A stretch of DNA of 64,000 nucleotides from Desulfobulbus propionicus. GTDB taxonomy: Bacteria; Desulfobacterota; Desulfobulbia; Desulfobulbales; Desulfobulbaceae. Numbering within the stretch: the stretch's first letter is position 1; every line of letters starts with the position of its first letter. The position numbers and the translations under genes are program-made. The notes under the pieces are model-generated. The model did not search any database. It was given only the letters and a program-made list of their open reading frames with translations, and was not told where the DNA came from. Positions 1 through 64,000 of the stretch are shown in pieces. The DNA lies in contig PDTC01000012.1 of NCBI GenBank assembly GCA_002748735.1, forward strand, positions 61,253 to 125,252, written 5' to 3'.

Positions 1-662
1 TCCACATTGCGTTTCATGTCAGTGACCTCCTCAGGCCGCTCGTCGATGAGCAGGACAATCAGGACAATCTCCTTGTGGTTATGGACGATGGAGTTGGCAA
101 TTTTTTGCATCAATACCGTTTTCCCGGTTCTGGGAGGGGCAACGATCAGGCCGCGCTGCCCCTTTCCCAGCGGACTCATGGTATTCATCACCCGCATGGA
201 GTAATTGTCGGGCTGCATCTCCAGATTGATACGTTCCTCCGGATGCAATGGGGTAAGATTGACAAAAACGGTTTTGTTGCGTGCTGCCTCTGGGAGCTCG
301 TAGTTGATGGAGTTGATTTTGAGCAGGGCAAAATAGCGCTCATTGTCCTTAGGCGCTCGTACCTCTCCTTCGATAGTGTCTCCGGTTCGAAGATTAAGGC
401 GACGTATCTGTGAAGGAGAGACATAGATATCATCTGGTCCGGGAAGATAATTGTAATCAGGGGCTCGCAGGAACCCGAACCCATCCTGCAGTACCTCGAG
501 AACTCCGCTGCCCATCAGTTTACCGTCCTCAATGGCCTGGGCCTTGAGAATGGCAAAGATCAGCTCCTGCTTGCGCATGGTACTGTAGCCTTCGATACCC
601 AAAGATGCCGCAAGTGTAACAAGTTCCTTGATTTTTCTGTTTTTCAATTCATTGGCATTCAT
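1..662 (-). CDS. rho: Transcription termination factor Rho (N-terminal part, runs off the window)
   Basis: RNA-dependent ATPase that ends untranslated transcripts. About 220 codons are present and the C-terminal half lies beyond position 1. Translation from ATG at 662 begins [18 protein letters not shown] and shows the Rho N-terminal helical domain, then the cold-shock-type RNA-binding domain ([20 protein letters not shown]), then the Walker A loop APPRTGKT near residue 180 and [11 protein letters not shown] (Walker B region). A strong Shine-Dalgarno, GGAGGAGA, lies just upstream of the ATG. Identification is secure; only the extent is limited by the window edge. Confidence 0.97.
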
Positions 663-1080
663 TGACCAGTCTCTCCTCCTGTGGCGGTCAAAATGTCGGG
701 GGCAGGGCTAAGGCATCGCCTGCGGCCCCATGTCATCGCAGGTACGGCTCATGCCGGATGTCTGCGACAGGTGTCTTTTCGGAAACAGTGGATTTCAATA
801 ATAACGGATGGCTTACAGCTAATTGTAGTCAAACAGGATAGTATACGTACACCCCAACATCATATCCATGGAGTCTGTGATACAAGGCGGGAACAATCTG
901 CGGATCAAGGCAACGTTCTGCACATTCTCCTAACTGCAGAGAAAAAGTATCGCATATATTTGTCAACAGGATCTATTAAGAACAGAAGAACAAGGCACGA
1001 ACGTTACTGTTTGCTGTGCCTGTCCTTTTGTATTTACTTTGGAATAGACTGTCAAGATCTTTCTCAAAAAAACATCAGAA
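663..1080. other. Intergenic leader upstream of rho
   Basis: A stretch of 418 nt between coaE and rho. It should hold the rho 5' leader if rho has its own promoter. A TTGACA hexamer reads on the minus strand at 965-960, but no convincing -10 follows at normal spacing. An open frame on the plus strand here (681-1088) has no recognisable content or ribosome site and is not called. Confidence 0.4.
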
Positions 1081-1689
1081 TCAAGTGAAAAATTCTCCGG
1101 CAAGCAATCGTTTGGCAAGCGTATTCACCTGCTGCCTGGTTGACTCGTGACTCCCACTGTTATCGAGGCGATAATCTGCAAGCCTCATCTTCTCCTCAAG
1201 GCTCATCTGTGCGGCAAGAGCGGCCCGGGCCTGCTCTGGGGTAACCTGGTCACGGCTGACAATGCGCCTGATCCGCTCAGCTTCCGGTGCCCACACGACG
1301 ATGATGAGATCCGCCATCTTCTCCCAGCCTGCCTCAAATAACAGGGGCACGTCAGCCACCGCCATCGCACGAGGAGATTTTTCAAGTTTTTCTTCAGCAA
1401 CAGCTGCAGCCAGGGGGTGCAACAGGCCATCAACACGAGCCCGGAGCCGGGCATCCGTAAACAGCGCCTGCCTGAGCTTTTTGCGGTCAAGGCGTTTTTC
1501 CATATCGAGAAAACGCGCACCAAAAACCTGGCACAACGCATGAAGTCCCTTACCACCCGGCTGCAGAAGTTCTCGGCAGACCAGGTCAAGATCAAGATAC
1601 TCTGCTTCGCACGCTCGGGCCAGCTGCCGGGCGACCGTTGATTTACCGGAACCGATCCCTCCGGTCACGGCCAGGACTTTGGGCCTCAC
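1081..1689 (-). CDS. coaE: Dephospho-CoA kinase
   Basis: Catalyses the last step of coenzyme A synthesis, ATP-dependent phosphorylation of the 3' hydroxyl of dephospho-CoA. The 202-aa product is full length for the family. It has an N-terminal P-loop GGIGSGKST at about residues 11-19, the DLDLVCRELL segment of the CoA-binding region, and the VPLLFEAGWEKMAD segment typical of CoaE. The GTG start overlaps the stop of rluD (GTGA), so the two are probably translationally coupled. Cytosolic housekeeping enzyme. Confidence 0.96.
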   Translation of the reverse strand: MRPKVLAVTGGIGSGKSTVARQLARACEAEYLDLDLVCRELLQPGGKGLHALCQVFGARFLDMEKRLDRKKLRQALFTDARLRARVDGLLHPLAAAVAEEKLEKSPRAMAVADVPLLFEAGWEKMADLIIVVWAPEAERIRRIVSRDQVTPEQARAALAAQMSLEEKMRLADYRLDNSGSHESTRQQVNTLAKRLLAGEFFT

Positions 1690-2681
1690 GCTTCCCCCTT
1701 GCGCAGGGTTTCAAGAACCTGCTGCATATCTGCAAAAAGAGGGGCGGTGAATTGCAGCCCCTCAGTGGTGACAGGATGGGTAAAGGTAAGTGTTGCCGCG
1801 TGCAGCATCTGTCGGGCCGCAGCTGGCATAGCGGGCCGAACGCCACCATACAGACGATCACCGAGCACAGGGGCGCCAAGACTGGCCATATGGACCCGGA
1901 TCTGGTGCGTACGCCCGGTTTCCAGGTCAAGTTTGACGTAACAGCAGCCATGGGCAAGGTACTCCAGAATATGCCAGCTGGTCGCGGCAAATTTTCCGCT
2001 GTCTTCCCGAACAGCCATCTTTGTCCGATGCACAGGATGTCTGCCCAGCGGAGCAACAATCCGACCAGCATCGGCTGCTGGTGTCCGGGCAAGCAGCGCA
2101 ACATAGGTCTTGCCAATGGCGCGGTCCTTAAAGTCTGCCATTAATTGATGGCGTACAGCCTCGGTTTTTGCGACGAGCATGACCCCGGAAGTATCCTGAT
2201 CAAGGCGATGCACGATTCCAGGACGAGCTGAATCAACTCCGGGCAAGGCCAGACCGCGACAATGATAGAGCAGGCCGTGGGCAAGGGTTCCATGACGATG
2301 ACCCGCACCGGGATGCACCACCAGTCCCGGGGGTTTCACCACGACCATCAGGTGCTCATCCTCATGCAGCACGGTAAAGTCGACAGGCTCAGGAACAAGT
2401 TCAACAGGCTCTTCTTTAAGCGATCTGACGGCTATGCGCTCTCCTGAACGGACACGCTGGCCGGTTTTGCGGCAGACATTTCCATCTACACGTACCTTTC
2501 CGGCAAGAATCAGGCGGGCAATGGCAGAACGGGTGTACTCGGGAAGCAGCCGAACAAGATACCGATCAAGACGCTGTTTCGCGTCTACCGCATCAACGAC
2601 AAAACAGTGCACTGCACCATCGGCATCATCATCCGGTGCAACAACGTTTTCATACTGGGTAACGTCAGTGGATGTGTTCAA
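1686..2681 (-). CDS. rluD: RluA/RluD-family 23S rRNA pseudouridine synthase
   Basis: Predicted to isomerise uridines to pseudouridine in large-subunit rRNA. The 331-aa product has an S4 RNA-binding domain near residues 35-85 (QRLDRYLVRLLPEYTRSAIA) and the catalytic RluA motif HRLDQDTSGVMLV with the essential Asp. A GRTHQIRVHMASLG motif follows near residue 260. The start appears to be TTG, with only a weak ribosome site and no ATG nearby. Length and the S4 domain favour RluD over RluA, but the exact target uridines cannot be told from sequence. Confidence 0.9.
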   Translation of the reverse strand: MNTSTDVTQYENVVAPDDDADGAVHCFVVDAVDAKQRLDRYLVRLLPEYTRSAIARLILAGKVRVDGNVCRKTGQRVRSGERIAVRSLKEEPVELVPEPVDFTVLHEDEHLMVVVKPPGLVVHPGAGHRHGTLAHGLLYHCRGLALPGVDSARPGIVHRLDQDTSGVMLVAKTEAVRHQLMADFKDRAIGKTYVALLARTPAADAGRIVAPLGRHPVHRTKMAVREDSGKFAATSWHILEYLAHGCCYVKLDLETGRTHQIRVHMASLGAPVLGDRLYGGVRPAMPAAARQMLHAATLTFTHPVTTEGLQFTAPLFADMQQVLETLRKGEA

Positions 2682-2800
2682 AACTCTGGCAAAGAGGCAG
2701 TGATCGAATCACTCTGGACGGACATCACAACGGCAACTGGCAACGCTATGTGGAGCGCGCGCAACAGCAGTCTCAGGGTACTGTCAGAAACTCTGATACC

Positions 2801-3280
2801 TCAGCAAAAGATCTTCTCTATCTGCTTCTCGATCTTGTCCTCACCAGTTTTCTTGGCAAGTGACAGTTCTTTCACCAAAAGACTCTTGGCTGTGTCGAGC
2901 ATCTTCCGCTCACCATAGGACAGATCCTTGTCCTCTTTGAGCAGGAAGAGATCGCGCAACACCACCGCAACCTCAAAAACCGACCCGGTCTTAATCTTTT
3001 CCATGTAATCGCGATAGCGACGATTCCAGGTCTGCGAGTTAATTTTAATATCACGCTCTTTAAGGATATCAAGGACCTTATGGACCTCGTCTTTGCCGAT
3101 AATTGCCCGCAGGCCAACGTTTTTACTGTTGGCTGTGGGGATCATGATAGTCATGTCGCCGTCAAGAATTCTCATGACATAAAACGACTGATCAACACCG
3201 CCTATGTTCTGGGTTTTAATGGTCTCGATCAGACCAACGCCATGGGCCGGATAAACGGCCATATCTCCAACTGAGAACAC
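2801..3280 (-). CDS. carD: CarD family transcriptional regulator
   Basis: RNA polymerase-binding regulator of the CarD_CdnL_TRCF family; relatives bind the beta subunit and stabilise open complexes. The N-terminal module reads FSVGDMAVYPAHGVG, the family signature, and a helical C-terminal domain follows. I chose the GTG at 3280 (159 aa): GGAGG lies five bases upstream and the product then starts like other CarD proteins. A TTG at 3292 is in frame, but it overlaps that Shine-Dalgarno. Position next to pth and rplY is the usual deltaproteobacterial arrangement. Confidence 0.92.
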   Translation of the reverse strand: MFSVGDMAVYPAHGVGLIETIKTQNIGGVDQSFYVMRILDGDMTIMIPTANSKNVGLRAIIGKDEVHKVLDILKERDIKINSQTWNRRYRDYMEKIKTGSVFEVAVVLRDLFLLKEDKDLSYGERKMLDTAKSLLVKELSLAKKTGEDKIEKQIEKIFC

Positions 3281-3583
3281 AAATACCTCCAAATGAGGAC
3301 GATCAGTCGCTTCCTGGTTTCATCGGTCCCCTGTCCAATGGAAATCAGGCACTGACAACGTACACCTTCCGAAACGACGCTTGAGGCGCAAATTGAAAAA
3401 AACAGCTGAAAGCGCCAGGTCAGATTGTCTACCTGACTAAGGGATTAACTATACCATAGTTCTCCAGCTTCGGCAAACAGTTGCATGAAAGAAAGACAAT
3501 ATCAAGGAGGTTGGCAGAAATGCCTCGTTGTGGTACGGAAGGCACAGGTATGCGGAAAACTCCAGGGATCAGCGCCTGTGGCA

Positions 3584-4174
3584 TCAGGTTTTCCCATTTA
3601 TCTGCTGCATGGAGTGCTGTACACCTTTTTCCAGAAATATCTCCAGGGCTTCGGTCACCAGATCTTTGCGCTGGCAGAACAACTCCAGTTCACTTTTTCC
3701 CAGAGGGGACAGGACAAAGCGATCCACCGGCATTCCGGCAACACCGTGATCTGCAGGACGGCCTATCCCGATTTTAACACGGGCAAACTGATCACTGCCA
3801 AGGGCAGCGATGATTGAACGAATGCCATTGTGACCGCCAGCGCCTCCTCCTGAGACCACCTTCACTCGCCCGGGAGCCAAGTCCAGATCATCATGAACAA
3901 CTATGAGTCTGGACATATCAACGTCAAAATAGTCGGCCAGGGCCCGCACACAATACCCGGAGCGATTCATGTAGGACTGCGGTTTCACCAGCAGTACCTG
4001 AACGTCCATAAACCGCTCCTTGCAGAACAGTCCCTGCATCTTGGCCTGCACTATGTGCCATCCTTGACGCTCGGCAAAAGTGTCGACACAACGAAACCCG
4101 AGATTATGCCGGGTTTTCTCGTACGACGCACCAGGATTACCAAGCCCGGCAATCAGAAAGACAGGTGTGCCCAT
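3584..4174 (-). CDS. pth: Peptidyl-tRNA hydrolase
   Basis: Cleaves the ester bond of peptidyl-tRNAs released prematurely from ribosomes, recycling tRNA. The 196-aa product begins LIAGLGNPGASYEKTRHNLGF, which carries the catalytic His of the family. It then shows PQSYMNRSG and VVHDDLDLAPGRVKV with the conserved Asp, and GGGAGGHNGIRSI. Full length. It follows rplY on the minus strand with a gap of about 110 nt, the classic rplY-pth pairing. Confidence 0.97.
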   Translation of the reverse strand: MGTPVFLIAGLGNPGASYEKTRHNLGFRCVDTFAERQGWHIVQAKMQGLFCKERFMDVQVLLVKPQSYMNRSGYCVRALADYFDVDMSRLIVVHDDLDLAPGRVKVVSGGGAGGHNGIRSIIAALGSDQFARVKIGIGRPADHGVAGMPVDRFVLSPLGKSELELFCQRKDLVTEALEIFLEKGVQHSMQQINGKT

Positions 4175-4287
4175 GGGTCTTAGCGGCAGCGGTGAAGAAA
4201 TCTACAAAGAAAAAGAGCCGCAGGTAAATCCTCCGACCCTTGAAGTCATAAACACGTGGCAATCGGCCGATCAGCTCAAGACGTAAA

Positions 4288-4845
4288 CTACACCACCTCA
4301 ATGCAGGCAACGTCTGCTGCTTCCAGCATGGTCACCTCTCCGGTAACCTGTAGATCACCGCAGGTTATAGGGGCACCAGCCTTGTCGAGATTGGAGATAT
4401 TGGCCTCAACTTCATCGGGAATTTCGAGAGGCCGTCCCTTGAGGCGGATACTGTCGCGATAAACCTGCAGATCTCCGCCCATTTCCACGCCCCTGGCCTT
4501 GCCAGTATACTTAAGGGGAACCACAAACTCCAGTTCCTTTTCCAGGTCAATTTCCAGGAAATCAACATGGATGAGCTCGTCGGTGACCACATCTTTCTGA
4601 ATTTCCTTGACCAGCACATGACGCTGTGCCGCCGTGTCACCCGCAATTTTCACGGTAATCACCGCATTTCGTCCATGAATAAACTTGAGTTTCCTGAACA
4701 GATCTGCTGTCTTGAACTGAAGGGCAATGGGGGGGGTGCCGCCGCTGTAGAGGCTGGCAGGGGTAAACTCGTTGTTGCGCAGGCGACGCATCTCCCCTTT
4801 GCCGAAAACAGTGCGAACCGCAGAATCAATCTCAACCTGTAGCAT
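4288..4845 (-). CDS. rplY: 50S ribosomal protein L25/general stress protein Ctc
   Basis: Binds 5S rRNA in the large ribosomal subunit. At 185 aa it is the long (Ctc/TL5) form. An L25 domain covers about residues 1-95 (GKGEMRRLRNNEFTPASLY, and VLVKEIQKDVVTDELIHVDFLEI), followed by the beta-rich C-terminal TL5 domain (VPLKYTGKARGVEMGGDL and RGRPLEIPDEVEANI-like sequence). A GGAGG ribosome site precedes the ATG. It lies between prs and pth, the usual order in this phylum. Confidence 0.95.
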   Translation of the reverse strand: MLQVEIDSAVRTVFGKGEMRRLRNNEFTPASLYSGGTPPIALQFKTADLFRKLKFIHGRNAVITVKIAGDTAAQRHVLVKEIQKDVVTDELIHVDFLEIDLEKELEFVVPLKYTGKARGVEMGGDLQVYRDSIRLKGRPLEIPDEVEANISNLDKAGAPITCGDLQVTGEVTMLEAADVACIEVV

Positions 4846-4924
4846 GGAAAACCTCCAAAAAGATAAACATCATATTCAATGATGGACACAACAGTCCATC
4901 GCATGTAGTCACCTGAAAACGTAC

Positions 4925-5866
4925 TTATACAAACAGATAACTCACCGAGTCTTCTGCGTGTATCCGTCGAATGGCCTCTCCGAGCAGCTCACCCACTGAA
5001 AGCACAATGATTTTTTCACACCTCTGGGCCCGCTCACTAAGGGGAATCGAATTGGTCACAATAAGCGTCTTGATGCAGGACTCCTGAATTCTATCGATGG
5101 CCGGCCCCGACAGGACCGCATGTGAACAGCAGGCATGGACTTCCTTGGCACCGTTTTCCAGAAGTTTTTCTGCAGCTCCACAGAGTGTTCCGGCGGTATC
5201 GACCATATCGTCAAGCAGAATTGCCGTTTTTCCCGAGACGTCACCGATGACATTCATGGCCTGGCAGACATTTGCCTTTTCGCGACGCTTGTCGATGATG
5301 GCCAGGCTGGCATTGAGGCGCTTGGCAAAGGCTCGGGTCCGCTCAGTTCCGCCAGCATCGGGGCTGACCATGATGACCTCGTCCGGGAAATGCTCTCTGA
5401 TATAGCGCAGCAAGACCGGGGCAGCATACAGGTGATCCACCGGGATATTGAAAAAACCCTGAATCTGCCCTGAATGCAGGTCCATACTCAGCACACGCCT
5501 TGCCCCTATCACAGTAATCATCTCGGCAACAACCTTTGCCGAAATCGGAACACGAGGACGAACCTTACGGTCCTGCCGCGCGTAGCCATAGTAAGGTATC
5601 ACCGCCGTGATACGTCGGGCAGATGCGCGGCGCAAGGCATCAATCATGATGATCAGTTCCATGAGATTATCATTGACCGGCGGACAGGTCGGCTGGATGA
5701 CAAAGACGTCGGAACCGCGAACATTCTCCTGGATTTCCACGGAGATTTCGCCATCAGAAAACTTTTTCACTTCAGCGGCGCCAAGCGGGATCTCCAGGTA
5801 CTCACAGATTTCCCTGGCAATGACGGGATTGGCATTACCGGTGAACACATGCATAGTCCTGGGCAT
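4925..5866 (-). CDS. prs: Ribose-phosphate pyrophosphokinase (PRPP synthase)
   Basis: Makes 5-phosphoribosyl 1-pyrophosphate from ribose 5-phosphate and ATP, feeding purine, pyrimidine, histidine and NAD synthesis. The 313-aa product shows [21 protein letters not shown], the [16 protein letters not shown]-binding loop, and [12 protein letters not shown], the PRPP-binding loop. Start placed at the ATG at 5866, which has GAGG eight bases upstream. A longer frame to 5923 runs into the tRNA-Gln gene and is not used. PurD-PurE, HisG and HisI in this window all depend on this pathway. Confidence 0.97.
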
Positions 5867-5887
5867 CAGCAAGACCTCATTTTCTTG

Positions 5888-5962
5888 TGGCTGGGGAGGA
5901 GGGATTCGAACCCCCGAATGCAAGGATCAAAACCTTGTGTCTTACCACTTGACGACTCCCCA
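5888..5962 (-). tRNA. tRNA-Gln (anticodon TTG)
   Basis: A complete cloverleaf reads on the minus strand from 5962. The acceptor stem TGGGGAG pairs with CTCCCCA, followed by discriminator G and an encoded CCA at 5890-5888. The anticodon stem CAAGG/CCTTG encloses loop TTTTGAT, so the anticodon is TTG. The T-arm GGGGGTTCGAATCCC is canonical. It sits between ispE and prs. A glnS gene lies nearby, so this tRNA is probably charged directly. Confidence 0.97.
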
Positions 5963-5994
5963 GCCCTGCTCTTTTTTTTATCCTTCTGCATCCA

Positions 5995-6900
5995 TCAGTC
6001 AACAAAAGCAACAGCTTGTTCTTCCTTGCCTGTCAACGGAAGAACAAGATACGCCTGCACATAACGACGCCGGAGTGTTTGTTGACAACTGATCGCTGCA
6101 TCCCTGTCGCTGAACAGGCCAAAAACTGTCGGTCCTGATCCTGACATGAGGGCAGCGTCTGCACCTCGTTCCAGTATTTCCCGTTTCAGTTCGGCAATCT
6201 CAGGATAGCGGTCAATGGTTACCGATTCCAGGTCGTTCTCCATCGGCACCAGGACCCCGCTGTCACGAGGAAAAACAGAAATTTTAGATTGAAGTGAACA
6301 GGTAAAATTACGTTTTCCGTCTTTTTTTGTCAACACAAAATTCTGGTAGGCCCAGCTGGTTGACACGGAGATCTGCGGGGTCACCAGCACCATAAAGCAG
6401 TCGCGGAGGGGAAGCGCCCTGCTCAGCTGTTCTCCTATGCCCCGTGCCCAGGCCGCAGGCTCGGGTTGGAGCAAGAATGGCACGTCAGCTCCAAGTCGAA
6501 GTGCCATGGCCATAAGCTGATCAAACGAAAAAACATCTTCGTGCAAGAGATTCAACCCTCGCAACACCATGGCAGCATCACTGCTGCCACCACCAAGACC
6601 TGCAGCTACTGGAATCTGTTTCTCAAGAACTATATCAACACCGTTACTGGCCCGTTCTCCCAGTTCGGCAAAAAACAGTGCCGCTGCCTGATAGGCAAGA
6701 TTGCCCTGGTCTTCGGGCAGGTCGCTGGCAGGACAGGTTAATCGAATGGTATTAGTGGCCCGAAGCTCAAGGACAAGACGATCGTAGAGTGCGACCTTCT
6801 GCATGAGTGAATCCAGCAGATGATACCCGTCCTCTCTGCGTCCGGTTATCCGCAGTACCAGATTAACTTTAGCCGCTGCCTGCAGTACCACCCTGCTCAT
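5995..6900 (-). CDS. ispE: 4-diphosphocytidyl-2-C-methyl-D-erythritol kinase
   Basis: GHMP-family kinase of the MEP isoprenoid pathway that phosphorylates CDP-methylerythritol. The 301-aa product has AAAKVNLVLRITGRREDGYH at the N terminus, the glycine-rich ATP loop PVAAGLGGGSSDAA near residue 95, and MSGSGPTVFGLF near residue 255. It lies 10 nt downstream of the DUF1844 gene and upstream of the tRNA-Gln and prs, so the block is likely co-transcribed. Confidence 0.96.
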   Translation of the reverse strand: MSRVVLQAAAKVNLVLRITGRREDGYHLLDSLMQKVALYDRLVLELRATNTIRLTCPASDLPEDQGNLAYQAAALFFAELGERASNGVDIVLEKQIPVAAGLGGGSSDAAMVLRGLNLLHEDVFSFDQLMAMALRLGADVPFLLQPEPAAWARGIGEQLSRALPLRDCFMVLVTPQISVSTSWAYQNFVLTKKDGKRNFTCSLQSKISVFPRDSGVLVPMENDLESVTIDRYPEIAELKREILERGADAALMSGSGPTVFGLFSDRDAAISCQQTLRRRYVQAYLVLPLTGKEEQAVAFVD

Positions 6901-6910
6901 GACGGCAACT

Positions 6911-7237
6911 TCACGCTAGCTGATTTTTCACCTTCACGTATCTCAATTTCAACTCATACAGCAGCCGGTTGAACAGCTCATCTTCGTCACTGTCCAGATT
7001 GCCCCTGGTCTTCTCATGCAGCATGGCGATGGTATCAATGGTGTGCTTGGCCAGTTCGAGGTCCACAACCTTGCGGCCATCCTGCGGATGCGCCAGCTCT
7101 CCCATGTGATAAAGCGCCGAGGTGTTCAGCGAAAGGATAAAGGAACTAAAGGTCACTTCCGGCATCACACAGCGGCCCTGGGCATCCCTGACCCTGCCCT
7201 CCGGACAGCACTGCGTTTTTTTTCCTTCTTCGGTCAT
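6911..7237 (-). CDS. DUF1844 domain protein
   Basis: Small cytosolic protein (108 aa) of unknown function. It carries the DUF1844 pattern TFSSFILSLNTSALYHMGELAHP followed by DLELAKHTIDTIAMLHEKTRGNL and a C-terminal ELKLRYVKVK helix. A pair of cysteines near the N terminus (QCCPEG) is extra. An AGGGGG ribosome site precedes the ATG. Genes of this family commonly sit next to ispE in deltaproteobacteria. No enzymatic role can be assigned. Confidence 0.85.
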   Translation of the reverse strand: MTEEGKKTQCCPEGRVRDAQGRCVMPEVTFSSFILSLNTSALYHMGELAHPQDGRKVVDLELAKHTIDTIAMLHEKTRGNLDSDEDELFNRLLYELKLRYVKVKNQLA

Positions 7238-7610
7238 GGCAACGCCCCCTGATTTTTGCTAACAGTTGTCAACTCATAGGTCCGTCGGTAAAGACGCACG
7301 GGCCAGTTCATCGCGAAAATGTTCACTGCGCCTGTACTCCCATTTTACTTCTTGAAAACAAGACGATGAACATGGGAATATACCTGTATTTCCAGATACC
7401 GACAATGATAAATTCGCCGGGCAATTCTTCCTGTCCAAGGGCGACGAAGACAGCTGCCAACCCCATCTTTGGCTTGAACTGAAACGGCAGACGCGATATA
7501 AAAAACGATTTTCACGGCGGCAAGGTATTGCCACCAAGAGACAAGCTCCTGCGAGCAGTTGAAGCATGGCAGGGCACCAACGTTATCTCTCAACCGTTAC
7601 AGGAAACAGT
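7238..7610. other. Divergent intergenic region between DUF1844 and gltX
   Basis: This 373-nt region must hold promoters for the leftward ispE block and the rightward gltX-glnS pair. Overlapping minus-strand frames at 7274-7593 have no family resemblance. No clear promoter hexamers, riboswitch or T-box-like structure was recognised. Confidence 0.35.
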
Positions 7611-9095
7611 ATGGAAGAAGTCCGAGTCCGTTTTCCACCCAGCCCCACCGGATACCTGCATATCGGCGGCGCCCGTACCGCCTTGCTCAATTGGTTGTTT
7701 GCGAGAAAACACGGGGGAAAACTGATCCTCAGGATAGAGGACACCGATGCCCAGCGCTCCACAGAAGAGTCCATCGCAGGGATACTTGACGGACTTGCAT
7801 GGCTTGATCTCGACTGGGATGAGGGACCCTATTTCCAGAGCCAGTTTGCCAAAGACCATGTTCTTGCTGCAGAAAAACTCCTCGCAAAAGGCCATGCCTA
7901 CAAGTGCTTCTGTACCAAGGAGGAGCTTGAGGCACGACGTGAGGCAGCGCTGGCCAACAAAGGCACTGTCGGGTATGACGGCACCTGTCGCCATCTTGAT
8001 CAGGAGCAGGTCCAGGCCATGGAGGCTGCAGGTCGACCCTCTGTCATCCGTTTCAAGGTGCCGGAACGCCAGGGCAAACTGAGCTATGATGACGTCGTAC
8101 TCGGCCGTATAGAACGTAGCTACGCGGAGATCGAAGATTTTGTCATCGTCCGCTCTGACGGCCGCCCCCTCTACCTGCTCTGTAATGTGGTCGACGATAT
8201 ACGCGACCGTATTTCCCACGTGATCCGTGGCCAGGATCACATGACCAACACCACCAGACAGGTTCTGCTGTATGAGGCTCTGGGTGCGAGGCTCCCGGTT
8301 TTTGCGCACATGCCACTCACCCTTGATCTCAAAAAGAAAAAAATTTCCAAACGCAGCCACGGCGAAATAGTTGCCGTCCAGTTCTACCGGGACCGGGGTT
8401 TTCTTCCATGGGCAGTCTGTAACTTCATGGCTCTTCTGGGGTGGAACCCCGGAACAGAGCAGGAATTTTTCAGCCGTGAGGAACTCATCGACGCCTTCAC
8501 CCTGGAGCGCATCAGCAAGGTCAACGCTGTCTTCAACTACCGACCAGGTGATGCCAAATTCTTTACAGACCCCAAGCTCATCTCCATGAACGAGCATTAT
8601 CTCAGGGAGATGGACCTGGAGGAACTTGGCAGGCTGGTACAAAAAGAGCTCGAAGCGGAAGGCCTCTGGAAAGAGAGCTACGCCACTGATCGCAAGGACT
8701 GGTACCATGCCACGCTGAACCTGATCCGCGACCGTTTTCACACCCTCAAGGATTTTACCACTGCCGGGCGGGCCTATTTCGATGACACCTATACCATTGA
8801 AGAAAAACCATTGAGAAAAAACATCGTCAAGCACCCCGATCTTGCCACCTGGCTACCCGAGCTGGGTAGAGTTTTTTCCTCCCTGGAGCCGTTTACCGCC
8901 GAATCTGCAGAGCAGGCCACCCGGGCGCTCGCCGAAAAACTTGCCATCAAGCCCGGCATTCTCATCAATGGCATGCGGACCGTACTCACGGGCCAGCTCG
9001 CCGGACCGGGTATGTTTGATATCCTGACGACACTGGGGCAGGACACCGTCACCAGGCGTCTCTCCTCCATCGATCACCTGTACCCCAAGAGCTGA
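7611..9095 (+). CDS. gltX: Glutamyl-tRNA synthetase
   Basis: Class I synthetase that charges tRNA-Glu. The product (494 aa from ATG 7611) opens with [20 protein letters not shown], containing the HIGH-type motif, and has KISKRSHGE as the KMSKS-type loop near residue 243. I prefer ATG 7611, with AGGA seven bases upstream, over an in-frame upstream ATG at 7566: alignment with the family begins at [11 protein letters not shown]. glnS follows four bases after the stop, so the two are one operon. Confidence 0.96.
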
Positions 9096-9099
9096 AGGT

Positions 9100-10779
9100 A
9101 TGGAACAGCCCAAGAAACCGCTGGACTTCATTCGCCAGATCATTACAGAAGATCTGGCCACAGGAAAACACGCCTCCCTTGTTACCCGCTTCCCCCCGGA
9201 ACCTAACGGCTTTCTCCATATCGGCCATGCTAAATCGATCTGTCTTAATTTTGGTGTGGCTCAGGAGTTCGCCGGTCAATGTCACCTGCGCTTTGATGAC
9301 ACCAACCCGAACAAGGAGTCTGACGAATATGTGGACGCCATCAAACGCGATGTCCGCTGGCTGGGCTATGACTGGCAAGAGCATCTTCACTTTGCTTCGG
9401 ATTATTTCGACGAACTCCATGACTTTGCCGTGCAGTTGATCAGAAGAGGCAAGGCCTATGTCTGCCACCTGAGCATGGAAGAGATCCGCGAACACCGGGG
9501 GACGCTGACCGAACCAGGCAAGGCGAGTCCATACCGCGATCGCTCCATTGAGGAAAATCTGCAACTGTTTAGACAGATGCGTGATGGTCTGTTCGAGGAA
9601 GGCACCTGTGTGCTGAGGGCGAAAATAGACATGGCCTCACCCAATATCATCCTGCGTGACCCGGTGCTGTACCGAATCATGAAAACCGAACACCATCGTA
9701 CCGGGAATCGCTGGTGCATCTACCCGATGTACGACTTCACCCACTGCCTGTCCGACATGCTCGAAGGCATTACCCATTCGCTGTGCACCCTGGAGTTCGA
9801 AAATAATCGCGCCCTGTACAACTGGGTTCTCGACACCCTGGAAACACCCGAACACCCCAGGCAGATAGAATTCGCCCGCCTCAACATCAACTACACCGTC
9901 ACCAGCAAACGCAAACTCCTGCAACTGGTCAACGAAGCCCACGTCAGCGGCTGGGATGATCCAAGGATGCTGACAATCTCAGGACTGCGGCGACGCGGGT
10001 ATACCCCCAAGGCTCTGCGAAATTTCTGCGAGACCATTGGTATCGGCAAACGGGAATCCTGGATCGACATGGGAGTCCTTGAAAATGCTGTCCGTGATGA
10101 CCTCAACGAGCATGCCCACAGGGTTTTTGGTGTTCTTGACCCGGTAAAACTGGTGCTCACCAATTATCCGGAAGAGCGCGAAGAGCAACTGGAGGCCCAG
10201 AACCATCCGCAACGTCCTGAAATGGGAACACGTAATGTCCCCTTCTCCCGGGAACTCTATATTGAACGGGCTGACTTCATGGAGGATGCGCCAAAAAAAT
10301 TCTTCCGCCTGTCCATCGGCCGCGAGGTGCGGCTGCGCTATGCCTATCTCGTAACCTGCCAGGAAGTGATAAAGGATGAGGCAGGTAACATTGTCGAGAT
10401 ACGCTGCACCTATGATCCCCAAACCAGAGGGGGGGCAGCACCGGATGGCCGCAAGGTCAAGGGAACGATTCACTGGGTTTCCGCCCGGCATGCCCAAAAG
10501 GTAGAGGTCCGCATCTATGACAGGCTTTTCTCAGAGGCCTTCCCTGATGCTGATAAGAGTCGAGACTTCAAGGAATTTCTCAACCCAGACTCGTTAAAGG
10601 TTCTCACCACCTGCCAGGTGGAGCCTTCGCTGAAAAATGCCGACAGCAAAGATCGCTTTCAGTTTGAGCGCCAGGGGTATTTCTGCCTTGACCCCGTGGA
10701 CAGCACCCGGGAGCATCCTGTTTTCAACCGGATTGTCACCCTGCGTGACTCCTGGGCAAAACTTTCAGGGAAAAAATAA
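9100..10779 (+). CDS. glnS: Glutaminyl-tRNA synthetase
   Basis: Charges tRNA-Gln directly with glutamine. The 559-aa product shows [24 protein letters not shown] (HIGH motif), the substrate-specificity segment [14 protein letters not shown], and the VTSKRKLL signature loop. A C-terminal anticodon-binding beta-barrel region follows. It starts four nucleotides after gltX. Many deltaproteobacteria instead rely on mischarged Glu-tRNA-Gln and GatCAB; this organism has the direct route at least. Confidence 0.97.
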
Positions 10780-10911
10780 GCGACAAACGCAACCTAAACA
10801 TCTACCTGTAGAAATTTGCCGTTCTCATTAAAAATACATTTTTTTATCTGCTGCTATAAACTGCAAGGGCATACGGTGAAATTGGCGAGAAAGGGCTTTC
10901 CCGGCCGTGGA

Positions 10912-10952
10912 GGAAAAAGTAAGGGGGCAGAACACAAAGGTGCTGCCCCCTT
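10912..10952 (-). terminator. Rho-independent terminator after the 10964-11260 gene
   Basis: A perfect 10-bp stem, AAGGGGGCAG at 10921-10930 paired with CTGCCCCCTT at 10943-10952, is followed on the minus strand by ACTTTTTCC. It lies 11 nt past the stop of the small minus-strand gene. It could also act on glnS transcripts from the other side. Confidence 0.75.
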
Positions 10953-10963
10953 GATACTGCGGA

Positions 10964-11260
10964 TTATTTTCGTCGTACGGAACGCTTCGCTGCCTTCAGC
11001 GGGTTAATACGCTGAGTTTCCTTACGCTGCCCAGGCAACCAGCCAGGCGCATACTGCAACTGCCCTTCTGTGTACTTGTCCTTGGTCTCCTTATCCTTAA
11101 AGACCAGAACAAGCCCCCAGGAACCGTATTTCAACTCTTTGGGGTCCACCTGCACATATTCGATCTTTTTTTGTTCCAGCTCTTCCACCAACATACTGGT
11201 AGGCCTGACGTTACGAAAGACAACCCCTCCCTCAAAGTTCAGGGCAACCGAATGCTCCAT
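10964..11260 (-). CDS. Hypothetical protein
   Basis: A 98-aa basic protein with no family I recognise. It has an N-terminal beta-rich half (VALNFEGGVVFRNVR), a central VQVDPKELKYGSWGLVLVFKD and a lysine/arginine-rich tail (AAKRSVRRK). GGAG precedes the ATG and a good terminator follows the stop, which support a real gene. It lies downstream of, and in the same direction as, the nickel SOD pair, with a 59-nt gap to sodX. Confidence 0.55.
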   Translation of the reverse strand: MEHSVALNFEGGVVFRNVRPTSMLVEELEQKKIEYVQVDPKELKYGSWGLVLVFKDKETKDKYTEGQLQYAPGWLPGQRKETQRINPLKAAKRSVRRK

Positions 11261-11319
11261 GACATAAACTCCTCATCGTGCTGCACAGCAGCTGTTTTTT
11301 GATTGATACGCTTTGTTAG

Positions 11320-11601
11320 TTATGGTCGACGCACGACAAACAACACCGTTCCCAATAAACGCTCAGGCGAAACAATGCCCAGAGTTCGGGAATCGACGCC
11401 GTGCACACTATCGCTTTCCACCCAGTATCCCTGAGGGGTCTGATGCTTCACCCGTTTAACAAGGATACCCAGGTCATCGTGCCGCAGGACAACCAGCTGC
11501 CCCTTGCGGGGAGAACGAAACCAGCTGAAGGTGATGACAAAGTCACCATCTGCAAGCGTCGGCTCCATACTTGAGCCCTTGACGCTGAAAACCTTCAGCA
11601 C
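11320..11601 (-). CDS. sodX: Nickel superoxide dismutase maturation protease (S26 family)
   Basis: Short signal-peptidase-like serine protease (93 aa) of the S26 family. The Ser nucleophile lies in VKGSSMEPTLADGD near residue 11 and the general-base Lys in ILVKRVKH near residue 50. No transmembrane anchor is apparent, unlike LepB. It starts 9 nt after the nickel SOD stop. Proteases of this type (SodX/CbiX-like) are known to remove the NiSOD propeptide so that the new N-terminal His can bind nickel. Assignment rests on family plus adjacency. Confidence 0.88.
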   Translation of the reverse strand: MLKVFSVKGSSMEPTLADGDFVITFSWFRSPRKGQLVVLRHDDLGILVKRVKHQTPQGYWVESDSVHGVDSRTLGIVSPERLLGTVLFVVRRP

Positions 11602-11610
11602 ATTCGAACC

Positions 11611-12114
11611 TTACCCGTCAAGCCTGGGATAGACCACCTGCTCTGATGGCGGATAGGGGCAGGTAGCCGTGTAGGTCTTCACCCCTTTGGTGAGCCAGAA
11701 CCCCTCAGCAAACTTGTTGACGAGGTTGAGTAACTCCACAGCCATTTCCCGGTCCACATGCTGCTTGCATTTTGACCCCTGCATCATGATGGCATGAACG
11801 AGCTCATGAACCTGTGGTACCTGGTCGAACTGAGGTTGCTTGAAATAATCGCCCCAGATAACCCGGATTTCCTCTTTTACCTTAAGCGCATGAGCTTCCT
11901 TTTCATTGACCAGACGAACAAGGTTGGCATTATCGGTAAGACCGAGTTCCCCCTTGTCCTGTAGCTCGGTAATAAGATCTACCATACGGATGACCGTCAA
12001 TGCGCTTATCTGGGCTACGGCCGGATCGTAGATTTTACAGGGAATATCACAATGCGCGTTTGCCCGGGGAAAAGGCTGTTTTCGGTCCAGTCGATTGAAT
12101 AAAGAGTACAGCAT
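11611..12114 (-). CDS. sodN: Nickel-containing superoxide dismutase
   Basis: Dismutates superoxide using a nickel hook at the mature N terminus. From ATG 12114 (AGAGGTG ribosome site) the 167-aa product has a 20-residue propeptide, then HCDIPCKIYDP. His21, Cys22 and Cys26 become the nickel ligands His1, Cys2 and Cys6 after cleavage. The rest is the four-helix bundle. A longer in-frame start at 12213 lacks a ribosome site and is not used. Position 7 is Lys where many NiSODs have Gly. The propeptide contains an arginine but is not a clear Sec or Tat signal. Confidence 0.93.
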   Translation of the reverse strand: MLYSLFNRLDRKQPFPRANAHCDIPCKIYDPAVAQISALTVIRMVDLITELQDKGELGLTDNANLVRLVNEKEAHALKVKEEIRVIWGDYFKQPQFDQVPQVHELVHAIMMQGSKCKQHVDREMAVELLNLVNKFAEGFWLTKGVKTYTATCPYPPSEQVVYPRLDG

Positions 12115-12621
12115 AGTATCACCTCTTTCCTGAGTAGAAGAACTTACAGTTTCTGTTTTTTGGGGCCTTCCCCCACTGTTGACGCCGATTATCAAAAAAT
12201 GAGCTGCCGGCAACGAGCAGAGGTGGAATTTTGCCCAATTCTCAGGGTAGAGTTTTTTGCGTAAATTAGCAAGAACTAAAAAACAAAGGAGATCTTGGCT
12301 GCTGAAATTTTTCGTTCAAGATCAGGACATCCAAAAAGAATTTACCACAGCAATCTCGCCAATATTCCGATGCTACTTTTTTAGCATACCGTCACCCCCC
12401 TGTTTCCCAAGAACGGTCAGGATTCTCCGATACCCCGGCAATACCAGGGAGTTACCGGCAAGGATGTAGAGGGGCAACCTAACTCCTTGATCACAACAAG
12501 ACTGCATCATGTTTTCAGCTGACGTAAGAGGAGGCATAAAGCCCTTGAAAACCGTACGATCAGATCCACTGATGGACCCCTTGACCAGAACTGAGAATCT
12601 TTCTATAAGGTTATTTGTGAG
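12115..12621. other. Gene-poor intergenic region upstream of sodN
   Basis: About 500 nt without a supported gene. The right part is in frame with the OmpA-like fragment but broken by TGA at 12520 and 12592. On the minus strand a GATAAT hexamer lies about 70 nt upstream of sodN, without a clear -35. A plus-strand frame at 12257-12469 shows no recognisable domain. Confidence 0.35.
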
Positions 12622-12954
12622 TTGCTCCCTTTTGGATATCGTAAAAGTTTTGACAACCTCTCACCAGACAAAATAGCCGACTCGTTTCATAAAGCCAAAG
12701 GTGTTGTCGCAATCCATGGCCATACCGATGCCAAGGGCGCGAACGATTACAACCAGTCGCTTTCCGTGCGCCGGGCCGAGGCGGTTCACCTATGGCTGGT
12801 CGAAAAGGGCGGTGCTCAAGCCAACTATGAGATTATGGGACATGGCGAAACCCAGCCTGTGGCGCCTAATACCAATCCTGATGGCACAGACAACCCGGAT
12901 GGCAGGGCGCAAAACCGGCGGGTGGAGATCTCGATTCAAGCTGTGACCCCGTAA
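12622..12954 (+). pseudogene. OmpA-family C-terminal domain fragment
   Basis: About 110 codons resemble the C-terminal peptidoglycan-binding OmpA domain: IHGHTDAKGANDYNQSLSVRRAEAV and GRAQNRRVEISI. An intact member would normally carry a signal peptide and an N-terminal region; here the frame is closed by TGA at 12592-12594 and again at 12520. The only start is a TTG at 12622 without a ribosome site. I read it as the remnant of a larger outer-membrane protein gene. A short expressed protein is possible but less likely. Confidence 0.5.
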
Positions 12955-13326
12955 ATGGCACGTTGTTTTTACGTTTATGACCAGAACATTTGGCAGATAA
13001 TCGGGAAGTTGGAGAAGCTCTGTGTACCTGTGCCCTCTTACCCACCGGGAGTTTTCTCTAATATTCGAGAAGAAACCTGTTCAATTAAGGCTTCCAGCTT
13101 TTTATTGGCCTGGTCCGCTCTTCAGCAGTCCTGGATCTCACGAATAAGAGGCTCTTCAGGACAGAGCGATCTTAAAAATTCTTGCTGTTGAAATGGCGTT
13201 GCAGAGCACTCTGTTGAATACTTCGATGGCATTGGCCGTAGAGAGAGTTTTCTCGTCAGGATAGACGCACAAGGGGATGACATTCTCCTGGGGACGGGCC
13301 ACCGCCGATTTACCCGGAGCAAAAAA
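12955..13326. other. Gene-poor region after the OmpA remnant
   Basis: These 372 nt contain overlapping minus-strand frames (13122-13373 and 13156-13401) with no family I recognise and no ribosome sites. Taken with the neighbouring OmpA fragment, the region looks like decayed sequence. No repeats, att sites or transposase motifs were seen. Confidence 0.35.
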
Positions 13327-13794
13327 ATGACGCCAGCAATACACACTGCCAAAAAAGCCGGAATTACCTTCACGCTTCATGAATATGGCCATTCTCGGCA
13401 AGCCCCTTCATATGGTGAAGAGGCCGCGAAAAAGCTCGATGTCATCCCTGATCGGGTTTTCAAAACGCTGGTGGTGGCTGATGAAAACACCAAGCTTTAC
13501 GTTGCCGTTGTCCCGGTTACCTCGCAGTTAAACCTGAAGCTATTGGCCCGAGCCGCAGGTGTAAAAAAAATGACCATGGCCGATAAAAAACTGGTTGAGA
13601 AGACAACCGGGTATGTCCTGGGCGGCGTCAGCCCTCTCGGCCAAAAGAAAGCACTGCCCACCTTTGTCCACGCAACAGCCCAGCACCTCTCCACCATTTT
13701 TGTCAGCGCCGGAAAAAGGGGGCTGGAGCTGGAACTCGTCCCGGACGACCTGTTGCGGATAACCTCAGGGAGGTACCAGACGCTTTGTGCGTAA
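13327..13794 (+). CDS. ybaK: Cys-tRNA(Pro)/Cys-tRNA(Cys) deacylase YbaK
   Basis: Trans-editing enzyme that hydrolyses mischarged Cys-tRNA-Pro. The 155-aa product spans the YbaK/EbsC domain: FTLHEYGHSRQAPSYGEEAA, the RVFKTLVV strand with the catalytic Lys, the GVKKMTMADKK segment, and GYVLGGVSPLGQKK. GGAG precedes the ATG by seven bases. Full length and freestanding. Confidence 0.93.
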   Translation: MTPAIHTAKKAGITFTLHEYGHSRQAPSYGEEAAKKLDVIPDRVFKTLVVADENTKLYVAVVPVTSQLNLKLLARAAGVKKMTMADKKLVEKTTGYVLGGVSPLGQKKALPTFVHATAQHLSTIFVSAGKRGLELELVPDDLLRITSGRYQTLCA

Positions 13795-13872
13795 CAGGCC
13801 AAAATCTACCGCACCGAGCGGTCTCCCATCCGGCGGCAGACAAGTCACTCGGTTGACGTTCAAAACTTCTCC

Positions 13873-14658
13873 ATGCATGTACAGACCTGTAAAACAACTT
13901 GCCTTACCTACCTGACCTGCGAAGCACTGGCTTCACCCCATGGAATTTTCACCTGTGCCGGCGGTGTGAGTACGGGCCTGTTCCAGGGGCTCAACCTCGG
14001 GTTCAACACTGAAGATGAGGAAAAAAAGGTTGAGGAGAACCGCAGACAGGTGCAGGAGACACTCTCTCTTACCAGGCTCGCCACTGTCCACCAGGTACAT
14101 GGTGACCGTTTCCTTGTCATTGACAGTGCCGGGGATACCCTGGCCACCGAGACATCAGGCTATGACGGCCTACTCACCGACCTTCCCGGTGTAGGACTTT
14201 TAATCCAGCATGCCGACTGTCAGGCAATTCTCTTGCACGATCCGCAACAGAGCGCTGTGGGAGCCGCACACAACGGCTGGCGCGGCTCAGTGCTTGACGT
14301 GCCAGGTAAAATTGTTGCAAGGATGTGCGAGGAATACGGCAGTGATCCCGCCAATCTCCAGGCCCTCATCGGTCCGTCGCTGGGCCCCTGCTGCGCGGAG
14401 TTCATCCATTACCAAAAGGAACTGCCCGAATGGATGTGGCGCCACCGCCTCTGCACCTGCCATTTCGATTTCTGGAGTATCACCCGGCAACAACTCACAA
14501 ATGCAGGGCTACGGGATAAACATATTTACCAGGCATCCATCTGCACCCAGTGTGATCCCCGGTTTTACTCTTACCGCAGGGCTGTCAGGGAAACTGGCGG
14601 AATCACAGGCCGTAACGGCGCAGTGATTGCATTGGCAGCAAAAGAGGAAAGTGCATAA
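13873..14658 (+). CDS. pgeF: Peptidoglycan editing factor/polyphenol oxidase family protein (YfiH)
   Basis: Member of the YfiH/LACC1 family. Characterised relatives act as purine nucleoside phosphorylase/adenosine deaminase or remove misincorporated serine from peptidoglycan precursors. The 261-aa product has ATVHQVHGDRFLVID with the first metal-binding His, IQHADCQAILLHDP with the Cys, and VGAAHNGWRGS with the second His. No good ribosome site precedes ATG 13873, so the first few residues are uncertain. The cellular role here cannot be chosen from sequence. Confidence 0.88.
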   Translation: MHVQTCKTTCLTYLTCEALASPHGIFTCAGGVSTGLFQGLNLGFNTEDEEKKVEENRRQVQETLSLTRLATVHQVHGDRFLVIDSAGDTLATETSGYDGLLTDLPGVGLLIQHADCQAILLHDPQQSAVGAAHNGWRGSVLDVPGKIVARMCEEYGSDPANLQALIGPSLGPCCAEFIHYQKELPEWMWRHRLCTCHFDFWSITRQQLTNAGLRDKHIYQASICTQCDPRFYSYRRAVRETGGITGRNGAVIALAAKEESA

Positions 14659-14687
14659 AGGCCCCGCGAGGATCTGCAGGCAACGGT

Positions 14688-15446
14688 TCAGTGAAGAATC
14701 TGACTCAGAAACAGTTGGGTCCGCTCATGCTGGGGGTTGTCAAAAAACTCCTGGGGACTGTTCTCTTCAACAATCTGTCCCTCATCCATAAACAGGACCC
14801 GATGAGCGACACTCCTGGCAAATCCCATCTCATGGGTGACCACCAGCATGGTCATCCCCTCTTCCGCCAGTTCAATCATGGCATCCAGAACCTCTTTGAC
14901 CATCTCCGGGTCAAGGGCTGAGGTCGGTTCATCAAAGAGCATCACATTGGGCTTCATGCACAGGCTTCGGGCAATGGCCACCCGCTGCTGCTGGCCGCCA
15001 GATAACTGCCCAGGATATTTGCCTGCCTGCTCGGCAATCTGCACCTTCTCCAGGTAGTACATGGCCGTCTCTTCCGCTTCTTTTCTGGGGGTCTTGCGGA
15101 CCCAGATTGGCCCCAGAGTGAGATTGTCGAGGATACTCAGATGGGGAAACAGGTTAAAGTGCTGAAAGACCATGCCCACCTCGGCACGCACCTTTTCAAT
15201 GTTCTTCAGGTCATTGTTGAGTTCAATGCCATCAACGACGATCCTCCCTTTCTGGTGCTCCTCCAGATGATTGATGCAGCGAATCATCGTTGATTTCCCA
15301 GAACCAGACGGGCCGCAGACAACGATACGCTCCTGACGGCTCACATCGAGGTTGATATCCTTGAGCACATGAAATTCACCGTACCACTTGTGCATGCCGC
15401 GGATATGGATAATGATATCATCCTGTTCAGGTTGTACTGTTGTCAT
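14688..15446 (-). CDS. aapP: General L-amino acid ABC transporter ATP-binding protein
   Basis: Energises amino-acid uptake. Walker [11 protein letters not shown], the signature [15 protein letters not shown], Walker [14 protein letters not shown] and the switch His in [10 protein letters not shown] are all present. Last gene of the aapJQMP set. The start is uncertain: ATG 15446 gives 252 aa, the usual length, but lacks a ribosome site. A GTG at 15512, directly abutting the aapM stop, would add 22 residues. Confidence 0.93.
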
Positions 15447-15512
15447 GAGGAAAAAACTGGCGTTAAAATTTACAGGGATCTCCGACAGCACCATGTGCCG
15501 GAAACTCAGCAC

Positions 15513-16613
15513 CTAAAGGCCGGTATCCAACTCCCGTTCGAGCCGGCGACTGTAGTTGGACATAAAAAAACAGCAGACAAAATAGATCAGGGCGACAAAG
15601 ACGTACATCTCGGCAGAAAACCCCATCCACTTGGGTTCACTCAGCACGGTCTGCGAAGTCCGGAGCAGATCGAACAGGGCGATTATCACCACCAGCGAGG
15701 TATCTTTGAAGGCGGTTATCAGGACACTGACTGTGGGGGGGATAACGATTTTGAGTGCCTGCGGCAGTACGATCAGGCGCATGGTCTGGAAATAATTCAA
15801 CCCCAGCGACTCAGCGGCCTCATACTGCCCCTGGGCAATGCCCTGCAGGCCGCCGCGTACCACCTCGGCCACATAGGCGGCAGTAAAGAGGATAATAGCG
15901 ACCTGGGCCCGCAGGATATTGTTCACCGTCAAACCTTCGGGCAAAAAGAGGGGGAACACCACCGAGGACATGAACAGCATACTGATCAGCGGCACCCCTC
16001 GAATCAGTTCAATGTAGATGACACTGAAGCTCTTGATAACCGGCATCTTTGATTGCCGGCCCAGCGCCAACACCACCCCAAGGGGATAGGCAGCGGCGAG
16101 GCCAAACACGCTCAGCATGAGCGTAAGCGGCAGGCCACTCCACTGCGAGCTCTCCACCGCAGAGAGCCCGAAAAGACCACCCTTCATCAGCACCGCCATC
16201 ACCAGGAGCCCCACCCCCCACAGAGAGGCAAGTGAACGTTTCCAGTGCTGCCGGTTCTGGCTGTAGAAGAGCAGCAGCACCAATACCACCATGGCGAGTA
16301 GCGGCCGCCACTGTTCACTGGCAGGAAAAAATCCAAAGATGATGAACCGAAGATTCGCAGGAATAATCGACCAGCAGGCGCCGTCGAGTTCCCGGCACTC
16401 TTCAGCACTGGCAACCCATGAGCTCTTGAGCAGTGCCCAGTTTACCAGGACAGGCACGATTTTCCACAAAAGGTAGAGGACCAGTAGGGTCAGGATCGAG
16501 TTGAAGACACCACTGAACAGATTTTTCCTGATCCAGCCGAGAACACCGACCTGGGAGGCTGGCGGTTTCATGGACTCAGTGCCTGCGGCAGATGTCGGTT
16601 TCACCGTCATCAT
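15513..16613 (-). CDS. aapM: General L-amino acid ABC transporter permease AapM
   Basis: Inner-membrane permease of 366 aa with several hydrophobic segments. The coupling-helix EAA-type region reads AAESLGLNYFQTMRLIVLPQALKIVIPP. An extended N-terminal part with extra membrane segments and a periplasmic loop rich in Cys/Glu (WVASAEECRELDGACWSII) is characteristic of AapM rather than the shorter GlnP/HisM permeases. It ends where aapP begins and starts at the stop of aapQ. Confidence 0.92.
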   Translation of the reverse strand: MMTVKPTSAAGTESMKPPASQVGVLGWIRKNLFSGVFNSILTLLVLYLLWKIVPVLVNWALLKSSWVASAEECRELDGACWSIIPANLRFIIFGFFPASEQWRPLLAMVVLVLLLFYSQNRQHWKRSLASLWGVGLLVMAVLMKGGLFGLSAVESSQWSGLPLTLMLSVFGLAAAYPLGVVLALGRQSKMPVIKSFSVIYIELIRGVPLISMLFMSSVVFPLFLPEGLTVNNILRAQVAIILFTAAYVAEVVRGGLQGIAQGQYEAAESLGLNYFQTMRLIVLPQALKIVIPPTVSVLITAFKDTSLVVIIALFDLLRTSQTVLSEPKWMGFSAEMYVFVALIYFVCCFFMSNYSRRLERELDTGL

Positions 16614-17816
16614 TTACCGTTCCACCAGGGCAGTCTTTTTATTGTACCAGTTCATAAAGGCTGAGGTGCTCAGGCTGAAAAAAAGGTAGACAAGCATGAT
16701 CAGGGCCACACCTTCAATGGCCTGACCGGTCTGGTTGATGGCAGTCCCTGCCACAGAAACAAAATCCGGATAACCAATGGCCACAGCCAGAGAACTGTTC
16801 TTGGTAAGGTTCAGGAGTTGACTGGTAAGCGGCGGGATAATCACCCGCATAGCCTGGGGCAGGATCACCAGGCTGAGCACCTGGCCGGGCTTGAGCCCGA
16901 GCGACATTGCCGCCTCGGTCTGGCCCTGACTCACCGCCTGGATACCAGCCCGCACCACTTCCGCAACAAAGGCCGCCGTATACAGTACCAGTCCCAGGAG
17001 CAATGCCGTGAATTCAGGGCTGACGCTCATTCCCCCCTTGAAGTTGAACCCTTTCAACTGTGGAACATCGATGGCCAGAGGCGCACCGCCCAGCAGCCAG
17101 CTGCTCAGGGGCAGGCCGATAACCAGCACCAGGGCAGTACGAAAAACAGGAAAGGAGAGGCCAGTGGCGTCCTGCCGGGCCCTGGCCCAGCGTCTCAGCA
17201 GATAGACCAGGACAAGTGAGAGAAAAAAGGCCGCCAGCATCCACGAGTATACTGGATGGGGTTCTGGCACAGGAAACATCAGGCCGCGGTTACAGAGAAA
17301 CACTCCGGAAAAAAGTTCCAGTGCCTTTTTGGGCGGTGGCAGCATCTCGTAAAAAAACGCGTAACAGAAAAACAGCTGCAAAAGCACTGGTATGTTCTGG
17401 AACACCTCAATATAGGCGGCAGCCAGCCTCGAGACCAGCCAGTTGGAGGAGAGACGGGCAACACCGATGAGCGTACCGAGCACCACTGTCAGTAAGATCC
17501 CGATAAAGGAGACCTTGAAGGTATTGAGTACCCCGACGATCAGCGCCTTTGCATAGGTGTCGGCCGCAGAATAGGCGATCATGCTCTCGCCGATCTCGAA
17601 CGAGGCCTCTTTTTTCAAAAAGCCAAATCCGGTAGCAATCGACTGCTTCTCCAGGTTTGCCGTAGTATTGGATATCAGGTAGTAACCGAGCAGTCCCACC
17701 ATTCCCGCTGCCAGCACCTGATAAACGATGGCCCGTTTGTCGGCGTCATGCCAGAAGGGAATCTTCTCAGGCATCACAACAGGCTCTGCATTGGTGGGAA
17801 GAGGCTCGTTACTCAT
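16614..17816 (-). CDS. aapQ: General L-amino acid ABC transporter permease AapQ
   Basis: Partner permease of AapM. The coupling motif AAMSLGLKPGQVLSLVILPQAMRVIIPP is near residue 310, and the N-terminal membrane segment (VYQVLAAGMVGLLGYYLI) precedes a long periplasmic loop. I use ATG 17816 (400 aa); a TTG at 17840 is in frame but has no better ribosome site. It abuts aapM without a gap, pointing to one transcript. Confidence 0.92.
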   Translation of the reverse strand: MSNEPLPTNAEPVVMPEKIPFWHDADKRAIVYQVLAAGMVGLLGYYLISNTTANLEKQSIATGFGFLKKEASFEIGESMIAYSAADTYAKALIVGVLNTFKVSFIGILLTVVLGTLIGVARLSSNWLVSRLAAAYIEVFQNIPVLLQLFFCYAFFYEMLPPPKKALELFSGVFLCNRGLMFPVPEPHPVYSWMLAAFFLSLVLVYLLRRWARARQDATGLSFPVFRTALVLVIGLPLSSWLLGGAPLAIDVPQLKGFNFKGGMSVSPEFTALLLGLVLYTAAFVAEVVRAGIQAVSQGQTEAAMSLGLKPGQVLSLVILPQAMRVIIPPLTSQLLNLTKNSSLAVAIGYPDFVSVAGTAINQTGQAIEGVALIMLVYLFFSLSTSAFMNWYNKKTALVER

Positions 17817-17936
17817 AGACCGGGTCAACTCGACAGACAAAGGACAGGGGCATTCTCTGGGAACACCCCTGGTACAGAGATCAGGGAAACCTCACAGCTT
17901 CCAGGTTTCCGCTACCGTGAGGTCTTCCTGGATGGC

Positions 17937-18953
17937 TTACTTGAACGGCGGGACATACATCAGTCCTCCCTCCGTCCACAGGGCATTGAGTCCGCGCTCA
18001 AGCTTAAGCGGGGTGTTCACTCCGACATTGCGCTCAAAAACTTCGCCGTAGTTCCCCACCATTTTGATGATGTTGTAGGCCCATTTCTCATCCAGGCCAA
18101 GGGCTTCACCGTTACCGGGGGATACCCCCAGAAACCGCTGAATCTTAGGGTCAGAGCTTTTGAGCATCTCGTCGACATTCTTTGAGGTAATTCCCAGCTC
18201 TTCGGCAGCGATCATTGCCATAACCGCATAGTTGACGATATCATACCACTGGTCGTCACCATGACGGACTGTCGGGGCCAATGGCTCCTTGGAGATGACA
18301 TCGGGGAGGATAACGTAATCATCGGGGTTGGGGGCGACCGCACGGATACCGGCGAGCTGCGAGACATCCGAGGTCAGCACGTCGCAACGTCCGGCAAAGA
18401 AGGCCTTGTTAAGCTCAGGGGTACTCTCGATGACCACCGGTTTCATCTCCATCTTGTTGGCCCGGAAAAAATCGGCGACATTGAGCTCGGTGGTGGTGCC
18501 GGGCAAGACACAGACCGTCGCACCGTCAAGCTCCTTGGCGCTGGTAACACCAAGGTTTTTGGCGATGAGAAACCCCTGGCCGTCATAGTAGTTCACATGA
18601 ACAAAATCAAGCCCCATGGCTGTATCCCGGCTAAGCGTCTGGGTGAGGTTCCGGGTAAGGACATCAATTTCACCGGACTGCAGGGCAGTCATTCTGGTCT
18701 TGGCTGTCAAGGGGATAAACTTCAGCTTGTCTGGTACGCCAAAAACGGCAACAGAGATGGCGCGGGCCGTATCAACATCCAGTCCCTGCCAGACCCCTTT
18801 GTCATCAGCCTTGGAGAATCCGAACAGCCCTTCGTTGACACCGACACGGATCACCCCGGCATCCTGCACATCTTTGAGGGTTCCAGCACAGGCCACACCT
18901 GTCGCTGCTATCATCGTCGCTGTCACGGTAATACTTTTCAAGAGACGTTTCAT
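17937..18953 (-). CDS. aapJ: General L-amino acid ABC transporter substrate-binding protein
   Basis: Periplasmic amino-acid-binding protein, 338 aa. The N terminus MKRLLKSITVTATMIAATG with ACAG after it is a Sec signal peptide, probably cut after GVACA. The body is a family 3 solute-binding protein: VQDAGVIRVGVNEGLFGFS, LDVDTARAISVAVFG and VCVLPGTTTELNVADFF. A strong GGGAGGAG ribosome site precedes the ATG. First gene of aapJQMP, a broad-specificity L-amino-acid uptake system best known from rhizobia. Confidence 0.94.
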   Translation of the reverse strand: MKRLLKSITVTATMIAATGVACAGTLKDVQDAGVIRVGVNEGLFGFSKADDKGVWQGLDVDTARAISVAVFGVPDKLKFIPLTAKTRMTALQSGEIDVLTRNLTQTLSRDTAMGLDFVHVNYYDGQGFLIAKNLGVTSAKELDGATVCVLPGTTTELNVADFFRANKMEMKPVVIESTPELNKAFFAGRCDVLTSDVSQLAGIRAVAPNPDDYVILPDVISKEPLAPTVRHGDDQWYDIVNYAVMAMIAAEELGITSKNVDEMLKSSDPKIQRFLGVSPGNGEALGLDEKWAYNIIKMVGNYGEVFERNVGVNTPLKLERGLNALWTEGGLMYVPPFK

Positions 18954-19254
18954 CTACTCTCCTCCCTGAAATAAGGTTGATTTTTTCTTCAGGATGTCAC
19001 CCGGCAGTGATCAATACCACCGGGAACGAGCCGCAAGGCTTTGTAAACCAGCCTTCCATGGCTCCTCAAGGGCTGACAACCGTTGCACCCTTCTCAAACT
19101 CTGTATGCCGAGAGTGTCCAACAAGGCGAAGACGCAACAGATACACTAAAAACAACACCTATTGAGCCGGTCGTCACGGTTTTTGTCAATAACAATTTAG
19201 AAAAACACCTGCAAAGCCGTATGTTTTTTCTGTGGATCCCATAAAAACGACGGC
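18954..19254. other. Upstream region of the aap operon
   Basis: Roughly 300 nt between aapJ and the EEP-family gene, both leftward. On the minus strand a TTGACA at 19187-19182 could be a -35 for aapJ, but the hexamer 17 bases on (CTCAAT) is a poor -10. No terminator or riboswitch was recognised. Confidence 0.3.
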
Positions 19255-19992
19255 TCAATCACAAAACTCGAAGTCACAGATCATCGGCACATGATCAGAA
19301 AAACGCACGGACGGAACACGAAAGTTCCGCACTTCCAGGTGGCGGGAATGCAGAATAAAATCCAGCTGGCGATTCGGAGCGGCAGCTGGAAAACTGGGCT
19401 GCCGCTCCCGGTTAGCGTTGACCAGGCCGGTGGCCCCGAGAAAAAGTCCGAGCTCGCGGTCCCCCTGGAGGACGTTGAAATCACCGGCAAGAATAACCGG
19501 GCCATCGACGCCGCGAAGGATATTGTAGAGTCGCTCCAGCTGATACTGACGGTTGCGATAGGTGAGTGACAGGTGGACGAGAAAGACCGTCACCTGCTGC
19601 AACCTGGCTTCGATGACAAGCCGTTTCACCCCCTTTTGAAAATAGTGGAAGGAATGATCGAGGATAGGGGTTCGGGCCAATACCGCGTTGCCCTGCTGCT
19701 TCATAACCGGCAGACGCTGAGCAACGGAACCATTGCCGTATTTTGATTCCACCAGGTGATAATGGCCGAGCCGCTCGGAGATCACCTCGGCCTGGCACTG
19801 GTGATGCATGCGGAACGAGCCGCTGTCCACCTCTACCAGGCCGACAATATCAGGTTGTTCTTCTTTAAGAAACCCGATGATCCGGTCGAGGTTGCGTGAT
19901 GAATGGCGAAGATACCCGGCATACGGGAAAGGCAGATGAAACCGGGTGCCCTCGCCGGTCGCGTAACGGATATTGTAGAGAAGAAATCGCAC
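19255..19992 (-). CDS. Endonuclease/exonuclease/phosphatase family protein
   Basis: Protein of the EEP fold, 245 aa from GTG 19992. The usual metal and catalytic positions are visible: RFLLYNIRYATG, DIVGLVEVD with the metal-binding Glu, VHLSLTYRNR with the first His, VILAGDFNV, and SDHVPMICDF at the end. A longer frame extends into pcnB but lacks family similarity there. It starts 22 nt after the pcnB stop and is probably co-transcribed. The substrate (nucleic acid, phospholipid or inositol phosphate) is unknown. Confidence 0.85.
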   Translation of the reverse strand: MRFLLYNIRYATGEGTRFHLPFPYAGYLRHSSRNLDRIIGFLKEEQPDIVGLVEVDSGSFRMHHQCQAEVISERLGHYHLVESKYGNGSVAQRLPVMKQQGNAVLARTPILDHSFHYFQKGVKRLVIEARLQQVTVFLVHLSLTYRNRQYQLERLYNILRGVDGPVILAGDFNVLQGDRELGLFLGATGLVNANRERQPSFPAAAPNRQLDFILHSRHLEVRNFRVPSVRFSDHVPMICDFEFCD

Positions 19993-20014
19993 GGTGCGCT
20001 CAGGTCCTGTCTGG

Positions 20015-21433
20015 TTATTTTTTTCGCAGGCCAAAAACGCCCCGCCGCCTTGAGCTAAACGCTGGATTGACGCCGCCACGTCTGCGGGAACTGCGGCTGG
20101 CGCCACTCTTCACAGGATCGCCCTGCCGTCCCCTATGGTGTGTAGTGAACAACGAAGAATCGGCGGTCATCTCCCCTCGACCTTCGGCGAAAACCGCATA
20201 AAACCTTCGGCAATCAGCAAAATAGCTTTTCTTTTTCAACCACTTAGGCCAGGATTCCCCTTTTTGCTGGAGATGAAACGTCGACAGGTTCACCAACAGG
20301 CTGGTCATGTTTTCTCGTGCCATCCGCTTGAGATTGAATCGACCGGCAAAGTGTGCGCTCAGGTCATCACGAAGGGTCCGGCACAGGCGGTTATACTCAG
20401 GTCCACGTACCTGACGATCCGGCAGGTCATATTGTCGGCAGGCCCACGGCAGCAGCAGCACGGCAAACAGGAAGGAGTCTTCCAGCCGCACCTCTGGGTT
20501 ATCACTGCTGGCCCGGTGCAGGCGATCAAGGACGCCGAGATAGGCCCGCAGCTCCTGCCTGACCATATCGGCCTGTGTACTGTTCAGCAACTCAGCATAG
20601 ATTGGGAACAGGGTCGTCCACAGACCGCTGTCCAGGCAAAGATCAAACCACGGCCGCGCCGCTCCTGAGCGCAGGTCCTTGAGGACCTCGTCACGAATCC
20701 GTGAGGGTGGGCAGATCTCGAGTTTGGCCAGGTTACGGCGTACAGCAGCGAGGGTATCCTCATCGACCGTAAATTGCGTACGGCTTGCATGACGTATGGC
20801 ACGCATCATGCGCACTGGATCACGGGTGAAACGACGATCCGGATCACCGACCATGCGGATGACGCCACAGTTGAGGTCATCGACCCCACCCACATAATCA
20901 ATGATAGTGTGTCCTTCCACCTCATAGAAAAGGCTGTTGATGGTAAGATCACGGCGAAAAGCGTCTTCCTGCAGGGTCCCGAAGGTATTGTTCGAGGGAA
21001 GCACCTCTTGATCATCAAGGGTATACTCACTGCGTGACCTGAGCGTTGAGACTTCGATGATCTTGTTGCCGCGAAAAAAGACCTGTACAAGTCTGAATCG
21101 CCTGCCGATGGTTCGGCTGTTACGAAACAGCTTGCGCAGTTGCCCTGGCCGCGCATCTGTCGAGATATCAAAGTCCTTGGGCCGTTTTTTCAGGTACAGG
21201 TCCCGGACACCGCCGCCCACCAGATATCCTTTGAATCCGGCATCACGGAGCCGATACAAGACCTTGAGTGCCTCCCGGTCAATATTCTGTTCACGGATGG
21301 GATGATCATCCTTGCCAATAATAACCGGTGCCTCGCCATCCCGGGTTTTATCTGCAGATGCTGCCGGTTCCACCGGCTGCTTCGCCCCGGGTCTACAGAC
21401 GTTCCGCCGTGACTTCATGGACCTGGTACCCAT
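20015..21433 (-). CDS. pcnB: Poly(A) polymerase PcnB
   Basis: Adds poly(A) tails that promote RNA decay. The 472-aa product carries the nucleotidyltransferase head GYLVGGGVRDLYLKKRPKDFDIST with the two catalytic Asp, the RRDLTINSLFYEV segment, and DPVRMMRAIRHASR in the RNA-binding neck. It has a basic, Arg-rich C-terminal tail (SRSSRRRGG, SSRRRGVFGLRKK), which favours PcnB over a CCA-adding enzyme. ATG at 21433 or 21418 could be used. Confidence 0.9.
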   Translation of the reverse strand: MGTRSMKSRRNVCRPGAKQPVEPAASADKTRDGEAPVIIGKDDHPIREQNIDREALKVLYRLRDAGFKGYLVGGGVRDLYLKKRPKDFDISTDARPGQLRKLFRNSRTIGRRFRLVQVFFRGNKIIEVSTLRSRSEYTLDDQEVLPSNNTFGTLQEDAFRRDLTINSLFYEVEGHTIIDYVGGVDDLNCGVIRMVGDPDRRFTRDPVRMMRAIRHASRTQFTVDEDTLAAVRRNLAKLEICPPSRIRDEVLKDLRSGAARPWFDLCLDSGLWTTLFPIYAELLNSTQADMVRQELRAYLGVLDRLHRASSDNPEVRLEDSFLFAVLLLPWACRQYDLPDRQVRGPEYNRLCRTLRDDLSAHFAGRFNLKRMARENMTSLLVNLSTFHLQQKGESWPKWLKKKSYFADCRRFYAVFAEGRGEMTADSSLFTTHHRGRQGDPVKSGASRSSRRRGGVNPAFSSRRRGVFGLRKK

Positions 21434-21455
21434 AATACGCCTGTCTCAACCCCGC

Positions 21456-22427
21456 TCAGCGGAGCGTTTCTCTGTACACCGACTCGGCAGCACTGACAAA
21501 CCGGTTAAAGATCTCCCGGACTGGCAAGATCTCCTTCATCTTGTAGGTGTTGGCACCAGCAAAGACGAGGCCTCGTTTGATATCACCCTCGCATGAGGCA
21601 CGAAGGCGCTCGTTGATACAGTACTTGTAACTACATTTTTTCAGACACCGGTACAGACATTTTGCCGAAGAAACATCCTCTCCCCTCTCCATCTCTGCAA
21701 TCAACGGCGTACGCACGGCGCGACCGGGGAGGCCGACCGGTGACTCAATCTCAACAATATCTTCCTTACCGGCCCGTAGATAAGCCTCCTTGAATGCCGG
21801 TGCAGCAGAACACTCTTCACTGAGCACGAAACGCGACGCAATCTGTACGCCATCAGCATCATACGCATCCATCAGTTCCGCCATCTCGTATCCATCAGTG
21901 ATCCCGCCGGCAGCAATCAATGGCACCCTGGAGACCACCTTACGGATAGAGGGAAAAAGTTCCCGGAGCTTAACCTTGGTACCCAGATGGCCACCAGCCT
22001 CGGTAGCCTCGACGATAATGGCGGCAGCTCCGAGCTTTTCCGCGAGACGGGCAAAGCTTGCCGAACTGACAATGGAGATGATCGGAATATTGTGGGTCTT
22101 GCCAATTTTGAAGATATCCCGGGAAAAACCTGCCCCAGTGATAATCATGTCAGCACCCGCCTCGATCGACCCCATGACAAGCTCGTAAAAATCTTTCATG
22201 GCATACATAATATTGACGGCAATGACACCAGCGGTCTGGTTCTTGGCCGTACGGATGTCTTCCTTCAACTCCTCGACAGGGATTCCCGAGCCACCGATGG
22301 TACCGATACCGCCACATTCGGCGACGGCCACGGCAAGGCTCGAGGTGGAGACCCGAATTGACATCCCTCCCTGAATAAGAGGGATACGGGCAACAAAGGA
22401 ACCAATTTTCAACTCCGGCAGTTTCAT
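21456..22427 (-). CDS. Nitronate monooxygenase-like FMN flavoprotein
   Basis: TIM-barrel FMN protein of the 2-nitropropane dioxygenase/FabK family, 323 aa from ATG 22427. Motifs: IPLIQGGMSIRVS, AAIIVEATEAGGHLG with the catalytic His region, PLIAAGGITDG and GVQIASRFVLSEEC. A cysteine cluster near residue 260 (CLYRCLKKCSYKYC) is not in classical nitronate monooxygenases but occurs in anaerobe homologues. It may bind a metal. The physiological substrate is unknown. Confidence 0.82.
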   Translation of the reverse strand: MKLPELKIGSFVARIPLIQGGMSIRVSTSSLAVAVAECGGIGTIGGSGIPVEELKEDIRTAKNQTAGVIAVNIMYAMKDFYELVMGSIEAGADMIITGAGFSRDIFKIGKTHNIPIISIVSSASFARLAEKLGAAAIIVEATEAGGHLGTKVKLRELFPSIRKVVSRVPLIAAGGITDGYEMAELMDAYDADGVQIASRFVLSEECSAAPAFKEAYLRAGKEDIVEIESPVGLPGRAVRTPLIAEMERGEDVSSAKCLYRCLKKCSYKYCINERLRASCEGDIKRGLVFAGANTYKMKEILPVREIFNRFVSAAESVYRETLR

Positions 22428-22649
22428 ACGTTCTCGCTTCACTAGGTTGTCGATACCGCGTCAGGAGACAGATCTTAGAGAACGTCCGCCCTGTTCCCTG
22501 TTGCGCGATAAAAAAATAAGAGAAAAGAAAAAGATGAGCTGGATTTCCCGGTTTGTCAAGAAGTACCCAAGACAAAGAGATGGCAAACAGATAAACGGCA
22601 GTCACTTTCCAGCTTTTCTCTTATGCTACCATATATTCGCGGCAACGTC

Positions 22650-22679
22650 TTGACGTATTGCCTCGTTCCGGGGTAAATT
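22650..22679 (+). promoter_or_regulatory. Candidate sigma70 promoter for hisS
   Basis: TTGACG at 22650-22655 and TAAATT at 22674-22679, spaced by 18 bases. Transcription would begin about 60 nt before the hisS start. Inferred from hexamer match only. Confidence 0.4.
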
Positions 22680-22746
22680 TATCTTTTTGGAGAACCATTG
22701 CGATATTCCCGCAGTGGTTCTTTTTTTCAGCAGCAGAGGAATACCA

Positions 22747-24006
22747 TTGAAAATACAGGCCATCAACGGTTTCAAGGACATTCTCCCGGCGGACGTAAGC
22801 CGCTGGCAGTATATTGAAAGGATTGCCCGCTCAGTCTTCGAACGATTCGGACTACGAGAAATCCGCACCCCCATCCTGGAAGCCACCGAACTGTTTGTTC
22901 GTTCCATCGGTCAAGCCACCGATGTGGTCGAAAAGGAGATGTACACTTTTGCCGACAAGGGCATCACCATGCGGCCCGAAGGCACAGCCTCGATCATGCG
23001 TGCCTTCATCGAGCACGGCATGCATGTGCAGCAGCCGGTGCACCGACTGTACACCATCGGCCCGATGTTCAGGCATGAACGTCCGCAAAAGGGCAGACTG
23101 CGCCAGTTTCACCAGCTTGATGCCGAGGTCATCGGCGCCGATGAAGCCATGGTCGACGCCGAGTTGATCGCCATGGCCGACATGCTGTTCACCGAACTGG
23201 GCCTTGACGTCAGCCTTGAACTCAACTCTCTGGGATGCAGGGAATGCCGCCCCGGATACCGCAAACACCTGCTACGTTCTCTTGAAACCCGACAGGAAGA
23301 CCTTTGCGATGACTGCCGCCGGCGAACCACCACCAACCCCTTGCGGGTGCTGGACTGTAAAAAAGCGCCCTGCCGTCAGGTCGCCAAGGACACTCCGTCA
23401 CTGCTGGAGGGCCTCTGCACCAGCTGCGATGCCCATTTCAAGGAGGTACGCGATGCCCTCTGCCTGCTCGACGTGCCCTACACCATCAACCGCTTCATGG
23501 TCCGTGGGCTTGACTACTACACCCGAACCACCTTCGAGTTTCTCACCACTGACCTGGGCGCCCAGGCGGCTGTCGGCGCTGGCGGTCGCTACGACGGGCT
23601 TATCGAAGAACTTGGCGGACCTGCCCTGCCCGGTGTCGGCTTTGCCATGGGCATGGAACGGATCGCCCTGCTCCTGGAACAGCAGAAAAAGGATATTCCG
23701 GGAGCGGCCATGGATCTCTTCCTTGCGACGCTGGGAACCGCTGCTGCACGCCATGCTGTCCTTCTGGCAACACACTTGCGAAGGGCTGGCGCCCACATCG
23801 GCATGGACCACAGCGGCCGGGGACTCAAAGCCCAGATGAAGATGGCCGGTCGGATTAATGCCCGGCGGGTACTGATCCTCGGAGAGAATGAGCTTGAACA
23901 GGGCGAAGCCGTGCTGCGTGACATGCGCACCCAGGAACAATGCCCCTTTCCCCTGACCGGTGATACCACTGATCAGGCCAAGGCCCTGCTGCAGGTGATC
24001 GGCTGA
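22747..24006 (+). CDS. hisS: Histidyl-tRNA synthetase
   Basis: Class II synthetase, 419 aa. Motifs: INGFKDILPADV at the N terminus, motif 2 region PMFRHERPQKGRLRQFHQ, the histidine-binding GLDYYTRTTFEF, and motif 3 GFAMGMERIALLL. A zinc-like Cys pattern (CRECRPGY, CDDC) appears in the insertion domain. I use TTG 22747, which has AGAGGA seven bases upstream; the frame extends to 22687 but without family similarity. aspS follows after 270 nt. Confidence 0.95.
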   Translation: MKIQAINGFKDILPADVSRWQYIERIARSVFERFGLREIRTPILEATELFVRSIGQATDVVEKEMYTFADKGITMRPEGTASIMRAFIEHGMHVQQPVHRLYTIGPMFRHERPQKGRLRQFHQLDAEVIGADEAMVDAELIAMADMLFTELGLDVSLELNSLGCRECRPGYRKHLLRSLETRQEDLCDDCRRRTTTNPLRVLDCKKAPCRQVAKDTPSLLEGLCTSCDAHFKEVRDALCLLDVPYTINRFMVRGLDYYTRTTFEFLTTDLGAQAAVGAGGRYDGLIEELGGPALPGVGFAMGMERIALLLEQQKKDIPGAAMDLFLATLGTAAARHAVLLATHLRRAGAHIGMDHSGRGLKAQMKMAGRINARRVLILGENELEQGEAVLRDMRTQEQCPFPLTGDTTDQAKALLQVIG

Positions 24007-24276
24007 CATCCTGCAGGTACCAGTAAAATTTCCCGCAGACAAAAAGATATCAGGAACAAACAAACGCACCAAAAGGGTGAAGATAAACCGTAGGGAACCT
24101 CGAATAATTGCCTTTTTTTCCAATCTCTGTGGTATGCTTAAAATTTTATCCGCGAAATATCAACTAGATGCCTGCGGTAAAATATTTCGTCTACCTTGAT
24201 CTTGATTGAAAAATCTTAGTATTCAACGTTCCCTGTATCGGGCAATCGTCCCGCTGAAATCGGAGTTAGCACAGCT

Positions 24277-26070
24277 ATGGAATCAATGGGTACGCTTAAG
24301 CGAACACACAACTGCAATCAACTCGGTCCTGATCACCTCGGCGAAAAGGTAACGCTCATGGGCTGGGTTCTACGCCGGCGCGATCACGGCGGCGTCATCT
24401 TTATTGATCTGCGTGATCGTTGGGGGCTCACCCAGGTGGTCTTCAATCCGGAGATCAATACGGCTGTCCATGCCAAGGCTCATCAGCTGCGAAGCGAATG
24501 GGTCATTGCGGTGCACGGTCGTGTTGACCGCAGACCACCCAGCATGGAAAATCCCAAACTGACAACCGGCGCTATTGAGGTACTCGTCGACGAGCTGCGC
24601 ATCCTCAACTCCAGTGAAACGCCCCCCTTCCCTCTGGACGAGGACACCGAGGTCTCAGACTCCCTCCGCCTGCAGTACCGGTATCTGGACCTGCGGCGAC
24701 CGGAGCTGGCCGGGAACCTTATCATGCGCCACATCGCGGTGCAGGCGGTGCGGAACCATCTCAGCGACATCGGTTTTCTGGAAGTCGAGACGCCGATGCT
24801 CACCCGGTCAACCCCGGAGGGGGCCCGGGACTATCTGGTCCCCAGCAGGGTGAATCAGGGCAGGTTCTACGCCCTGCCGCAGTCTCCGCAGCTTTTCAAA
24901 CAGCTCTTGATGATCGGCGGGCTGGACCGCTATTTTCAGATCGTCAAATGCTTCCGCGACGAGGACCTGCGTGCCGACAGGCAGCCCGAGTTCACCCAGA
25001 TTGATATGGAGATGAGCTTTGTCGACGAAGAAGAGGTGATCGCTGTTACCGAAGGGATGATCAAGGCGGTGTTCAAGGCGACACGGGGTATTGATCCTGC
25101 TCCGCCATTTTCACGGATGACCTATGAAGAGGCAATGTCGCGCTTCGGTACTGATCGACCGGACACCCGCTTTGGCCTGGAGCTCGTCGACCTCTCCACC
25201 CTCCTCGCCGACTGCGGCTTCAAGGTCTTTCGTGATATCATTACCAACGGCGGCGTGGTCAAAGCGATCAACGCCAAGGGTTGCGCGACGTTCAGCCGCA
25301 AGGATCTCGATGATCTCACCGCCTATGCGGCCCGCTTCGGAGCCCGGGGCATGGCCTGGATCAAGATTCGGGAAGACGGGTGGCAGTCCCCCATCACCAA
25401 GTTCTTCGCTCCTGAAGAGATAAAGGCCATGGGCGAGGCCCTGGATGCCGAGCCCGGCGACCTGATCCTCTTCGGGGCTGACCAGGCTGCCACAGCCAAC
25501 CAGGTACTGGCCGAACTTCGTCTGGAGCTGGCAAGGCGCCTGGACCTCATCGACAAGACCTCCTTCAACTTTCTCTGGATCACGGATTTTCCCCTCCTGG
25601 AATATGACACCGAAGCCAAACGCTATGTGGCCATTCACCACCCCTTTACAGCTCCCCAGGAGGAGCAGCTTGAGCTACTTGACACAGAGCCCGACAAGGT
25701 GCTCAGCCGGGCCTATGATCTGGTACTCAACGGCAATGAAATCGGGGGGGGCTCCATCCGTATCCATGATCGGCAGACCCAGGCGCGAATCTTCAAGGCC
25801 CTAGCCATTGGTGCAGAGGAGGCCCAGGAAAAATTTGGTTTCCTGCTCAAGGCCCTGGAGCACGGCGCTCCGCCCCACGGCGGTATCGCCTTTGGCGTCG
25901 ATCGCCTGCTGATGCTGCTCACCGGCTCCTCATCCATCCGTGACGTCATTGCCTTTCCCAAGACGCAGAAGGCCACCTGCCCCCTCACCGAAGCGCCGGC
26001 AGCGGTCTCGCGCAAACAGCTCACCGAGCTGTCACTGCGACCCGACTGGAAGGAGAAGACAACAACGTAA
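24277..26070 (+). CDS. aspS: Aspartyl-tRNA synthetase (bacterial type)
   Basis: Class IIb synthetase, 597 aa. N-terminal OB-fold anticodon domain (GWVLRRRDHGGVIFIDLRDR), motif 2 FRDEDLRADRQPEFTQIDME, the bacterial GAD insertion domain around residues 290-420, and motif 3 GGIAFGVDRLLMLL. GAD presence marks the bacterial form; whether it discriminates tRNA-Asp from tRNA-Asn cannot be told by eye. A strong terminator follows. Confidence 0.96.
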   Translation: MESMGTLKRTHNCNQLGPDHLGEKVTLMGWVLRRRDHGGVIFIDLRDRWGLTQVVFNPEINTAVHAKAHQLRSEWVIAVHGRVDRRPPSMENPKLTTGAIEVLVDELRILNSSETPPFPLDEDTEVSDSLRLQYRYLDLRRPELAGNLIMRHIAVQAVRNHLSDIGFLEVETPMLTRSTPEGARDYLVPSRVNQGRFYALPQSPQLFKQLLMIGGLDRYFQIVKCFRDEDLRADRQPEFTQIDMEMSFVDEEEVIAVTEGMIKAVFKATRGIDPAPPFSRMTYEEAMSRFGTDRPDTRFGLELVDLSTLLADCGFKVFRDIITNGGVVKAINAKGCATFSRKDLDDLTAYAARFGARGMAWIKIREDGWQSPITKFFAPEEIKAMGEALDAEPGDLILFGADQAATANQVLAELRLELARRLDLIDKTSFNFLWITDFPLLEYDTEAKRYVAIHHPFTAPQEEQLELLDTEPDKVLSRAYDLVLNGNEIGGGSIRIHDRQTQARIFKALAIGAEEAQEKFGFLLKALEHGAPPHGGIAFGVDRLLMLLTGSSSIRDVIAFPKTQKATCPLTEAPAAVSRKQLTELSLRPDWKEKTTT

Positions 26071-26150
26071 CAGGGCTTACCGCCCTCTATTTTTCAAGAA
26101 GAATCAGGGACTGCCAACAGATCTCACTGTATCCGACAACCACCTGCCTG

Positions 26151-26201
26151 AAAACAATCAACTCTCCCGCGACGAGCAGCGGGAGAGTTGATTGTTTTTT
26201 T
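26151..26201. terminator. Bidirectional rho-independent terminator between aspS and the flavoprotein
   Basis: A perfect 20-bp stem (26151-26170 with 26179-26198), GC-rich in its inner half, has an 8-nt loop and is followed by T residues on the plus strand. The A-run on the left gives a T tail on the minus strand too. It separates two convergent genes. Confidence 0.93.
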
Positions 26202-26253
26202 AGCCCTGCATTTCTCACAAGGATGTTCAATAGCCTGCTGCAGGCTTGTAACC

Positions 26254-27984
26254 CTACTTTGTTACAAACCAATCCACCCCCAGGCGTGCCATGACGTTGA
26301 GCCCGCCGCCCAGGACAAGACTGTCCGTCTTTCCCAGCCGGTCAAGGAATACCTGCACCTCATACGACCTGGTGCCGGCGTTGCAGACGATAATCCAGGT
26401 TTTGCCCTCAGGCAGTTCACCATGACGGGCCCGCACCTCCTCGTAGTTCATGGAGACCCAGCGATCACCACCAAATCGGTCCACCCAGGGCTCGGCCTCG
26501 CGGGGATGCCGGATATCGAGGACAGCCCAGCCCGGTTCCTGGTCCATATCCTCCATCCAGTCAAGAAAGCGTTGCAGGTCAACCTGGCGCATCCTCCCGT
26601 CGCACAGGTTGTCGGCAGTGTAGGCGGCACCGTTGAGGGAGTCAATCGCCGAGGAAAACGGCGGCGCGTAAGCCATCTCAACTAGACCAAAATCGTCGAT
26701 CGTGCCGCCGGTGCTCAGCAGAGCGGCAGCGGCATCGATACGGGCGCTCACCGAGTCGTTCATCATGCCAAACCCCTGGACGCCAAGGACCCTGCGGGTC
26801 TTTCGATCAAAGACCATCAGGTAGATAACCACGGCCTGGCCGGGAAAAAAGTGGGCCCGATCCGCAGGTGAGGTCAGCGAGTAGTCGGCATCGTAGCCCT
26901 CGGCCAGGGCACTCTCATAGGTAATGCCGGTGGAACCGATGCAGCGCTCAAAGCCCTTCATGATGAAGCTGCTCACCACGCCCTTGAACATCGTCGGCTT
27001 ACCAGCGATATTGTCAGCGACCACCCGCCCCTGACGATTGGCCAGTGACCCCATGGCCATAAAGGTTTCCTTGCCGGTGATCAGCTGGGTGGTGGCAATA
27101 CAGTCACCAGCGGCGTAGATGTCCGGATCAGAAGTCTGCAGGCGCATGTTCACCTTGATGCCCCCCCAGGAGGTCACGTCGAGCCCGGCCTCTCTGGCAA
27201 GCTCCGAGCGGGGACGCACCCCTGCCGCCATGATCACCAGGTCGGCTTCCAGGGTCCGTTTGTCCGTTGTAACACCTGCTACACCGCCGTGGCCGTTATC
27301 AAGAATCTCCACCACCGACTCACCGGTGAAGACCTCCACACCATTTTCCCTGAGATGGGTCTCCAGCATTTTCGCCATTGGCCAGTCCACAGCCTTGGGC
27401 AGTACCTGGGGCATGAACTCAACGAGCGCGGTCTCCAGCCCCCAGAGATCGGCCATGGACTCGGCCATCTCAATGCCAATGGCCCCACCACCGATCACCA
27501 CTACTTTTCCGACCTTACCTTTGGCGACCCGTTCCTTGATGGCGATGGCCTTATGCAGGCTGGCGATGGTGAAGACGCCGTCCAGGTGAGCACCCTTGAG
27601 CGGCAGTTGCACCGGGGCCGCACCGGTTGCCAGAACCAGCGCGTCATATGGCAGCGTCCGCTCCTCTCCGGAATCCACTCCAACCGTCTTGAGGATCTTG
27701 TTTGCCCGGTCAATGGCAACAGCGCGGGTGGAGGTCATCACCTCCACGCCCTTGGCATGTGCAAAAAAGGAGGCATCCCTGACCACGTGGAAACTGGTGG
27801 CCCGCAGCTCGCTTTCATCACTGACATCACCGCCCACATAGTAGGGGATACCACACCCGCCGTAGCTGATCAGGCTATCCTGATCGATCATGGTGATATG
27901 CCAGTCCGGTTGCAGCCGCCGCAGGCGGCAGGCAGTCTTTGGGCCGGCAGCGACAGCTCCGACGATAACAACTCTTTTATGCAT
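26254..27984 (-). CDS. FAD-dependent CoA-disulfide/persulfide reductase with C-terminal rhodanese domain
   Basis: Flavoprotein of the pyridine-nucleotide disulfide reductase family, 576 aa. FAD site VVIVGAVAAGPKTACRL, the single redox Cys in YGGCGIPYYVGG (residue 43 or so), NAD(P)H site VVVIGGGAIGIEMAES, and a second FAD motif DIYAAGDCIAT. The C-terminal 100 residues form a rhodanese domain with active-site loop VCNAGTRSYEV. This layout matches NADH-dependent persulfide reductase (Npsr) and CoA-disulfide reductase isoforms, which act on CoA-persulfide or polysulfide. It lies downstream of two selenoproteins on the same strand, after a 368-nt gap. Confidence 0.88.
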   Translation of the reverse strand: MHKRVVIVGAVAAGPKTACRLRRLQPDWHITMIDQDSLISYGGCGIPYYVGGDVSDESELRATSFHVVRDASFFAHAKGVEVMTSTRAVAIDRANKILKTVGVDSGEERTLPYDALVLATGAAPVQLPLKGAHLDGVFTIASLHKAIAIKERVAKGKVGKVVVIGGGAIGIEMAESMADLWGLETALVEFMPQVLPKAVDWPMAKMLETHLRENGVEVFTGESVVEILDNGHGGVAGVTTDKRTLEADLVIMAAGVRPRSELAREAGLDVTSWGGIKVNMRLQTSDPDIYAAGDCIATTQLITGKETFMAMGSLANRQGRVVADNIAGKPTMFKGVVSSFIMKGFERCIGSTGITYESALAEGYDADYSLTSPADRAHFFPGQAVVIYLMVFDRKTRRVLGVQGFGMMNDSVSARIDAAAALLSTGGTIDDFGLVEMAYAPPFSSAIDSLNGAAYTADNLCDGRMRQVDLQRFLDWMEDMDQEPGWAVLDIRHPREAEPWVDRFGGDRWVSMNYEEVRARHGELPEGKTWIIVCNAGTRSYEVQVFLDRLGKTDSLVLGGGLNVMARLGVDWFVTK

Positions 27985-28352
27985 GATTCTACTCCCTGAT
28001 ATTAACTCTCAGACATATGCAAAACTGTCTGCTTTGCAATCCTTGACGTTCTTCATCTGTCGATCATGGGCAGAGCGGCTTTACTCTCTCACCCTGAGCC
28101 GTTTAACAGGATAGCTGCCACATTATGCGCATTCCCCCCCTTTCTCCCCTGTCTCAACCGTTTTCGAGTTCGATCGTACAAGCAGGCAGTGATTATAACA
28201 TAGTTCCGTTGCTCGTCTACGATTACGCACATAATACCGAGCAGAAGCGGCCGGAAAAAGCTGCATTGCTTCGCCGTACAACTTTTCCCGATTACAGTTT
28301 ATGTCATTATTTTATAAAATTTTTTCGTAAAAATATTATACAACAGCAACTC
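27985..28352. other. Intergenic region upstream of the persulfide reductase
   Basis: These 368 nt lie between the DsrE-like selenoprotein stop (28353) and the flavoprotein start. The sequence turns AT-rich near 28310-28350. No gene, tRNA or clear terminator is seen. A plus-strand frame at 28125-28397 overlaps the selenoprotein C terminus and is rejected. Confidence 0.4.
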
Positions 28353-28664
28353 TCAAAAATTAAGCACCTTGTCGGATTCTCTGACAAGTTCATATAAATC
28401 ATCCATCCATGCAATAGGACATGTGCTTGATCCCTCCAGACCGTGGGATTTCATGCAGATACCTCAGACATAAAAGTCTCCTGCAAACTGGTTTACCTGT
28501 GCCATTACATTAAATTGCTCCGAGCTTGACTGCTCAAACAGCACACCTTTACCAAGCATAAAAACAATCACCTCATCGCCTTTCTTTACGCCTGTATTAG
28601 CAAGTCTCATTGCATTGTATATTGTTTCGCCGTCATCTGTGGAGATAATAAATAGTATTTTCAT
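28353..28664 (-). CDS. DsrE-like selenoprotein (in-frame TGA = Sec67)
   Basis: Small DsrE/DsrF-fold protein of 103 aa, probably a sulfur or redox carrier in the cytosol. The N terminus KILFIISTDDGETIYNAMRLAN with VIVFMLGKGV is the DsrE core. TGA at 28466-28464 stops conventional translation at residue 66, but the frame continues for 36 codons as UGICMKSHGLEG, then CPIAWMDDLYELVRESDKV. This is the expected C-terminal half, where homologues have C-G-x-C; U67 thus replaces the first Cys of a redox pair with C70. A hairpin with GGUC in its loop starts 14 nt after the TGA. GGGAGGAT precedes the ATG. It follows the thioredoxin-like selenoprotein by 11 nt. Confidence 0.9.
28430..28449 (-). promoter_or_regulatory. 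Candidate bacterial SECIS element of the DsrE-like gene
   Basis: Hairpin ATCCC/GGGAT read on the minus strand, with a 10-nt loop ACGGTCTGGA that may pair further (CA/TG) to leave CGGTC. It begins 14 nt after the TGA, the usual bSECIS distance, and shows the GGU loop expected for SelB binding. Confidence 0.75.
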
Positions 28665-28675
28665 ATCCTCCCTCT

Positions 28676-28933
28676 CTATGAGATTTTTTCCGAAAGAAAA
28701 CTTGTCATTTTTTGCTTATCCAATGCGATATCTAATGGTATTAAGTTGCCTTCAAACAGTACATTTGTTGAGCTTTTGAAATTATACTTCCGGGCCTCTT
28801 CAGTGTCTGTCGTAAAAATGTTCAAATTAATTTTTTCTCCGAACATATTTTTCATTTCTTCGGCTATACCTATAGCCTTTTTGCATGACATTCAATTTGG
28901 ATTTCCACTGTGAAAAACTGTCAGTGCAGCCAT
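28676..28933 (-). CDS. Thioredoxin-like selenoprotein with U-M-S-C motif (in-frame TGA = Sec14)
   Basis: Thioredoxin-fold protein of 85 aa. Conventional calling would start at 28891, after the TGA, and lose the active site. Upstream in frame is MAALTVFHSGNPN, then TGA (28894-28892), then MSCKKAIGIAEEM. This gives U14-M-S-C17 at the tip of the first beta strand, where thioredoxins carry C-x-x-C. The ATG at 28933 has a strong AGGAGAG ribosome site; the start after the TGA has none. A perfect hairpin with loop AGGT begins 14 nt after the TGA. Later strands (NLNIFTTDTEEARKYNF and STNVLFEG) fit a glutaredoxin/thioredoxin-like fold. Partner unknown, but the DsrE-like selenoprotein follows 11 nt downstream. 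Confidence 0.9.
28862..28877 (-). promoter_or_regulatory. Candidate bacterial SECIS element of the thioredoxin-like gene
   Basis: Perfect 6-bp stem GGCTAT/ATAGCC with tetraloop AGGT on the minus strand, starting 14 nt after the TGA. The loop matches the GGU signature recognised by SelB in the E. coli fdhF element. Confidence 0.8.
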
Positions 28934-29155
28934 AAGATCTCTCCTTTTCAACCTTATTTATCTTATTGATGCAGATACCAACGAGTGCACTCTACACTCA
29001 CTGCTCCGCCATCCGTAGTATGCGCTGGAACGTACCGCAAGCAGAGGTCCATTCCGCGTATCAAGAGCCCCCCTCAACAAGTCGGTTTTCGCGGCACACG
29101 CCAGCACGATCTCTCGTAGTAAAATAACTCTACCTTCTACACAAAAATATCAGCG

Positions 29156-29344
29156 TTATTTTTTTGGGAGATCAGACATCAGGGGCTCAATACCTGTACC
29201 ATTGCACAAAAGGCACTCTTCAACACTGAGTAAGAAGCGGCTCTCACCGCGAAACAGATTGACATGACCTGTTCCGCCACAGGTGGCGCAGGGCTGTGCT
29301 GCTGTTGCAGGATCCTGGTCAGATGATCGTTGTTTTTCGTGCAT
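29156..29344 (-). CDS. Small CxxCxGxG zinc-finger-like protein
   Basis: A 62-aa protein with two cysteine knuckles, CATCGGTGHV near residue 18 and CLLCNGTGIE near residue 44. Together these resemble one DnaJ-type zinc centre. An AGGAGG ribosome site supports the ATG at 29344. It might be a small RNA- or protein-binding zinc protein. No function is claimed. Confidence 0.65.
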   Translation of the reverse strand: MHEKQRSSDQDPATAAQPCATCGGTGHVNLFRGESRFLLSVEECLLCNGTGIEPLMSDLPKK

Positions 29345-29413
29345 AAGCTACGCCTCCTGTATCTCCTGACGCTTTTTCAAAACTCCGGCCACTGTCACAC
29401 TGCTGGCAAGCCT

Positions 29414-31882
29414 TCAACGATTGGGAGCATCCTTAAGTAAATACTGCAGCGCGGTCTGGCGCCTGGTCGTGTCCTGGTTGTGGACAGCCATGGCCAGAGC
29501 ACGCCGGGTACCGACAAAGAGTGCCAGCTTTTTGGCGCGGGTAAGCCCTGTGTACACCAGATTCCTGAACAGCATCCGGAAATGCTGGGTAAGCACCGGC
29601 AGAATCACTACGTCAAATTCAGACCCCTGGGATTTATGGACCGTTATGGCGTAGGCAAGATCCAGCTCGGTTATCTGTTCACGGCTGTATTCGACAAGCC
29701 GGTTATCGGTGGTGAAACGCACGGACAGACGCAGGTCAGAGGTGTTCACCGCTTCAATGGTACCGATGTCGCCGTTGAACACCTCAAGGTCATAGTTGTT
29801 TCGCCGATGGATCACTCGGTCACCTTGCCGAAATATCCGTTCACCCAGAGTCAGCTCAGCCCTGGCAGCGCTTGCCGGATTGACACTCTGCTGGAGAGTC
29901 CTGTTCAGGTTGGCCGTTCCCAGGCTGCCACGAATCATCGGCGAGAGGACCTGAATCTCGGCTCCGGGAAGATACTTGTGGACCCACTCGCCATAGCACC
30001 GCCGGACCACCTCCAGAGCGGTTAATCCATAGTACAGCGAAGACCATGGATGTACCTTTGCGGCAACCGCCAGCAACTCGTCTGCTGCAGAATCAGCGGT
30101 GACCAGCTGATTGAGCTCAACATGACGAAACTGCTCCGGCACCTGAAAACCAAAGGCCTCTGTACCATCCAGCGACTCCGGTTCAGCAGCAGCAACAAAG
30201 GGGTCGTCAAACAGGGCCTCGCGACTGGTAATATCGGCAAACTCCTGTTTTACCCGACTGATAAAGGCAAGCTGCGCCTGGGTCGCCTCATCAGAATCCA
30301 TAAAAAAACAGTCTGCCTGCCTCCAAATCTCGGGGTTCTTGAACGGTGAGCTCAGACGAGGGACAATACCCGCGTTGATATCGTGGGCAAAGCTGATAAT
30401 CTGGCTCTCCTGGGCCTGCCGAAAAATAGTGGTGAGACGATAACAGGGCAGGCAGCCGGAGGCGATAAGGTCGTTGAGCACATTACCGGCACCAACCGAC
30501 GGCAGTTGATCGCCATCCCCGATAAAGAGCAGGGACATCTCCAGGGGAACAGCCCTGAGCAGAGACGCCGTCAGGTTGATATCGAGCATTGAGGATTCAT
30601 CAACGATCAACAGGTCGCCCTGAAGGGGATTGGCATCATCTCGCTTAAAGCCGCTGCCCTGGTACTCCAGCAACCGATGGATGGTCCGGGCTTCGAGGCC
30701 GACAACCTCACTCATGCGCTGGGCAGCTCGTCCAGTTGGAGCAGCGAGCAGGACCCGAAGTTGCATAGCCCGCGCCAGGGCGACCAGCGCCCGGGTGGTG
30801 GTGGTTTTGCCGCAGCCCGGGCCGCCGGTGAGAATAGCGCATCGCTGACCGATGATACCCCGCACCGCTGTCGCCTGTTCCTCACTGAGCTGCATGCCTG
30901 TTTTTGTCCCGTAACGGACAAGCCAGCGCTCCACCCGGGCCGCATCAATATCGTGGCAGGCAACCGCCGCAGCGAGGCGCCGGGCTACATACTCCTCGTC
31001 ATAGAATAGACTTCGGGCATAATAGCAGCTCCTGGTGCCCTGCTCGTCGGGCAGCTCACGGACACGCAGCTGATGCTCTACTGCCAGGGTCTGGAGGTGA
31101 TCAGGGATGACAGCACCGGCATCAAAGCGGAGCAGCTCACCCACTTGGCTGATAATCTGCTCCTCGGTGAGGTAGCAGTGTCCCTGCTCCCGGGCAGCGC
31201 TCAGTACGTGGCGTATCCCGGCCTGAACCCGCTGCGAAGAGTTCTCGGCAAAACCAATGGAAAGGGCCACCTTATCGGCGGTAAAAAAACCAATGCCATA
31301 GAAATCCACAGCCAGCCGGTAAGGATTATCCATGATCAGGGCAATGGCGTTTTCCCCGTACTGCTTGAAGATGCGAACACTGAACAAGGTGGAAATACCA
31401 TGCGACTGGAGAAACATCATGACTTCGCGGATGGCACTGTGCTCGGCCCAGCCTGATCGTATGGAGGTGAGTTTTTTACTGGCAATGCCAGGGACCTCCA
31501 TAAGACGTTCAATGTCTTTTTCAAACACCTCCAGGGTCTGATCGCCAAAGTAACGAACAATGCGCTTCGCTGTTTTCGGACCAACTCCGGGTATCAACCC
31601 CGATCCCAGGTATTTTTCCAGGGCAGAGGCGCTGGCCGGTTTGAGCTCGATTGCCTGTTCAGCTCTGAACTGTCGACCATGACGAGGATGCACGGTCCAG
31701 GAGCCCTTAAATTCCATGGTGGCCCCGGCAAAGACCCGCGACTGATGGACGGTGACCACGGCCTGCTCACCAAAATCGCCAAAAGGGCTCACCTTGAGCA
31801 CAGACCAGCCATTGACCTCGTTATGATAGGTTACCCGGTCAACAATGCCACGTAATGTTTCCAGGACAAATGCTTTTTCCAC
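29414..31882 (-). CDS. recD2: RecD2-type ATP-dependent DNA helicase
   Basis: SF1B 5'-3' helicase found in bacteria without RecBCD partnership. The 822-aa product has the RecD2 N-terminal OB region (GIVDRVTYHNEVNGWSVLKV), tandem helix-hairpin-helix motifs (LIPGVGPKTAKRIV, VPGIASKKL), Walker A ILTGGPGCGKTTTTRAL, Walker B LLIVDESSMLD and the C-terminal UvrD-like motif AYAITVHKSQGSEFDVV. The GTG start lacks a clear ribosome site. Likely role in DNA repair or replication restart. Confidence 0.94.
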   Translation of the reverse strand: MEKAFVLETLRGIVDRVTYHNEVNGWSVLKVSPFGDFGEQAVVTVHQSRVFAGATMEFKGSWTVHPRHGRQFRAEQAIELKPASASALEKYLGSGLIPGVGPKTAKRIVRYFGDQTLEVFEKDIERLMEVPGIASKKLTSIRSGWAEHSAIREVMMFLQSHGISTLFSVRIFKQYGENAIALIMDNPYRLAVDFYGIGFFTADKVALSIGFAENSSQRVQAGIRHVLSAAREQGHCYLTEEQIISQVGELLRFDAGAVIPDHLQTLAVEHQLRVRELPDEQGTRSCYYARSLFYDEEYVARRLAAAVACHDIDAARVERWLVRYGTKTGMQLSEEQATAVRGIIGQRCAILTGGPGCGKTTTTRALVALARAMQLRVLLAAPTGRAAQRMSEVVGLEARTIHRLLEYQGSGFKRDDANPLQGDLLIVDESSMLDINLTASLLRAVPLEMSLLFIGDGDQLPSVGAGNVLNDLIASGCLPCYRLTTIFRQAQESQIISFAHDINAGIVPRLSSPFKNPEIWRQADCFFMDSDEATQAQLAFISRVKQEFADITSREALFDDPFVAAAEPESLDGTEAFGFQVPEQFRHVELNQLVTADSAADELLAVAAKVHPWSSLYYGLTALEVVRRCYGEWVHKYLPGAEIQVLSPMIRGSLGTANLNRTLQQSVNPASAARAELTLGERIFRQGDRVIHRRNNYDLEVFNGDIGTIEAVNTSDLRLSVRFTTDNRLVEYSREQITELDLAYAITVHKSQGSEFDVVILPVLTQHFRMLFRNLVYTGLTRAKKLALFVGTRRALAMAVHNQDTTRRQTALQYLLKDAPNR

Positions 31883-31977
31883 TGATATAGGCTATAGTAG
31901 GCGATATCACTTGTCAACCCGTGCTAGCCGAACACTGCACGAGCATAAAATATAAATAATTTCAAAATATTACACCC

Positions 31978-32346
31978 ATGAGCTTTCTTGAAGGCTTACT
32001 CTGGCTGTCTCTCAATATATATCATGAAGCGCGCAGTGAACCGGAAATCGGCAAGCTGGCCGTTGCCCACGTCACCTTGAACAGGGCAGTCGAAAAACAC
32101 AAGAGTGTAGAACAGGTGGTGACCGCGCCGTACCAGTTCAGCTGGACCTTTCAGCTGGATTCCTACCTGCCGACCAATCGTGTCGCCCTGGCCGACAGTG
32201 CCCGCATTGCCCTGAAGGCCATGACCACGGATGACTTTACCGAAGGTGCGACCTTTTACCACCATATAGACGTCCACCCCTCCTGGGCAGGCGAGATGAT
32301 CTTTGTGAAACAGTATGGTTCACACCGGTTCTACCGGGACGAATAA
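31978..32346 (+). CDS. SleB/CwlJ-like cell wall hydrolase domain protein
   Basis: A 122-aa Hydrolase_2 family protein. The catalytic Glu region is LNIYHEARSEPEIGKLAVAHVTLNRA, followed by YQFSWTF and ATFYHHIDVHPSWA. Homologues are lytic transglycosylases or amidases that open peptidoglycan. No signal peptide is visible, so export or a phage-type release route would be needed. No other phage genes are nearby. No ribosome site precedes the ATG. Confidence 0.8.
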   Translation: MSFLEGLLWLSLNIYHEARSEPEIGKLAVAHVTLNRAVEKHKSVEQVVTAPYQFSWTFQLDSYLPTNRVALADSARIALKAMTTDDFTEGATFYHHIDVHPSWAGEMIFVKQYGSHRFYRDE

Positions 32347-32462
32347 ACTACCCCGCCGCTTGCAGCGGGGGGAGTAGCCCCATAGCTTCGCAATAAAACT
32401 CCCTCAGTGAGCGATGTGCACACTCCAGAGCACTGATGCCGACCAAGCAACTTTGCACTTTT

Positions 32463-32930
32463 TTACCTGTGGTACTTGTGCCCGGCGGTAATGGAACAGG
32501 CCCTGTACAGCTGCTCGAGCAGAAGCAGGCGACTGAGTTCATGGGTAAAGGTCATCGGCGAAAGCGATAAACAAAAGTTGGCACGCTGCAGAACAGCGCT
32601 GCTCAATCCGAGATGACCGCCTATCAGGAAGCAGAGTTGCTGTACTCCCCGCTCCTCGAGATCTTTCAACATCTTTGCCAGCTCTTCAGATCCCATCATG
32701 GTGCCGCGTAAGTCTAGGGCAACCAGGTAATCTGCAGCTGCCGCCCGCTCCAGTAAAATGGCGCTGCCCGTGGCAATCACCTCCTGTGGCGGTGCGCTGT
32801 GCGCAGTGCGCTCTTTGAGTACAGGCATCTCCACGCTAAGATAGCGCCTCAGCCGGGTGGAGTAGTCAGTGATACCTTGGGCAAGATAACGCTCCCTGGT
32901 CTTGCCCAACAGAGGAATAAGCAGGTTCAT
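32463..32930 (-). CDS. rlmH: 23S rRNA (pseudouridine1915-N3)-methyltransferase RlmH
   Basis: SPOUT-class methyltransferase modifying pseudouridine 1915 in helix 69. The 155-aa product ends with the invariant C-terminal part FLIGGHLGLSSAVLQRANF, then LSRLLLLEQLYRACSITAG and KYHR. The SAM-binding trefoil knot lies here. Full length. It lies 7 nt from the YkgJ-family gene on the same strand. Confidence 0.95.
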   Translation of the reverse strand: MNLLIPLLGKTRERYLAQGITDYSTRLRRYLSVEMPVLKERTAHSAPPQEVIATGSAILLERAAAADYLVALDLRGTMMGSEELAKMLKDLEERGVQQLCFLIGGHLGLSSAVLQRANFCLSLSPMTFTHELSRLLLLEQLYRACSITAGHKYHR

Positions 32931-32937
32931 TGCTCCG

Positions 32938-33375
32938 TTACAGGCTTTTTGATCGATCCTCGATTATTTTTTGCTGCAAAATAGCGCCAAGCAGGCCACA
33001 GAAACGCAGATAGTCAAGTCGCTGGTTGATACCTGGACAAGATTCCCGGATGGTCAGAAAGTTAGCCTCATCGTCAAGGATACTCGGGTGCAGCGGCCAC
33101 TGTCGACATCGCCAGGGCCGGCCAGCATGTACGGTACAGCCGCAGGCATTATCATAAAAAATGCAGTGGCCGTTCACGGTTTGCATCTGCACCACCTGGC
33201 CGGTAATTCGCCAGTACTTCGCAGCGACCTCCTCACGGGGCAGGCCCAGGGCAGCAACCATGACTTCCTGGTCATTGGCATCAAGCGAAACCGTCGTTTC
33301 ACCATGACAGCAAAAGCCGCATCGGGTGCATTCAAAAATTTCCGAAACTTCCGGTATTGACATGTTTTCCTGCAT
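32938..33375 (-). CDS. YkgJ-family cysteine cluster protein
   Basis: Putative metal-binding protein of 145 aa with the CxxCgxCC arrangement FECTRCGFCCHGETTV at about residues 14-29 and further cysteines in CIFYDNACGCTVHAGRPWRCRQWPL. The family (UPF0153/CxxCxxCC) probably binds zinc or an Fe-S cluster; function unknown. Two nearby ATGs (33375 and 33363) both have AGGA-type ribosome sites. Same strand as rlmH and the YqgE gene. Confidence 0.85.
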   Translation of the reverse strand: MQENMSIPEVSEIFECTRCGFCCHGETTVSLDANDQEVMVAALGLPREEVAAKYWRITGQVVQMQTVNGHCIFYDNACGCTVHAGRPWRCRQWPLHPSILDDEANFLTIRESCPGINQRLDYLRFCGLLGAILQQKIIEDRSKSL

Positions 33376-33402
33376 GTTCCTGCTACCTGCTGCTCAACGT
33401 GC

Positions 33403-33957
33403 TCAGGCTGTTCCGGTCACGTTGCCGAAGAGGGCAATGTCAATACCGTATTGAAAAGCGGCCTTTTTCCACTTCAGCTCGTCTGGAGTGTGAAACAGGA
33501 TCTCCAGGTTACCGGGCACGATCAGCCAACTGTTATCAATCAACTCATGCTCGAGCTGCCCCGGTCCCCAGCCCGCGTATCCCAGCATAAAAAGATACTC
33601 TTCAGGGCCTCCGCCCCTGGCGATAGCTGCCAACAGGTTGGCATTACGGGAGAGGCGGATATCGTTGTCAATGGCCATGGCATACGGATCTTTTGCAGTT
33701 GGAGATCGATACAGGATAAATCCCGCCTCCATTTCCACCGGGCCACCGATATATACCGGGGGAAGCTGCCCTGCAGAGACCGAGATATTGATGCCCTGCA
33801 GCACTTCATGCATGGTAATTGCCGGATTGGGATTGTTGATCACCAGGCCCATGGCTCCCTCGGTATTATGGACGCACATGAAGATCACCTGTTCACGGAA
33901 CCGGGGATCCGGCATCTGTGGTGTTGAAAGAAGAAAATGTCCAATGAGGTTTTCCAT
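33403..33957 (-). CDS. YqgE/AlgH family protein
   Basis: Conserved 184-aa cytosolic protein of unknown biochemical role. Family hallmarks are GHFLLSTPQMPDPRFREQV near the start, GAMGLVINNP, VYIGGPV and MLGYAGWGPGQLEHEL. It forms a minus-strand group with the YkgJ gene and rlmH. Confidence 0.92.
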   Translation of the reverse strand: MENLIGHFLLSTPQMPDPRFREQVIFMCVHNTEGAMGLVINNPNPAITMHEVLQGINISVSAGQLPPVYIGGPVEMEAGFILYRSPTAKDPYAMAIDNDIRLSRNANLLAAIARGGGPEEYLFMLGYAGWGPGQLEHELIDNSWLIVPGNLEILFHTPDELKWKKAAFQYGIDIALFGNVTGTA

Positions 33958-34095
33958 GATTTTCCCTCGGTCTGACGTTCACAGCCATCTCCACTCTACA
34001 TTGCCAGGCGCAGGCCGTCAATGTGCTTGTCCTGCAGGCAGCTTATGGGTATAATTGCCGACGATCCACAACAAACATTGCACAGGCACTCACGC

Positions 34096-34308
34096 ATGAC
34101 GTCAACACCGCTTTCCAGCCATTCCAACAAGGTAAAAAAGGCACTGCTCTGGGTAGCAGAGGCTGTTCAGGAAAACCCCCAAAAAAAGCGGCAGGACCTG
34201 CTTCGCGAGGCAGAGCTGCGGTTTGACCTGACGCCCTCAGAATGTCAATTTCTTGAGAAAAATTTCACGGGGCCACCGCAAATGGCGGGATCCCAGACAG
34301 GGGATTAA
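34096..34308 (+). CDS. Hypothetical small helical protein
   Basis: About 70 codons from ATG 34096. The product is mostly helical and charged: KVKKALLWVAEAVQENPQKK, then RQDLLREAELRFDLTPSECQ. The second part looks like a small three-helix domain. No named family is recognised. The frame is open further upstream, but protein-like sequence begins at the ATG. Its end overlaps the stop of the convergent histidine kinase gene by 4 nt. Confidence 0.55.
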   Translation: MTSTPLSSHSNKVKKALLWVAEAVQENPQKKRQDLLREAELRFDLTPSECQFLEKNFTGPPQMAGSQTGD

Positions 34309-36122
34309 CCGGCAGCACTCGCCAGTTCAATCACCACTTCAGTGCCCTGCCCTGGCTGGCTCTCCATCCTCATGGAACCACCATGGTCGAGGATAATCTT
34401 CTGGCTGATGGCGAGCCCCAGGCCTGTACCATTCTGCTTTGTCGTGAAGTAAGGATAAAAGACCTGCTGTCTGGTTTGCTCATCCATGCCTTCGCCAGTA
34501 TCACCAACCCTGATCTCTATGCCTGTCGGGTTTGCCCGGGCGGAGATGGTCAGAAGCCCTCCGTCTGGCATGGCCTGCACCGCATTGAGCAGCAGGTTCA
34601 ACAGTACCTGTCCCAGGCGATCCCTGTCACCTGCGACTGGCGGTAAAAAATCTTCGGCTTCCATCTCCACGAGAATACCATGAGATGCCGCTTCTGGCTC
34701 AACCAGTTTAATGGCTCGGGACAGCACTTCGCGGATATCCAGAGATTTGAACTCCCGCACTGCTGGTTTGGTGAGGGTGAGAATATTTGTGATCGTTCTG
34801 TTCACCCGGTCAACCTCAGAGACGATAAGTGAGGCACGTTCCTTATCAGTATCACCTTCAGGTGCTTTGTCACGTAAGAGTACAGCCAGCCCCTTGATGG
34901 AACTCAACGGATTGCGGATCTCGTGGGCAACACCGCCTGCCATCCTGCCGATGGCGGCAAGGCGCTCCTGTTCGCGCATCTGTTGTTCGAGACTGCGTAC
35001 TTCACTGACATCGCTGACCAGTAGTACCTGTCCCTGATACCTGCCATCCTGATCCGCCATGGCCAAGCATCGACAAAGAAGCACCCGTTTTTTTCCCGTA
35101 CATTCTAGTGCGATTTCCTGCACCTCTCCCTGAGAAGTCTCAGGTCTCTGCTCCTTGAAAAGGCTGGCTAATAATGACGGCAGTACCTCTGAGGGAACCC
35201 TACCCAGGGCTTTATCACTGTTGACCCCCAAAATTTTTCCCATGGCCGCATTCCAGGTAACGATACGGCCAGCAACGTTGGTAGCGACAAGACCTTCCGG
35301 GATACGGGCGACAAGAAGGGAGGTGAACGCCTGAATATCATTGAGTGCCTTCTGTGAAACTTTGGAATGCTGCACCACTGACAAAGAAAACCAGCCGCCC
35401 AGGCCAACGAGGAGCATCGCCAGCGACAGCATGAGAATCTGTATGCGCAGTCTTGAAAGTGCCCTGTCAAAAGGCTGCATATCCAGACCTGTAACAACAA
35501 AATAGTTTTCCTTCTGCTGCCAATCCCGAAAACGTATCTTGGCGGGCAGGGTACCACCAAAGGACAAAATTTTTCCAAAAAGGTCTTCCAAATCAAACTT
35601 CGGCAGTCTGGAAGAAATCTGCTGGTACGGGACAAACGGTGCCATGGCCTGAAAAACTCTGCCACTTCCAACGGTACGTTCAATAGCATATCGCACCTTT
35701 TTATGTTCCTGGAACTGTGCCATCAAATGTTCACTCAAGGTCAACGTCTGGCCAATCTGTTGCTTGTCAGTGTGGGCGAAAACCGTGCCGTGAGCGTCAA
35801 TCACCGCAAGATACTCAACCTGGTCGTCTTCAGAGAGATGTTCAATAACCCGCTGGGCATGGACAGGCCAAGTGCTGCCATCCCACCGTCCTTCACGGAC
35901 GTCGTTGATATAAGAACTCCGCGTTCCTGACTGGAGAACGCGCATGAGCGTTGTTGCCTGCTGCAGCATGGCTGCGGTCATGAGTCGTTTTTCCAGGCGA
36001 TAATTGTGCAGGGCAAAGGTGGCGACAATGACGATCAGCAAAGCTGCTGCTGCTGCCAGCAGCCAGGGCGAACTCATGGCAAAGCGGTTCCATTGCCTCT
36101 TGGCAGACTGTGGTTCAGACAC
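34305..36122 (-). CDS. Membrane sensor histidine kinase with PAS domain
   Basis: Two-component sensor of 605 aa. Membrane segment 1 is near residues 19-38 and segment 2 near 235-255, with a periplasmic sensor region between them (VEYLAVIDAHGTVFAHTDKQ). A PAS domain then covers about residues 275-380, followed by the HisKA phosphoacceptor AGGVAHEIRNPLSSIKG and an HATPase domain with LGQVLLNLLLNAVQAMP, GDTGEGM and NGTGLGLAI. The layout resembles the ZraS/AtoS group that pairs with NtrC-type regulators. No response regulator is adjacent, so it is an orphan here; ligand unknown. Confidence 0.92.
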   Translation of the reverse strand: MSEPQSAKRQWNRFAMSSPWLLAAAAALLIVIVATFALHNYRLEKRLMTAAMLQQATTLMRVLQSGTRSSYINDVREGRWDGSTWPVHAQRVIEHLSEDDQVEYLAVIDAHGTVFAHTDKQQIGQTLTLSEHLMAQFQEHKKVRYAIERTVGSGRVFQAMAPFVPYQQISSRLPKFDLEDLFGKILSFGGTLPAKIRFRDWQQKENYFVVTGLDMQPFDRALSRLRIQILMLSLAMLLVGLGGWFSLSVVQHSKVSQKALNDIQAFTSLLVARIPEGLVATNVAGRIVTWNAAMGKILGVNSDKALGRVPSEVLPSLLASLFKEQRPETSQGEVQEIALECTGKKRVLLCRCLAMADQDGRYQGQVLLVSDVSEVRSLEQQMREQERLAAIGRMAGGVAHEIRNPLSSIKGLAVLLRDKAPEGDTDKERASLIVSEVDRVNRTITNILTLTKPAVREFKSLDIREVLSRAIKLVEPEAASHGILVEMEAEDFLPPVAGDRDRLGQVLLNLLLNAVQAMPDGGLLTISARANPTGIEIRVGDTGEGMDEQTRQQVFYPYFTTKQNGTGLGLAISQKIILDHGGSMRMESQPGQGTEVVIELASAAG

Positions 36123-36669
36123 ATTTCCCTCCCTGTTCAGCTAGGTCAAAGATAACCCTCTGCCACTATTTTACCCGGCTCCAATTCGCAGCAGGGAAAA
36201 AAAGTAACAGCCCTTGCTGAAACTTGTGGACACCGCAGACGAGAAAAACGAAAAAAATATATAAAAACAAAAAGTTACACAGAAAAATAAAAGCGGGCAC
36301 GTTTCTGGCAAAGTCGACGGCACAGGCAGTTCACACACACACATTGGCAAAAAACCTGACACCAATCATCAAAGACGAGGAGGAGCTAGAGTAGACCGCA
36401 GACAAGACCCTGGCCAAACAGACTTCCAGCCAGAAACAGAACAACATCGAGTAATCAGCAATCCGGGGGATGGATATACCCGCTACGGTGATCCCTCCCC
36501 TTGAGCAGAGTAAGCCCGGGGTGATCAAGAAGGGGAAGTCTCCTGATCACCCCGGACTTTTTCCCAGTGGGCACCCCGGTGTACTGATCTGTTCACCGCG
36601 CATATATACCGAGGATACTCATTGCTCACAGATGAGCAACCGGACGAACAAGTGCCTCTCGCTAACGTC
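36123..36669. other. Long intergenic region between priA and the histidine kinase
   Basis: This stretch of 547 nt has no supported gene. It holds the histidine-kinase upstream region, AT-rich near 36230-36300, and a strong hairpin at 36516-36555. Minus-strand frames at 36171-36528 are Cys/Phe/Ser-rich and look random. Confidence 0.45.
36516..36560 (+). terminator. Strong hairpin with T-tract between priA and the histidine kinase
   Basis: CCGGGGTGATCA at 36516-36527 pairs perfectly with TGATCACCCCGG at 36544-36555, then ACTTTTT follows on the plus strand. The T-tract faces plus-strand transcription although both flanking genes are leftward. It may end an unseen plus-strand transcript, or act on the priA message as a stabilising hairpin. 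Confidence 0.6.
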
Positions 36670-39174
36670 TTACATCAGATTTTCAGGATCCACATCCAGG
36701 TGTAGTCTCACTCCTTTTGCGCAGAGTTTTGCCGCCTCATTTCTCACCAGCCGACAGGCTGAGTGCAGCCGGGCAAGGTGTTGGCTTTTCAGGAGCAACT
36801 GTTGGCGATGCCGACCGCGGAGCACGGCCAATGGCGCCGGTGCCGGGCCGAGCAGCACAGGGTCGCCAGGCATCCGCCGCTGCAGCAGGACTTTCACTCG
36901 ATCGGCAGTTATCTTCACCGCCTCTTCCTCCTCAGCTGAGACGCGAATATTTACCATGCGGCTCACGGGTGGGTACTCGAGGGAACGGCGTTGGCCAAGC
37001 TCTTCGTTGAAAAACCCATGATAGTCATGATGTTTGGCACACGCAATCGCGTGATGTTCCGGCTGGTGTGTCTGGATAAAAACACGCCCCCTTGTTGCAC
37101 CACGGCCGGCGCGGCCCGTTACCTGACTCAACTGGGTAAAGGTACGCTCTGCTGCCTTGTAATCGGGCATGCCCAGGCCACTGTCCGCCCAGACCACACC
37201 GACCAGGGTAATACCAGGAAAGTGCAGGCCTTTGGCGATCATCTGGGTGCCCACCAGGATGTCAACTTTTCTGCTGCGTATCTCTTTGAGTGCAGCAAGA
37301 TACTGTTTCCGGTTTTTCGCCGTATCTGAATCGAGCCGGGCTATCCGCGCCTGGGGCAGGACCTCCTGGGCCTCCCTGGCAATACGCTCGGTTCCCATGC
37401 CCATTCCCCTGACCCCCTGCGAACCACAGGCCGGACAGAGGGTAAGCGGATGCAGGGCAAAGCCACAGTAATGGCAGAGCAGCTGGTGTTTATCTCGATG
37501 CAGGGTCATGGAGACCTTGCAGTGCCGACATTGCAGGACATGGCCGCAGTCACGGCAGAGCATGAAACTCGAATATCCCCTCCGATTGACAAACAGCAGG
37601 GTCTGATGACCGGCTTCGAAGTTCTCGTGCATGGCCGTCATCAACGCATCGGAAAACAGCAGGTCTGGCCGTGACTGCGGACCCTGTCTGAGATTGACCA
37701 CCTGGACAACAGGCAGCTGCTGATCACTGACCCGGTGTTGCATGGTCAAGAGGGTGTATTTGCCACGGCTGGCATGGAAAAAACTTGTCAGGGAAGGCGT
37801 CGCAGATCCGAGCACCACAGGGCAGCCTGCAAATTTGCCACGAACCACCGCAAGGTCACGGCCGCTGTAGCGCAACCCGTCATCCTGTTTGTAGGCGGGC
37901 TCGTGCTCCTCATCGACAATCACCAGCCCCGGGCGGTTCAGCGGAGCAAATACGGCAGAGCGGGCCCCCAGGACAACCCGGCACTCTCCTTCCTGAATGC
38001 GATGCCACTGATCATAGCGCTCTCCCCGGGACAACCCACTGTGCAACACGGCCAGCTGTTCTCCAAAACGAGAATAAAACTGAGCCTCCAGCTGCGAGGC
38101 CAGCGCAATTTCAGGAACCAGCACCAGGGCGGACAGCCCTTGATCCAGGGCCTTCTGGACCGCCTGCAGATACACCTCTGTCTTGCCGCTGCCGGTTACC
38201 CCATGAAGGAGAAAGGGATGAAATACGCCTGCCTCGACAGCTGGCAGCAACTCGGCAAGCACCTGCTGCTGTTCGTCCGTCAATGTCGCGGGTGGAGGTT
38301 GGAAGAGAGGAATCTCGCCAAAAGGATCACGGTAAAGCCGCTGCTGCTGCAGCTCAATAAGCTGATGCCGGGAAAGTTCCTGCAGGGCGACCCGAACACC
38401 GGAGTACTTTTTGGCAAGCCAGGGTCGGCTGACAGGACGACACCCCTGGGTACAGTAGGCGTCCCACCAGAGAGTAAGGGTTTTTTTGACCGAACGCTTC
38501 AGGGGGGCACCACGCTGCTCTTCCACCCGGGCACACACCTGGTGAGCGGCGGCCGTTGTCGTGATCAAGCCGCGAAGTGCCTCTCCCGGAACAATGACGG
38601 TTTCAAGCTTGGCACTGACCCCTTCCCTGTGCTCACGGGTCTCAATGGTAACCGCCGCCTCCCGCGCCATACGCTGAAGCACCTTTCTTGAGGCCGGATG
38701 CTTCCAGACAGCTTCGGTCTCTTCGACTGAAAGCTCACCTGCTGTTTTAAGTTTTTCCAGCCATGGTGGTGGAGTTTCCCCTGTTTGCAGGGTACCGACA
38801 AGCCCGTTGTTACCGACAGAGTTGACCTTCACCCGGCGGCTGCTCTTCACCGACGGCGAGGTGGGCAGTGCCGTCCGGATAACCTCACCAATGGGGTAAT
38901 GGTAATAGGTAGCAATCCACCGGTAGAACTCGACCATATCGGGGTGAAAAAAGGTGGATTCAGCCAGCAGGCGAAGCACAGGTTTGACCTGAAAACCGAC
39001 CGAATCCTCCGGTGCGGGAGCAGGACCAAAAACATAGCCGGTCACTCGCCTTCTGCCCAGAGGCACCAGAACGCAGCTCCCCGGCACGACCGTCCCTTCG
39101 AGCTCGTCAGGCAGTGAATAGGTCAGCGTTTCGTGTAATGGGGCGGCAACCGCCACCTCCACCAGGTAAGGCAT
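36670..39174 (-). CDS. priA: Primosomal protein N' (replication restart helicase PriA)
   Basis: Reloads the replisome at stalled forks. The 834-aa product from ATG 39174 starts MPYLVEVAVAAPLHETLTYS, the 3'BD domain. It has Walker A LLHGVTGSGKTEVYL, DEEH in VIVDEEHEPAYKQDD, and the two zinc sites (CRDCGHVLQCRHC, CHYCGFALHPLTLCPAC) before helicase motifs VGTQMIAKGLHFP and QVTGRAGRG. The frame is open 195 nt further upstream, but that part is galU sequence in another frame. It begins 7 nt after galU. Confidence 0.96.
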   Translation of the reverse strand: MPYLVEVAVAAPLHETLTYSLPDELEGTVVPGSCVLVPLGRRRVTGYVFGPAPAPEDSVGFQVKPVLRLLAESTFFHPDMVEFYRWIATYYHYPIGEVIRTALPTSPSVKSSRRVKVNSVGNNGLVGTLQTGETPPPWLEKLKTAGELSVEETEAVWKHPASRKVLQRMAREAAVTIETREHREGVSAKLETVIVPGEALRGLITTTAAAHQVCARVEEQRGAPLKRSVKKTLTLWWDAYCTQGCRPVSRPWLAKKYSGVRVALQELSRHQLIELQQQRLYRDPFGEIPLFQPPPATLTDEQQQVLAELLPAVEAGVFHPFLLHGVTGSGKTEVYLQAVQKALDQGLSALVLVPEIALASQLEAQFYSRFGEQLAVLHSGLSRGERYDQWHRIQEGECRVVLGARSAVFAPLNRPGLVIVDEEHEPAYKQDDGLRYSGRDLAVVRGKFAGCPVVLGSATPSLTSFFHASRGKYTLLTMQHRVSDQQLPVVQVVNLRQGPQSRPDLLFSDALMTAMHENFEAGHQTLLFVNRRGYSSFMLCRDCGHVLQCRHCKVSMTLHRDKHQLLCHYCGFALHPLTLCPACGSQGVRGMGMGTERIAREAQEVLPQARIARLDSDTAKNRKQYLAALKEIRSRKVDILVGTQMIAKGLHFPGITLVGVVWADSGLGMPDYKAAERTFTQLSQVTGRAGRGATRGRVFIQTHQPEHHAIACAKHHDYHGFFNEELGQRRSLEYPPVSRMVNIRVSAEEEEAVKITADRVKVLLQRRMPGDPVLLGPAPAPLAVLRGRHRQQLLLKSQHLARLHSACRLVRNEAAKLCAKGVRLHLDVDPENLM

Positions 39175-39181
39175 GGTGGAC

Positions 39182-40066
39182 TTATTCTTTGTCGGTGATC
39201 TCAAGGGCTTGCAGCAGGTACTGCCTGAACGGCTCTCCCAGCTCAGGATGGACCAGGGCAAAATCGGCAATTGCCTTAAGGTATCCCAGTTTATCGCCTG
39301 CGTCGTAACGGCGCCCTTCGAACTCATAGGCAAACATCTGCCGTTTTCGTGAAAGTGCCAGGAGGGCATCGGTCAGTTGAATCTCGCCACCATGGCCGGG
39401 AGTGGTGCGCTCGAGGAGCTCAAAGATGTCTGGCTTCAACAGATAGCGGCCAATGATGGCCATATCCGAGCCACTGGTACCGGGAGCAGGTTTTTCCACC
39501 ATACGGTCGACCTTGTAGGTACGCTCATACTTGGTCGGCTCTCCCTCGACAATGCCGTACTGGTTGGTTTCTTCTTTTGGCACCCGCTGGATGGCAACAA
39601 TGGATTCTCCCACCTGATGATAAAGGTCGATCATCTGCTTGCAGCAGGGGACCTTGCTTTGCACCAGGTCATCACCAAGGAGCACGAGAAAGGGCTCGTT
39701 GCCGACGACGTTTCGTGCCATCCAGATAGCATGCCCAAGCCCCATCGGCTCTTTCTGACGCACAGAGACCACATCGATAAGGTTTGAAATATTATTGAGC
39801 TCTTCGCGCAACCGGGTCTTCTTCTTTTCCCGCAGGACAGTATCAAGGCGAAAATCATAATCAAAGTGGTTTTCAATCTGTGATTTTCCCTCACTGGTGA
39901 TGAGAATAACCTCTTCGACACCGGAGGCCACAACCTCTTCGACGATATACTGGATGGTCGGACGATCGACAATGGTGAGCATCTCTTTGGGGATGGCCTT
40001 TGAGGCGGGAAGGAATCGTGTCCCCATACCGGCGACGGGGATAACTGCCTTGCGGATCTGCTGCAT
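39182..40066 (-). CDS. galU: UTP-glucose-1-phosphate uridylyltransferase
   Basis: Makes UDP-glucose for envelope polysaccharides. The 294-aa product from ATG 40066 (AGGAAA ribosome site) begins IRKAVIPVAGMGTRFLPASK, the nucleotidyl-transfer loop, and continues with KEMLTIVDRPTIQYIVEE, FLVLLGDDLV and MVEKPAPGTSGSDMAIIGRY. Full length for GalU/GtaB. Divergent from hrpA. Confidence 0.96.
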   Translation of the reverse strand: MQQIRKAVIPVAGMGTRFLPASKAIPKEMLTIVDRPTIQYIVEEVVASGVEEVILITSEGKSQIENHFDYDFRLDTVLREKKKTRLREELNNISNLIDVVSVRQKEPMGLGHAIWMARNVVGNEPFLVLLGDDLVQSKVPCCKQMIDLYHQVGESIVAIQRVPKEETNQYGIVEGEPTKYERTYKVDRMVEKPAPGTSGSDMAIIGRYLLKPDIFELLERTTPGHGGEIQLTDALLALSRKRQMFAYEFEGRRYDAGDKLGYLKAIADFALVHPELGEPFRQYLLQALEITDKE

Positions 40067-40230
40067 GTCGTTTCCTGTTCTGCTGTGGATTAGAGGTGCC
40101 TTTTGTCCGGGTATTGAGTATAGGTGGCCTGTTAGATGTGGTGGCCCGGACAATACCCCTGTGTATACCCCTCAGTACAGTAAAGTATACTGCGATTTTC
40201 TTTTCACGTCGATTCTTTTATCCTGATCCC

Positions 40231-43200
40231 ATGCGTCTCACCTACCCGAAACAGTTGCCAATTTCAGCATGCCGCGAGGAGATCGTCACGGCCATTCGCC
40301 AGCACCGGGTACTGATCGTTGCCGGCGACACAGGCTCCGGCAAGACGACCCAGCTCCCCAAGATGTGTATTGAAGGCGGCAGGGGCACAGCAGGCAGGCT
40401 CATCGGTTGCACCCAGCCCAGACGTATCGCTGCCATCAGTGTCAGTGAGCGGGTCGCCGAAGAAACTAACGCTCCTGATGCTGTCAGTTATGCCATCCGT
40501 TTCAAGGATACCACCGCTGATACCACCCGTATCAGGTTTATGACCGACGGTGTTCTCCTCGCGGAAATCCAGAGCGACAGGATGCTCAACCGCTACGACA
40601 CCCTGATCATCGACGAAGCTCATGAACGCAGCCTCAACATCGATTTTCTGCTGGGTTACCTCAAGGAACTCCTGGCGCAGCGCCCCGATCTTCAGTTGAT
40701 TATCAGCTCAGCGACCATTGACACCGACAAGTTCAGCAAATACTTCAATGCCGCACCAGTACTGTCGATACCAGGCAGGCTTCACCCCATTACCCTGGAG
40801 TACCGAGACGTTCTCGAAGATGAAGATGATAACTATGTCCGCAAAGCGGTGGAGACCGTCCTTGATATCTGTGCCCGTCCCGGCGGTGATATTCTCGTCT
40901 TCATGCCATCGGAACAGGATATCCGTGAAACCCTGGGCAGTCTGAACGGCCAGCTTGACGAGCGCCACCTGCTTCTGCCCCTCTACGGCCGCCTCTCCGG
41001 ACGCGAGCAGCGACGAATCTTTGCCCCGGACTCCAGACGCAGGATTATTGTCGCCACCAATGTTGCCGAAACATCGATCACTGTTCCAGGAATCCGCTTT
41101 GTGGTTGACACCGGACGGGCACGCATCGCCCGCTACAATGTCCGGGCCCGTACCAGCAGTCTGCAGATAGGCAGGATCTCCCAGGCTTCCTGTGATCAGC
41201 GTCGTGGCCGTTGCGGCCGCACCGGACCAGGTACCTGTATCAGGCTCTATAGTGAAGAAGATTACCTGTCCCGGGCCGAACACACCGTCCCGGAAATCCA
41301 GCGGAGCAACCTGGCCGAGGTCATCCTCCGCATGATCAGCCTGCGACTGGGCGATCCCCTCTGCTTTCCCTTCATCGACCAACCCGGGAGCAGGGCCATC
41401 CGTGACGGGTTCCAGATCCTGCGTGAGCTGGGTGCTCTGGATCAACATGACCAGCTGACCGCACATGGACGACTCATGGCACGACTGCCACTTGATCCGA
41501 CCATCTCCCGGATCATCATCGAGGGTATCGTCCAGGGCGCCCTTCGGGAGACACTGGTTATCGCAGCAGCACTCTCGCTTCAGGACCCTCGTATCAGGCC
41601 ACCGGAACAGGAGGGGAGAGCTGACGAGGCCCATCGGCATTTCACGGATAGCCGCTCTGATTTTCTCACCCTGCTGGCCATCTGGGACAGCCTCCATGAG
41701 GGAGAGGAACAGGTTGGGGCTGCAAGGCTAGGCAGATTCTGCAAAAAAAACTTTCTCAGCTGGCAGCGCATGCGGGAATGGCAGGACGTGCATGGACAGC
41801 TCAAACGTATTCTCCGGCAGCGAAAACAGCTGAAGATCAATACTGAACCGGCTTCGTACGCTGCAGTCCATATGGCCATTACCGCCGGGTTCCTCAGGAA
41901 TATCGCCCAGAAAAAAGAAAAGAACCTCTACCAGGCCGGCGGCGGCCGTGAGGTATGGCTTTTTCCGGGATCAGGGTGCTACAATCGCGGCGGTAAGTGG
42001 ATCATTGCCGCAAATTTTGTCGCAACTTCGCAGCTGTTCGCCCGGCTGGCCGCCACCATTGAACCTGGCTGGCTTGAACCGCTGGCAGGCAGACTGTGTA
42101 CCTACAGCTGGAGTGACCCCCACTGGGAAAAACGTGCAGGTCAGGTGATCGCCAAAGAGCAGGTCAGCCTGTTTGGCCTGGTGATCGTCGCCGGCAGGCG
42201 CGTCAATTACGGGCGCATCAACCGCACAACCCGCGAGGAGGCCAGAGAGATCTTTATCCGTCAGGCCCTTATCTGTGGAGATCTTTCCGGTCGATACCCT
42301 TTCCTGGAGCACAATCTTGGCCTTGTAAAGGAGCTTGGCGAACTGGAAGATCGGTTGCGACGGCGAACCCTGCTGGTCGATGATGAAAAACTCTATGCCT
42401 TTTATCATGAGAGACTGCCCGGTGTATACGACCGGTTCACCCTGAACCGGCTTTTGCGAAAACGCCGTAACCACGGGTTGCTCTTTATGGAACGGGATCA
42501 GCTCTGCCAGCAGGCACCCAGGCAGGAAGAACTGTACCGTTTCCCGGCAACGCTCAAGACCGCAGGTATTGAGCTCCAGCTCAGCTACCGCTTTGAACCG
42601 GGTAGTGACGATGACGGTGTGACAGTCCATATCCCCGAGCCCCTGCTGCCCCTGTTGTCTCCTGCCCTTTTCGAATGGCTGGTCCCCGGACTTCTTGAGG
42701 AAAAGGTGCTTTTTCTCTGTAAACGGCTGCCCAAACAGATTCGGCGCAGGCTGGTTCCGCTGCCAGCGGCGGTTGACAGGCTTCTCGACAGCCTGGACCT
42801 CTATCGAGGATCGCTGTACACGGCCCTGGATAAAAGCCTGCTCCGGGCATATCAGGTTACGGTCTCTGCCGAGCAGTGGCGGGTGGACGAGCTCCCCCTC
42901 CACCTGCGCATGCGATTTCAGCTCATGGATGGTGACCGCATCGTACAAAGCAGCCGCTCTTTCTCGGCCCTGCTGGCACGGCATCGACCCGGCCGCGAAC
43001 AGCCCACCGAAACGCCACTGCCAGAGCGGTATGGTATCACCACCTGGGAGTTTGACGGGCTGCCTCCCAGAATTGCCATGCGAGATGCTCAGGGAAGGTC
43101 ACAGGCTGTTTACTTCCCCTGTCTTGCTATTGATGCCGGACAACGCTGCGTTCATCTCACCTACACCAGTGATGAGGAGCAGAGCCGGCAGGCCACTAGA

Positions 43201-43959
43201 CAAGGGCTCCAGTTTCTGTACAGTCTGGAACATGGCCGGGAGATGCAGCAGCTGCGGAAACAGTGCAAACAGATAATCAGAGATTATTCAGCGTCCTGGC
43301 TTGCTCTGGGGCTCTCAGTCAAGGCCTCGAAACTGATCGAACAGCTGCAGAGTTTTGTCCTGACTCCAGTACTGGACACCGCCGCAGGTACCTTGCCCAC
43401 CCAAAAGGAGTTTGCACGGGTTCACAAGCGGCTCAACAGCGACGGGCTCCTTCGCAGTGCCACTGTGCATCTCCAGCAGATCGTTACAGTTCTCCAGTGC
43501 CGTCGCGAAGCCCAAAGCCGAATCAACACCTGGGAGACACGCACGCGCACTTCCCGAACCTATGCGCCAAAATTGCACCAGGCCTTTCAGGCAAGTCTGG
43601 AGCAGATCCTCCCCGGTGATTTTCTCCACAGCCGGGACGCAAAGGCTCTGCAGGATGTGCCCCGGTATCTCAAGGCCCTGTCCGTGAGGATAGAGCGGGC
43701 CGAGCAGAACCCACATAAAGACGCCCTCAAGGCTGATCGGCTCACCTGGAGCCTTACTCAGCTTGGCCAGTTGGAAAAGTTTCCCAGCTCGGGTAGGCAC
43801 TGCCTGGAGGCGGCTGCCCTTTTCCGGCAGATGGTTGAGGAGTTCAGGGTTGCTGTTTTTGCCCCTGAGCTGGGAACAACCATGAAGGTTTCGGAGAAAC
43901 GGCTCATCAGGCAATGGCAGGAAGTGGAGCGCCACTGCCGCAGCCTTGAACAGACATAG
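40231..43959 (+). CDS. hrpA: ATP-dependent RNA helicase HrpA (DEAH box)
   Basis: Large DEAH-box helicase of 1242 aa from ATG 40231. Helicase motifs: I GDTGSGKTTQLPK, Ia TQPRRIAAISV, II IIDEAHERSLNIDF (DEAH), III ISSATIDTDKFS, V ATNVAETSITVPGI, VI QRRGRCGRTGPG. HA2 and OB domains follow, then the long HrpA-specific C-terminal DUF3418 region. HrpA relatives act on stalled ribosomes/mRNA. No strong ribosome site is visible; the frame upstream of 40231 lacks similarity. Confidence 0.95.
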   Translation: MRLTYPKQLPISACREEIVTAIRQHRVLIVAGDTGSGKTTQLPKMCIEGGRGTAGRLIGCTQPRRIAAISVSERVAEETNAPDAVSYAIRFKDTTADTTRIRFMTDGVLLAEIQSDRMLNRYDTLIIDEAHERSLNIDFLLGYLKELLAQRPDLQLIISSATIDTDKFSKYFNAAPVLSIPGRLHPITLEYRDVLEDEDDNYVRKAVETVLDICARPGGDILVFMPSEQDIRETLGSLNGQLDERHLLLPLYGRLSGREQRRIFAPDSRRRIIVATNVAETSITVPGIRFVVDTGRARIARYNVRARTSSLQIGRISQASCDQRRGRCGRTGPGTCIRLYSEEDYLSRAEHTVPEIQRSNLAEVILRMISLRLGDPLCFPFIDQPGSRAIRDGFQILRELGALDQHDQLTAHGRLMARLPLDPTISRIIIEGIVQGALRETLVIAAALSLQDPRIRPPEQEGRADEAHRHFTDSRSDFLTLLAIWDSLHEGEEQVGAARLGRFCKKNFLSWQRMREWQDVHGQLKRILRQRKQLKINTEPASYAAVHMAITAGFLRNIAQKKEKNLYQAGGGREVWLFPGSGCYNRGGKWIIAANFVATSQLFARLAATIEPGWLEPLAGRLCTYSWSDPHWEKRAGQVIAKEQVSLFGLVIVAGRRVNYGRINRTTREEAREIFIRQALICGDLSGRYPFLEHNLGLVKELGELEDRLRRRTLLVDDEKLYAFYHERLPGVYDRFTLNRLLRKRRNHGLLFMERDQLCQQAPRQEELYRFPATLKTAGIELQLSYRFEPGSDDDGVTVHIPEPLLPLLSPALFEWLVPGLLEEKVLFLCKRLPKQIRRRLVPLPAAVDRLLDSLDLYRGSLYTALDKSLLRAYQVTVSAEQWRVDELPLHLRMRFQLMDGDRIVQSSRSFSALLARHRPGREQPTETPLPERYGITTWEFDGLPPRIAMRDAQGRSQAVYFPCLAIDAGQRCVHLTYTSDEEQSRQATRQGLQFLYSLEHGREMQQLRKQCKQIIRDYSASWLALGLSVKASKLIEQLQSFVLTPVLDTAAGTLPTQKEFARVHKRLNSDGLLRSATVHLQQIVTVLQCRREAQSRINTWETRTRTSRTYAPKLHQAFQASLEQILPGDFLHSRDAKALQDVPRYLKALSVRIERAEQNPHKDALKADRLTWSLTQLGQLEKFPSSGRHCLEAAALFRQMVEEFRVAVFAPELGTTMKVSEKRLIRQWQEVERHCRSLEQT

Positions 43960-44051
43960 CAGCACGAAATATCGGCCAGTCAAGACAAAGGATGCCCTCC
44001 TGTATAGCTGTTTTTTTCTTTCAAGCTATTATGTATTTTTCCATGAGGATA

Positions 44052-44060
44052 TGCTATACT
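44052..44060 (+). promoter_or_regulatory. Extended -10 promoter ahead of the structured leader
   Basis: TGCTATACT at 44052-44060 is a TG-n-TATACT extended -10 element; the -35 region is poor. Transcription from it would start just before the structured leader at 44069. Inference from motif. Confidence 0.5.
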
Positions 44061-44068
44061 ACGTGGTT

Positions 44069-44172
44069 AGGTGTCAATGAACCAAACAAACAGGGACGCC
44101 TTTTGGCAAGTATCTCTCTGCACACCGTCTGATATAACCAGACTGAAGGTGGGACCCTGTCAAGCGACACCT
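44069..44172 (+). ncRNA. Candidate structured leader RNA upstream of the rhodanese selenoprotein
   Basis: Nested complementary segments define a multi-tier fold. P1 is AGGTGTC (44069-44075) with GACACCT (44166-44172). P2 is ACAGGG (44090-44095) with CCCTGT (44155-44160). A small GCC/GGC hairpin with a TTTT loop lies at 44098-44107. An arm pairs CACC (44123-44126) with GGTG (44148-44151) and, inside it, GTCTG with CAGAC (44127-44143). I do not recognise it as a known riboswitch class. It sits between an extended -10 and the selenoprotein start (44343), so a cis-regulatory or small-RNA role is possible. Confidence 0.5.
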
Positions 44173-44342
44173 GGACACTTCCGGGAATTTTGAACATTGT
44201 TGTTTCACCGTCTCGTCATGCTTCATCATCACCTCCTTGGGGAAAGAGTTCTCCCTTGAAGTGTGGGTTAAGCAGACCTTGATGGAAAATCACACGGTTC
44301 AGGTTTCCCTCTACTTCTCATTGAACCAGAGAGGACTACACA

Positions 44343-45674
44343 GTGAAGCAAAAAAGAAAAACTGTTCAGCTTGTCGCAGCGGTGTCCTGGCTCGCCCTGC
44401 TGGGATTTGGCTGTGCACCGCAGCAGAACGTATCGACGCCCAAATCGCAACCACCGGCCAAGACTGAACAACAGGCTGAACAACTTGTCATCAAAGGAAA
44501 AGTTGCCGGCAAGTCGAACAAGGCAAAAACCATCTCTGTCCGCGTCGGCAAGGGGGAAAAAGCCAAAAACGAAATGCTCAGGTTTGACGACGCCACCCAA
44601 GGGGTTCAATTCCTGACGAAGAATACGGCTGTCATCATCACCTACGAAATGCGTGATAAGGCCAAGTACGCACTGAGCGTCAAACCAAAACTGGCCAAAC
44701 TCCCTGAGGGTGTTACCAGAATTGATGTGGAGACAATGGAGGAGGTTATCAACTCTGGTGAGCCTCTTTTTCTCGTAGACTCCCGCCCCACCAGCCGCTG
44801 GGATCAGTCCCATCTGCCCGGAGCGGTTTCCATTCCTGTTCCCAAAATCAAAAAGAAAAAACAGGCGGTACTGCCAACAGACAAGAGCATACCCATTGTC
44901 TTTTACTGCGGCGGCCCCACGTGAGGCATGTCAACCGCTTCCGCCGGTCTGGCGAAGCAATGGGGATATACCGATGTCCGGGTCTTTCTCGATGGTGAAC
45001 CTGCCTGGATCGCTGAGAGCCTGCCCAACTACGCCTCCATGAAATTTGTCAAGGAGGGCAATATCGTTCTCATCGATACCCGGCCCCGGCATGATGCCAT
45101 TGCCGCACGCATTCCCCGGGCAGTCAACCTCCCCTATGAAAAAATAGAGAGCCGCATTGATGATATTCCGCACAATGCCCCTGTCGTCTTGTACGGCGGT
45201 GATGAGGCATTGGATGCGCTCGAAGATCTTCACGATTACGGATTCAAATTTGTCAGCCTGGTCGAAGGCGGCCTTGAAGGCTGGATTGCCAGCGGAGGTC
45301 AAACGGTCTCCGGCCCGATCACCTCGACCGAAATTTCCTGGACCAGAATTCCCGGCCCCGGAGAGGTGACAACAGAGGACTTCCGCAAGGCAGCCTCCGG
45401 TGAAGACAAGGACGCGGTCATCATCGATGCCCGCACCAAGGAAGAGGTCGCGGAATTGGGAATTTTTCGTAACACCATCAACATTCCGCTGGATGAAATT
45501 CCTTTACGCTTAGCTGAAATCCCCAAGGACAAAAAGATCTATCTCCACTGTTCAACAGGGGCCAGGGCTGACCTCGCCTACAGGGAGTTAATCAAACACG
45601 GGTTCAACGCCAAATATCTCTTTTTGGATATCAGTGACCCTGCATGCGACTGCGAGGTTATAAAACCCTGGTAA
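44343..45674 (+). CDS. Triple-rhodanese lipoprotein selenoprotein (in-frame TGA = Sec194)
   Basis: A conventional reading gives two genes, 44343-44924 and 44928-45674. They share one frame, and the TGA between them falls inside a rhodanese domain at the place of its active-site loop: FYCGGPT-U-GMSTASAGLA. Read through, the product is 443 aa. An N-terminal lipoprotein signal (LALLGFGC, lipid-bearing Cys about residue 24) is followed by a Lys-rich domain, then rhodanese 1 (about 125-225, Sec194 with Cys189 nearby). Rhodanese 2 (about 230-330) lacks Cys (VVLYGGDEA), and rhodanese 3 (about 345-443) has YLHCSTGARA. A 5+3 bp hairpin with loop GGTCT begins 12 nt after the TGA. GTG start with a GAGAGGA ribosome site. 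Likely a periplasmic, membrane-anchored sulfur-transfer or selenol redox protein. Confidence 0.9.
44937..44958 (+). promoter_or_regulatory. Candidate bacterial SECIS element of the rhodanese gene
   Basis: Stem GCTTC/GAAGC, a single bulged C at 44942, then GCC/GGC and loop GGTCT. It begins 12 nt after TGA 44922-44924. The bulge plus GGUCU loop closely mirrors the upper stem of the E. coli fdhF SECIS. Confidence 0.85.
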
Positions 45675-45702
45675 GACCGGACAGAAAAGCAACCTGAGTC
45701 TT

Positions 45703-45737
45703 CCGGTATGTGAACTGCAAACCAGTTCACATACCGG
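45703..45737. terminator. Perfect 15-bp hairpin between convergent genes
   Basis: CCGGTATGTGAACTG at 45703-45717 pairs perfectly with 45723-45737 around loop CAAAC. It lies 28 nt after the rhodanese gene and overlaps the last codons of the HPt gene. No T-tract follows on either strand, so it may be a message-end stabiliser or a Rho-assisted terminator rather than a classic intrinsic one. Confidence 0.45.
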
Positions 45738-46050
45738 CCAGTTGTGCCAGCAACGCCTTCATCTGGCCCAGCCCCATTCTGGCCTTTTCCACTGACCCGG
45801 CTCTGGCGTCATTTTCCATGGCTGTTGCCAGGGAGCAAATGCTTTCAATGCCGAGGCTGGCGGCAGCCCCCTTCAAGCTATGTGCAGCCTGAAACACCCC
45901 GTGGGCATCAACCTCTTGAACAGCCTTTGCCAACGCCTCCACATCGGCGGCAGAGGAGCTCCTGAACAGCGCAAACAGTTCGTCAAGCAACTCCTCATCA
46001 CCGCCTGTCTGTTCGAGGGCGGCGTTTTTGTTCCACCGTAAAGCTGCCAT
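45727..46050 (-). CDS. HPt domain phosphotransfer protein
   Basis: Freestanding histidine phosphotransfer domain of 107 aa from ATG 46050 (GGAGAT ribosome site). The phosphoacceptor His lies in QAAHSLKGAAASLGI near residue 55, within a four-helix bundle. It would relay phosphate in a multi-step two-component pathway. The kinase and regulator are not adjacent; the orphan kinase at 34.3-36.1 kb lacks a receiver domain and is not an obvious partner. Confidence 0.88.
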   Translation of the reverse strand: MAALRWNKNAALEQTGGDEELLDELFALFRSSSAADVEALAKAVQEVDAHGVFQAAHSLKGAAASLGIESICSLATAMENDARAGSVEKARMGLGQMKALLAQLAGM

Positions 46051-46131
46051 GTTTATCTCCAAAAAATTCTTCCTTTGCCATGTTGGTGGCTTTATCAAGA
46101 GTATCGCCCTGCGTGGGGTCTCTCTTCGTCG

Positions 46132-46773
46132 CTAGAATACGTCAATTTCCGGGGAGGGAGCAACAATATCCTCAAAAGGAATACAGCCCTGACGAAGACA
46201 GGTAAAATGGCCCGCTTCATTAGTTCCAACCAGTGTAGATCCTGCACCGCCGACAGTCGTGCCACCGTCAAGGATAAGCTCAACCGCATCACCAAACAGG
46301 GCACGCACCTCAGCAGCCGATGTTGCCGGCCGGCCGCCAGACAGGTTGGCGCTCGTTCCTGTAATAACACCGCCAAAGGCGCTGGCCAGCTGCCGGGCCT
46401 CCTGACACCCGGAGAGACGCACACCAATGGTACCGGTACCGGCGGTTATACGCTCGGGAACCAGGGGCCGGGCTGGCATAATCAGGGTCAGAGCACCGGG
46501 CCACCACCTGCCCATGAGCTCTTTCATCTGCGGTGGTACATGGGCAACAACACGGTCAACGTCCTCCTGTGCACCAAGAAGAACAAGCACAGGTTTCCGG
46601 TCAGGTCTCCCCTTGATCGAAAAGAGTCTCTCCAGCGCTGACAGATTAAAAGGATCCACCGCAAGTCCATAATACGTCTCGGTGGCCACAGCGACCACAC
46701 CGCCATCATGAAGGACGTCAACGGCGCGCCAGAGCTCTGGGTTATCAATAAACGCTTTTTGCTTCAACGGCAC
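46132..46773 (-). CDS. tsaC: Threonylcarbamoyl-AMP synthase (YrdC/Sua5 family)
   Basis: Forms threonylcarbamoyl-adenylate for the t6A37 modification of tRNA. The 213-aa product shows GGVVAVATETYYGLAVDP, IKGRPDRKPVLVLL with the KRxxxxP-type motif, and TGTSANLSGG. Only the YrdC domain is present, without the Sua5 C-terminal domain. Its start overlaps the end of the purD-purE gene by 10 nt. Confidence 0.92.
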   Translation of the reverse strand: MPLKQKAFIDNPELWRAVDVLHDGGVVAVATETYYGLAVDPFNLSALERLFSIKGRPDRKPVLVLLGAQEDVDRVVAHVPPQMKELMGRWWPGALTLIMPARPLVPERITAGTGTIGVRLSGCQEARQLASAFGGVITGTSANLSGGRPATSAAEVRALFGDAVELILDGGTTVGGAGSTLVGTNEAGHFTCLRQGCIPFEDIVAPSPEIDVF

Positions 46774-48536
46774 AGCTGGGCGTTCTTTAACTCGACAGCC
46801 GCTGCCATTTCCCGGGCATGCTCGGCAAGCTTCGCCGCAATGACAGCATCGTCAATGGCAAGAATACGCGCCGCCATGATCGCAGCGTTTCTTGCACCGG
46901 CCTTGCCTATCCCCATGCTGGCCACAGGAATTCCCGGCGGCATCTGGACTGTGGAGAGTAGCGCATCGAGTCCACCAAAGGAACCGGCATCAAGGGGTAC
47001 GCCAATCACCGGCAGGGTTGTATGGGCGGCGAGCACGCCCGCCAGATGGGCGGCCATGCCAGCGCCAGCGATGATGACCTTTAAACCGCTCTGGCGAGCC
47101 TCGCGGGCAAAGGCCACGGCCGCATCCGGTGTACGGTGTGCCGAGGCGATGCGCATGGAGCAGGCAATCCCCAACGATTCCAGAAAATGTGCCGCTGATT
47201 CCATAACTGGAAGATCCGAATCCGAGCCCATGACAATCCCCACCTGAGGAACCACTGACGATGCAAGGCGGGCAAGGGCACGATGCCCTATATCCTTTCT
47301 GTACCGGCAATCCTCCCAGCTTATCTTTGCCACCGCCTGATATGCACGGGTGACAGCCTGCTCCAGGGTATCGCCAAGAGCTGTTACCCCCAGTACCCGG
47401 CCGCCGCTGGTCACGGTCCTGCGGTTTTCAATCCGGGTAGCGGCATGAAAGACCATCACGTCGCCAAGCTTTGCCGCAGCCCTCAAGCCAAGGATGGGTT
47501 TACCGGTGACAGAACGCTCCGGATATCCGCCTGATGCCATAACCACACAAACCGCTGGGCGAGGATCCACTTCCAGGGAAAGGGTGTGCAACCGTTGGTC
47601 TATACATGCCTCAAAGATATCAACCAGGTCTGTACGAAGCCGCATGAGCAATGGCTGACACTCAGGGTCGCCAAAGCGGCAGTTGAACTCAAGGACATTA
47701 ATGGTATCGCCATCGATCATCAATCCCGCATACAGCATGCCAACATATGGCCTCCCTTCAGCCGCCATTCCCTGTACAGCGGGCAGCATCACCTCTTCCA
47801 TCACCCGTTTTTCCAGGGCCGGTGTCAGCACCGGCGCCGGAGAATAGGCTCCCATTCCTCCGGTGTTTGGTCCGGTATCACCGTCAAAGGCGGCTTTGTG
47901 ATCCTGGGATGAAGGTAGTGGCAAAATGGTGGTACCATCGGTAAAGGCAATAAAACTGGCCTCTTCACCACTGAGGAAGGCTTCAACCACCACTTGTTTA
48001 CCGGCAGCCCCAAAGGCTCGTTCTTTCATGATCAGGTCAACGGCACGATATCCTTCCTCACTGGTCATGCAGACAAATACTCCCTTACCAGCGGCCAGTC
48101 CATCGGCCTTGACAACACAAGGAGCGCCAAGGCGTTCAATATACTTTTTCGCCGGTCCACGCCCGGAAAATACCTGATACGCGGCAGAGGGAATTGCATA
48201 TTTTTCGAGAAACCCCTTGGTAAAGACCTTACTGCCCTCAAGTTCGGCCGCCTTTGCCGTGGGACCGAAGATGCGCAAACCGGCCTGCTGGAAGAGATCA
48301 ACAATGCCATCGGTCAAGGGAGCCTCAGGGCCGACCACCGTTAGGTCTATCTGCTTTTTTTGGGCAAAGGCAGCCAGACCCTTGATATCCTCAGCAGGCA
48401 CATCAACTGGAATCGCCCTTCTGTCAATTCCGGCATTGCCAGGTGCACAGTACAGCGTGGTTACCCTGTGACTCTGTTGAAGTTTCCAGACAAGAGCGTG
48501 CTCACGTCCACCTCCACCAATAACCAGAATTTTCAT
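46764..48536 (-). CDS. purD: PurD-PurE fusion: GAR synthetase and N5-CAIR mutase
   Basis: One 590-aa chain with two purine-pathway domains. Residues 1 to about 425 are phosphoribosylamine-glycine ligase (PurD): KILVIGGGGREHAL, VVKADGLAAGKGVFV, DGDTGPNTGGMGAYSP and LEFNCRFGDPECQPLL. Residues about 432-590 are PurE: VGIVMGSDSDLPVM, SAHRTPD and GAGMAAHLAGVLAAHT. The frame is continuous across the junction (RLASSVVPQVGIVMG), so the fusion is real in this sequence. PurD and PurE are usually separate genes and catalyse non-consecutive steps. Confidence 0.94.
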   Translation of the reverse strand: MKILVIGGGGREHALVWKLQQSHRVTTLYCAPGNAGIDRRAIPVDVPAEDIKGLAAFAQKKQIDLTVVGPEAPLTDGIVDLFQQAGLRIFGPTAKAAELEGSKVFTKGFLEKYAIPSAAYQVFSGRGPAKKYIERLGAPCVVKADGLAAGKGVFVCMTSEEGYRAVDLIMKERAFGAAGKQVVVEAFLSGEEASFIAFTDGTTILPLPSSQDHKAAFDGDTGPNTGGMGAYSPAPVLTPALEKRVMEEVMLPAVQGMAAEGRPYVGMLYAGLMIDGDTINVLEFNCRFGDPECQPLLMRLRTDLVDIFEACIDQRLHTLSLEVDPRPAVCVVMASGGYPERSVTGKPILGLRAAAKLGDVMVFHAATRIENRRTVTSGGRVLGVTALGDTLEQAVTRAYQAVAKISWEDCRYRKDIGHRALARLASSVVPQVGIVMGSDSDLPVMESAAHFLESLGIACSMRIASAHRTPDAAVAFAREARQSGLKVIIAGAGMAAHLAGVLAAHTTLPVIGVPLDAGSFGGLDALLSTVQMPPGIPVASMGIGKAGARNAAIMAARILAIDDAVIAAKLAEHAREMAAAVELKNAQLCR

Positions 48537-48736
48537 TCTCTCCTCTCCCCCAGTCGGTCAATAATGCGTGACCCGGCCTGCCCGGGCTGAACGCTTAAAT
48601 ACTCCTAAAAGAGTAGCAGATGCAGCCCTCTTCGACAAGCAGGGACTCACCTGTCTAACATCTTTGCACCACTGATTTCTCTCTGAAAAGACCGGGGCAT
48701 TTTCCTTGACCACATCTGCGGAAACTGTTACCTTCG

Positions 48737-48752
48737 GAATGAGGACTCATTC
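48737..48752. promoter_or_regulatory. Palindromic operator upstream of the TetR/FadR-like gene
   Basis: GAATGAG, two bases, then CTCATTC form a perfect inverted repeat at 48737-48752, 32 nt before the TetR-type start. The half-sites match the TGAATGA-n4-TCATTCA pattern I recall for FadR of Bacillus subtilis. Autoregulation is the simplest reading. Confidence 0.7.
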
Positions 48753-48784
48753 ATTTTTTTCTTTGACAGCCACCAACTGATGCA

Positions 48785-49372
48785 ATGAAATCAGCTGATA
48801 AGCACAGAAAAATTATCCGCGCGGCCACCAAAGTTTTTGCCAAAAAAGGATTTTTCAACGCCCGTATTTCCGACATTGCCAAAGAGGCAAAGGTTGCTGA
48901 CGGAACCATCTATCTCTACTTCAACAACAAATTTGATATCCTCATTTCCGTTTTTGAGCAGGAAATAGGCAAGCTTATCGACCAGATCAATACCCTGCTG
49001 AACAAGGAAGACGACCCGAAAATCATGCTGGAGATTTTTATCAGCAGCCATCTCACAGAGATGAAAAAAAATAGGAACCTTGCCGAGGTTATCCAGATTG
49101 AACTACGGCAGACCAACAAGCTGATTCGGGACTACCGCGATAACAAGTTTTCGGAATATTTAAATATTATTGCTGACATTATCCAAAAAGGGCAGCAGGA
49201 AAATGTTTTCAGCAAGGATATCAGCCCGGATGTCGCTAAATGGACGATCTTTGGTGCCCTGGATGAACTTTCCAGGGGCTGGAGCATGGGAAGCGAACCC
49301 GACTATTCCCTCGAAGAGCTCAGCTCCCAGGTAACAGAGCTCTTCCAGTTTGGTGTTCTCGCAAGAGGGTAA
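48785..49372 (+). CDS. TetR-family regulator, FadR-like
   Basis: Transcriptional repressor of 195 aa. The N-terminal helix-turn-helix reads KIIRAATKVFAKKGFFNARISDIAKEAKVADGTIYLYF, the TetR signature. The C-terminal ligand domain (VIQIELRQTNKLIRDYRD, then WTIFGALDELSRGW) resembles FadR/YsiA-type fatty-acyl-CoA sensors. The palindrome just upstream fits a FadR operator, so it probably controls fatty-acid genes and itself. No fatty-acid genes lie nearby. ATG 48785 lacks a strong ribosome site. Confidence 0.85.
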   Translation: MKSADKHRKIIRAATKVFAKKGFFNARISDIAKEAKVADGTIYLYFNNKFDILISVFEQEIGKLIDQINTLLNKEDDPKIMLEIFISSHLTEMKKNRNLAEVIQIELRQTNKLIRDYRDNKFSEYLNIIADIIQKGQQENVFSKDISPDVAKWTIFGALDELSRGWSMGSEPDYSLEELSSQVTELFQFGVLARG

Positions 49373-49414
49373 CCACGCCACTTTTTTAGCTTACCGGGGG
49401 GGGGTAACCTAGCC

Positions 49415-49900
49415 CTATCCACGAGTACCTGCAGCGATTTCAACAACCTCAAATTCCCTGACTCCACCCGGAGTTCTTGCGACGACCTCATCTCCCACCT
49501 CTTTACCAAGAATAGAGCGCCCAAGCGGTGAGAGAACTGAAATGGACCCCTTTGCTACATCTGATTCATCTGGTCCTAGGAGCTGGTAAGTAACCTCCTC
49601 ATCTGTTTCCATATCCATCAGGGTTATCACTGTTCCAAAGACCGCACGTTTGGTACTCACCGCCGTGCAATCAATGACCTCAGCTCGGCTAAGTTTATCA
49701 CGAAGCTCTAAGATACGGCCTTCTATATGTCCCTGTCGTTCCTTGGCGGCATGATACTCGGCGTTCTCCGAAAGATCGCCATGTCCTCTGGCGATTTCAA
49801 TCGCTTTGACCACCTCTGGCCGTTCAACGCGCTCAAGCCGTTCCAATTCATTGCGCATGAACTCGTTGCCTTTTTTAGACATGGGTACTCGTTCAACCAT
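49415..49900 (-). CDS. greA: Transcription elongation factor GreA
   Basis: Stimulates transcript cleavage by backtracked RNA polymerase. The 161-aa product has the N-terminal coiled coil with the acidic tip GHGDLSENAEYHAAKERQ (Asp and Glu at the catalytic tip) and the C-terminal FKBP-like domain (SPLGRSILGKEVGDEVVARTP). A TTG at 49903 directly before the ATG has better spacing to GGAGGG and could be used instead. Convergent with the TetR gene. Confidence 0.96.
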   Translation of the reverse strand: MVERVPMSKKGNEFMRNELERLERVERPEVVKAIEIARGHGDLSENAEYHAAKERQGHIEGRILELRDKLSRAEVIDCTAVSTKRAVFGTVITLMDMETDEEVTYQLLGPDESDVAKGSISVLSPLGRSILGKEVGDEVVARTPGGVREFEVVEIAAGTRG

Positions 49901-50018
49901 CAATCTGTTCCCTCCAGTTTCTTCAGTGCAGGCAGGGCCTGTTATGCTAAACGTTTGATATGGTGAGCCTGATCATCGGCTCTCGGACAACAGTGGAAAT
50001 GTGACGGAAATACATTTA

Positions 50019-51299
50019 TCAGTTTTCTAGTGTTTCGGCTTCCATGGCATTTTTTTCCTGTAACAGCAATGCAATTTCCCGACGGATCTCATGATTTGGG
50101 GTCTGGCTTTGCTGCAATACCTCCAGCACCTGTGCCAGAGCCTGCGGGTTACCCTCATCACGCAGCAGTTTTGCCATGCTCAGATACACGGCATCACGTT
50201 CAGCAGTGATGTGTTCAAGGTCCTGCCAGAGCCACTGGGGATCATCGGTTTTCACCAGAGCCAGCAGACTGCGGGCCAGCTCTGTTTGCGCCGCCTCTTT
50301 CAACCCGTTGACCTGCAGGTCTTCCGGGTGTAGTTCCATATATTTTCCATACAGTAGAAAGGCCCGGTCCACCCGGGCCAGTTCCATGTTGAGATCTGCA
50401 GCGCGCCGTAAAAGTTCAGCTTCTTCAGGATGGAGTGTCAACAGACGCTCAAGATAGATCAACTCCTGGATGCCGTCACCGGAGAGTCTGCAGTCAAGTG
50501 CCAACTGTCGCAAGGCCTCGCTGTTCTCCGGCATCTTCTCGAGCAACAGTCGCCAGCTGGCCATGGCAGCCTCATGGTTACCCTGTGCCTGTTCAGCATG
50601 GGCAAGCTCCCGCAATACGGTCAAATCTTTGGGTCGATGGTGATGAACAGCAGTGAGCAGTTGCACAGACCGGACCGTGTCCCCCGCAGAGGCAGCAGTG
50701 GCGGCAGCACGACGTTTGAGGTCAACATCATCGGGACGTCGCAACATTAACTGCTCCTGAAGCGGGAGGGCACAGCCATACTTGCCGTCAGCCTCCAGGG
50801 CGGCCACCAGACCCTTGAGCGGTTCAATCGCCTCCCTGCCATAAGGCCTGTCCTGGTAGACCCTGCCGTACAGACGAGCGGCGCGCCCTGTTTCTTCCTG
50901 TTTGAGCAGGGTTTTCGCTCGGGCCAGGGTAAACCTCCTGCTTTCCGGATGACGACGCAAAAGGCTTTCCAGTTCGATGCCGGCCTGCTGCCAGGCCTCG
51001 AGATGCATGAGCAGCACAGCGTATTCCCAGCGAGCCTCATCCACGGTGTGCTTACTGGCCAATACCCGCTCGTACTGGAGCTTTGCCTCAAGGTATTGGT
51101 TATCACGAACCAGTTGCCTGGCGCTGTCCCAATGGTTTTTCCACATCGGCGGCGTTGTCGCCCCATGGACATTGATATCCCTTGCCGGGATCTGCAGGTC
51201 ACTGTCGGTACCACCTGTGGCGGGGACAGTCGAGAACAGCAGAAAAACCAGCACTATCGCATGTATGCTGAAAAGACCCACGAAGAAATCACCCTGCAT
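50019..51299 (-). CDS. TPR-repeat exported protein
   Basis: A 426-aa protein from ATG 51299 with an N-terminal hydrophobic signal (SIHAIVLVFLLFSTVPATGG). At least seven tetratricopeptide-like repeats follow, e.g. YLEAKLQYERVLASKHTVDEA and QGNHEAAMASWRLLLEKMPE. The start overlaps the 3' end of the DegT-family gene by 11 nt; the frame extends upstream into that gene without similarity. Likely a periplasmic scaffold. The adjacent sugar aminotransferase hints at a surface polysaccharide role, which is only inference. Confidence 0.8.
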   Translation of the reverse strand: MQGDFFVGLFSIHAIVLVFLLFSTVPATGGTDSDLQIPARDINVHGATTPPMWKNHWDSARQLVRDNQYLEAKLQYERVLASKHTVDEARWEYAVLLMHLEAWQQAGIELESLLRRHPESRRFTLARAKTLLKQEETGRAARLYGRVYQDRPYGREAIEPLKGLVAALEADGKYGCALPLQEQLMLRRPDDVDLKRRAAATAASAGDTVRSVQLLTAVHHHRPKDLTVLRELAHAEQAQGNHEAAMASWRLLLEKMPENSEALRQLALDCRLSGDGIQELIYLERLLTLHPEEAELLRRAADLNMELARVDRAFLLYGKYMELHPEDLQVNGLKEAAQTELARSLLALVKTDDPQWLWQDLEHITAERDAVYLSMAKLLRDEGNPQALAQVLEVLQQSQTPNHEIRREIALLLQEKNAMEAETLEN

Positions 51300-52467
51300 A
51301 AAACGACTGGATAATTTGCACAACATATTCCAGCTGTTCAGCGCGTAATTCAGGAAAAATTGGCAATGCCAGTACCTCTTCAGCAGCCTGTTCGGCAATC
51401 GGCAGGCTTGGTGAGGGATACCCTGCCTTTACCAGGCACTCCTGCTGATGCAGACACAGCGGGTAATAGACTTCCGTGCCTATTGAGTGTTCACCAAGAT
51501 AGGCACGCAACCGATCCCGCTCCGGCACCCGGATAACGAACTGATTGTAGATATGATGATTATGCTCCTCTGCACCCGGAAGATGTCCCCACACCTCTTC
51601 GGGCAGGACAACCGGATTTCCAGTAAGACCGGCATCGTTAAAAAACTTTCTGTACAGGTCACCGTTGCGACGACGCCCCTGATGCCACTGTTCAAGAAAG
51701 GGGAGTTTTATTGATAAAACAACAGCCTGTACAGGGTCCAGACGAAAATTACCACCAACCATGCTATGATAATATTTCGGCTTAGCACCGTGGTTACGCA
51801 GAGAGGCAAGCAAGGCGGCGAAGTCCGCATCAGAAGTGGTAACCATACCGCCATCGCCTATCCCGCCAAGGTTCTTACTGGGAAAAAAGGAAAAACAACC
51901 AGCCTTGCCCATACTCCCGGCCCGTCTCCACCGAATTGAGCCATCTTCCTGATACGGATATTCACTGCCAATAGCCTGAGCAGCATCTTCGATCACAGGG
52001 ATACCCCGTTCCCTGGTACTATCGAGGACAGGCCGCATATCAGCGCACTGACCATAGAGATGTACTGGAATGACAGCCTTGATCCTGTGGTCATGATCTT
52101 CCCGCAGCACCTGTTCCAGGGCGTTCGGGTCGATATTGAAACTGTGCGGTTCAATATCGACGAAGACCGGCTCTGCTCCGGCCCTGAGAATCACCCCCAT
52201 GGTCGCAAAAAAGGAAAAGGGTGTGGTGACAACACGGTCCCCAGGTCCAATGTCCAGTGCCATCATTGCCGCCATAAGGGCATCGGTTCCGCTGGAGACC
52301 CCTATGCCAAACCCTGTTGTGCAATATGCTGCAATCTCTTGTTCCAGCTGTTCAACCCTGGGGCCAAGGATATAGCGGGTTGAATCAATCAGTTCACCCA
52401 CCGATTCAAGGAGCTGGGGGCGCAGCTGCTCGAGCTGCAGCTGCAAATCAAGTAAAGGTACCTGCAT
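51289..52467 (-). CDS. DegT/DnrJ/EryC1/StrS aminotransferase
   Basis: PLP-dependent sugar aminotransferase, 392 aa. VSSGTDALMAAMMALDIGPGDRV, VIEDAAQAIGSEY and FSFFPSKNLGGIGDGGMV, whose Lys binds PLP, mark the family. The C-terminal GTEVYYPLCLHQQECL is also typical. Such enzymes aminate keto-sugars for O-antigen, S-layer or glycan synthesis (WecE/ArnB/WbpE type). The exact nucleotide sugar is not decidable. Confidence 0.92.
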   Translation of the reverse strand: MQVPLLDLQLQLEQLRPQLLESVGELIDSTRYILGPRVEQLEQEIAAYCTTGFGIGVSSGTDALMAAMMALDIGPGDRVVTTPFSFFATMGVILRAGAEPVFVDIEPHSFNIDPNALEQVLREDHDHRIKAVIPVHLYGQCADMRPVLDSTRERGIPVIEDAAQAIGSEYPYQEDGSIRWRRAGSMGKAGCFSFFPSKNLGGIGDGGMVTTSDADFAALLASLRNHGAKPKYYHSMVGGNFRLDPVQAVVLSIKLPFLEQWHQGRRRNGDLYRKFFNDAGLTGNPVVLPEEVWGHLPGAEEHNHHIYNQFVIRVPERDRLRAYLGEHSIGTEVYYPLCLHQQECLVKAGYPSPSLPIAEQAAEEVLALPIFPELRAEQLEYVVQIIQSFYAG

Positions 52468-52596
52468 ACGTTCGCCTCAAAATTTCCATTAAAAAATTTG
52501 ACTGGCTACAAAAACAACAAGGCGTCTGTCAACTTGCCCAGTACAGGCATGTTGAGGCGCCATCTAACCTACCCAAAAAAACAAACAGGCTCAAAA

Positions 52597-53562
52597 TTAC
52601 TCCTGTTCATTACTCCTGGCCGTCACCAGCTCTTCGCCATCAAAAAAATCCTGGATATCGGGCATCTCTTTCTCAAATTGCTTTTTCAGCTTCTTTAAAA
52701 GATTTGCCTCAATCTGGCGTACCCGCTCCCTGGAGATATTAAACTCATCGGCTATTGTCTGCAGGGTCTGGGGCTCGTCATTCAGAAGCCTCATTTTGAG
52801 AATAACCTGCTCCTTGTCGTTAAGCTTGTCTTCGAGGCCACCGAGAATCTCTGCCAGTTTCTTTCGGAGCTGCTGGCTGGCAACAATCTCTTCAATACCG
52901 GGATCGTCTGCCGGCAAAAAGCTCTTTTGCTCATTTTCTGAATCATTGCGCACAGGGGCCTCAAGGGACACGTCCCAGTTGTCCATACGCTGCCCCATTT
53001 CTATAACTTCGCTCTCCTTGACATTCAACCGCTCCGCGAGAAGCTTGACATCGGGTTTGAACCCCTGCGCCTCCAGCAGTTTTTTCTCCTTGTTCAGGCT
53101 GAAGAAAAGTTTGCGCTGCGCCTGGGTAGTACCTATTTTCACGAGCCTCCAGTTATCCATGATGAACTTGAGAATATAGGCGCGTATCCAGTATGCAGCG
53201 TAATAGGAGAACTTGACGCCCCGGTACGGGTCAAATTTTCTGGTTGCCTGGACCAGCCCGACATTGCCCTCCTGAATGAGGTCCATAAAATTCTGCATCC
53301 AGTACTTCTGAAAATCCATTGCCACCTTGACCACAAGCCGCAAATTTGAGGACACCAGCAGATAGGCAGCCTCGGGATCACCGGTCTCCTGAAAACGAAT
53401 GGCAAGTTCTTCGGTCTCCTCACGGCTGAGGAGCTCGTACTGGCTGATCTCCTGAAGGTAACGATGAAGTGCCGGGTTCGATAAGGCCGGCAGGTTGTCA
53501 TCGGTATTCTCTACCACCACCAGCGGGTGATGATCTTGGACTAATGTATCTGTTCCGCTCAT
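52597..53562 (-). CDS. rpoH: RNA polymerase sigma factor RpoH (sigma 32)
   Basis: Group 3 heat-shock sigma factor, 321 aa from ATG 53562 (AGGAAAAAG ribosome site). Region 2: FQKYWMQNFMDLIQEGNVGLV and FDPYRGVKFSYYAAYWIRAYI. The RpoH box is present as TQAQRKLFFSLNKEKK. Region 4.2 has LQTIADEFNISRERVRQIEANLL. The upstream frame to 53637 is open, but its residues do not resemble the family. Confidence 0.93.
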   Translation of the reverse strand: MSGTDTLVQDHHPLVVVENTDDNLPALSNPALHRYLQEISQYELLSREETEELAIRFQETGDPEAAYLLVSSNLRLVVKVAMDFQKYWMQNFMDLIQEGNVGLVQATRKFDPYRGVKFSYYAAYWIRAYILKFIMDNWRLVKIGTTQAQRKLFFSLNKEKKLLEAQGFKPDVKLLAERLNVKESEVIEMGQRMDNWDVSLEAPVRNDSENEQKSFLPADDPGIEEIVASQQLRKKLAEILGGLEDKLNDKEQVILKMRLLNDEPQTLQTIADEFNISRERVRQIEANLLKKLKKQFEKEMPDIQDFFDGEELVTARSNEQE

Positions 53563-53790
53563 AACTTTTTCCTGGTTGATGCTGAAGGACAGGGTCCCGG
53601 CCGTTACGGCCTCTTTATCAACAGGCGTATCACACATTCACAACATTTTTTCCACCATACTCTGAATTGAAAAAAAACTCACTTTAAACATCCCTAACAG
53701 GCTCGACCATTTTATTTTCGACCCGCCCATGGTAAGATACCAGTTTATGAAACATACTCTTCCTCTCTAGACAACAGCTCAACTCAGCAC

Positions 53791-55581
53791 ATGCAGCATA
53801 TTCGAAATTTCAGTATTATCGCCCATATAGACCACGGGAAATCGACCCTGGCCGACCGCATGATTCAGGTCTGTGACCAGGTATCCGAGCGGGAATTCAA
53901 AGACCAGCTCCTTGATACCATGGACATTGAACGCGAACGTGGTATCACCATTAAAAGCCAGACGGTATGCCTGCCTTTTACGGCAAAAGACGGCAAGGCC
54001 TACATCCTCAACCTGGTTGACACCCCCGGACATGTGGATTTCAGCTACGAGGTATCCAGGGCCCTGGCGAGCTGTGAAGGGGCACTGCTGCTCATTGATG
54101 CTGCCCAGGGCGTCGAGGCGCAAACACTTGCAAACCTCTACCTCGCCATGGAAAATGATCTAGAAATCATCCCTGTGATCAACAAAATCGACCTCCCTGC
54201 TGCCGAACCTGACAAGGTTCGCAGCCAGATTGAGGACGATCTCGGCCTCGACGGTAATGCCATCAGGCTCTGCAGTGCCAAAACCGGTGAAGGTGTGCAG
54301 GATATCCTCGAAGCTATAGTTGAACTGCTCCCCCCCCCTGAGGGTGATCCACTGGCACCTTTGCAGGCCCTTATCTTCGACGCCCAGTATGATGCCTACC
54401 GGGGCACAGTTATTTCCGTACGGGTTATCAACGGCACTCTCAAACCCGGTGCTCTCATTCAGTTCATGTCTAATGGTGCTGAGTACAAGGTTGAGGAGGT
54501 CGGCCTCTTCAAGCTAAGCCGGTCGCCGCAACCAGAGCTATCAGCCGGCCAGGTCGGCTACATCATCGCTGGCGTCAAGACGGTCTCCGATACAGCCCCC
54601 GGCGACACCATTACGCTCAAGGAATCTCCCTGCCATGCTCCCTTGCCCGGCTTTCAGCCAGTACTGCAGGTAGTTTTCTCCTCTATTTATCCGATCTCCA
54701 CGGACGACTACGAAGACCTGGCCCGGGCCCTGGAAAAACTCAAGCTCAACGACGCCGCCCTGAGTTTCCAGAAAGACAGCTCTGCGGCATTGGGCTTCGG
54801 GTTTCGCTGTGGGTTTCTTGGCCTCCTCCATCTGGAGGTTGTTCAGGAACGCCTGGAGCGTGAGTTCGATGTCTCGCTGATCCTCACCGTGCCCTCGGTT
54901 CGCTATCACTGCTACATGCAGGACAAGACCATGATTGAGGTCGATAACCCCGCCTACTATCCAGATCCTGGCGCCATAGACCATATCGAGGAGCCCTATA
55001 TCAAGGCGACCATCCATATACCAGAACGCTATATGGGCGTGGTCATGACCCTGTGCATGGAACGACGCGGTGAGAATACCAACTACCACTACCCCATGCC
55101 CAACCGGATTGAGTTCACCTGTGAGCTACCGCTTGCCGAAGTTATTTATGACTTCTATGACCGGCTCAAATCGATCACTCAAGGGTACGGTTCCTTTGAT
55201 TATGAGTTACTCGAGTATCGAAAAAGCACTCTGGTTAAACTCGATATCCTGGTCAACGGTGAGCAGGTGGACGCGCTCAGTCAGCTAGTGCACAGCAGCA
55301 AGGCCAGGGAACGCGGACTCAAAGCCTGTGAAAAGCTCAAGGAAGAGATTCCCCGACAGATGTTTAAAATTGCCATTCAAGGAGCAATAGGTGGAAATAT
55401 TATCGCAAGGACAACAATATCGGCGCTAAGAAAGGATGTTACAGCCAAATGCTATGGAGGCGATATTACCCGGAAGCGCAAACTTCTGGAAAAACAAAAG
55501 GCTGGAAAGAAACGAATGAAAACCGTGGGCAACGTTGATATTCCCCAGCGGGCCTTTCTTGCGGTGTTGAAGTCAGACTGA
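53791..55581 (+). CDS. lepA: Elongation factor 4 (LepA)
   Basis: Ribosome-bound translational GTPase of 596 aa. G1 [16 protein letters not shown]2 region [13 protein letters not shown]3 [13 protein letters not shown]4 [10 protein letters not shown], then EF-G-like domains and the LepA-specific C-terminal domain ([17 protein letters not shown] with [12 protein letters not shown]). Full length. Divergent from rpoH. Confidence 0.97.
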
Positions 55582-55612
55582 CCGGTAAACACCCTTCTCC
55601 CCTCCCCCAAAA

Positions 55613-55665
55613 AAAACCTTCCTGTGCATGTACTGCCAGGCAGACATGCACAGGAAGGTTTTTTC
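55613..55665. terminator. Bidirectional rho-independent terminator after lepA
   Basis: A 19-bp perfect stem (55613-55631 with 55644-55662) around a 12-nt loop, with A residues on the left and T residues on the right. It ends lepA and the convergent Cys-rich gene. Confidence 0.93.
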
Positions 55666-55688
55666 CGTAATACCCTTACGCCAGGGAC

Positions 55689-55988
55689 TCAGGAGTGGTC
55701 TTCAGCCTCAACAATCTGATAGCGGGGGCAACAGATACCCTTTTGTCCAGGGGTCAGCCCTCGTTGCCTGAAAATATAGGCAATTTCCTTGTCACTGAGG
55801 ATCGTTTCCCCATTTTTCGCATGGGATATATACACCAGACAATCGCTACAGACATTGACACAGGGACTGTCAAGCTTGCGCATGACCTCCCAGCAAGGCG
55901 TTTCTTCCCGGTAGGATGGGCATTGCTGTTGCTCATCGGACTTGCAATCCATGATCTCCCAGCATTTCAGGTCATGCTTGCGTTCCAT
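55689..55988 (-). CDS. Small cysteine-rich protein
   Basis: Product of 99 aa from ATG 55988 (AGAGGG ribosome site). It holds two C-W-E units: KCWEIMDCKSDEQQQCPSY and PCWEVMRKL, then CVNVCSDCLVYI and a C-terminal CCPRY. Ten or more cysteines suggest metal or Fe-S binding. Proteins with this pattern recur in sulfate reducers, sometimes next to signalling genes. No function is assigned. The terminator shared with lepA follows it. Confidence 0.7.
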   Translation of the reverse strand: MERKHDLKCWEIMDCKSDEQQQCPSYREETPCWEVMRKLDSPCVNVCSDCLVYISHAKNGETILSDKEIAYIFRQRGLTPGQKGICCPRYQIVEAEDHS

Positions 55989-56084
55989 CGGAATGGCCCT
56001 CTTAACGCGTTGCAATTAACAGCACACCTTTCACTTCTGCAGAAATTCAGTGCAGACACTTTCATAGAAAAACAACTACCAGCT

Positions 56085-56675
56085 TTAAGTAAGCATTGCA
56101 AGCCTGCTCTGCAGTTCGGCTATACCTCGCCCATCCCGGGCAGAAGCCAGTACCCGTGCACGTGCTGAAATATTCAGCCCAGCATCGAGGGCAGAGGCGT
56201 TACGATACAGCTGATTGCCCGACAACTTGTCGGCCTTGGTGTAGACCGGCAGGTAAGGTATGTGCTGATGCTGTAGCCAGGACACAAGCATCCGGTCATA
56301 CTCTTTAAGAGAATGCCGCACATCCATGATAACCACCACCATGACCAGCTGTTCCCTGTCAAGCAGATAGGCGGTGATCATCTCCTGCCACTGCAGCTGC
56401 AGGTGCTGGGAGACCTTGGCGTAGCCATATCCGGGGAGATCCACCAGATGGAGTACCTCATCCACCAAAAAATAATTCAAACTCTGGGTCTTGCCGGGCT
56501 TGGAACTCGTCTTTACCAGTCTTTTTCTGTTCAACAGGCGATTGAGCAGGCTGGATTTTCCCACATTCGACCTGCCCGCAAAGGCGATTTCAGGGAGCTT
56601 GGACTGTGGCAGCTGCTTGAGGGTAAAGGCTGAGCAGACAAACTCAACCCGGTTAAAAGGAAGACGCTTTTCCAT
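56085..56675 (-). CDS. engB: Ribosome biogenesis GTPase YsxC/EngB
   Basis: Small GTPase needed for 50S assembly. The 196-aa product has G1 FAGRSNVGKSSLLNRL, G3 LVDLPGYGYAKVS and G4 YTKADKLS. Full length; in the same direction as hisG, 30 nt downstream of its stop. Confidence 0.96.
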   Translation of the reverse strand: MEKRLPFNRVEFVCSAFTLKQLPQSKLPEIAFAGRSNVGKSSLLNRLLNRKRLVKTSSKPGKTQSLNYFLVDEVLHLVDLPGYGYAKVSQHLQLQWQEMITAYLLDREQLVMVVVIMDVRHSLKEYDRMLVSWLQHQHIPYLPVYTKADKLSGNQLYRNASALDAGLNISARARVLASARDGRGIAELQSRLAMLT

Positions 56676-56705
56676 AACCTGCTGGTGTCGGACGGCGTAA
56701 CAGCC

Positions 56706-57578
56706 TCAAATCACCTTGTTGAGGGCATACTCAATAATGCCCTCAGCCCCTATTTTTTTCAGCCGTGGAACCAGATCCCGGACCTGATGTTCAGAGATCA
56801 CCGTTTCCACAGAAAACCAGTCCATCTTGTACAGCTTTGCAACAGTAGGAGCGTTAAGACTTGGTAAGAGGTGTATTATCTCTTCAAGACGCGGTTGCGG
56901 AACATTCATCTTAAGTCCGACAATGCGATCTGCCCGGAGTGCTCCCTGCAAGAGCAACGCGATATTTTCAATCTTTTCACGTTTCCACGGGTCTGCCCAT
57001 GCCTTTTTTCCGGCAATAAACTGCGTGTTGGACTGCATGATCTCGTAGATAACCCGCAATCCGTGGGCTCGGAGGGTGGACTCGGTTTCAGTGACTTCGA
57101 CGATCGCGTCAGCAAGCCCTGAAACCGCCTTGGCTTCAGTGGCTCCCCAGGAAAAAGCAACATCTACTTGCAGATCGCGGGCGTTAAAAAAATTTCTGGT
57201 CACATTGACCAGTTCAGTGGCAACGCGTTTACCGTTGAGCTCTTCAACCCTGGTGATGGGAGAATCGCCAGGAACGGCGATAACCCAGCGGGTTGGTCTC
57301 TTACTGACCTTGGAATACACTAAGTCAGCGACCACCTCCACATCGGAGTCGTTCTCCAGTGTCCAGTCCTTACCGGTGATTCCCGCATCCAGCATCCCGG
57401 ACTCAATATACCTTGACATCTCCTGCGGACGACAGATAGAGCACTCCAGCTCCGGATCATCCACCTCCGGGAAATAGTTGCGCGACAGCATCTTGATACG
57501 CCAGCCTGACTTGGCAAACAGCTCAATCGTCGCCTTTTCGAGGCTACCCTTGGGAAGCCCCAGCTTCAATATGGGCAT
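56706..57578 (-). CDS. hisG: ATP phosphoribosyltransferase (long form)
   Basis: First step of histidine synthesis: joins ATP and PRPP. The 290-aa product has LKLGLPKGSLEKATIELF, PRPP-site segment ADAIVEVTETESTLRAHGL, and an extra C-terminal regulatory domain (GLKMNVPQPRLEEIIHLLP onward) for histidine feedback. Being the long form, it does not need HisZ. hisI lies just upstream on the same strand with about 100 nt between. Confidence 0.96.
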   Translation of the reverse strand: MPILKLGLPKGSLEKATIELFAKSGWRIKMLSRNYFPEVDDPELECSICRPQEMSRYIESGMLDAGITGKDWTLENDSDVEVVADLVYSKVSKRPTRWVIAVPGDSPITRVEELNGKRVATELVNVTRNFFNARDLQVDVAFSWGATEAKAVSGLADAIVEVTETESTLRAHGLRVIYEIMQSNTQFIAGKKAWADPWKREKIENIALLLQGALRADRIVGLKMNVPQPRLEEIIHLLPSLNAPTVAKLYKMDWFSVETVISEHQVRDLVPRLKKIGAEGIIEYALNKVI

Positions 57579-57682
57579 TGTCGACTCCTCATCATCTGCG
57601 GCAAAAGATGTCTCTTCCTTCCTCTTTTACCGGGTTGACTTTCTTTTTTCAAACAGAGGCTACAAATAGTGCACCGGTACCT

Positions 57683-58063
57683 TTAGCTTCCGTACACTTC
57701 TGCCGGGTCAAACACTTGATCTTCAGTCTCACGCAGCTGCCCATCGACAACCTTTCTGTAAAAACAACTACGAAAACCCTTGTGACATGCTGCACCGCCA
57801 AGCTGCTCCACTTTAAGCACCACGGTATCTAGATCGCAGTCCACAAAGATCTCCCGCACCAGCTGTACGTGCCCTGAGGATTCTCCCTTGAGCCAGAGTT
57901 TATGCCGCGAACGGCTCCAGAAGTGGGCCTTTCCTGTTTCCACCGTACGCTGCCAGGCCAACTCGTTTATATAGGCAAGCATCAGCACCTGACCACTACT
58001 ACTATCCTGGACTATTGCCGGTAACAATCCATCACTGCTTTTGCTAAAATCAAGCTCAACCAT
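57683..58063 (-). CDS. hisI: Phosphoribosyl-AMP cyclohydrolase
   Basis: Third step of histidine synthesis, opening the adenine ring of PR-AMP. The 126-aa product has [59 protein letters not shown] with the metal-binding Asp residues, and the Cys of [11 protein letters not shown]. It is the monofunctional form, without the HisE domain. Confidence 0.96.
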
Positions 58064-58398
58064 TGTCTGACCTGCTCAAAGAGATATTGTCCCTTACATC
58101 CCAGGAAAAAAACTGTTTCCTCGCTTTCGCCACCTCAGAGACAGCACTGTATTGGTTTGAATCCATTTGTCAAGTGTCTCGAAGGGGTCAGAGGGGTAAA
58201 GCCTCAGCCCGGTAAGGCCAGGTACCCGCTGTACGTATTTCAATGGCAATCCTTCACAAAAAAAAGTACACTCTTCGCGTTATCGGTCAGGGGGGTACCC
58301 CTCCACACAGAACGACTTTTTTGGCAAAACCGTAGAGACTACGCAACATACATGCGGTATCCACCTTCAAATAAACCCAACCATGTTCAAGGAGTACT
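58064..58398. other. Divergent region between hisI and slyD-like gene
   Basis: These 335 nt contain promoters for both directions by position. A small hairpin AGGGG/CCCCT with loop GGTA lies at 58289-58302. A plus-strand frame (58157-58429) overlaps the slyD start and shows no family. Nothing else is seen. Confidence 0.35.
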
Positions 58399-58839
58399 AT
58401 GTGTCCGGTTCAATTCACAGACACCGTAACCGTCAGCTATATCGTAACCCTTGATTCTGGAGAAGTAATCGAGGAAGTTCCCGAAAAAAAACCGGTCATC
58501 GTGCAAATAGGTTCTGGCCGGATTCTTAAAGCTGTGGAGGCATGTATGCTCGGCATGGAGCCCGGGGAAACACGGTCAGTGCGTGTGCTCCCGGAAGATG
58601 CCTATGGCAGCTATCATAAGGAATTAGTGCATACCCTGCCAAAATCCACCTTTGCAGGACGCATTGACCCGAAACCCGGCATGATCTTATCGCTGAACGT
58701 CGAACGTGAAGGAGAAGCGCAGCAGATTCCGGCCACAGTCTTGTCGGTTGACAATGATGAGGTCACTGTGGATTACAACCATCCACTGGCCGGCCAATCA
58801 CTCAATTACGATTTCAAACTCCATGCCATTGGCACCTGA
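58399..58839 (+). CDS. FKBP-type peptidyl-prolyl isomerase, SlyD-like
   Basis: Product of 146 aa with an FKBP core: DTVTVSYIVTLDSGEVIEE, QIGSGRILKAVEACMLGMEPGE and the IF insert-in-flap domain (GSYHKELVHTLPKSTF), then YNHPLAGQSLNYDFKLHAI, which is typical of SlyD. The His-rich metal-binding tail of E. coli SlyD is absent. Strong AGGAG ribosome site. Cytosolic folding helper. Confidence 0.92.
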   Translation: MCPVQFTDTVTVSYIVTLDSGEVIEEVPEKKPVIVQIGSGRILKAVEACMLGMEPGETRSVRVLPEDAYGSYHKELVHTLPKSTFAGRIDPKPGMILSLNVEREGEAQQIPATVLSVDNDEVTVDYNHPLAGQSLNYDFKLHAIGT

Positions 58840-59083
58840 ACAGCTTGCATAGTGGTCATACCGTTGCCACGATAACAAGACACAGCAGCCAAAGCAGGCT
58901 GCCTCCTCCCCATGGACATGCATGGAGCCTAGTTGACAAACGACCTTCGACCTGTGAGAGATTTACCCTTTTACTTGTCTGCAGAAAAAAGGGTGCTGAG
59001 CTGCAGCGGTAATCCCCGTCGGCAGGCAATCCTTTATCATAAAGAAGTACTCTGTATTCTGCGGCAACCAGGTTCTTCAGCGC

Positions 59084-59112
59084 TTGACACTCTAGATGAA
59101 CTCAGGTACTGT
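59084..59112 (+). promoter_or_regulatory. Candidate sigma70 promoter for the selenopeptide precursor
   Basis: TTGACA at 59084-59089, a 17-base spacer, and TACTGT at 59107-59112. Transcription would start near 59119, about 60 nt before the precursor ATG. The rest of the 340-nt gap after slyD (58840-59179) shows no gene. Confidence 0.5.
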
Positions 59113-59179
59113 TTGCGTGATAGGGATGGGTCAAGTGGCCCTTCCTTTCCATGCGGTTCCAACCTTAATGGAGGTAACC

Positions 59180-59629
59180 ATGAGCAATGACAAGCTGAAA
59201 AAACTGCTCGCCGGACTCGGTGTAGCAAGCCTGCTCGGCTCTGGGGGAATATCCCTACCCGGAGCCCATGCAGCTGGGAGCGGCTGAGGTGCGAAACCCA
59301 GCGCAGGTAGCGCTGAAGCGAGTAAAGATGCCGGAGCAAGCGGCTGAGGTGCCAAGCCCGGTGCAGGTGGCACCGAAACGGTTATTAAAAAGAAACCCGC
59401 AGCAAGTGGCTGAGGCGGTAGTGCTGACAGCGCCGTGAGCGCTGCTGAAGAAACCGCGGAAAAGGCTGGAGATGCTGTCGAAAAGGTAGCAGAGCAAGCC
59501 GGAGACGCTGCTGAACAGGCTGTCGAACAGGCAGGAGAAGAGGCCAAGGATACAGCAGAACAGGCTGTTGAGGCTGCAGAAGAAATTATCAAAAAAAAGA
59601 AACCCGCAGGAAGCGGCTGAAGCGGTTAA
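59180..59629 (+). CDS. SbtA-like selenopeptide precursor with four in-frame TGA (Sec) codons
   Basis: The frame from ATG 59180 (GGAGG ribosome site) to TAA 59627 gives 149 aa if TGA at 59285, 59345, 59411 and 59618 are Sec36, Sec56, Sec78 and Sec147. All four lie in the same motif, S-G-U: GSGUGAKP, ASGUGAKP, ASGUGG, GSGUSG. The N terminus (MSNDKLKKLLAGLGVASLLG) looks like a leader. Between Sec78 and Sec147 lies an Ala/Glu-rich amphipathic helix. After each TGA, 11-16 nt on, stands a 6-bp hairpin with loop AGGTA, AGGTG, CGTGA or AGGTC. A radical SAM gene follows. This fits the SbtA/selenobiotic precursor type I recall from the thio(seleno)RiPP literature; product structure is unknown. Confidence 0.9.
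59299..59315 (+). promoter_or_regulatory. Candidate SECIS 1 of the selenopeptide gene
   Basis: CAGCGC/GCGCTG stem with loop AGGTA, starting 11 nt after the TGA at 59285-59287. Confidence 0.8.
59359..59375 (+). promoter_or_regulatory. Candidate SECIS 2 of the selenopeptide gene
   Basis: CGGTGC/GCACCG stem with loop AGGTG, starting 11 nt after the TGA at 59345-59347. The stem differs from SECIS 1 yet pairing is kept, i.e. covariation inside one gene. Confidence 0.8.
59428..59444 (+). promoter_or_regulatory. Candidate SECIS 3 of the selenopeptide gene
   Basis: CAGCGC/GCGCTG stem with loop CGTGA, starting 14 nt after the TGA at 59411-59413. The loop keeps GU but not the GGU of the others. Confidence 0.65.
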
Positions 59630-59636
59630 ACACGCC

Positions 59637-59653
59637 GCGTGCAGGTCGCACGC
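59637..59653 (+). promoter_or_regulatory. Candidate SECIS 4 of the selenopeptide gene (beyond the stop codon)
   Basis: GCGTGC/GCACGC stem with loop AGGTC, starting 16 nt after the TGA at 59618-59620 and lying past the TAA at 59627. Its presence argues that the last TGA is decoded as Sec. Confidence 0.75.
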
Positions 59654-59664
59654 AGATTACCTGT

Positions 59665-59704
59665 AGCAAAGCCGGCTTCCTTTGAGGTCGGCTTTGCTGT
59701 TTTC
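59665..59704 (+). terminator. Terminator/attenuator between precursor and maturase
   Basis: AGCAAAGCCG at 59665-59674 pairs with CGGCTTTGCT at 59689-59698, then GTTTTC. It would let the precursor message be made in excess over the maturase message. Confidence 0.7.
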
Positions 59705-59731
59705 TAATAACCTCAGGAACTGGAGCACCTT

Positions 59732-61303
59732 CTGAATCCAGCATGTCTAACCAGGTTTGAGGACCTCTTTCCCCTGTGTGCACAGACGCTTGCCCAGATA
59801 CATCCCCTGACAAGCCTTCCTGAACCAGAAGGTTTTCCTCCCTCCTCCTTGTGTACCCTCCTCCCCTGGCTCGAAGATCTTGCCGCCGTTGATCTTGCAC
59901 GGCACCGGATCGAAAACATCCCGGTACCACAACCAGTGGACCAGCTGCAGGTCAATCCGGCCCTGGAAATCGTTGAGGTTGCCTGGAACGGACTGAGCGA
60001 ACTAATTCGTACTGGTGATGCCGGAAAAGTGACTCCTGGGCAAGAGTTCATACTTGTCTACCGCCCAGGATCTAACGAAAAGGTGCGGATCGTCCAGACA
60101 AGCGGACACCAGTTGCTGGCCTTGAAAATGATCCTTGAGGGGCTTGACAGCCATGCCGTTGCCGCTGATGCAGCAACAAGTGTCAAGGTCATCGACGAGA
60201 TCCTCGATGCCGCTGCCAAAGAAGGCCTGCTCCTCAGCCCGGGATCACAGATTCGCCGCAGCGCCGACCTTGCAATGGCCGGCTGGAATGAGAATGTCCT
60301 CGCAGCCGAGACCTTCACCCTGCAGTGGCACCTGACTCAGCGCTGTGACCTCCACTGCCGGCACTGTTATGATCGCAGCGACCGAAACCCCATGAGCCTG
60401 GCACAGGGACTTGCCATACTGGAGCAGCTCCACCGATTTTGCCGAAGTCACCATGTTGCCGGCCAGGTAAGTTTTTCCGGTGGCAACCCCCTGCTTTCCC
60501 CGCATTTTGACCGACTCTACGAAAAGGCCGCAGCTCTTGGGTTGCTGACGGCGATCCTTGGCAACCCCACTGACAGGACTACTCTGGAGCGAATCATCGC
60601 CATCAATCCTCCAGCGTTCTTCCAGGTGAGCCTTGAAGGTCTGCAGCCACACAATGACTATATCCGCGGAGTCGGCCACTTTGCCCGAACCCTCGATTTT
60701 CTCGAACTACTCAAGGAATACGACATCTATTCCATGGTGATGCTGACCCTGACCAGGGCCAACCAGGCCCAAGTCCTGGATCTCGCCGAGCTGCTCAGGG
60801 GAAAGGTTGACCTGTTCACCTTCAATCGCCTCGCCATGGTTGGTGAAGGTGCGGCCCTGGCGTCGGTGCAGCCGGAGTCGTACGAGCAGTTCCTTCACGA
60901 CTACCTGCAAGCCGCCAGACAGGCTCCGCATATGGCCCTCAAGGACAACCTCTTCAACCACTGCCTGGAAACCACTGGATGCACCCTGACAGGAGGATGC
61001 ACAGGCTTCGGCTGTGGTGCTGCCTTTAACTTCCTCTCTCTCCTGCCCGACGGCGAGGTCCATGCCTGCCGTAAACTGCCCTCCCCTCTCGGCAACCTCC
61101 TCACGACCGATCTGAAAGACCTCTATCACAGTAAACAGGCCCGCCAATACCGGCAGGGTCCAGAACCCTGTAAAGACTGCTCGATTCGCCCTGTCTGTGG
61201 TGGCTGCATGGCGGTGGCCTACGGCTTCGGTCTGGATATCTTTAGCGAGCTCGACCCCTACTGCATGCGGTGCCACACTGCCACAGGGACACCTTCCTCC
61301 TGA
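59732..61303 (+). CDS. SPASM radical SAM maturase of the selenopeptide (SbtM-like)
   Basis: Radical SAM enzyme predicted to modify the upstream Sec peptide. The SAM 4Fe-4S motif is CDLHCRHCYDR (Cx3Cx2C). A C-terminal SPASM region has about ten Cys (GCTLTGGCTGFGCG, VHACRKL, PCKDCSIRPVCGGCM, YCMRC) for auxiliary clusters. Before the barrel, ILVYRPGSNEKVRIVQTSG and the following helices resemble a PqqD-like peptide-recognition winged helix. The first usual start is TTG 59849, but no ribosome site precedes it. Protein-like sequence (LNPACLTRFEDLFPLCAQTL, then ALARLE-type LPWLEDLAAVDLARHR) extends upstream in an open frame to 59711. I place the start at CTG 59732, six bases after GGAG; this is uncertain. 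Confidence 0.85.
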   Translation: MNPACLTRFEDLFPLCAQTLAQIHPLTSLPEPEGFPPSSLCTLLPWLEDLAAVDLARHRIENIPVPQPVDQLQVNPALEIVEVAWNGLSELIRTGDAGKVTPGQEFILVYRPGSNEKVRIVQTSGHQLLALKMILEGLDSHAVAADAATSVKVIDEILDAAAKEGLLLSPGSQIRRSADLAMAGWNENVLAAETFTLQWHLTQRCDLHCRHCYDRSDRNPMSLAQGLAILEQLHRFCRSHHVAGQVSFSGGNPLLSPHFDRLYEKAAALGLLTAILGNPTDRTTLERIIAINPPAFFQVSLEGLQPHNDYIRGVGHFARTLDFLELLKEYDIYSMVMLTLTRANQAQVLDLAELLRGKVDLFTFNRLAMVGEGAALASVQPESYEQFLHDYLQAARQAPHMALKDNLFNHCLETTGCTLTGGCTGFGCGAAFNFLSLLPDGEVHACRKLPSPLGNLLTTDLKDLYHSKQARQYRQGPEPCKDCSIRPVCGGCMAVAYGFGLDIFSELDPYCMRCHTATGTPSS

Positions 61304-61448
61304 GCCAGATGCTGTATCTTTCCTCTAAAGCGTCCATGAACCTGCTCAGCAGGCATCACAAAAAATGAGAGCTGACAACGTATGCTGAGCGCAAAGTTTT
61401 TCGTTTATTTCGGAGCAACAGCACCTATTACTGCTTGACCCCGTTTTT

Positions 61449-62411
61449 TCACTGCGCTGCCTTCTCATAATAAATAAAGCCAACAGCATTCATCAGTACC
61501 TGTGCGGCAAGAATTGAAGTGATCCCTGTCGGGTCATAAGGTGGGGAGACCTCCACAAGATCCATACCAACGACATGCCCCTGTTTAGCAAGCCCCTGGA
61601 GAAGCTCGAGGACTTCATAATAGATGAACCCTCCATGACTTGGCGTCCCTGTTCCCGGGGCAATTGATGGGTCGAATCCGTCAATGTCGATAGTGATGTA
61701 GTAGTTGACACCGGCAGGAATTCGTTTAAGGACCTCGTCTTTTCCCATCGCCCTTACCTGCCTGACAGAAATGATGTCAGATCCACACTCTCGGGCGTAG
61801 GCATAGTCCTGACTGTTGGAAGAGGAAACATTCCTGATACCCAGCTGAGTGAATCCGGTCACATGAGGCATTTCCGAGGCCCGGCGCATAGGATTACCGT
61901 GTCCATATCTGACCCCGTGACGCTGATCGACAAAATCAATGTGGGCATCAAAGTGAACAACATGAAAAGGGGCTCCACCGGAAAATGCCTTGATAGCCGG
62001 AGCAGTGATAGAATGGTCACCACCGAGAATTAACGGCATTGCTCTTTTTTCTATAATTTTGCGGATGGCAGCCTCTGTGTTAGCATGACTCTTTTCCATA
62101 TCCGTATGGATAATATCGGCATCGCCAACATCGACGATCCGTACCTGTTCTTCTGTCAGGTACGTTATATCATCCTCATGATCATAGGCGCCACCATGAC
62201 CAAAGGAAAAGAGAGTTGATGCTTCTCGTATTGCACGCGGCCCAAAACGAGACCCGGAACGATACTGACCGCCCATATCATTGGGGACACCAAGGACAGC
62301 AACATCGGCATCTAACGTATCGAGGTCAGTACAGATTGGCGATTTAGCAAAGGTGCAGTGCCCAACGAAAGGAAGATTTAATCTGCCGCTATCATAAGCA
62401 AATTTTGACAT
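61449..62411 (-). CDS. speB: Agmatinase/ureohydrolase family protein
   Basis: Binuclear manganese hydrolase of the arginase superfamily, 320 aa. Metal ligands are visible in LILGGDHSI (His), VVHFDAHIDF (Asp, His, Asp) and TIDIDGFDPS (Asp, Asp). It releases urea from a guanidino substrate, agmatine or another such as guanidinobutyrate. A very good AAGGAG ribosome site precedes ATG 62411. It lies 41 nt downstream of the TRAP permease gene on the same strand, so uptake and hydrolysis of the same compound is plausible. Confidence 0.88.
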   Translation of the reverse strand: MSKFAYDSGRLNLPFVGHCTFAKSPICTDLDTLDADVAVLGVPNDMGGQYRSGSRFGPRAIREASTLFSFGHGGAYDHEDDITYLTEEQVRIVDVGDADIIHTDMEKSHANTEAAIRKIIEKRAMPLILGGDHSITAPAIKAFSGGAPFHVVHFDAHIDFVDQRHGVRYGHGNPMRRASEMPHVTGFTQLGIRNVSSSNSQDYAYARECGSDIISVRQVRAMGKDEVLKRIPAGVNYYITIDIDGFDPSIAPGTGTPSHGGFIYYEVLELLQGLAKQGHVVGMDLVEVSPPYDPTGITSILAAQVLMNAVGFIYYEKAAQ

Positions 62412-62452
62412 ACCAGGCTCCTTCTTTATATAAAGCTGTTATGATGCTTTGT

Positions 62453-63736
62453 TTATTTATTGTAAGCAAGATCTCTTAAGAAAAGACCAACTTCTGGATA
62501 CACCATTATAACAGCCGATACAATCACCAGGATAGCAATAAAAACCGGCGTCTCCCGAACCACCTCTAAATAGGGTCTCCGGAATATGGCAATCGCTGTA
62601 AAAATATTGCAGCCAAAGGGTGGGGTCGCCGCCCCTATTGCAGCTTGAAGCGTGACAATAACCCCTAAAGCAATCGGATCAATGCCGACGTTCATGGCGA
62701 TAGGGTAAAGCACCGGGGTCAGAACCATGATAACAACCACGTTGTCAATGAACATGCAGGCGAGAAAGTAGGCCAGAGTTATGATGATCAGTGTATGGTA
62801 GAGGCTGGGATCTGGACCAAACACAACCGGCAGGATCATGTTGGGAATCCTGGCAAAGGTGACAACCCAGGAGAAGGCTGCGCCCATGGACAGGAGTATA
62901 AAAACCACACCGGTAATCACCCCGGTTTCCAGGGCTATTTCTGGGATTTCCTGCCATTTAATGGACTTGTAACAAAACATTTCCAGAAAAAGCGCATAGA
63001 GGATACTCACCCCTGCAGCCTCGTTGGGGCTGAACGTCCCAGAGTAGATACCACCGATAATCAACACAGGGAAAACAAATGAAGGGAGTGCGCGCTTGGT
63101 CGCTTCCCAGCGTTCTTTCCAGGTAGCTTTTTCCGGCAGAGGAATATGATGCCATTTGGCATGAAAATAGCTGTAAATTGAAAAGAGAATGAGAATAAGA
63201 ATACCTGGTCCGATACCAGCAATAAACAGTTCTCCAACGGAATTCCCAGTAACGACCCCGTAAAGAATCATGCCTATGGAGGGCGGAATTAACAGGGCAA
63301 TATTGGATGCACAGATAATTAGAGCCATGGCATAAGAACTGGAATATCCAAATTTCAACAAACGTGGCAGCAAGGGTTGACCGATGGCAACAACAGTTGC
63401 CTGGGTAGAACCGGAGATGGATCCAAATCCTGTGCAGGCTCCAGACGTGGCAATAGCTAAACCACCCGGCAAATGTCCCACAAATTTAACGACAAATGTA
63501 ATCAGACGATCCGCAGTAGTTCCACGCGTCATAATATTTGCTGCAAAAATAAACAGGGGAATAGCAATCAGCGACATAAGTCGAACACCGGAGATCATTT
63601 GCTGGAGTAACAAAGAAAAGGGAAGCGATGAAAAATAACCTTTGACAACAACCAGCGGCCCGGCAATGATTGGGACCATTAAAGGGAATCCGAGGACAAG
63701 GAAAACCACCATCACCAAAAGCATCAACGTGAGCAC
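62453..63736 (-). CDS. dctM: TRAP transporter large permease (DctM family)
   Basis: Inner-membrane permease of 427 aa with about 12 hydrophobic segments. Motifs: LIAIPLFIFAANIMTRGTTADRL, GGLAIATSGACTGFGSISGS and AAIGAATPPFGCNIF. GTG start with AGGAGG seven bases upstream, overlapping the end of the preceding frame. TRAP systems also need a small permease and a periplasmic binding protein; the small permease seems to lie just upstream at the window edge. Substrate unknown. Confidence 0.93.
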   Translation of the reverse strand: MLTLMLLVMVVFLVLGFPLMVPIIAGPLVVVKGYFSSLPFSLLLQQMISGVRLMSLIAIPLFIFAANIMTRGTTADRLITFVVKFVGHLPGGLAIATSGACTGFGSISGSTQATVVAIGQPLLPRLLKFGYSSSYAMALIICASNIALLIPPSIGMILYGVVTGNSVGELFIAGIGPGILILILFSIYSYFHAKWHHIPLPEKATWKERWEATKRALPSFVFPVLIIGGIYSGTFSPNEAAGVSILYALFLEMFCYKSIKWQEIPEIALETGVITGVVFILLSMGAAFSWVVTFARIPNMILPVVFGPDPSLYHTLIIITLAYFLACMFIDNVVVIMVLTPVLYPIAMNVGIDPIALGVIVTLQAAIGAATPPFGCNIFTAIAIFRRPYLEVVRETPVFIAILVIVSAVIMVYPEVGLFLRDLAYNK

Positions 63737-63936
63737 GAGACCTCCTCTGAATTATTGATACTAGCCGTCACTATTTCCCTGAGTTCTGCTTTTTTCTCAA
63801 AAGACAACCAGACTCCTTTTTCAGTAACGTTCTTGAGGCATGTAAGTACATACTGAATCCCTCCCAAGCATAAGCCGACAGGAACACAGAGTATAACAAG
63901 ATAGGGGCTTAGGAAGCAAAAAACACAAAAAATGTG
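63724..63936 (-). pseudogene. C-terminal part of a TRAP small permease (DctQ-like), frame interrupted
   Basis: Directly upstream of dctM and overlapping its start by 13 nt, one frame reads SPYLVILCVPVGLCLGGIQY, then VLTCLKNVTEKGVWLSFEKK, like the last membrane helix and tail of a DctQ protein. Going upstream, the frame is closed by TAA at 63939-63937 and has no normal start. It then stays open to the window end. The interruption lies beside two T6 runs, so either a true lesion or a sequence error could cause it. Confidence 0.4.
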
Positions 63937-64000
63937 TTAAGCCTCTAAAATGCCATTAAAAAATAGATACCAAAAGTGCAGTAAAATATCAGAGCGAAAA

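Follow-up and report, generated by a model that had tools for sequence, protein, structure and literature searches.

A SbtA/SbtM selenopeptide gene pair of Desulfobulbus propionicus with four predicted selenocysteines, and the conserved SECIS-like hairpins of its family

The sbtA frame and its maturase gene

Whether a reading frame interrupted by four stop codons can encode a modified peptide, and what such a peptide would do, is the question raised by a locus of Desulfobulbus propionicus in a 64,000-nucleotide stretch of contig PDTC01000012.1 (hereafter the window, whose position numbers are used throughout). The frame, sbtA (59180..59629, forward strand), runs from the ATG at 59180 to the TAA at 59627-59629 and encodes, when read through, a 149-residue precursor. 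Its translation bears out the first-pass annotation, which had described a single frame with four in-frame TGA codons, all in a Ser-Gly-U context. These codons occupy 59285..59287 (residue 36), 59345..59347 (residue 56), 59411..59413 (residue 78), and 59618..59620 (residue 147, the third from the C-terminus) on the forward strand, and the residues that follow Ser-Gly-U are, in order, G, G, G, and S. A Shine-Dalgarno-like GGAGG (59170..59174, forward strand) lies 5 nt upstream of the ATG. Because TGA is the stop codon of 14 of the 31 open reading frames (ORFs) that a greedy selection with a minimum of 200 codons gave for the window, a changed genetic code is not a likely reason for the internal TGA codons of sbtA; the four are most likely read as selenocysteine (Sec). 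A 153-residue ORF on the reverse strand (59131-59592) covers sbtA and could be listed by a standard gene caller instead, and the standard-code ORF list for the window holds no long sense ORF across the gene.

The leader of the precursor (residues 1-27; 59180..59260, forward strand), in which KLKK precedes the hydrophobic stretch LLAGLGVASLL, matches the whole of the NCBIfam model TIGR04081 (34.8 bits against a cut-off of 30.5; model positions 1-27 of 27), and the product of the downstream gene, sbtM, matches TIGR04082 with 645 bits (cut-off 350). The earlier assignment to SbtA/SbtM was thus correct, and the pair belongs to the known SbtA/SbtM family of thio(seleno)oxazole RiPPs, with which it shares the leader model, the maturase model, the gene order, and the SGU motif, its Sec residues lying in SG(U/C)(G/S) motifs with a SECIS after the TGA. 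The statement that no product of the family had been solved is out of date. A 2021 publication describes the SbtM reaction (Lewis et al., as recounted in PMC11002830); according to that account, Cys and Sec substrates both lost four hydrogens, and the Cys product was a thiooxazole by nuclear magnetic resonance (NMR). By analogy with that other SbtM, the enzyme of the window would catalyze the same reaction. For thiooxazoles, an absorbance near 305 nm is reported (PMC12668002). A 2026 review lists TIGR04081 under the name "Selenobacteriocin" (PMC13188914) and was the only literature found for that term or for TIGR04081/TIGR04082; searches for "selenobiotic" or multi-Sec peptides of deltaproteobacteria found none.

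The gene sbtM (59732..61303, forward strand; start uncertain), identified by TIGR04082 and ORF reading, encodes a SPASM radical SAM protein, as had been proposed. Two Pfam domains, PF04055 and PF13186, scored over the cut-off, the SPASM domain lies at 61013..61264 (forward strand), and the three cysteines of the CxxxCxxC radical SAM motif (CDLHCRHC; 60344..60367, forward strand) are invariant in all 12 alignment rows. The PqqD-like region that the first-pass annotation had added to this description was not confirmed. By sequence comparison, the SbtM N-terminus shows no PqqD domain, although it may have a diverged fold of that kind: Pfam found no PqqD in 14 SbtM N-termini, profile-profile comparison (hhalign) of SbtM with 10 PqqD domains of relatives gave a probability of 1.7%, and the same genome yielded no PqqD match at an E value of ≤1e-5. 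Among solved structures, those closest in sequence are the radical SAM entries 5wgg, 6efn (SkfB), and 5v1q, the first and last of which we take to be CteB and SuiB, respectively. The only ATG, GTG, or TTG codon between the upstream stop and the main body of the model is the TTG at 59849, and residues conserved in the family begin upstream of it. A CTG at 59732 stands in the sbtM frame with GGAG 6 nt ahead, and an out-of-frame ATG at 59743 reaches a TGA after five codons. A rare start codon, recoding, and an assembly error are candidate explanations for the lack of a standard start in this region (59708-59849, forward strand).

Selenocysteine decoding and SECIS-like hairpins

Of the selenocysteine genes that the first-pass annotation had called for, selA (617 bits), selD (364 bits, with an internal TGA), and tRNA-Sec (72.6 bits) were found in the same genome, whereas selB was not. 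Its best match, at 103 bits, was a 921-residue frame under the cut-off, which was taken as IF2, and there was no match to the SelB winged helix. Among the 18 genomes searched, 14 contain selB and the host genome is one of the four that do not; since its assembly is only 85.6% complete, the absence is read as an assembly gap. Within the host's order, 201 of 249 genomes gave a tRNA-Sec match, as did 114 of the 130 genomes with SbtA; of the 16 SbtA genomes with no match at an E value of ≤1e-11, 11 fall short of 90% completeness and 5 reach or exceed it. The window also encodes a second selenoprotein, TsoX (28676-28933, reverse strand; HSGNPxU motif), which matches NF045809 with 138 bits (cut-off 52) and has its Sec TGA at 28894, followed by its own SECIS-like hairpin with an AGGT loop.

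Each TGA of sbtA is followed by a SECIS-like hairpin with a 6-bp stem on the forward strand. Those of Sec 36 (59299..59315, loop AGGTA) and Sec 56 (59359..59375, loop AGGTG) start 11 nt past the TGA, that of Sec 78 (59428..59444, loop CGTGA) starts 14 nt past it, and that of Sec 147 (59637..59653, loop AGGTC) lies 16 nt past it, beyond the TAA. The hairpins with GU-containing loops reported by the first-pass annotation at 11 to 16 nt were thus recovered at 4 of 4 sites, against a background of 1 to 2%. With a stem of 5 or more as the threshold, the test was positive at 13 of 1,103 TGA trinucleotides on the forward strand of the window, the four sbtA sites included, and at 26 of 1,336 on the reverse strand, and shuffling of the stretches downstream of the four sbtA codons left a hairpin in 0.6 to 1.1%. 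In minimum-energy folds of 46-nt pieces, sites 1 and 4 form the hairpin, whereas a longer competing stem prevails at sites 2 and 3, which counts against the hairpins there. An Rfam search gave three matches, each under the gathering score. During translation, each of the four UGA codons would be read as Sec with the help of its own bacterial SECIS hairpin immediately 3' of it, the last of which would act from beyond the stop codon.

The hairpins recur across the family. The 149 distinct precursors contain 372 Sec sites; under a strict rule, a hairpin follows 287 of these and is absent at 85, compared with hairpins after 2.9% of 6,351 other codons and at 4 of the 19 sites with a Cys motif. At internal Sec sites, the hairpin lies inside the frame in 200 of 264 cases, and at near-terminal sites, it crosses or follows the stop in 87 of 108. 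In 188 distinct internal sites picked by protein motif alone, 96.0% of the stem cells were paired and 82.4% of the sites were fully paired, whereas 500 synonymous randomizations gave on average 70.0% paired cells (standard deviation, 1.2; maximum, 72.8%) and 9.7% fully paired sites (maximum, 17.0%). Sliding the 3' stem partner by -3 to +2 lowered the pairing to 17 to 49%. Since the pairing is far above that of the synonymous randomizations, the hairpin of the SbtA family is an RNA signal conserved beyond the constraint of the protein. The repeated A-G-S or A-V-S after each Sec would then be largely a coding shadow of the hairpin. In the sbtA genes of loci L054, L231, L240, and L309, the Cys codon of an SGC motif still has a SECIS-like hairpin downstream, and such hairpins may be relics of a change from Sec to Cys.

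Selenocysteine number, spread, and genomic context

The 193 SbtA matches comprised 149 distinct sequences, of which 147 remained after removal of two cut or prefix copies. In these 147 precursors, the number of Sec residues was none in 6, one in 13, two in 54, three in 50, four in 20, five in 3, and six in 1, under a rule that takes a TGA outside the usual context as the end of the peptide; this applied to 41 of the 149, and the rule undercounts L079 at least. Four or more Sec residues were present in 24 of the 147, and the four of the window precursor fall within the ordinary range of the family. According to PMC13188914, prokaryotic selenoproteins mostly contain one Sec and a small subset contain two or three. 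The inventory in the same source gives the SbtA family 2, in a column that we take as the number of Sec, whereas the window precursor has four and relatives have up to six, so that members of the family hold more Sec than that inventory lists.

The first-pass annotation had proposed a search for orthologues with Cys at the TGA sites, and in relatives, the motif positions are indeed occupied by either Sec or Cys. Single Sec motifs are swapped for Cys in L054, L062, and L309. Among the six precursors counted as having no Sec, L155, L156, and L293 carry only Cys at their motifs, L232 and L307 have no motif, and L079 was cut by the counting rule.

In the host's order, SbtM was found in 133 of 257 genomes at an E value of ≤1e-60 (128 over the cut-off) and SbtA in 130 of 249 at an E value of ≤0.001, and nearly every SbtA match listed has an internal TGA. 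The two occurred together in 123 genomes, SbtM alone in 10, and SbtA alone in 7 (Fisher P = 5e-49, a value that ignores kinship and the different search sets of 257 and 249 genomes). In a sample of the phylum at a completeness of 90 or more, SbtM was present in 40 of 394 genomes. The best 80 of 325 named relatives include Desulfobulbaceae, Desulfocapsa, Desulfobacteraceae, Geobacteraceae, Desulfosarcina, and Nitrospirae, and cultured relatives with sbtM include Desulfogranum japonicum, Desulfofustis glycolicus, and Desulfobulbus alkaliphilus; alignment A3 comprised 22 of these 80 named loci plus the window, and alignment A4 comprised 13 plus the window. Of the 135 places with SbtM, 120 were reexamined with their flanks. 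SbtA lies within the fetched flanks of 82 of them, in 71 cases directly upstream on the same strand. The remaining 38 have no SbtA within about 6 kb, which counts against the reading favored here, and in some SbtM genomes, SbtA sits elsewhere in the genome.

Between sbtA and sbtM of the window, folding revealed a strong hairpin resembling an intrinsic terminator (59663..59700, forward strand; z, -6.1). Where sbtA stands directly upstream of sbtM (72 loci), the gap holds such an element in 51 cases, and 19 of 71 gaps had one after shuffling. Omission of the first 25 nt, where a terminal SECIS starts, again gave 51 of 72, against a shuffled mean of 18.7, and strong stems numbered 41, against 0.4 after shuffling. 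The cell probably produces more SbtA than SbtM.

Clustering of neighboring ORFs of 60-70 amino acids or more revealed no general partner gene, either near sbtM (120 loci and the window) or near sbtA in a further set of 40 loci, 39 of which were clustered and the last of which, L217, has no usable leader match. The recurring clusters are limited to close relatives and by eye resemble housekeeping genes, and no general metal gene was found beside sbtA or sbtM across the loci. A multicopper oxidase (L065) and a P-type ATPase with a SHOCT protein (L056) lie near sbtA in one genus; a link to copper through neighboring genes was rejected, as these metal genes are confined to that genus. Three neighbors that looked rich in His and Met matched no Pfam family.

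Predicted export and function

The leaders of the family resemble signal peptides. A hydrophobic 11-mer with a mean Kyte-Doolittle value of 1.6 or more occurs in all 149 SbtA leaders and in only 1 of the 145 remaining portions of these proteins (LLAGLGVASLL in the window leader; mean, 2.3), and the net charge ahead of it is positive in 144 of 149. By charge and hydrophobicity, this build fits a signal peptide. A lipobox pattern is found in 35 of the 149 leaders, compared with a mean of 13.5 after leader shuffling, and is doubtful in L042, L043, L045, L102, L105, and L317, where the cysteine is early or possibly part of a motif; the window SbtA itself has no lipobox. The A-x-A cleavage pattern was dropped as evidence of export, with 92 of 149 leaders positive against a shuffled mean of 106.7. 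Because this pattern is at the shuffled level, the support for export is lowered, and the build of the leader restores part of it.

With the genes, their family membership, the conserved hairpins, the Sec/Cys exchange, and the co-occurrence as observed, we consider it likely that SbtA is a decoded, ring-modified, probably exported, and most likely metal-binding peptide. SbtM, upon recognition of the leader, would act on the Ser-Gly-U-Gly motifs and take four hydrogens at Sec (or Cys), yielding selenooxazoles or thiooxazoles, and we infer that all four Sec residues would be inserted and modified. The leader probably doubles as a Sec-type signal peptide that would bring the modified peptide into the periplasm, and some relatives may be exported as lipoproteins. 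There, its soft selenium ligands would most likely hold a thiophilic metal such as Cu.

The nearest parallel is offered by the bufferins (Buf1/DUF2282 and Buf2), which in the account of PMC12452194 carry thiooxazoles derived from Cys that bind Cu in the periplasm, and in which, as would hold for SbtA, a signal peptide replaces a plain leader. Sec-type signal peptides are reported there for bufferins and oxazolins, some of which are predicted lipoproteins (PMC12636315). The bufferins differ from SbtA in belonging to another precursor family, in being modified by an MNIO enzyme rather than a radical SAM enzyme, and in using Cys rather than Sec; neither DUF2282 (Buf1) nor MNIO (DUF692) appeared in the Pfam search of SbtA and SbtM of the window. 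DybA, a hybrid of RiPP and lipoprotein (PMC12636315), has a precursor lipobox, as do some SbtA relatives, although it is made by MNIO chemistry and the window SbtA has no lipobox. On this analogy, we tentatively propose that SbtA is a selenium counterpart of the bufferins, that is, an exported and sometimes lipid-anchored protein with several selenooxazole sites, made by a radical SAM enzyme and binding soft metals in the envelope of an anaerobe. Copper buffering is reported for bufferins (PMC12452194), whereas for SbtA, the corresponding role is predicted. Titles of the literature found, with Lewis et al. 2021 outside that set, point to no earlier proposal of this kind.

The name under which the family is listed suggests another fate, namely, a small selenopeptide that is secreted, released by proteolysis, and used as an antibiotic or a signal. 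Processing to small products is common among RiPP precursors, which was counted in favor of such a peptide. It is distinctly unlikely here, however, as the clustered loci share no protease, exporter, or immunity gene among ORFs of 60-70 amino acids or more, the Sec motifs are distributed over the chain, one of them close to the C-terminus, and lipobox variants exist. The presence of up to six Sec residues in one short chain would suit a selenium store or a redox protein rather than a metal ligand, as would a pyridine-nucleotide-disulphide oxidoreductase with a thioredoxin domain (Pfam) near sbtA in L052 and similar ORFs in L055, L072, and L161, which are of the same genus. This neighbor is nevertheless confined to that one genus, and oxidation of the residue to a ring makes little sense for storage, which renders the store or redox role rather doubtful.

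The most skeptical reading, a decayed gene or a chance run of codons in which the TGAs are ordinary stops, could appeal to the absence of selB from the assembly and to the standard code, which offers the antisense ORF and no long sense ORF over sbtA. It is extremely improbable in view of the conservation of the family in 130 of 249 genomes, with internal TGA codons in nearly every match listed, the hairpins at the RNA level, the TAA past the last Sec, and the exchange of Sec and Cys.

The SbtA/SbtM family, in which one enzyme has been worked out, thus occurs in roughly half of the genomes sampled from the host's order. The numbers of Sec, the family-wide evidence for Sec sites at the RNA level, the spread in the order, and the proposal of a bufferin analogue in the envelope are what this analysis adds. 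If export and metal binding hold true, one type of ligand would be produced by two different enzymes to the same end, and selenium would act as a ligand in addition to its usual redox role.

Individual relatives depart from the build of the window precursor. One genome (G013) has four SbtA-like genes (L053, L230, L232, and L233), of which L232 has no Sec motif and L233 has one Sec close to its end. The precursor encoded by sbtA of L235 (1859 onward) has a long Met/Asp-rich repeat tail (MPMPDKGKMMDRDD), the end stretch of which contains His, a composition suggestive of metal binding.
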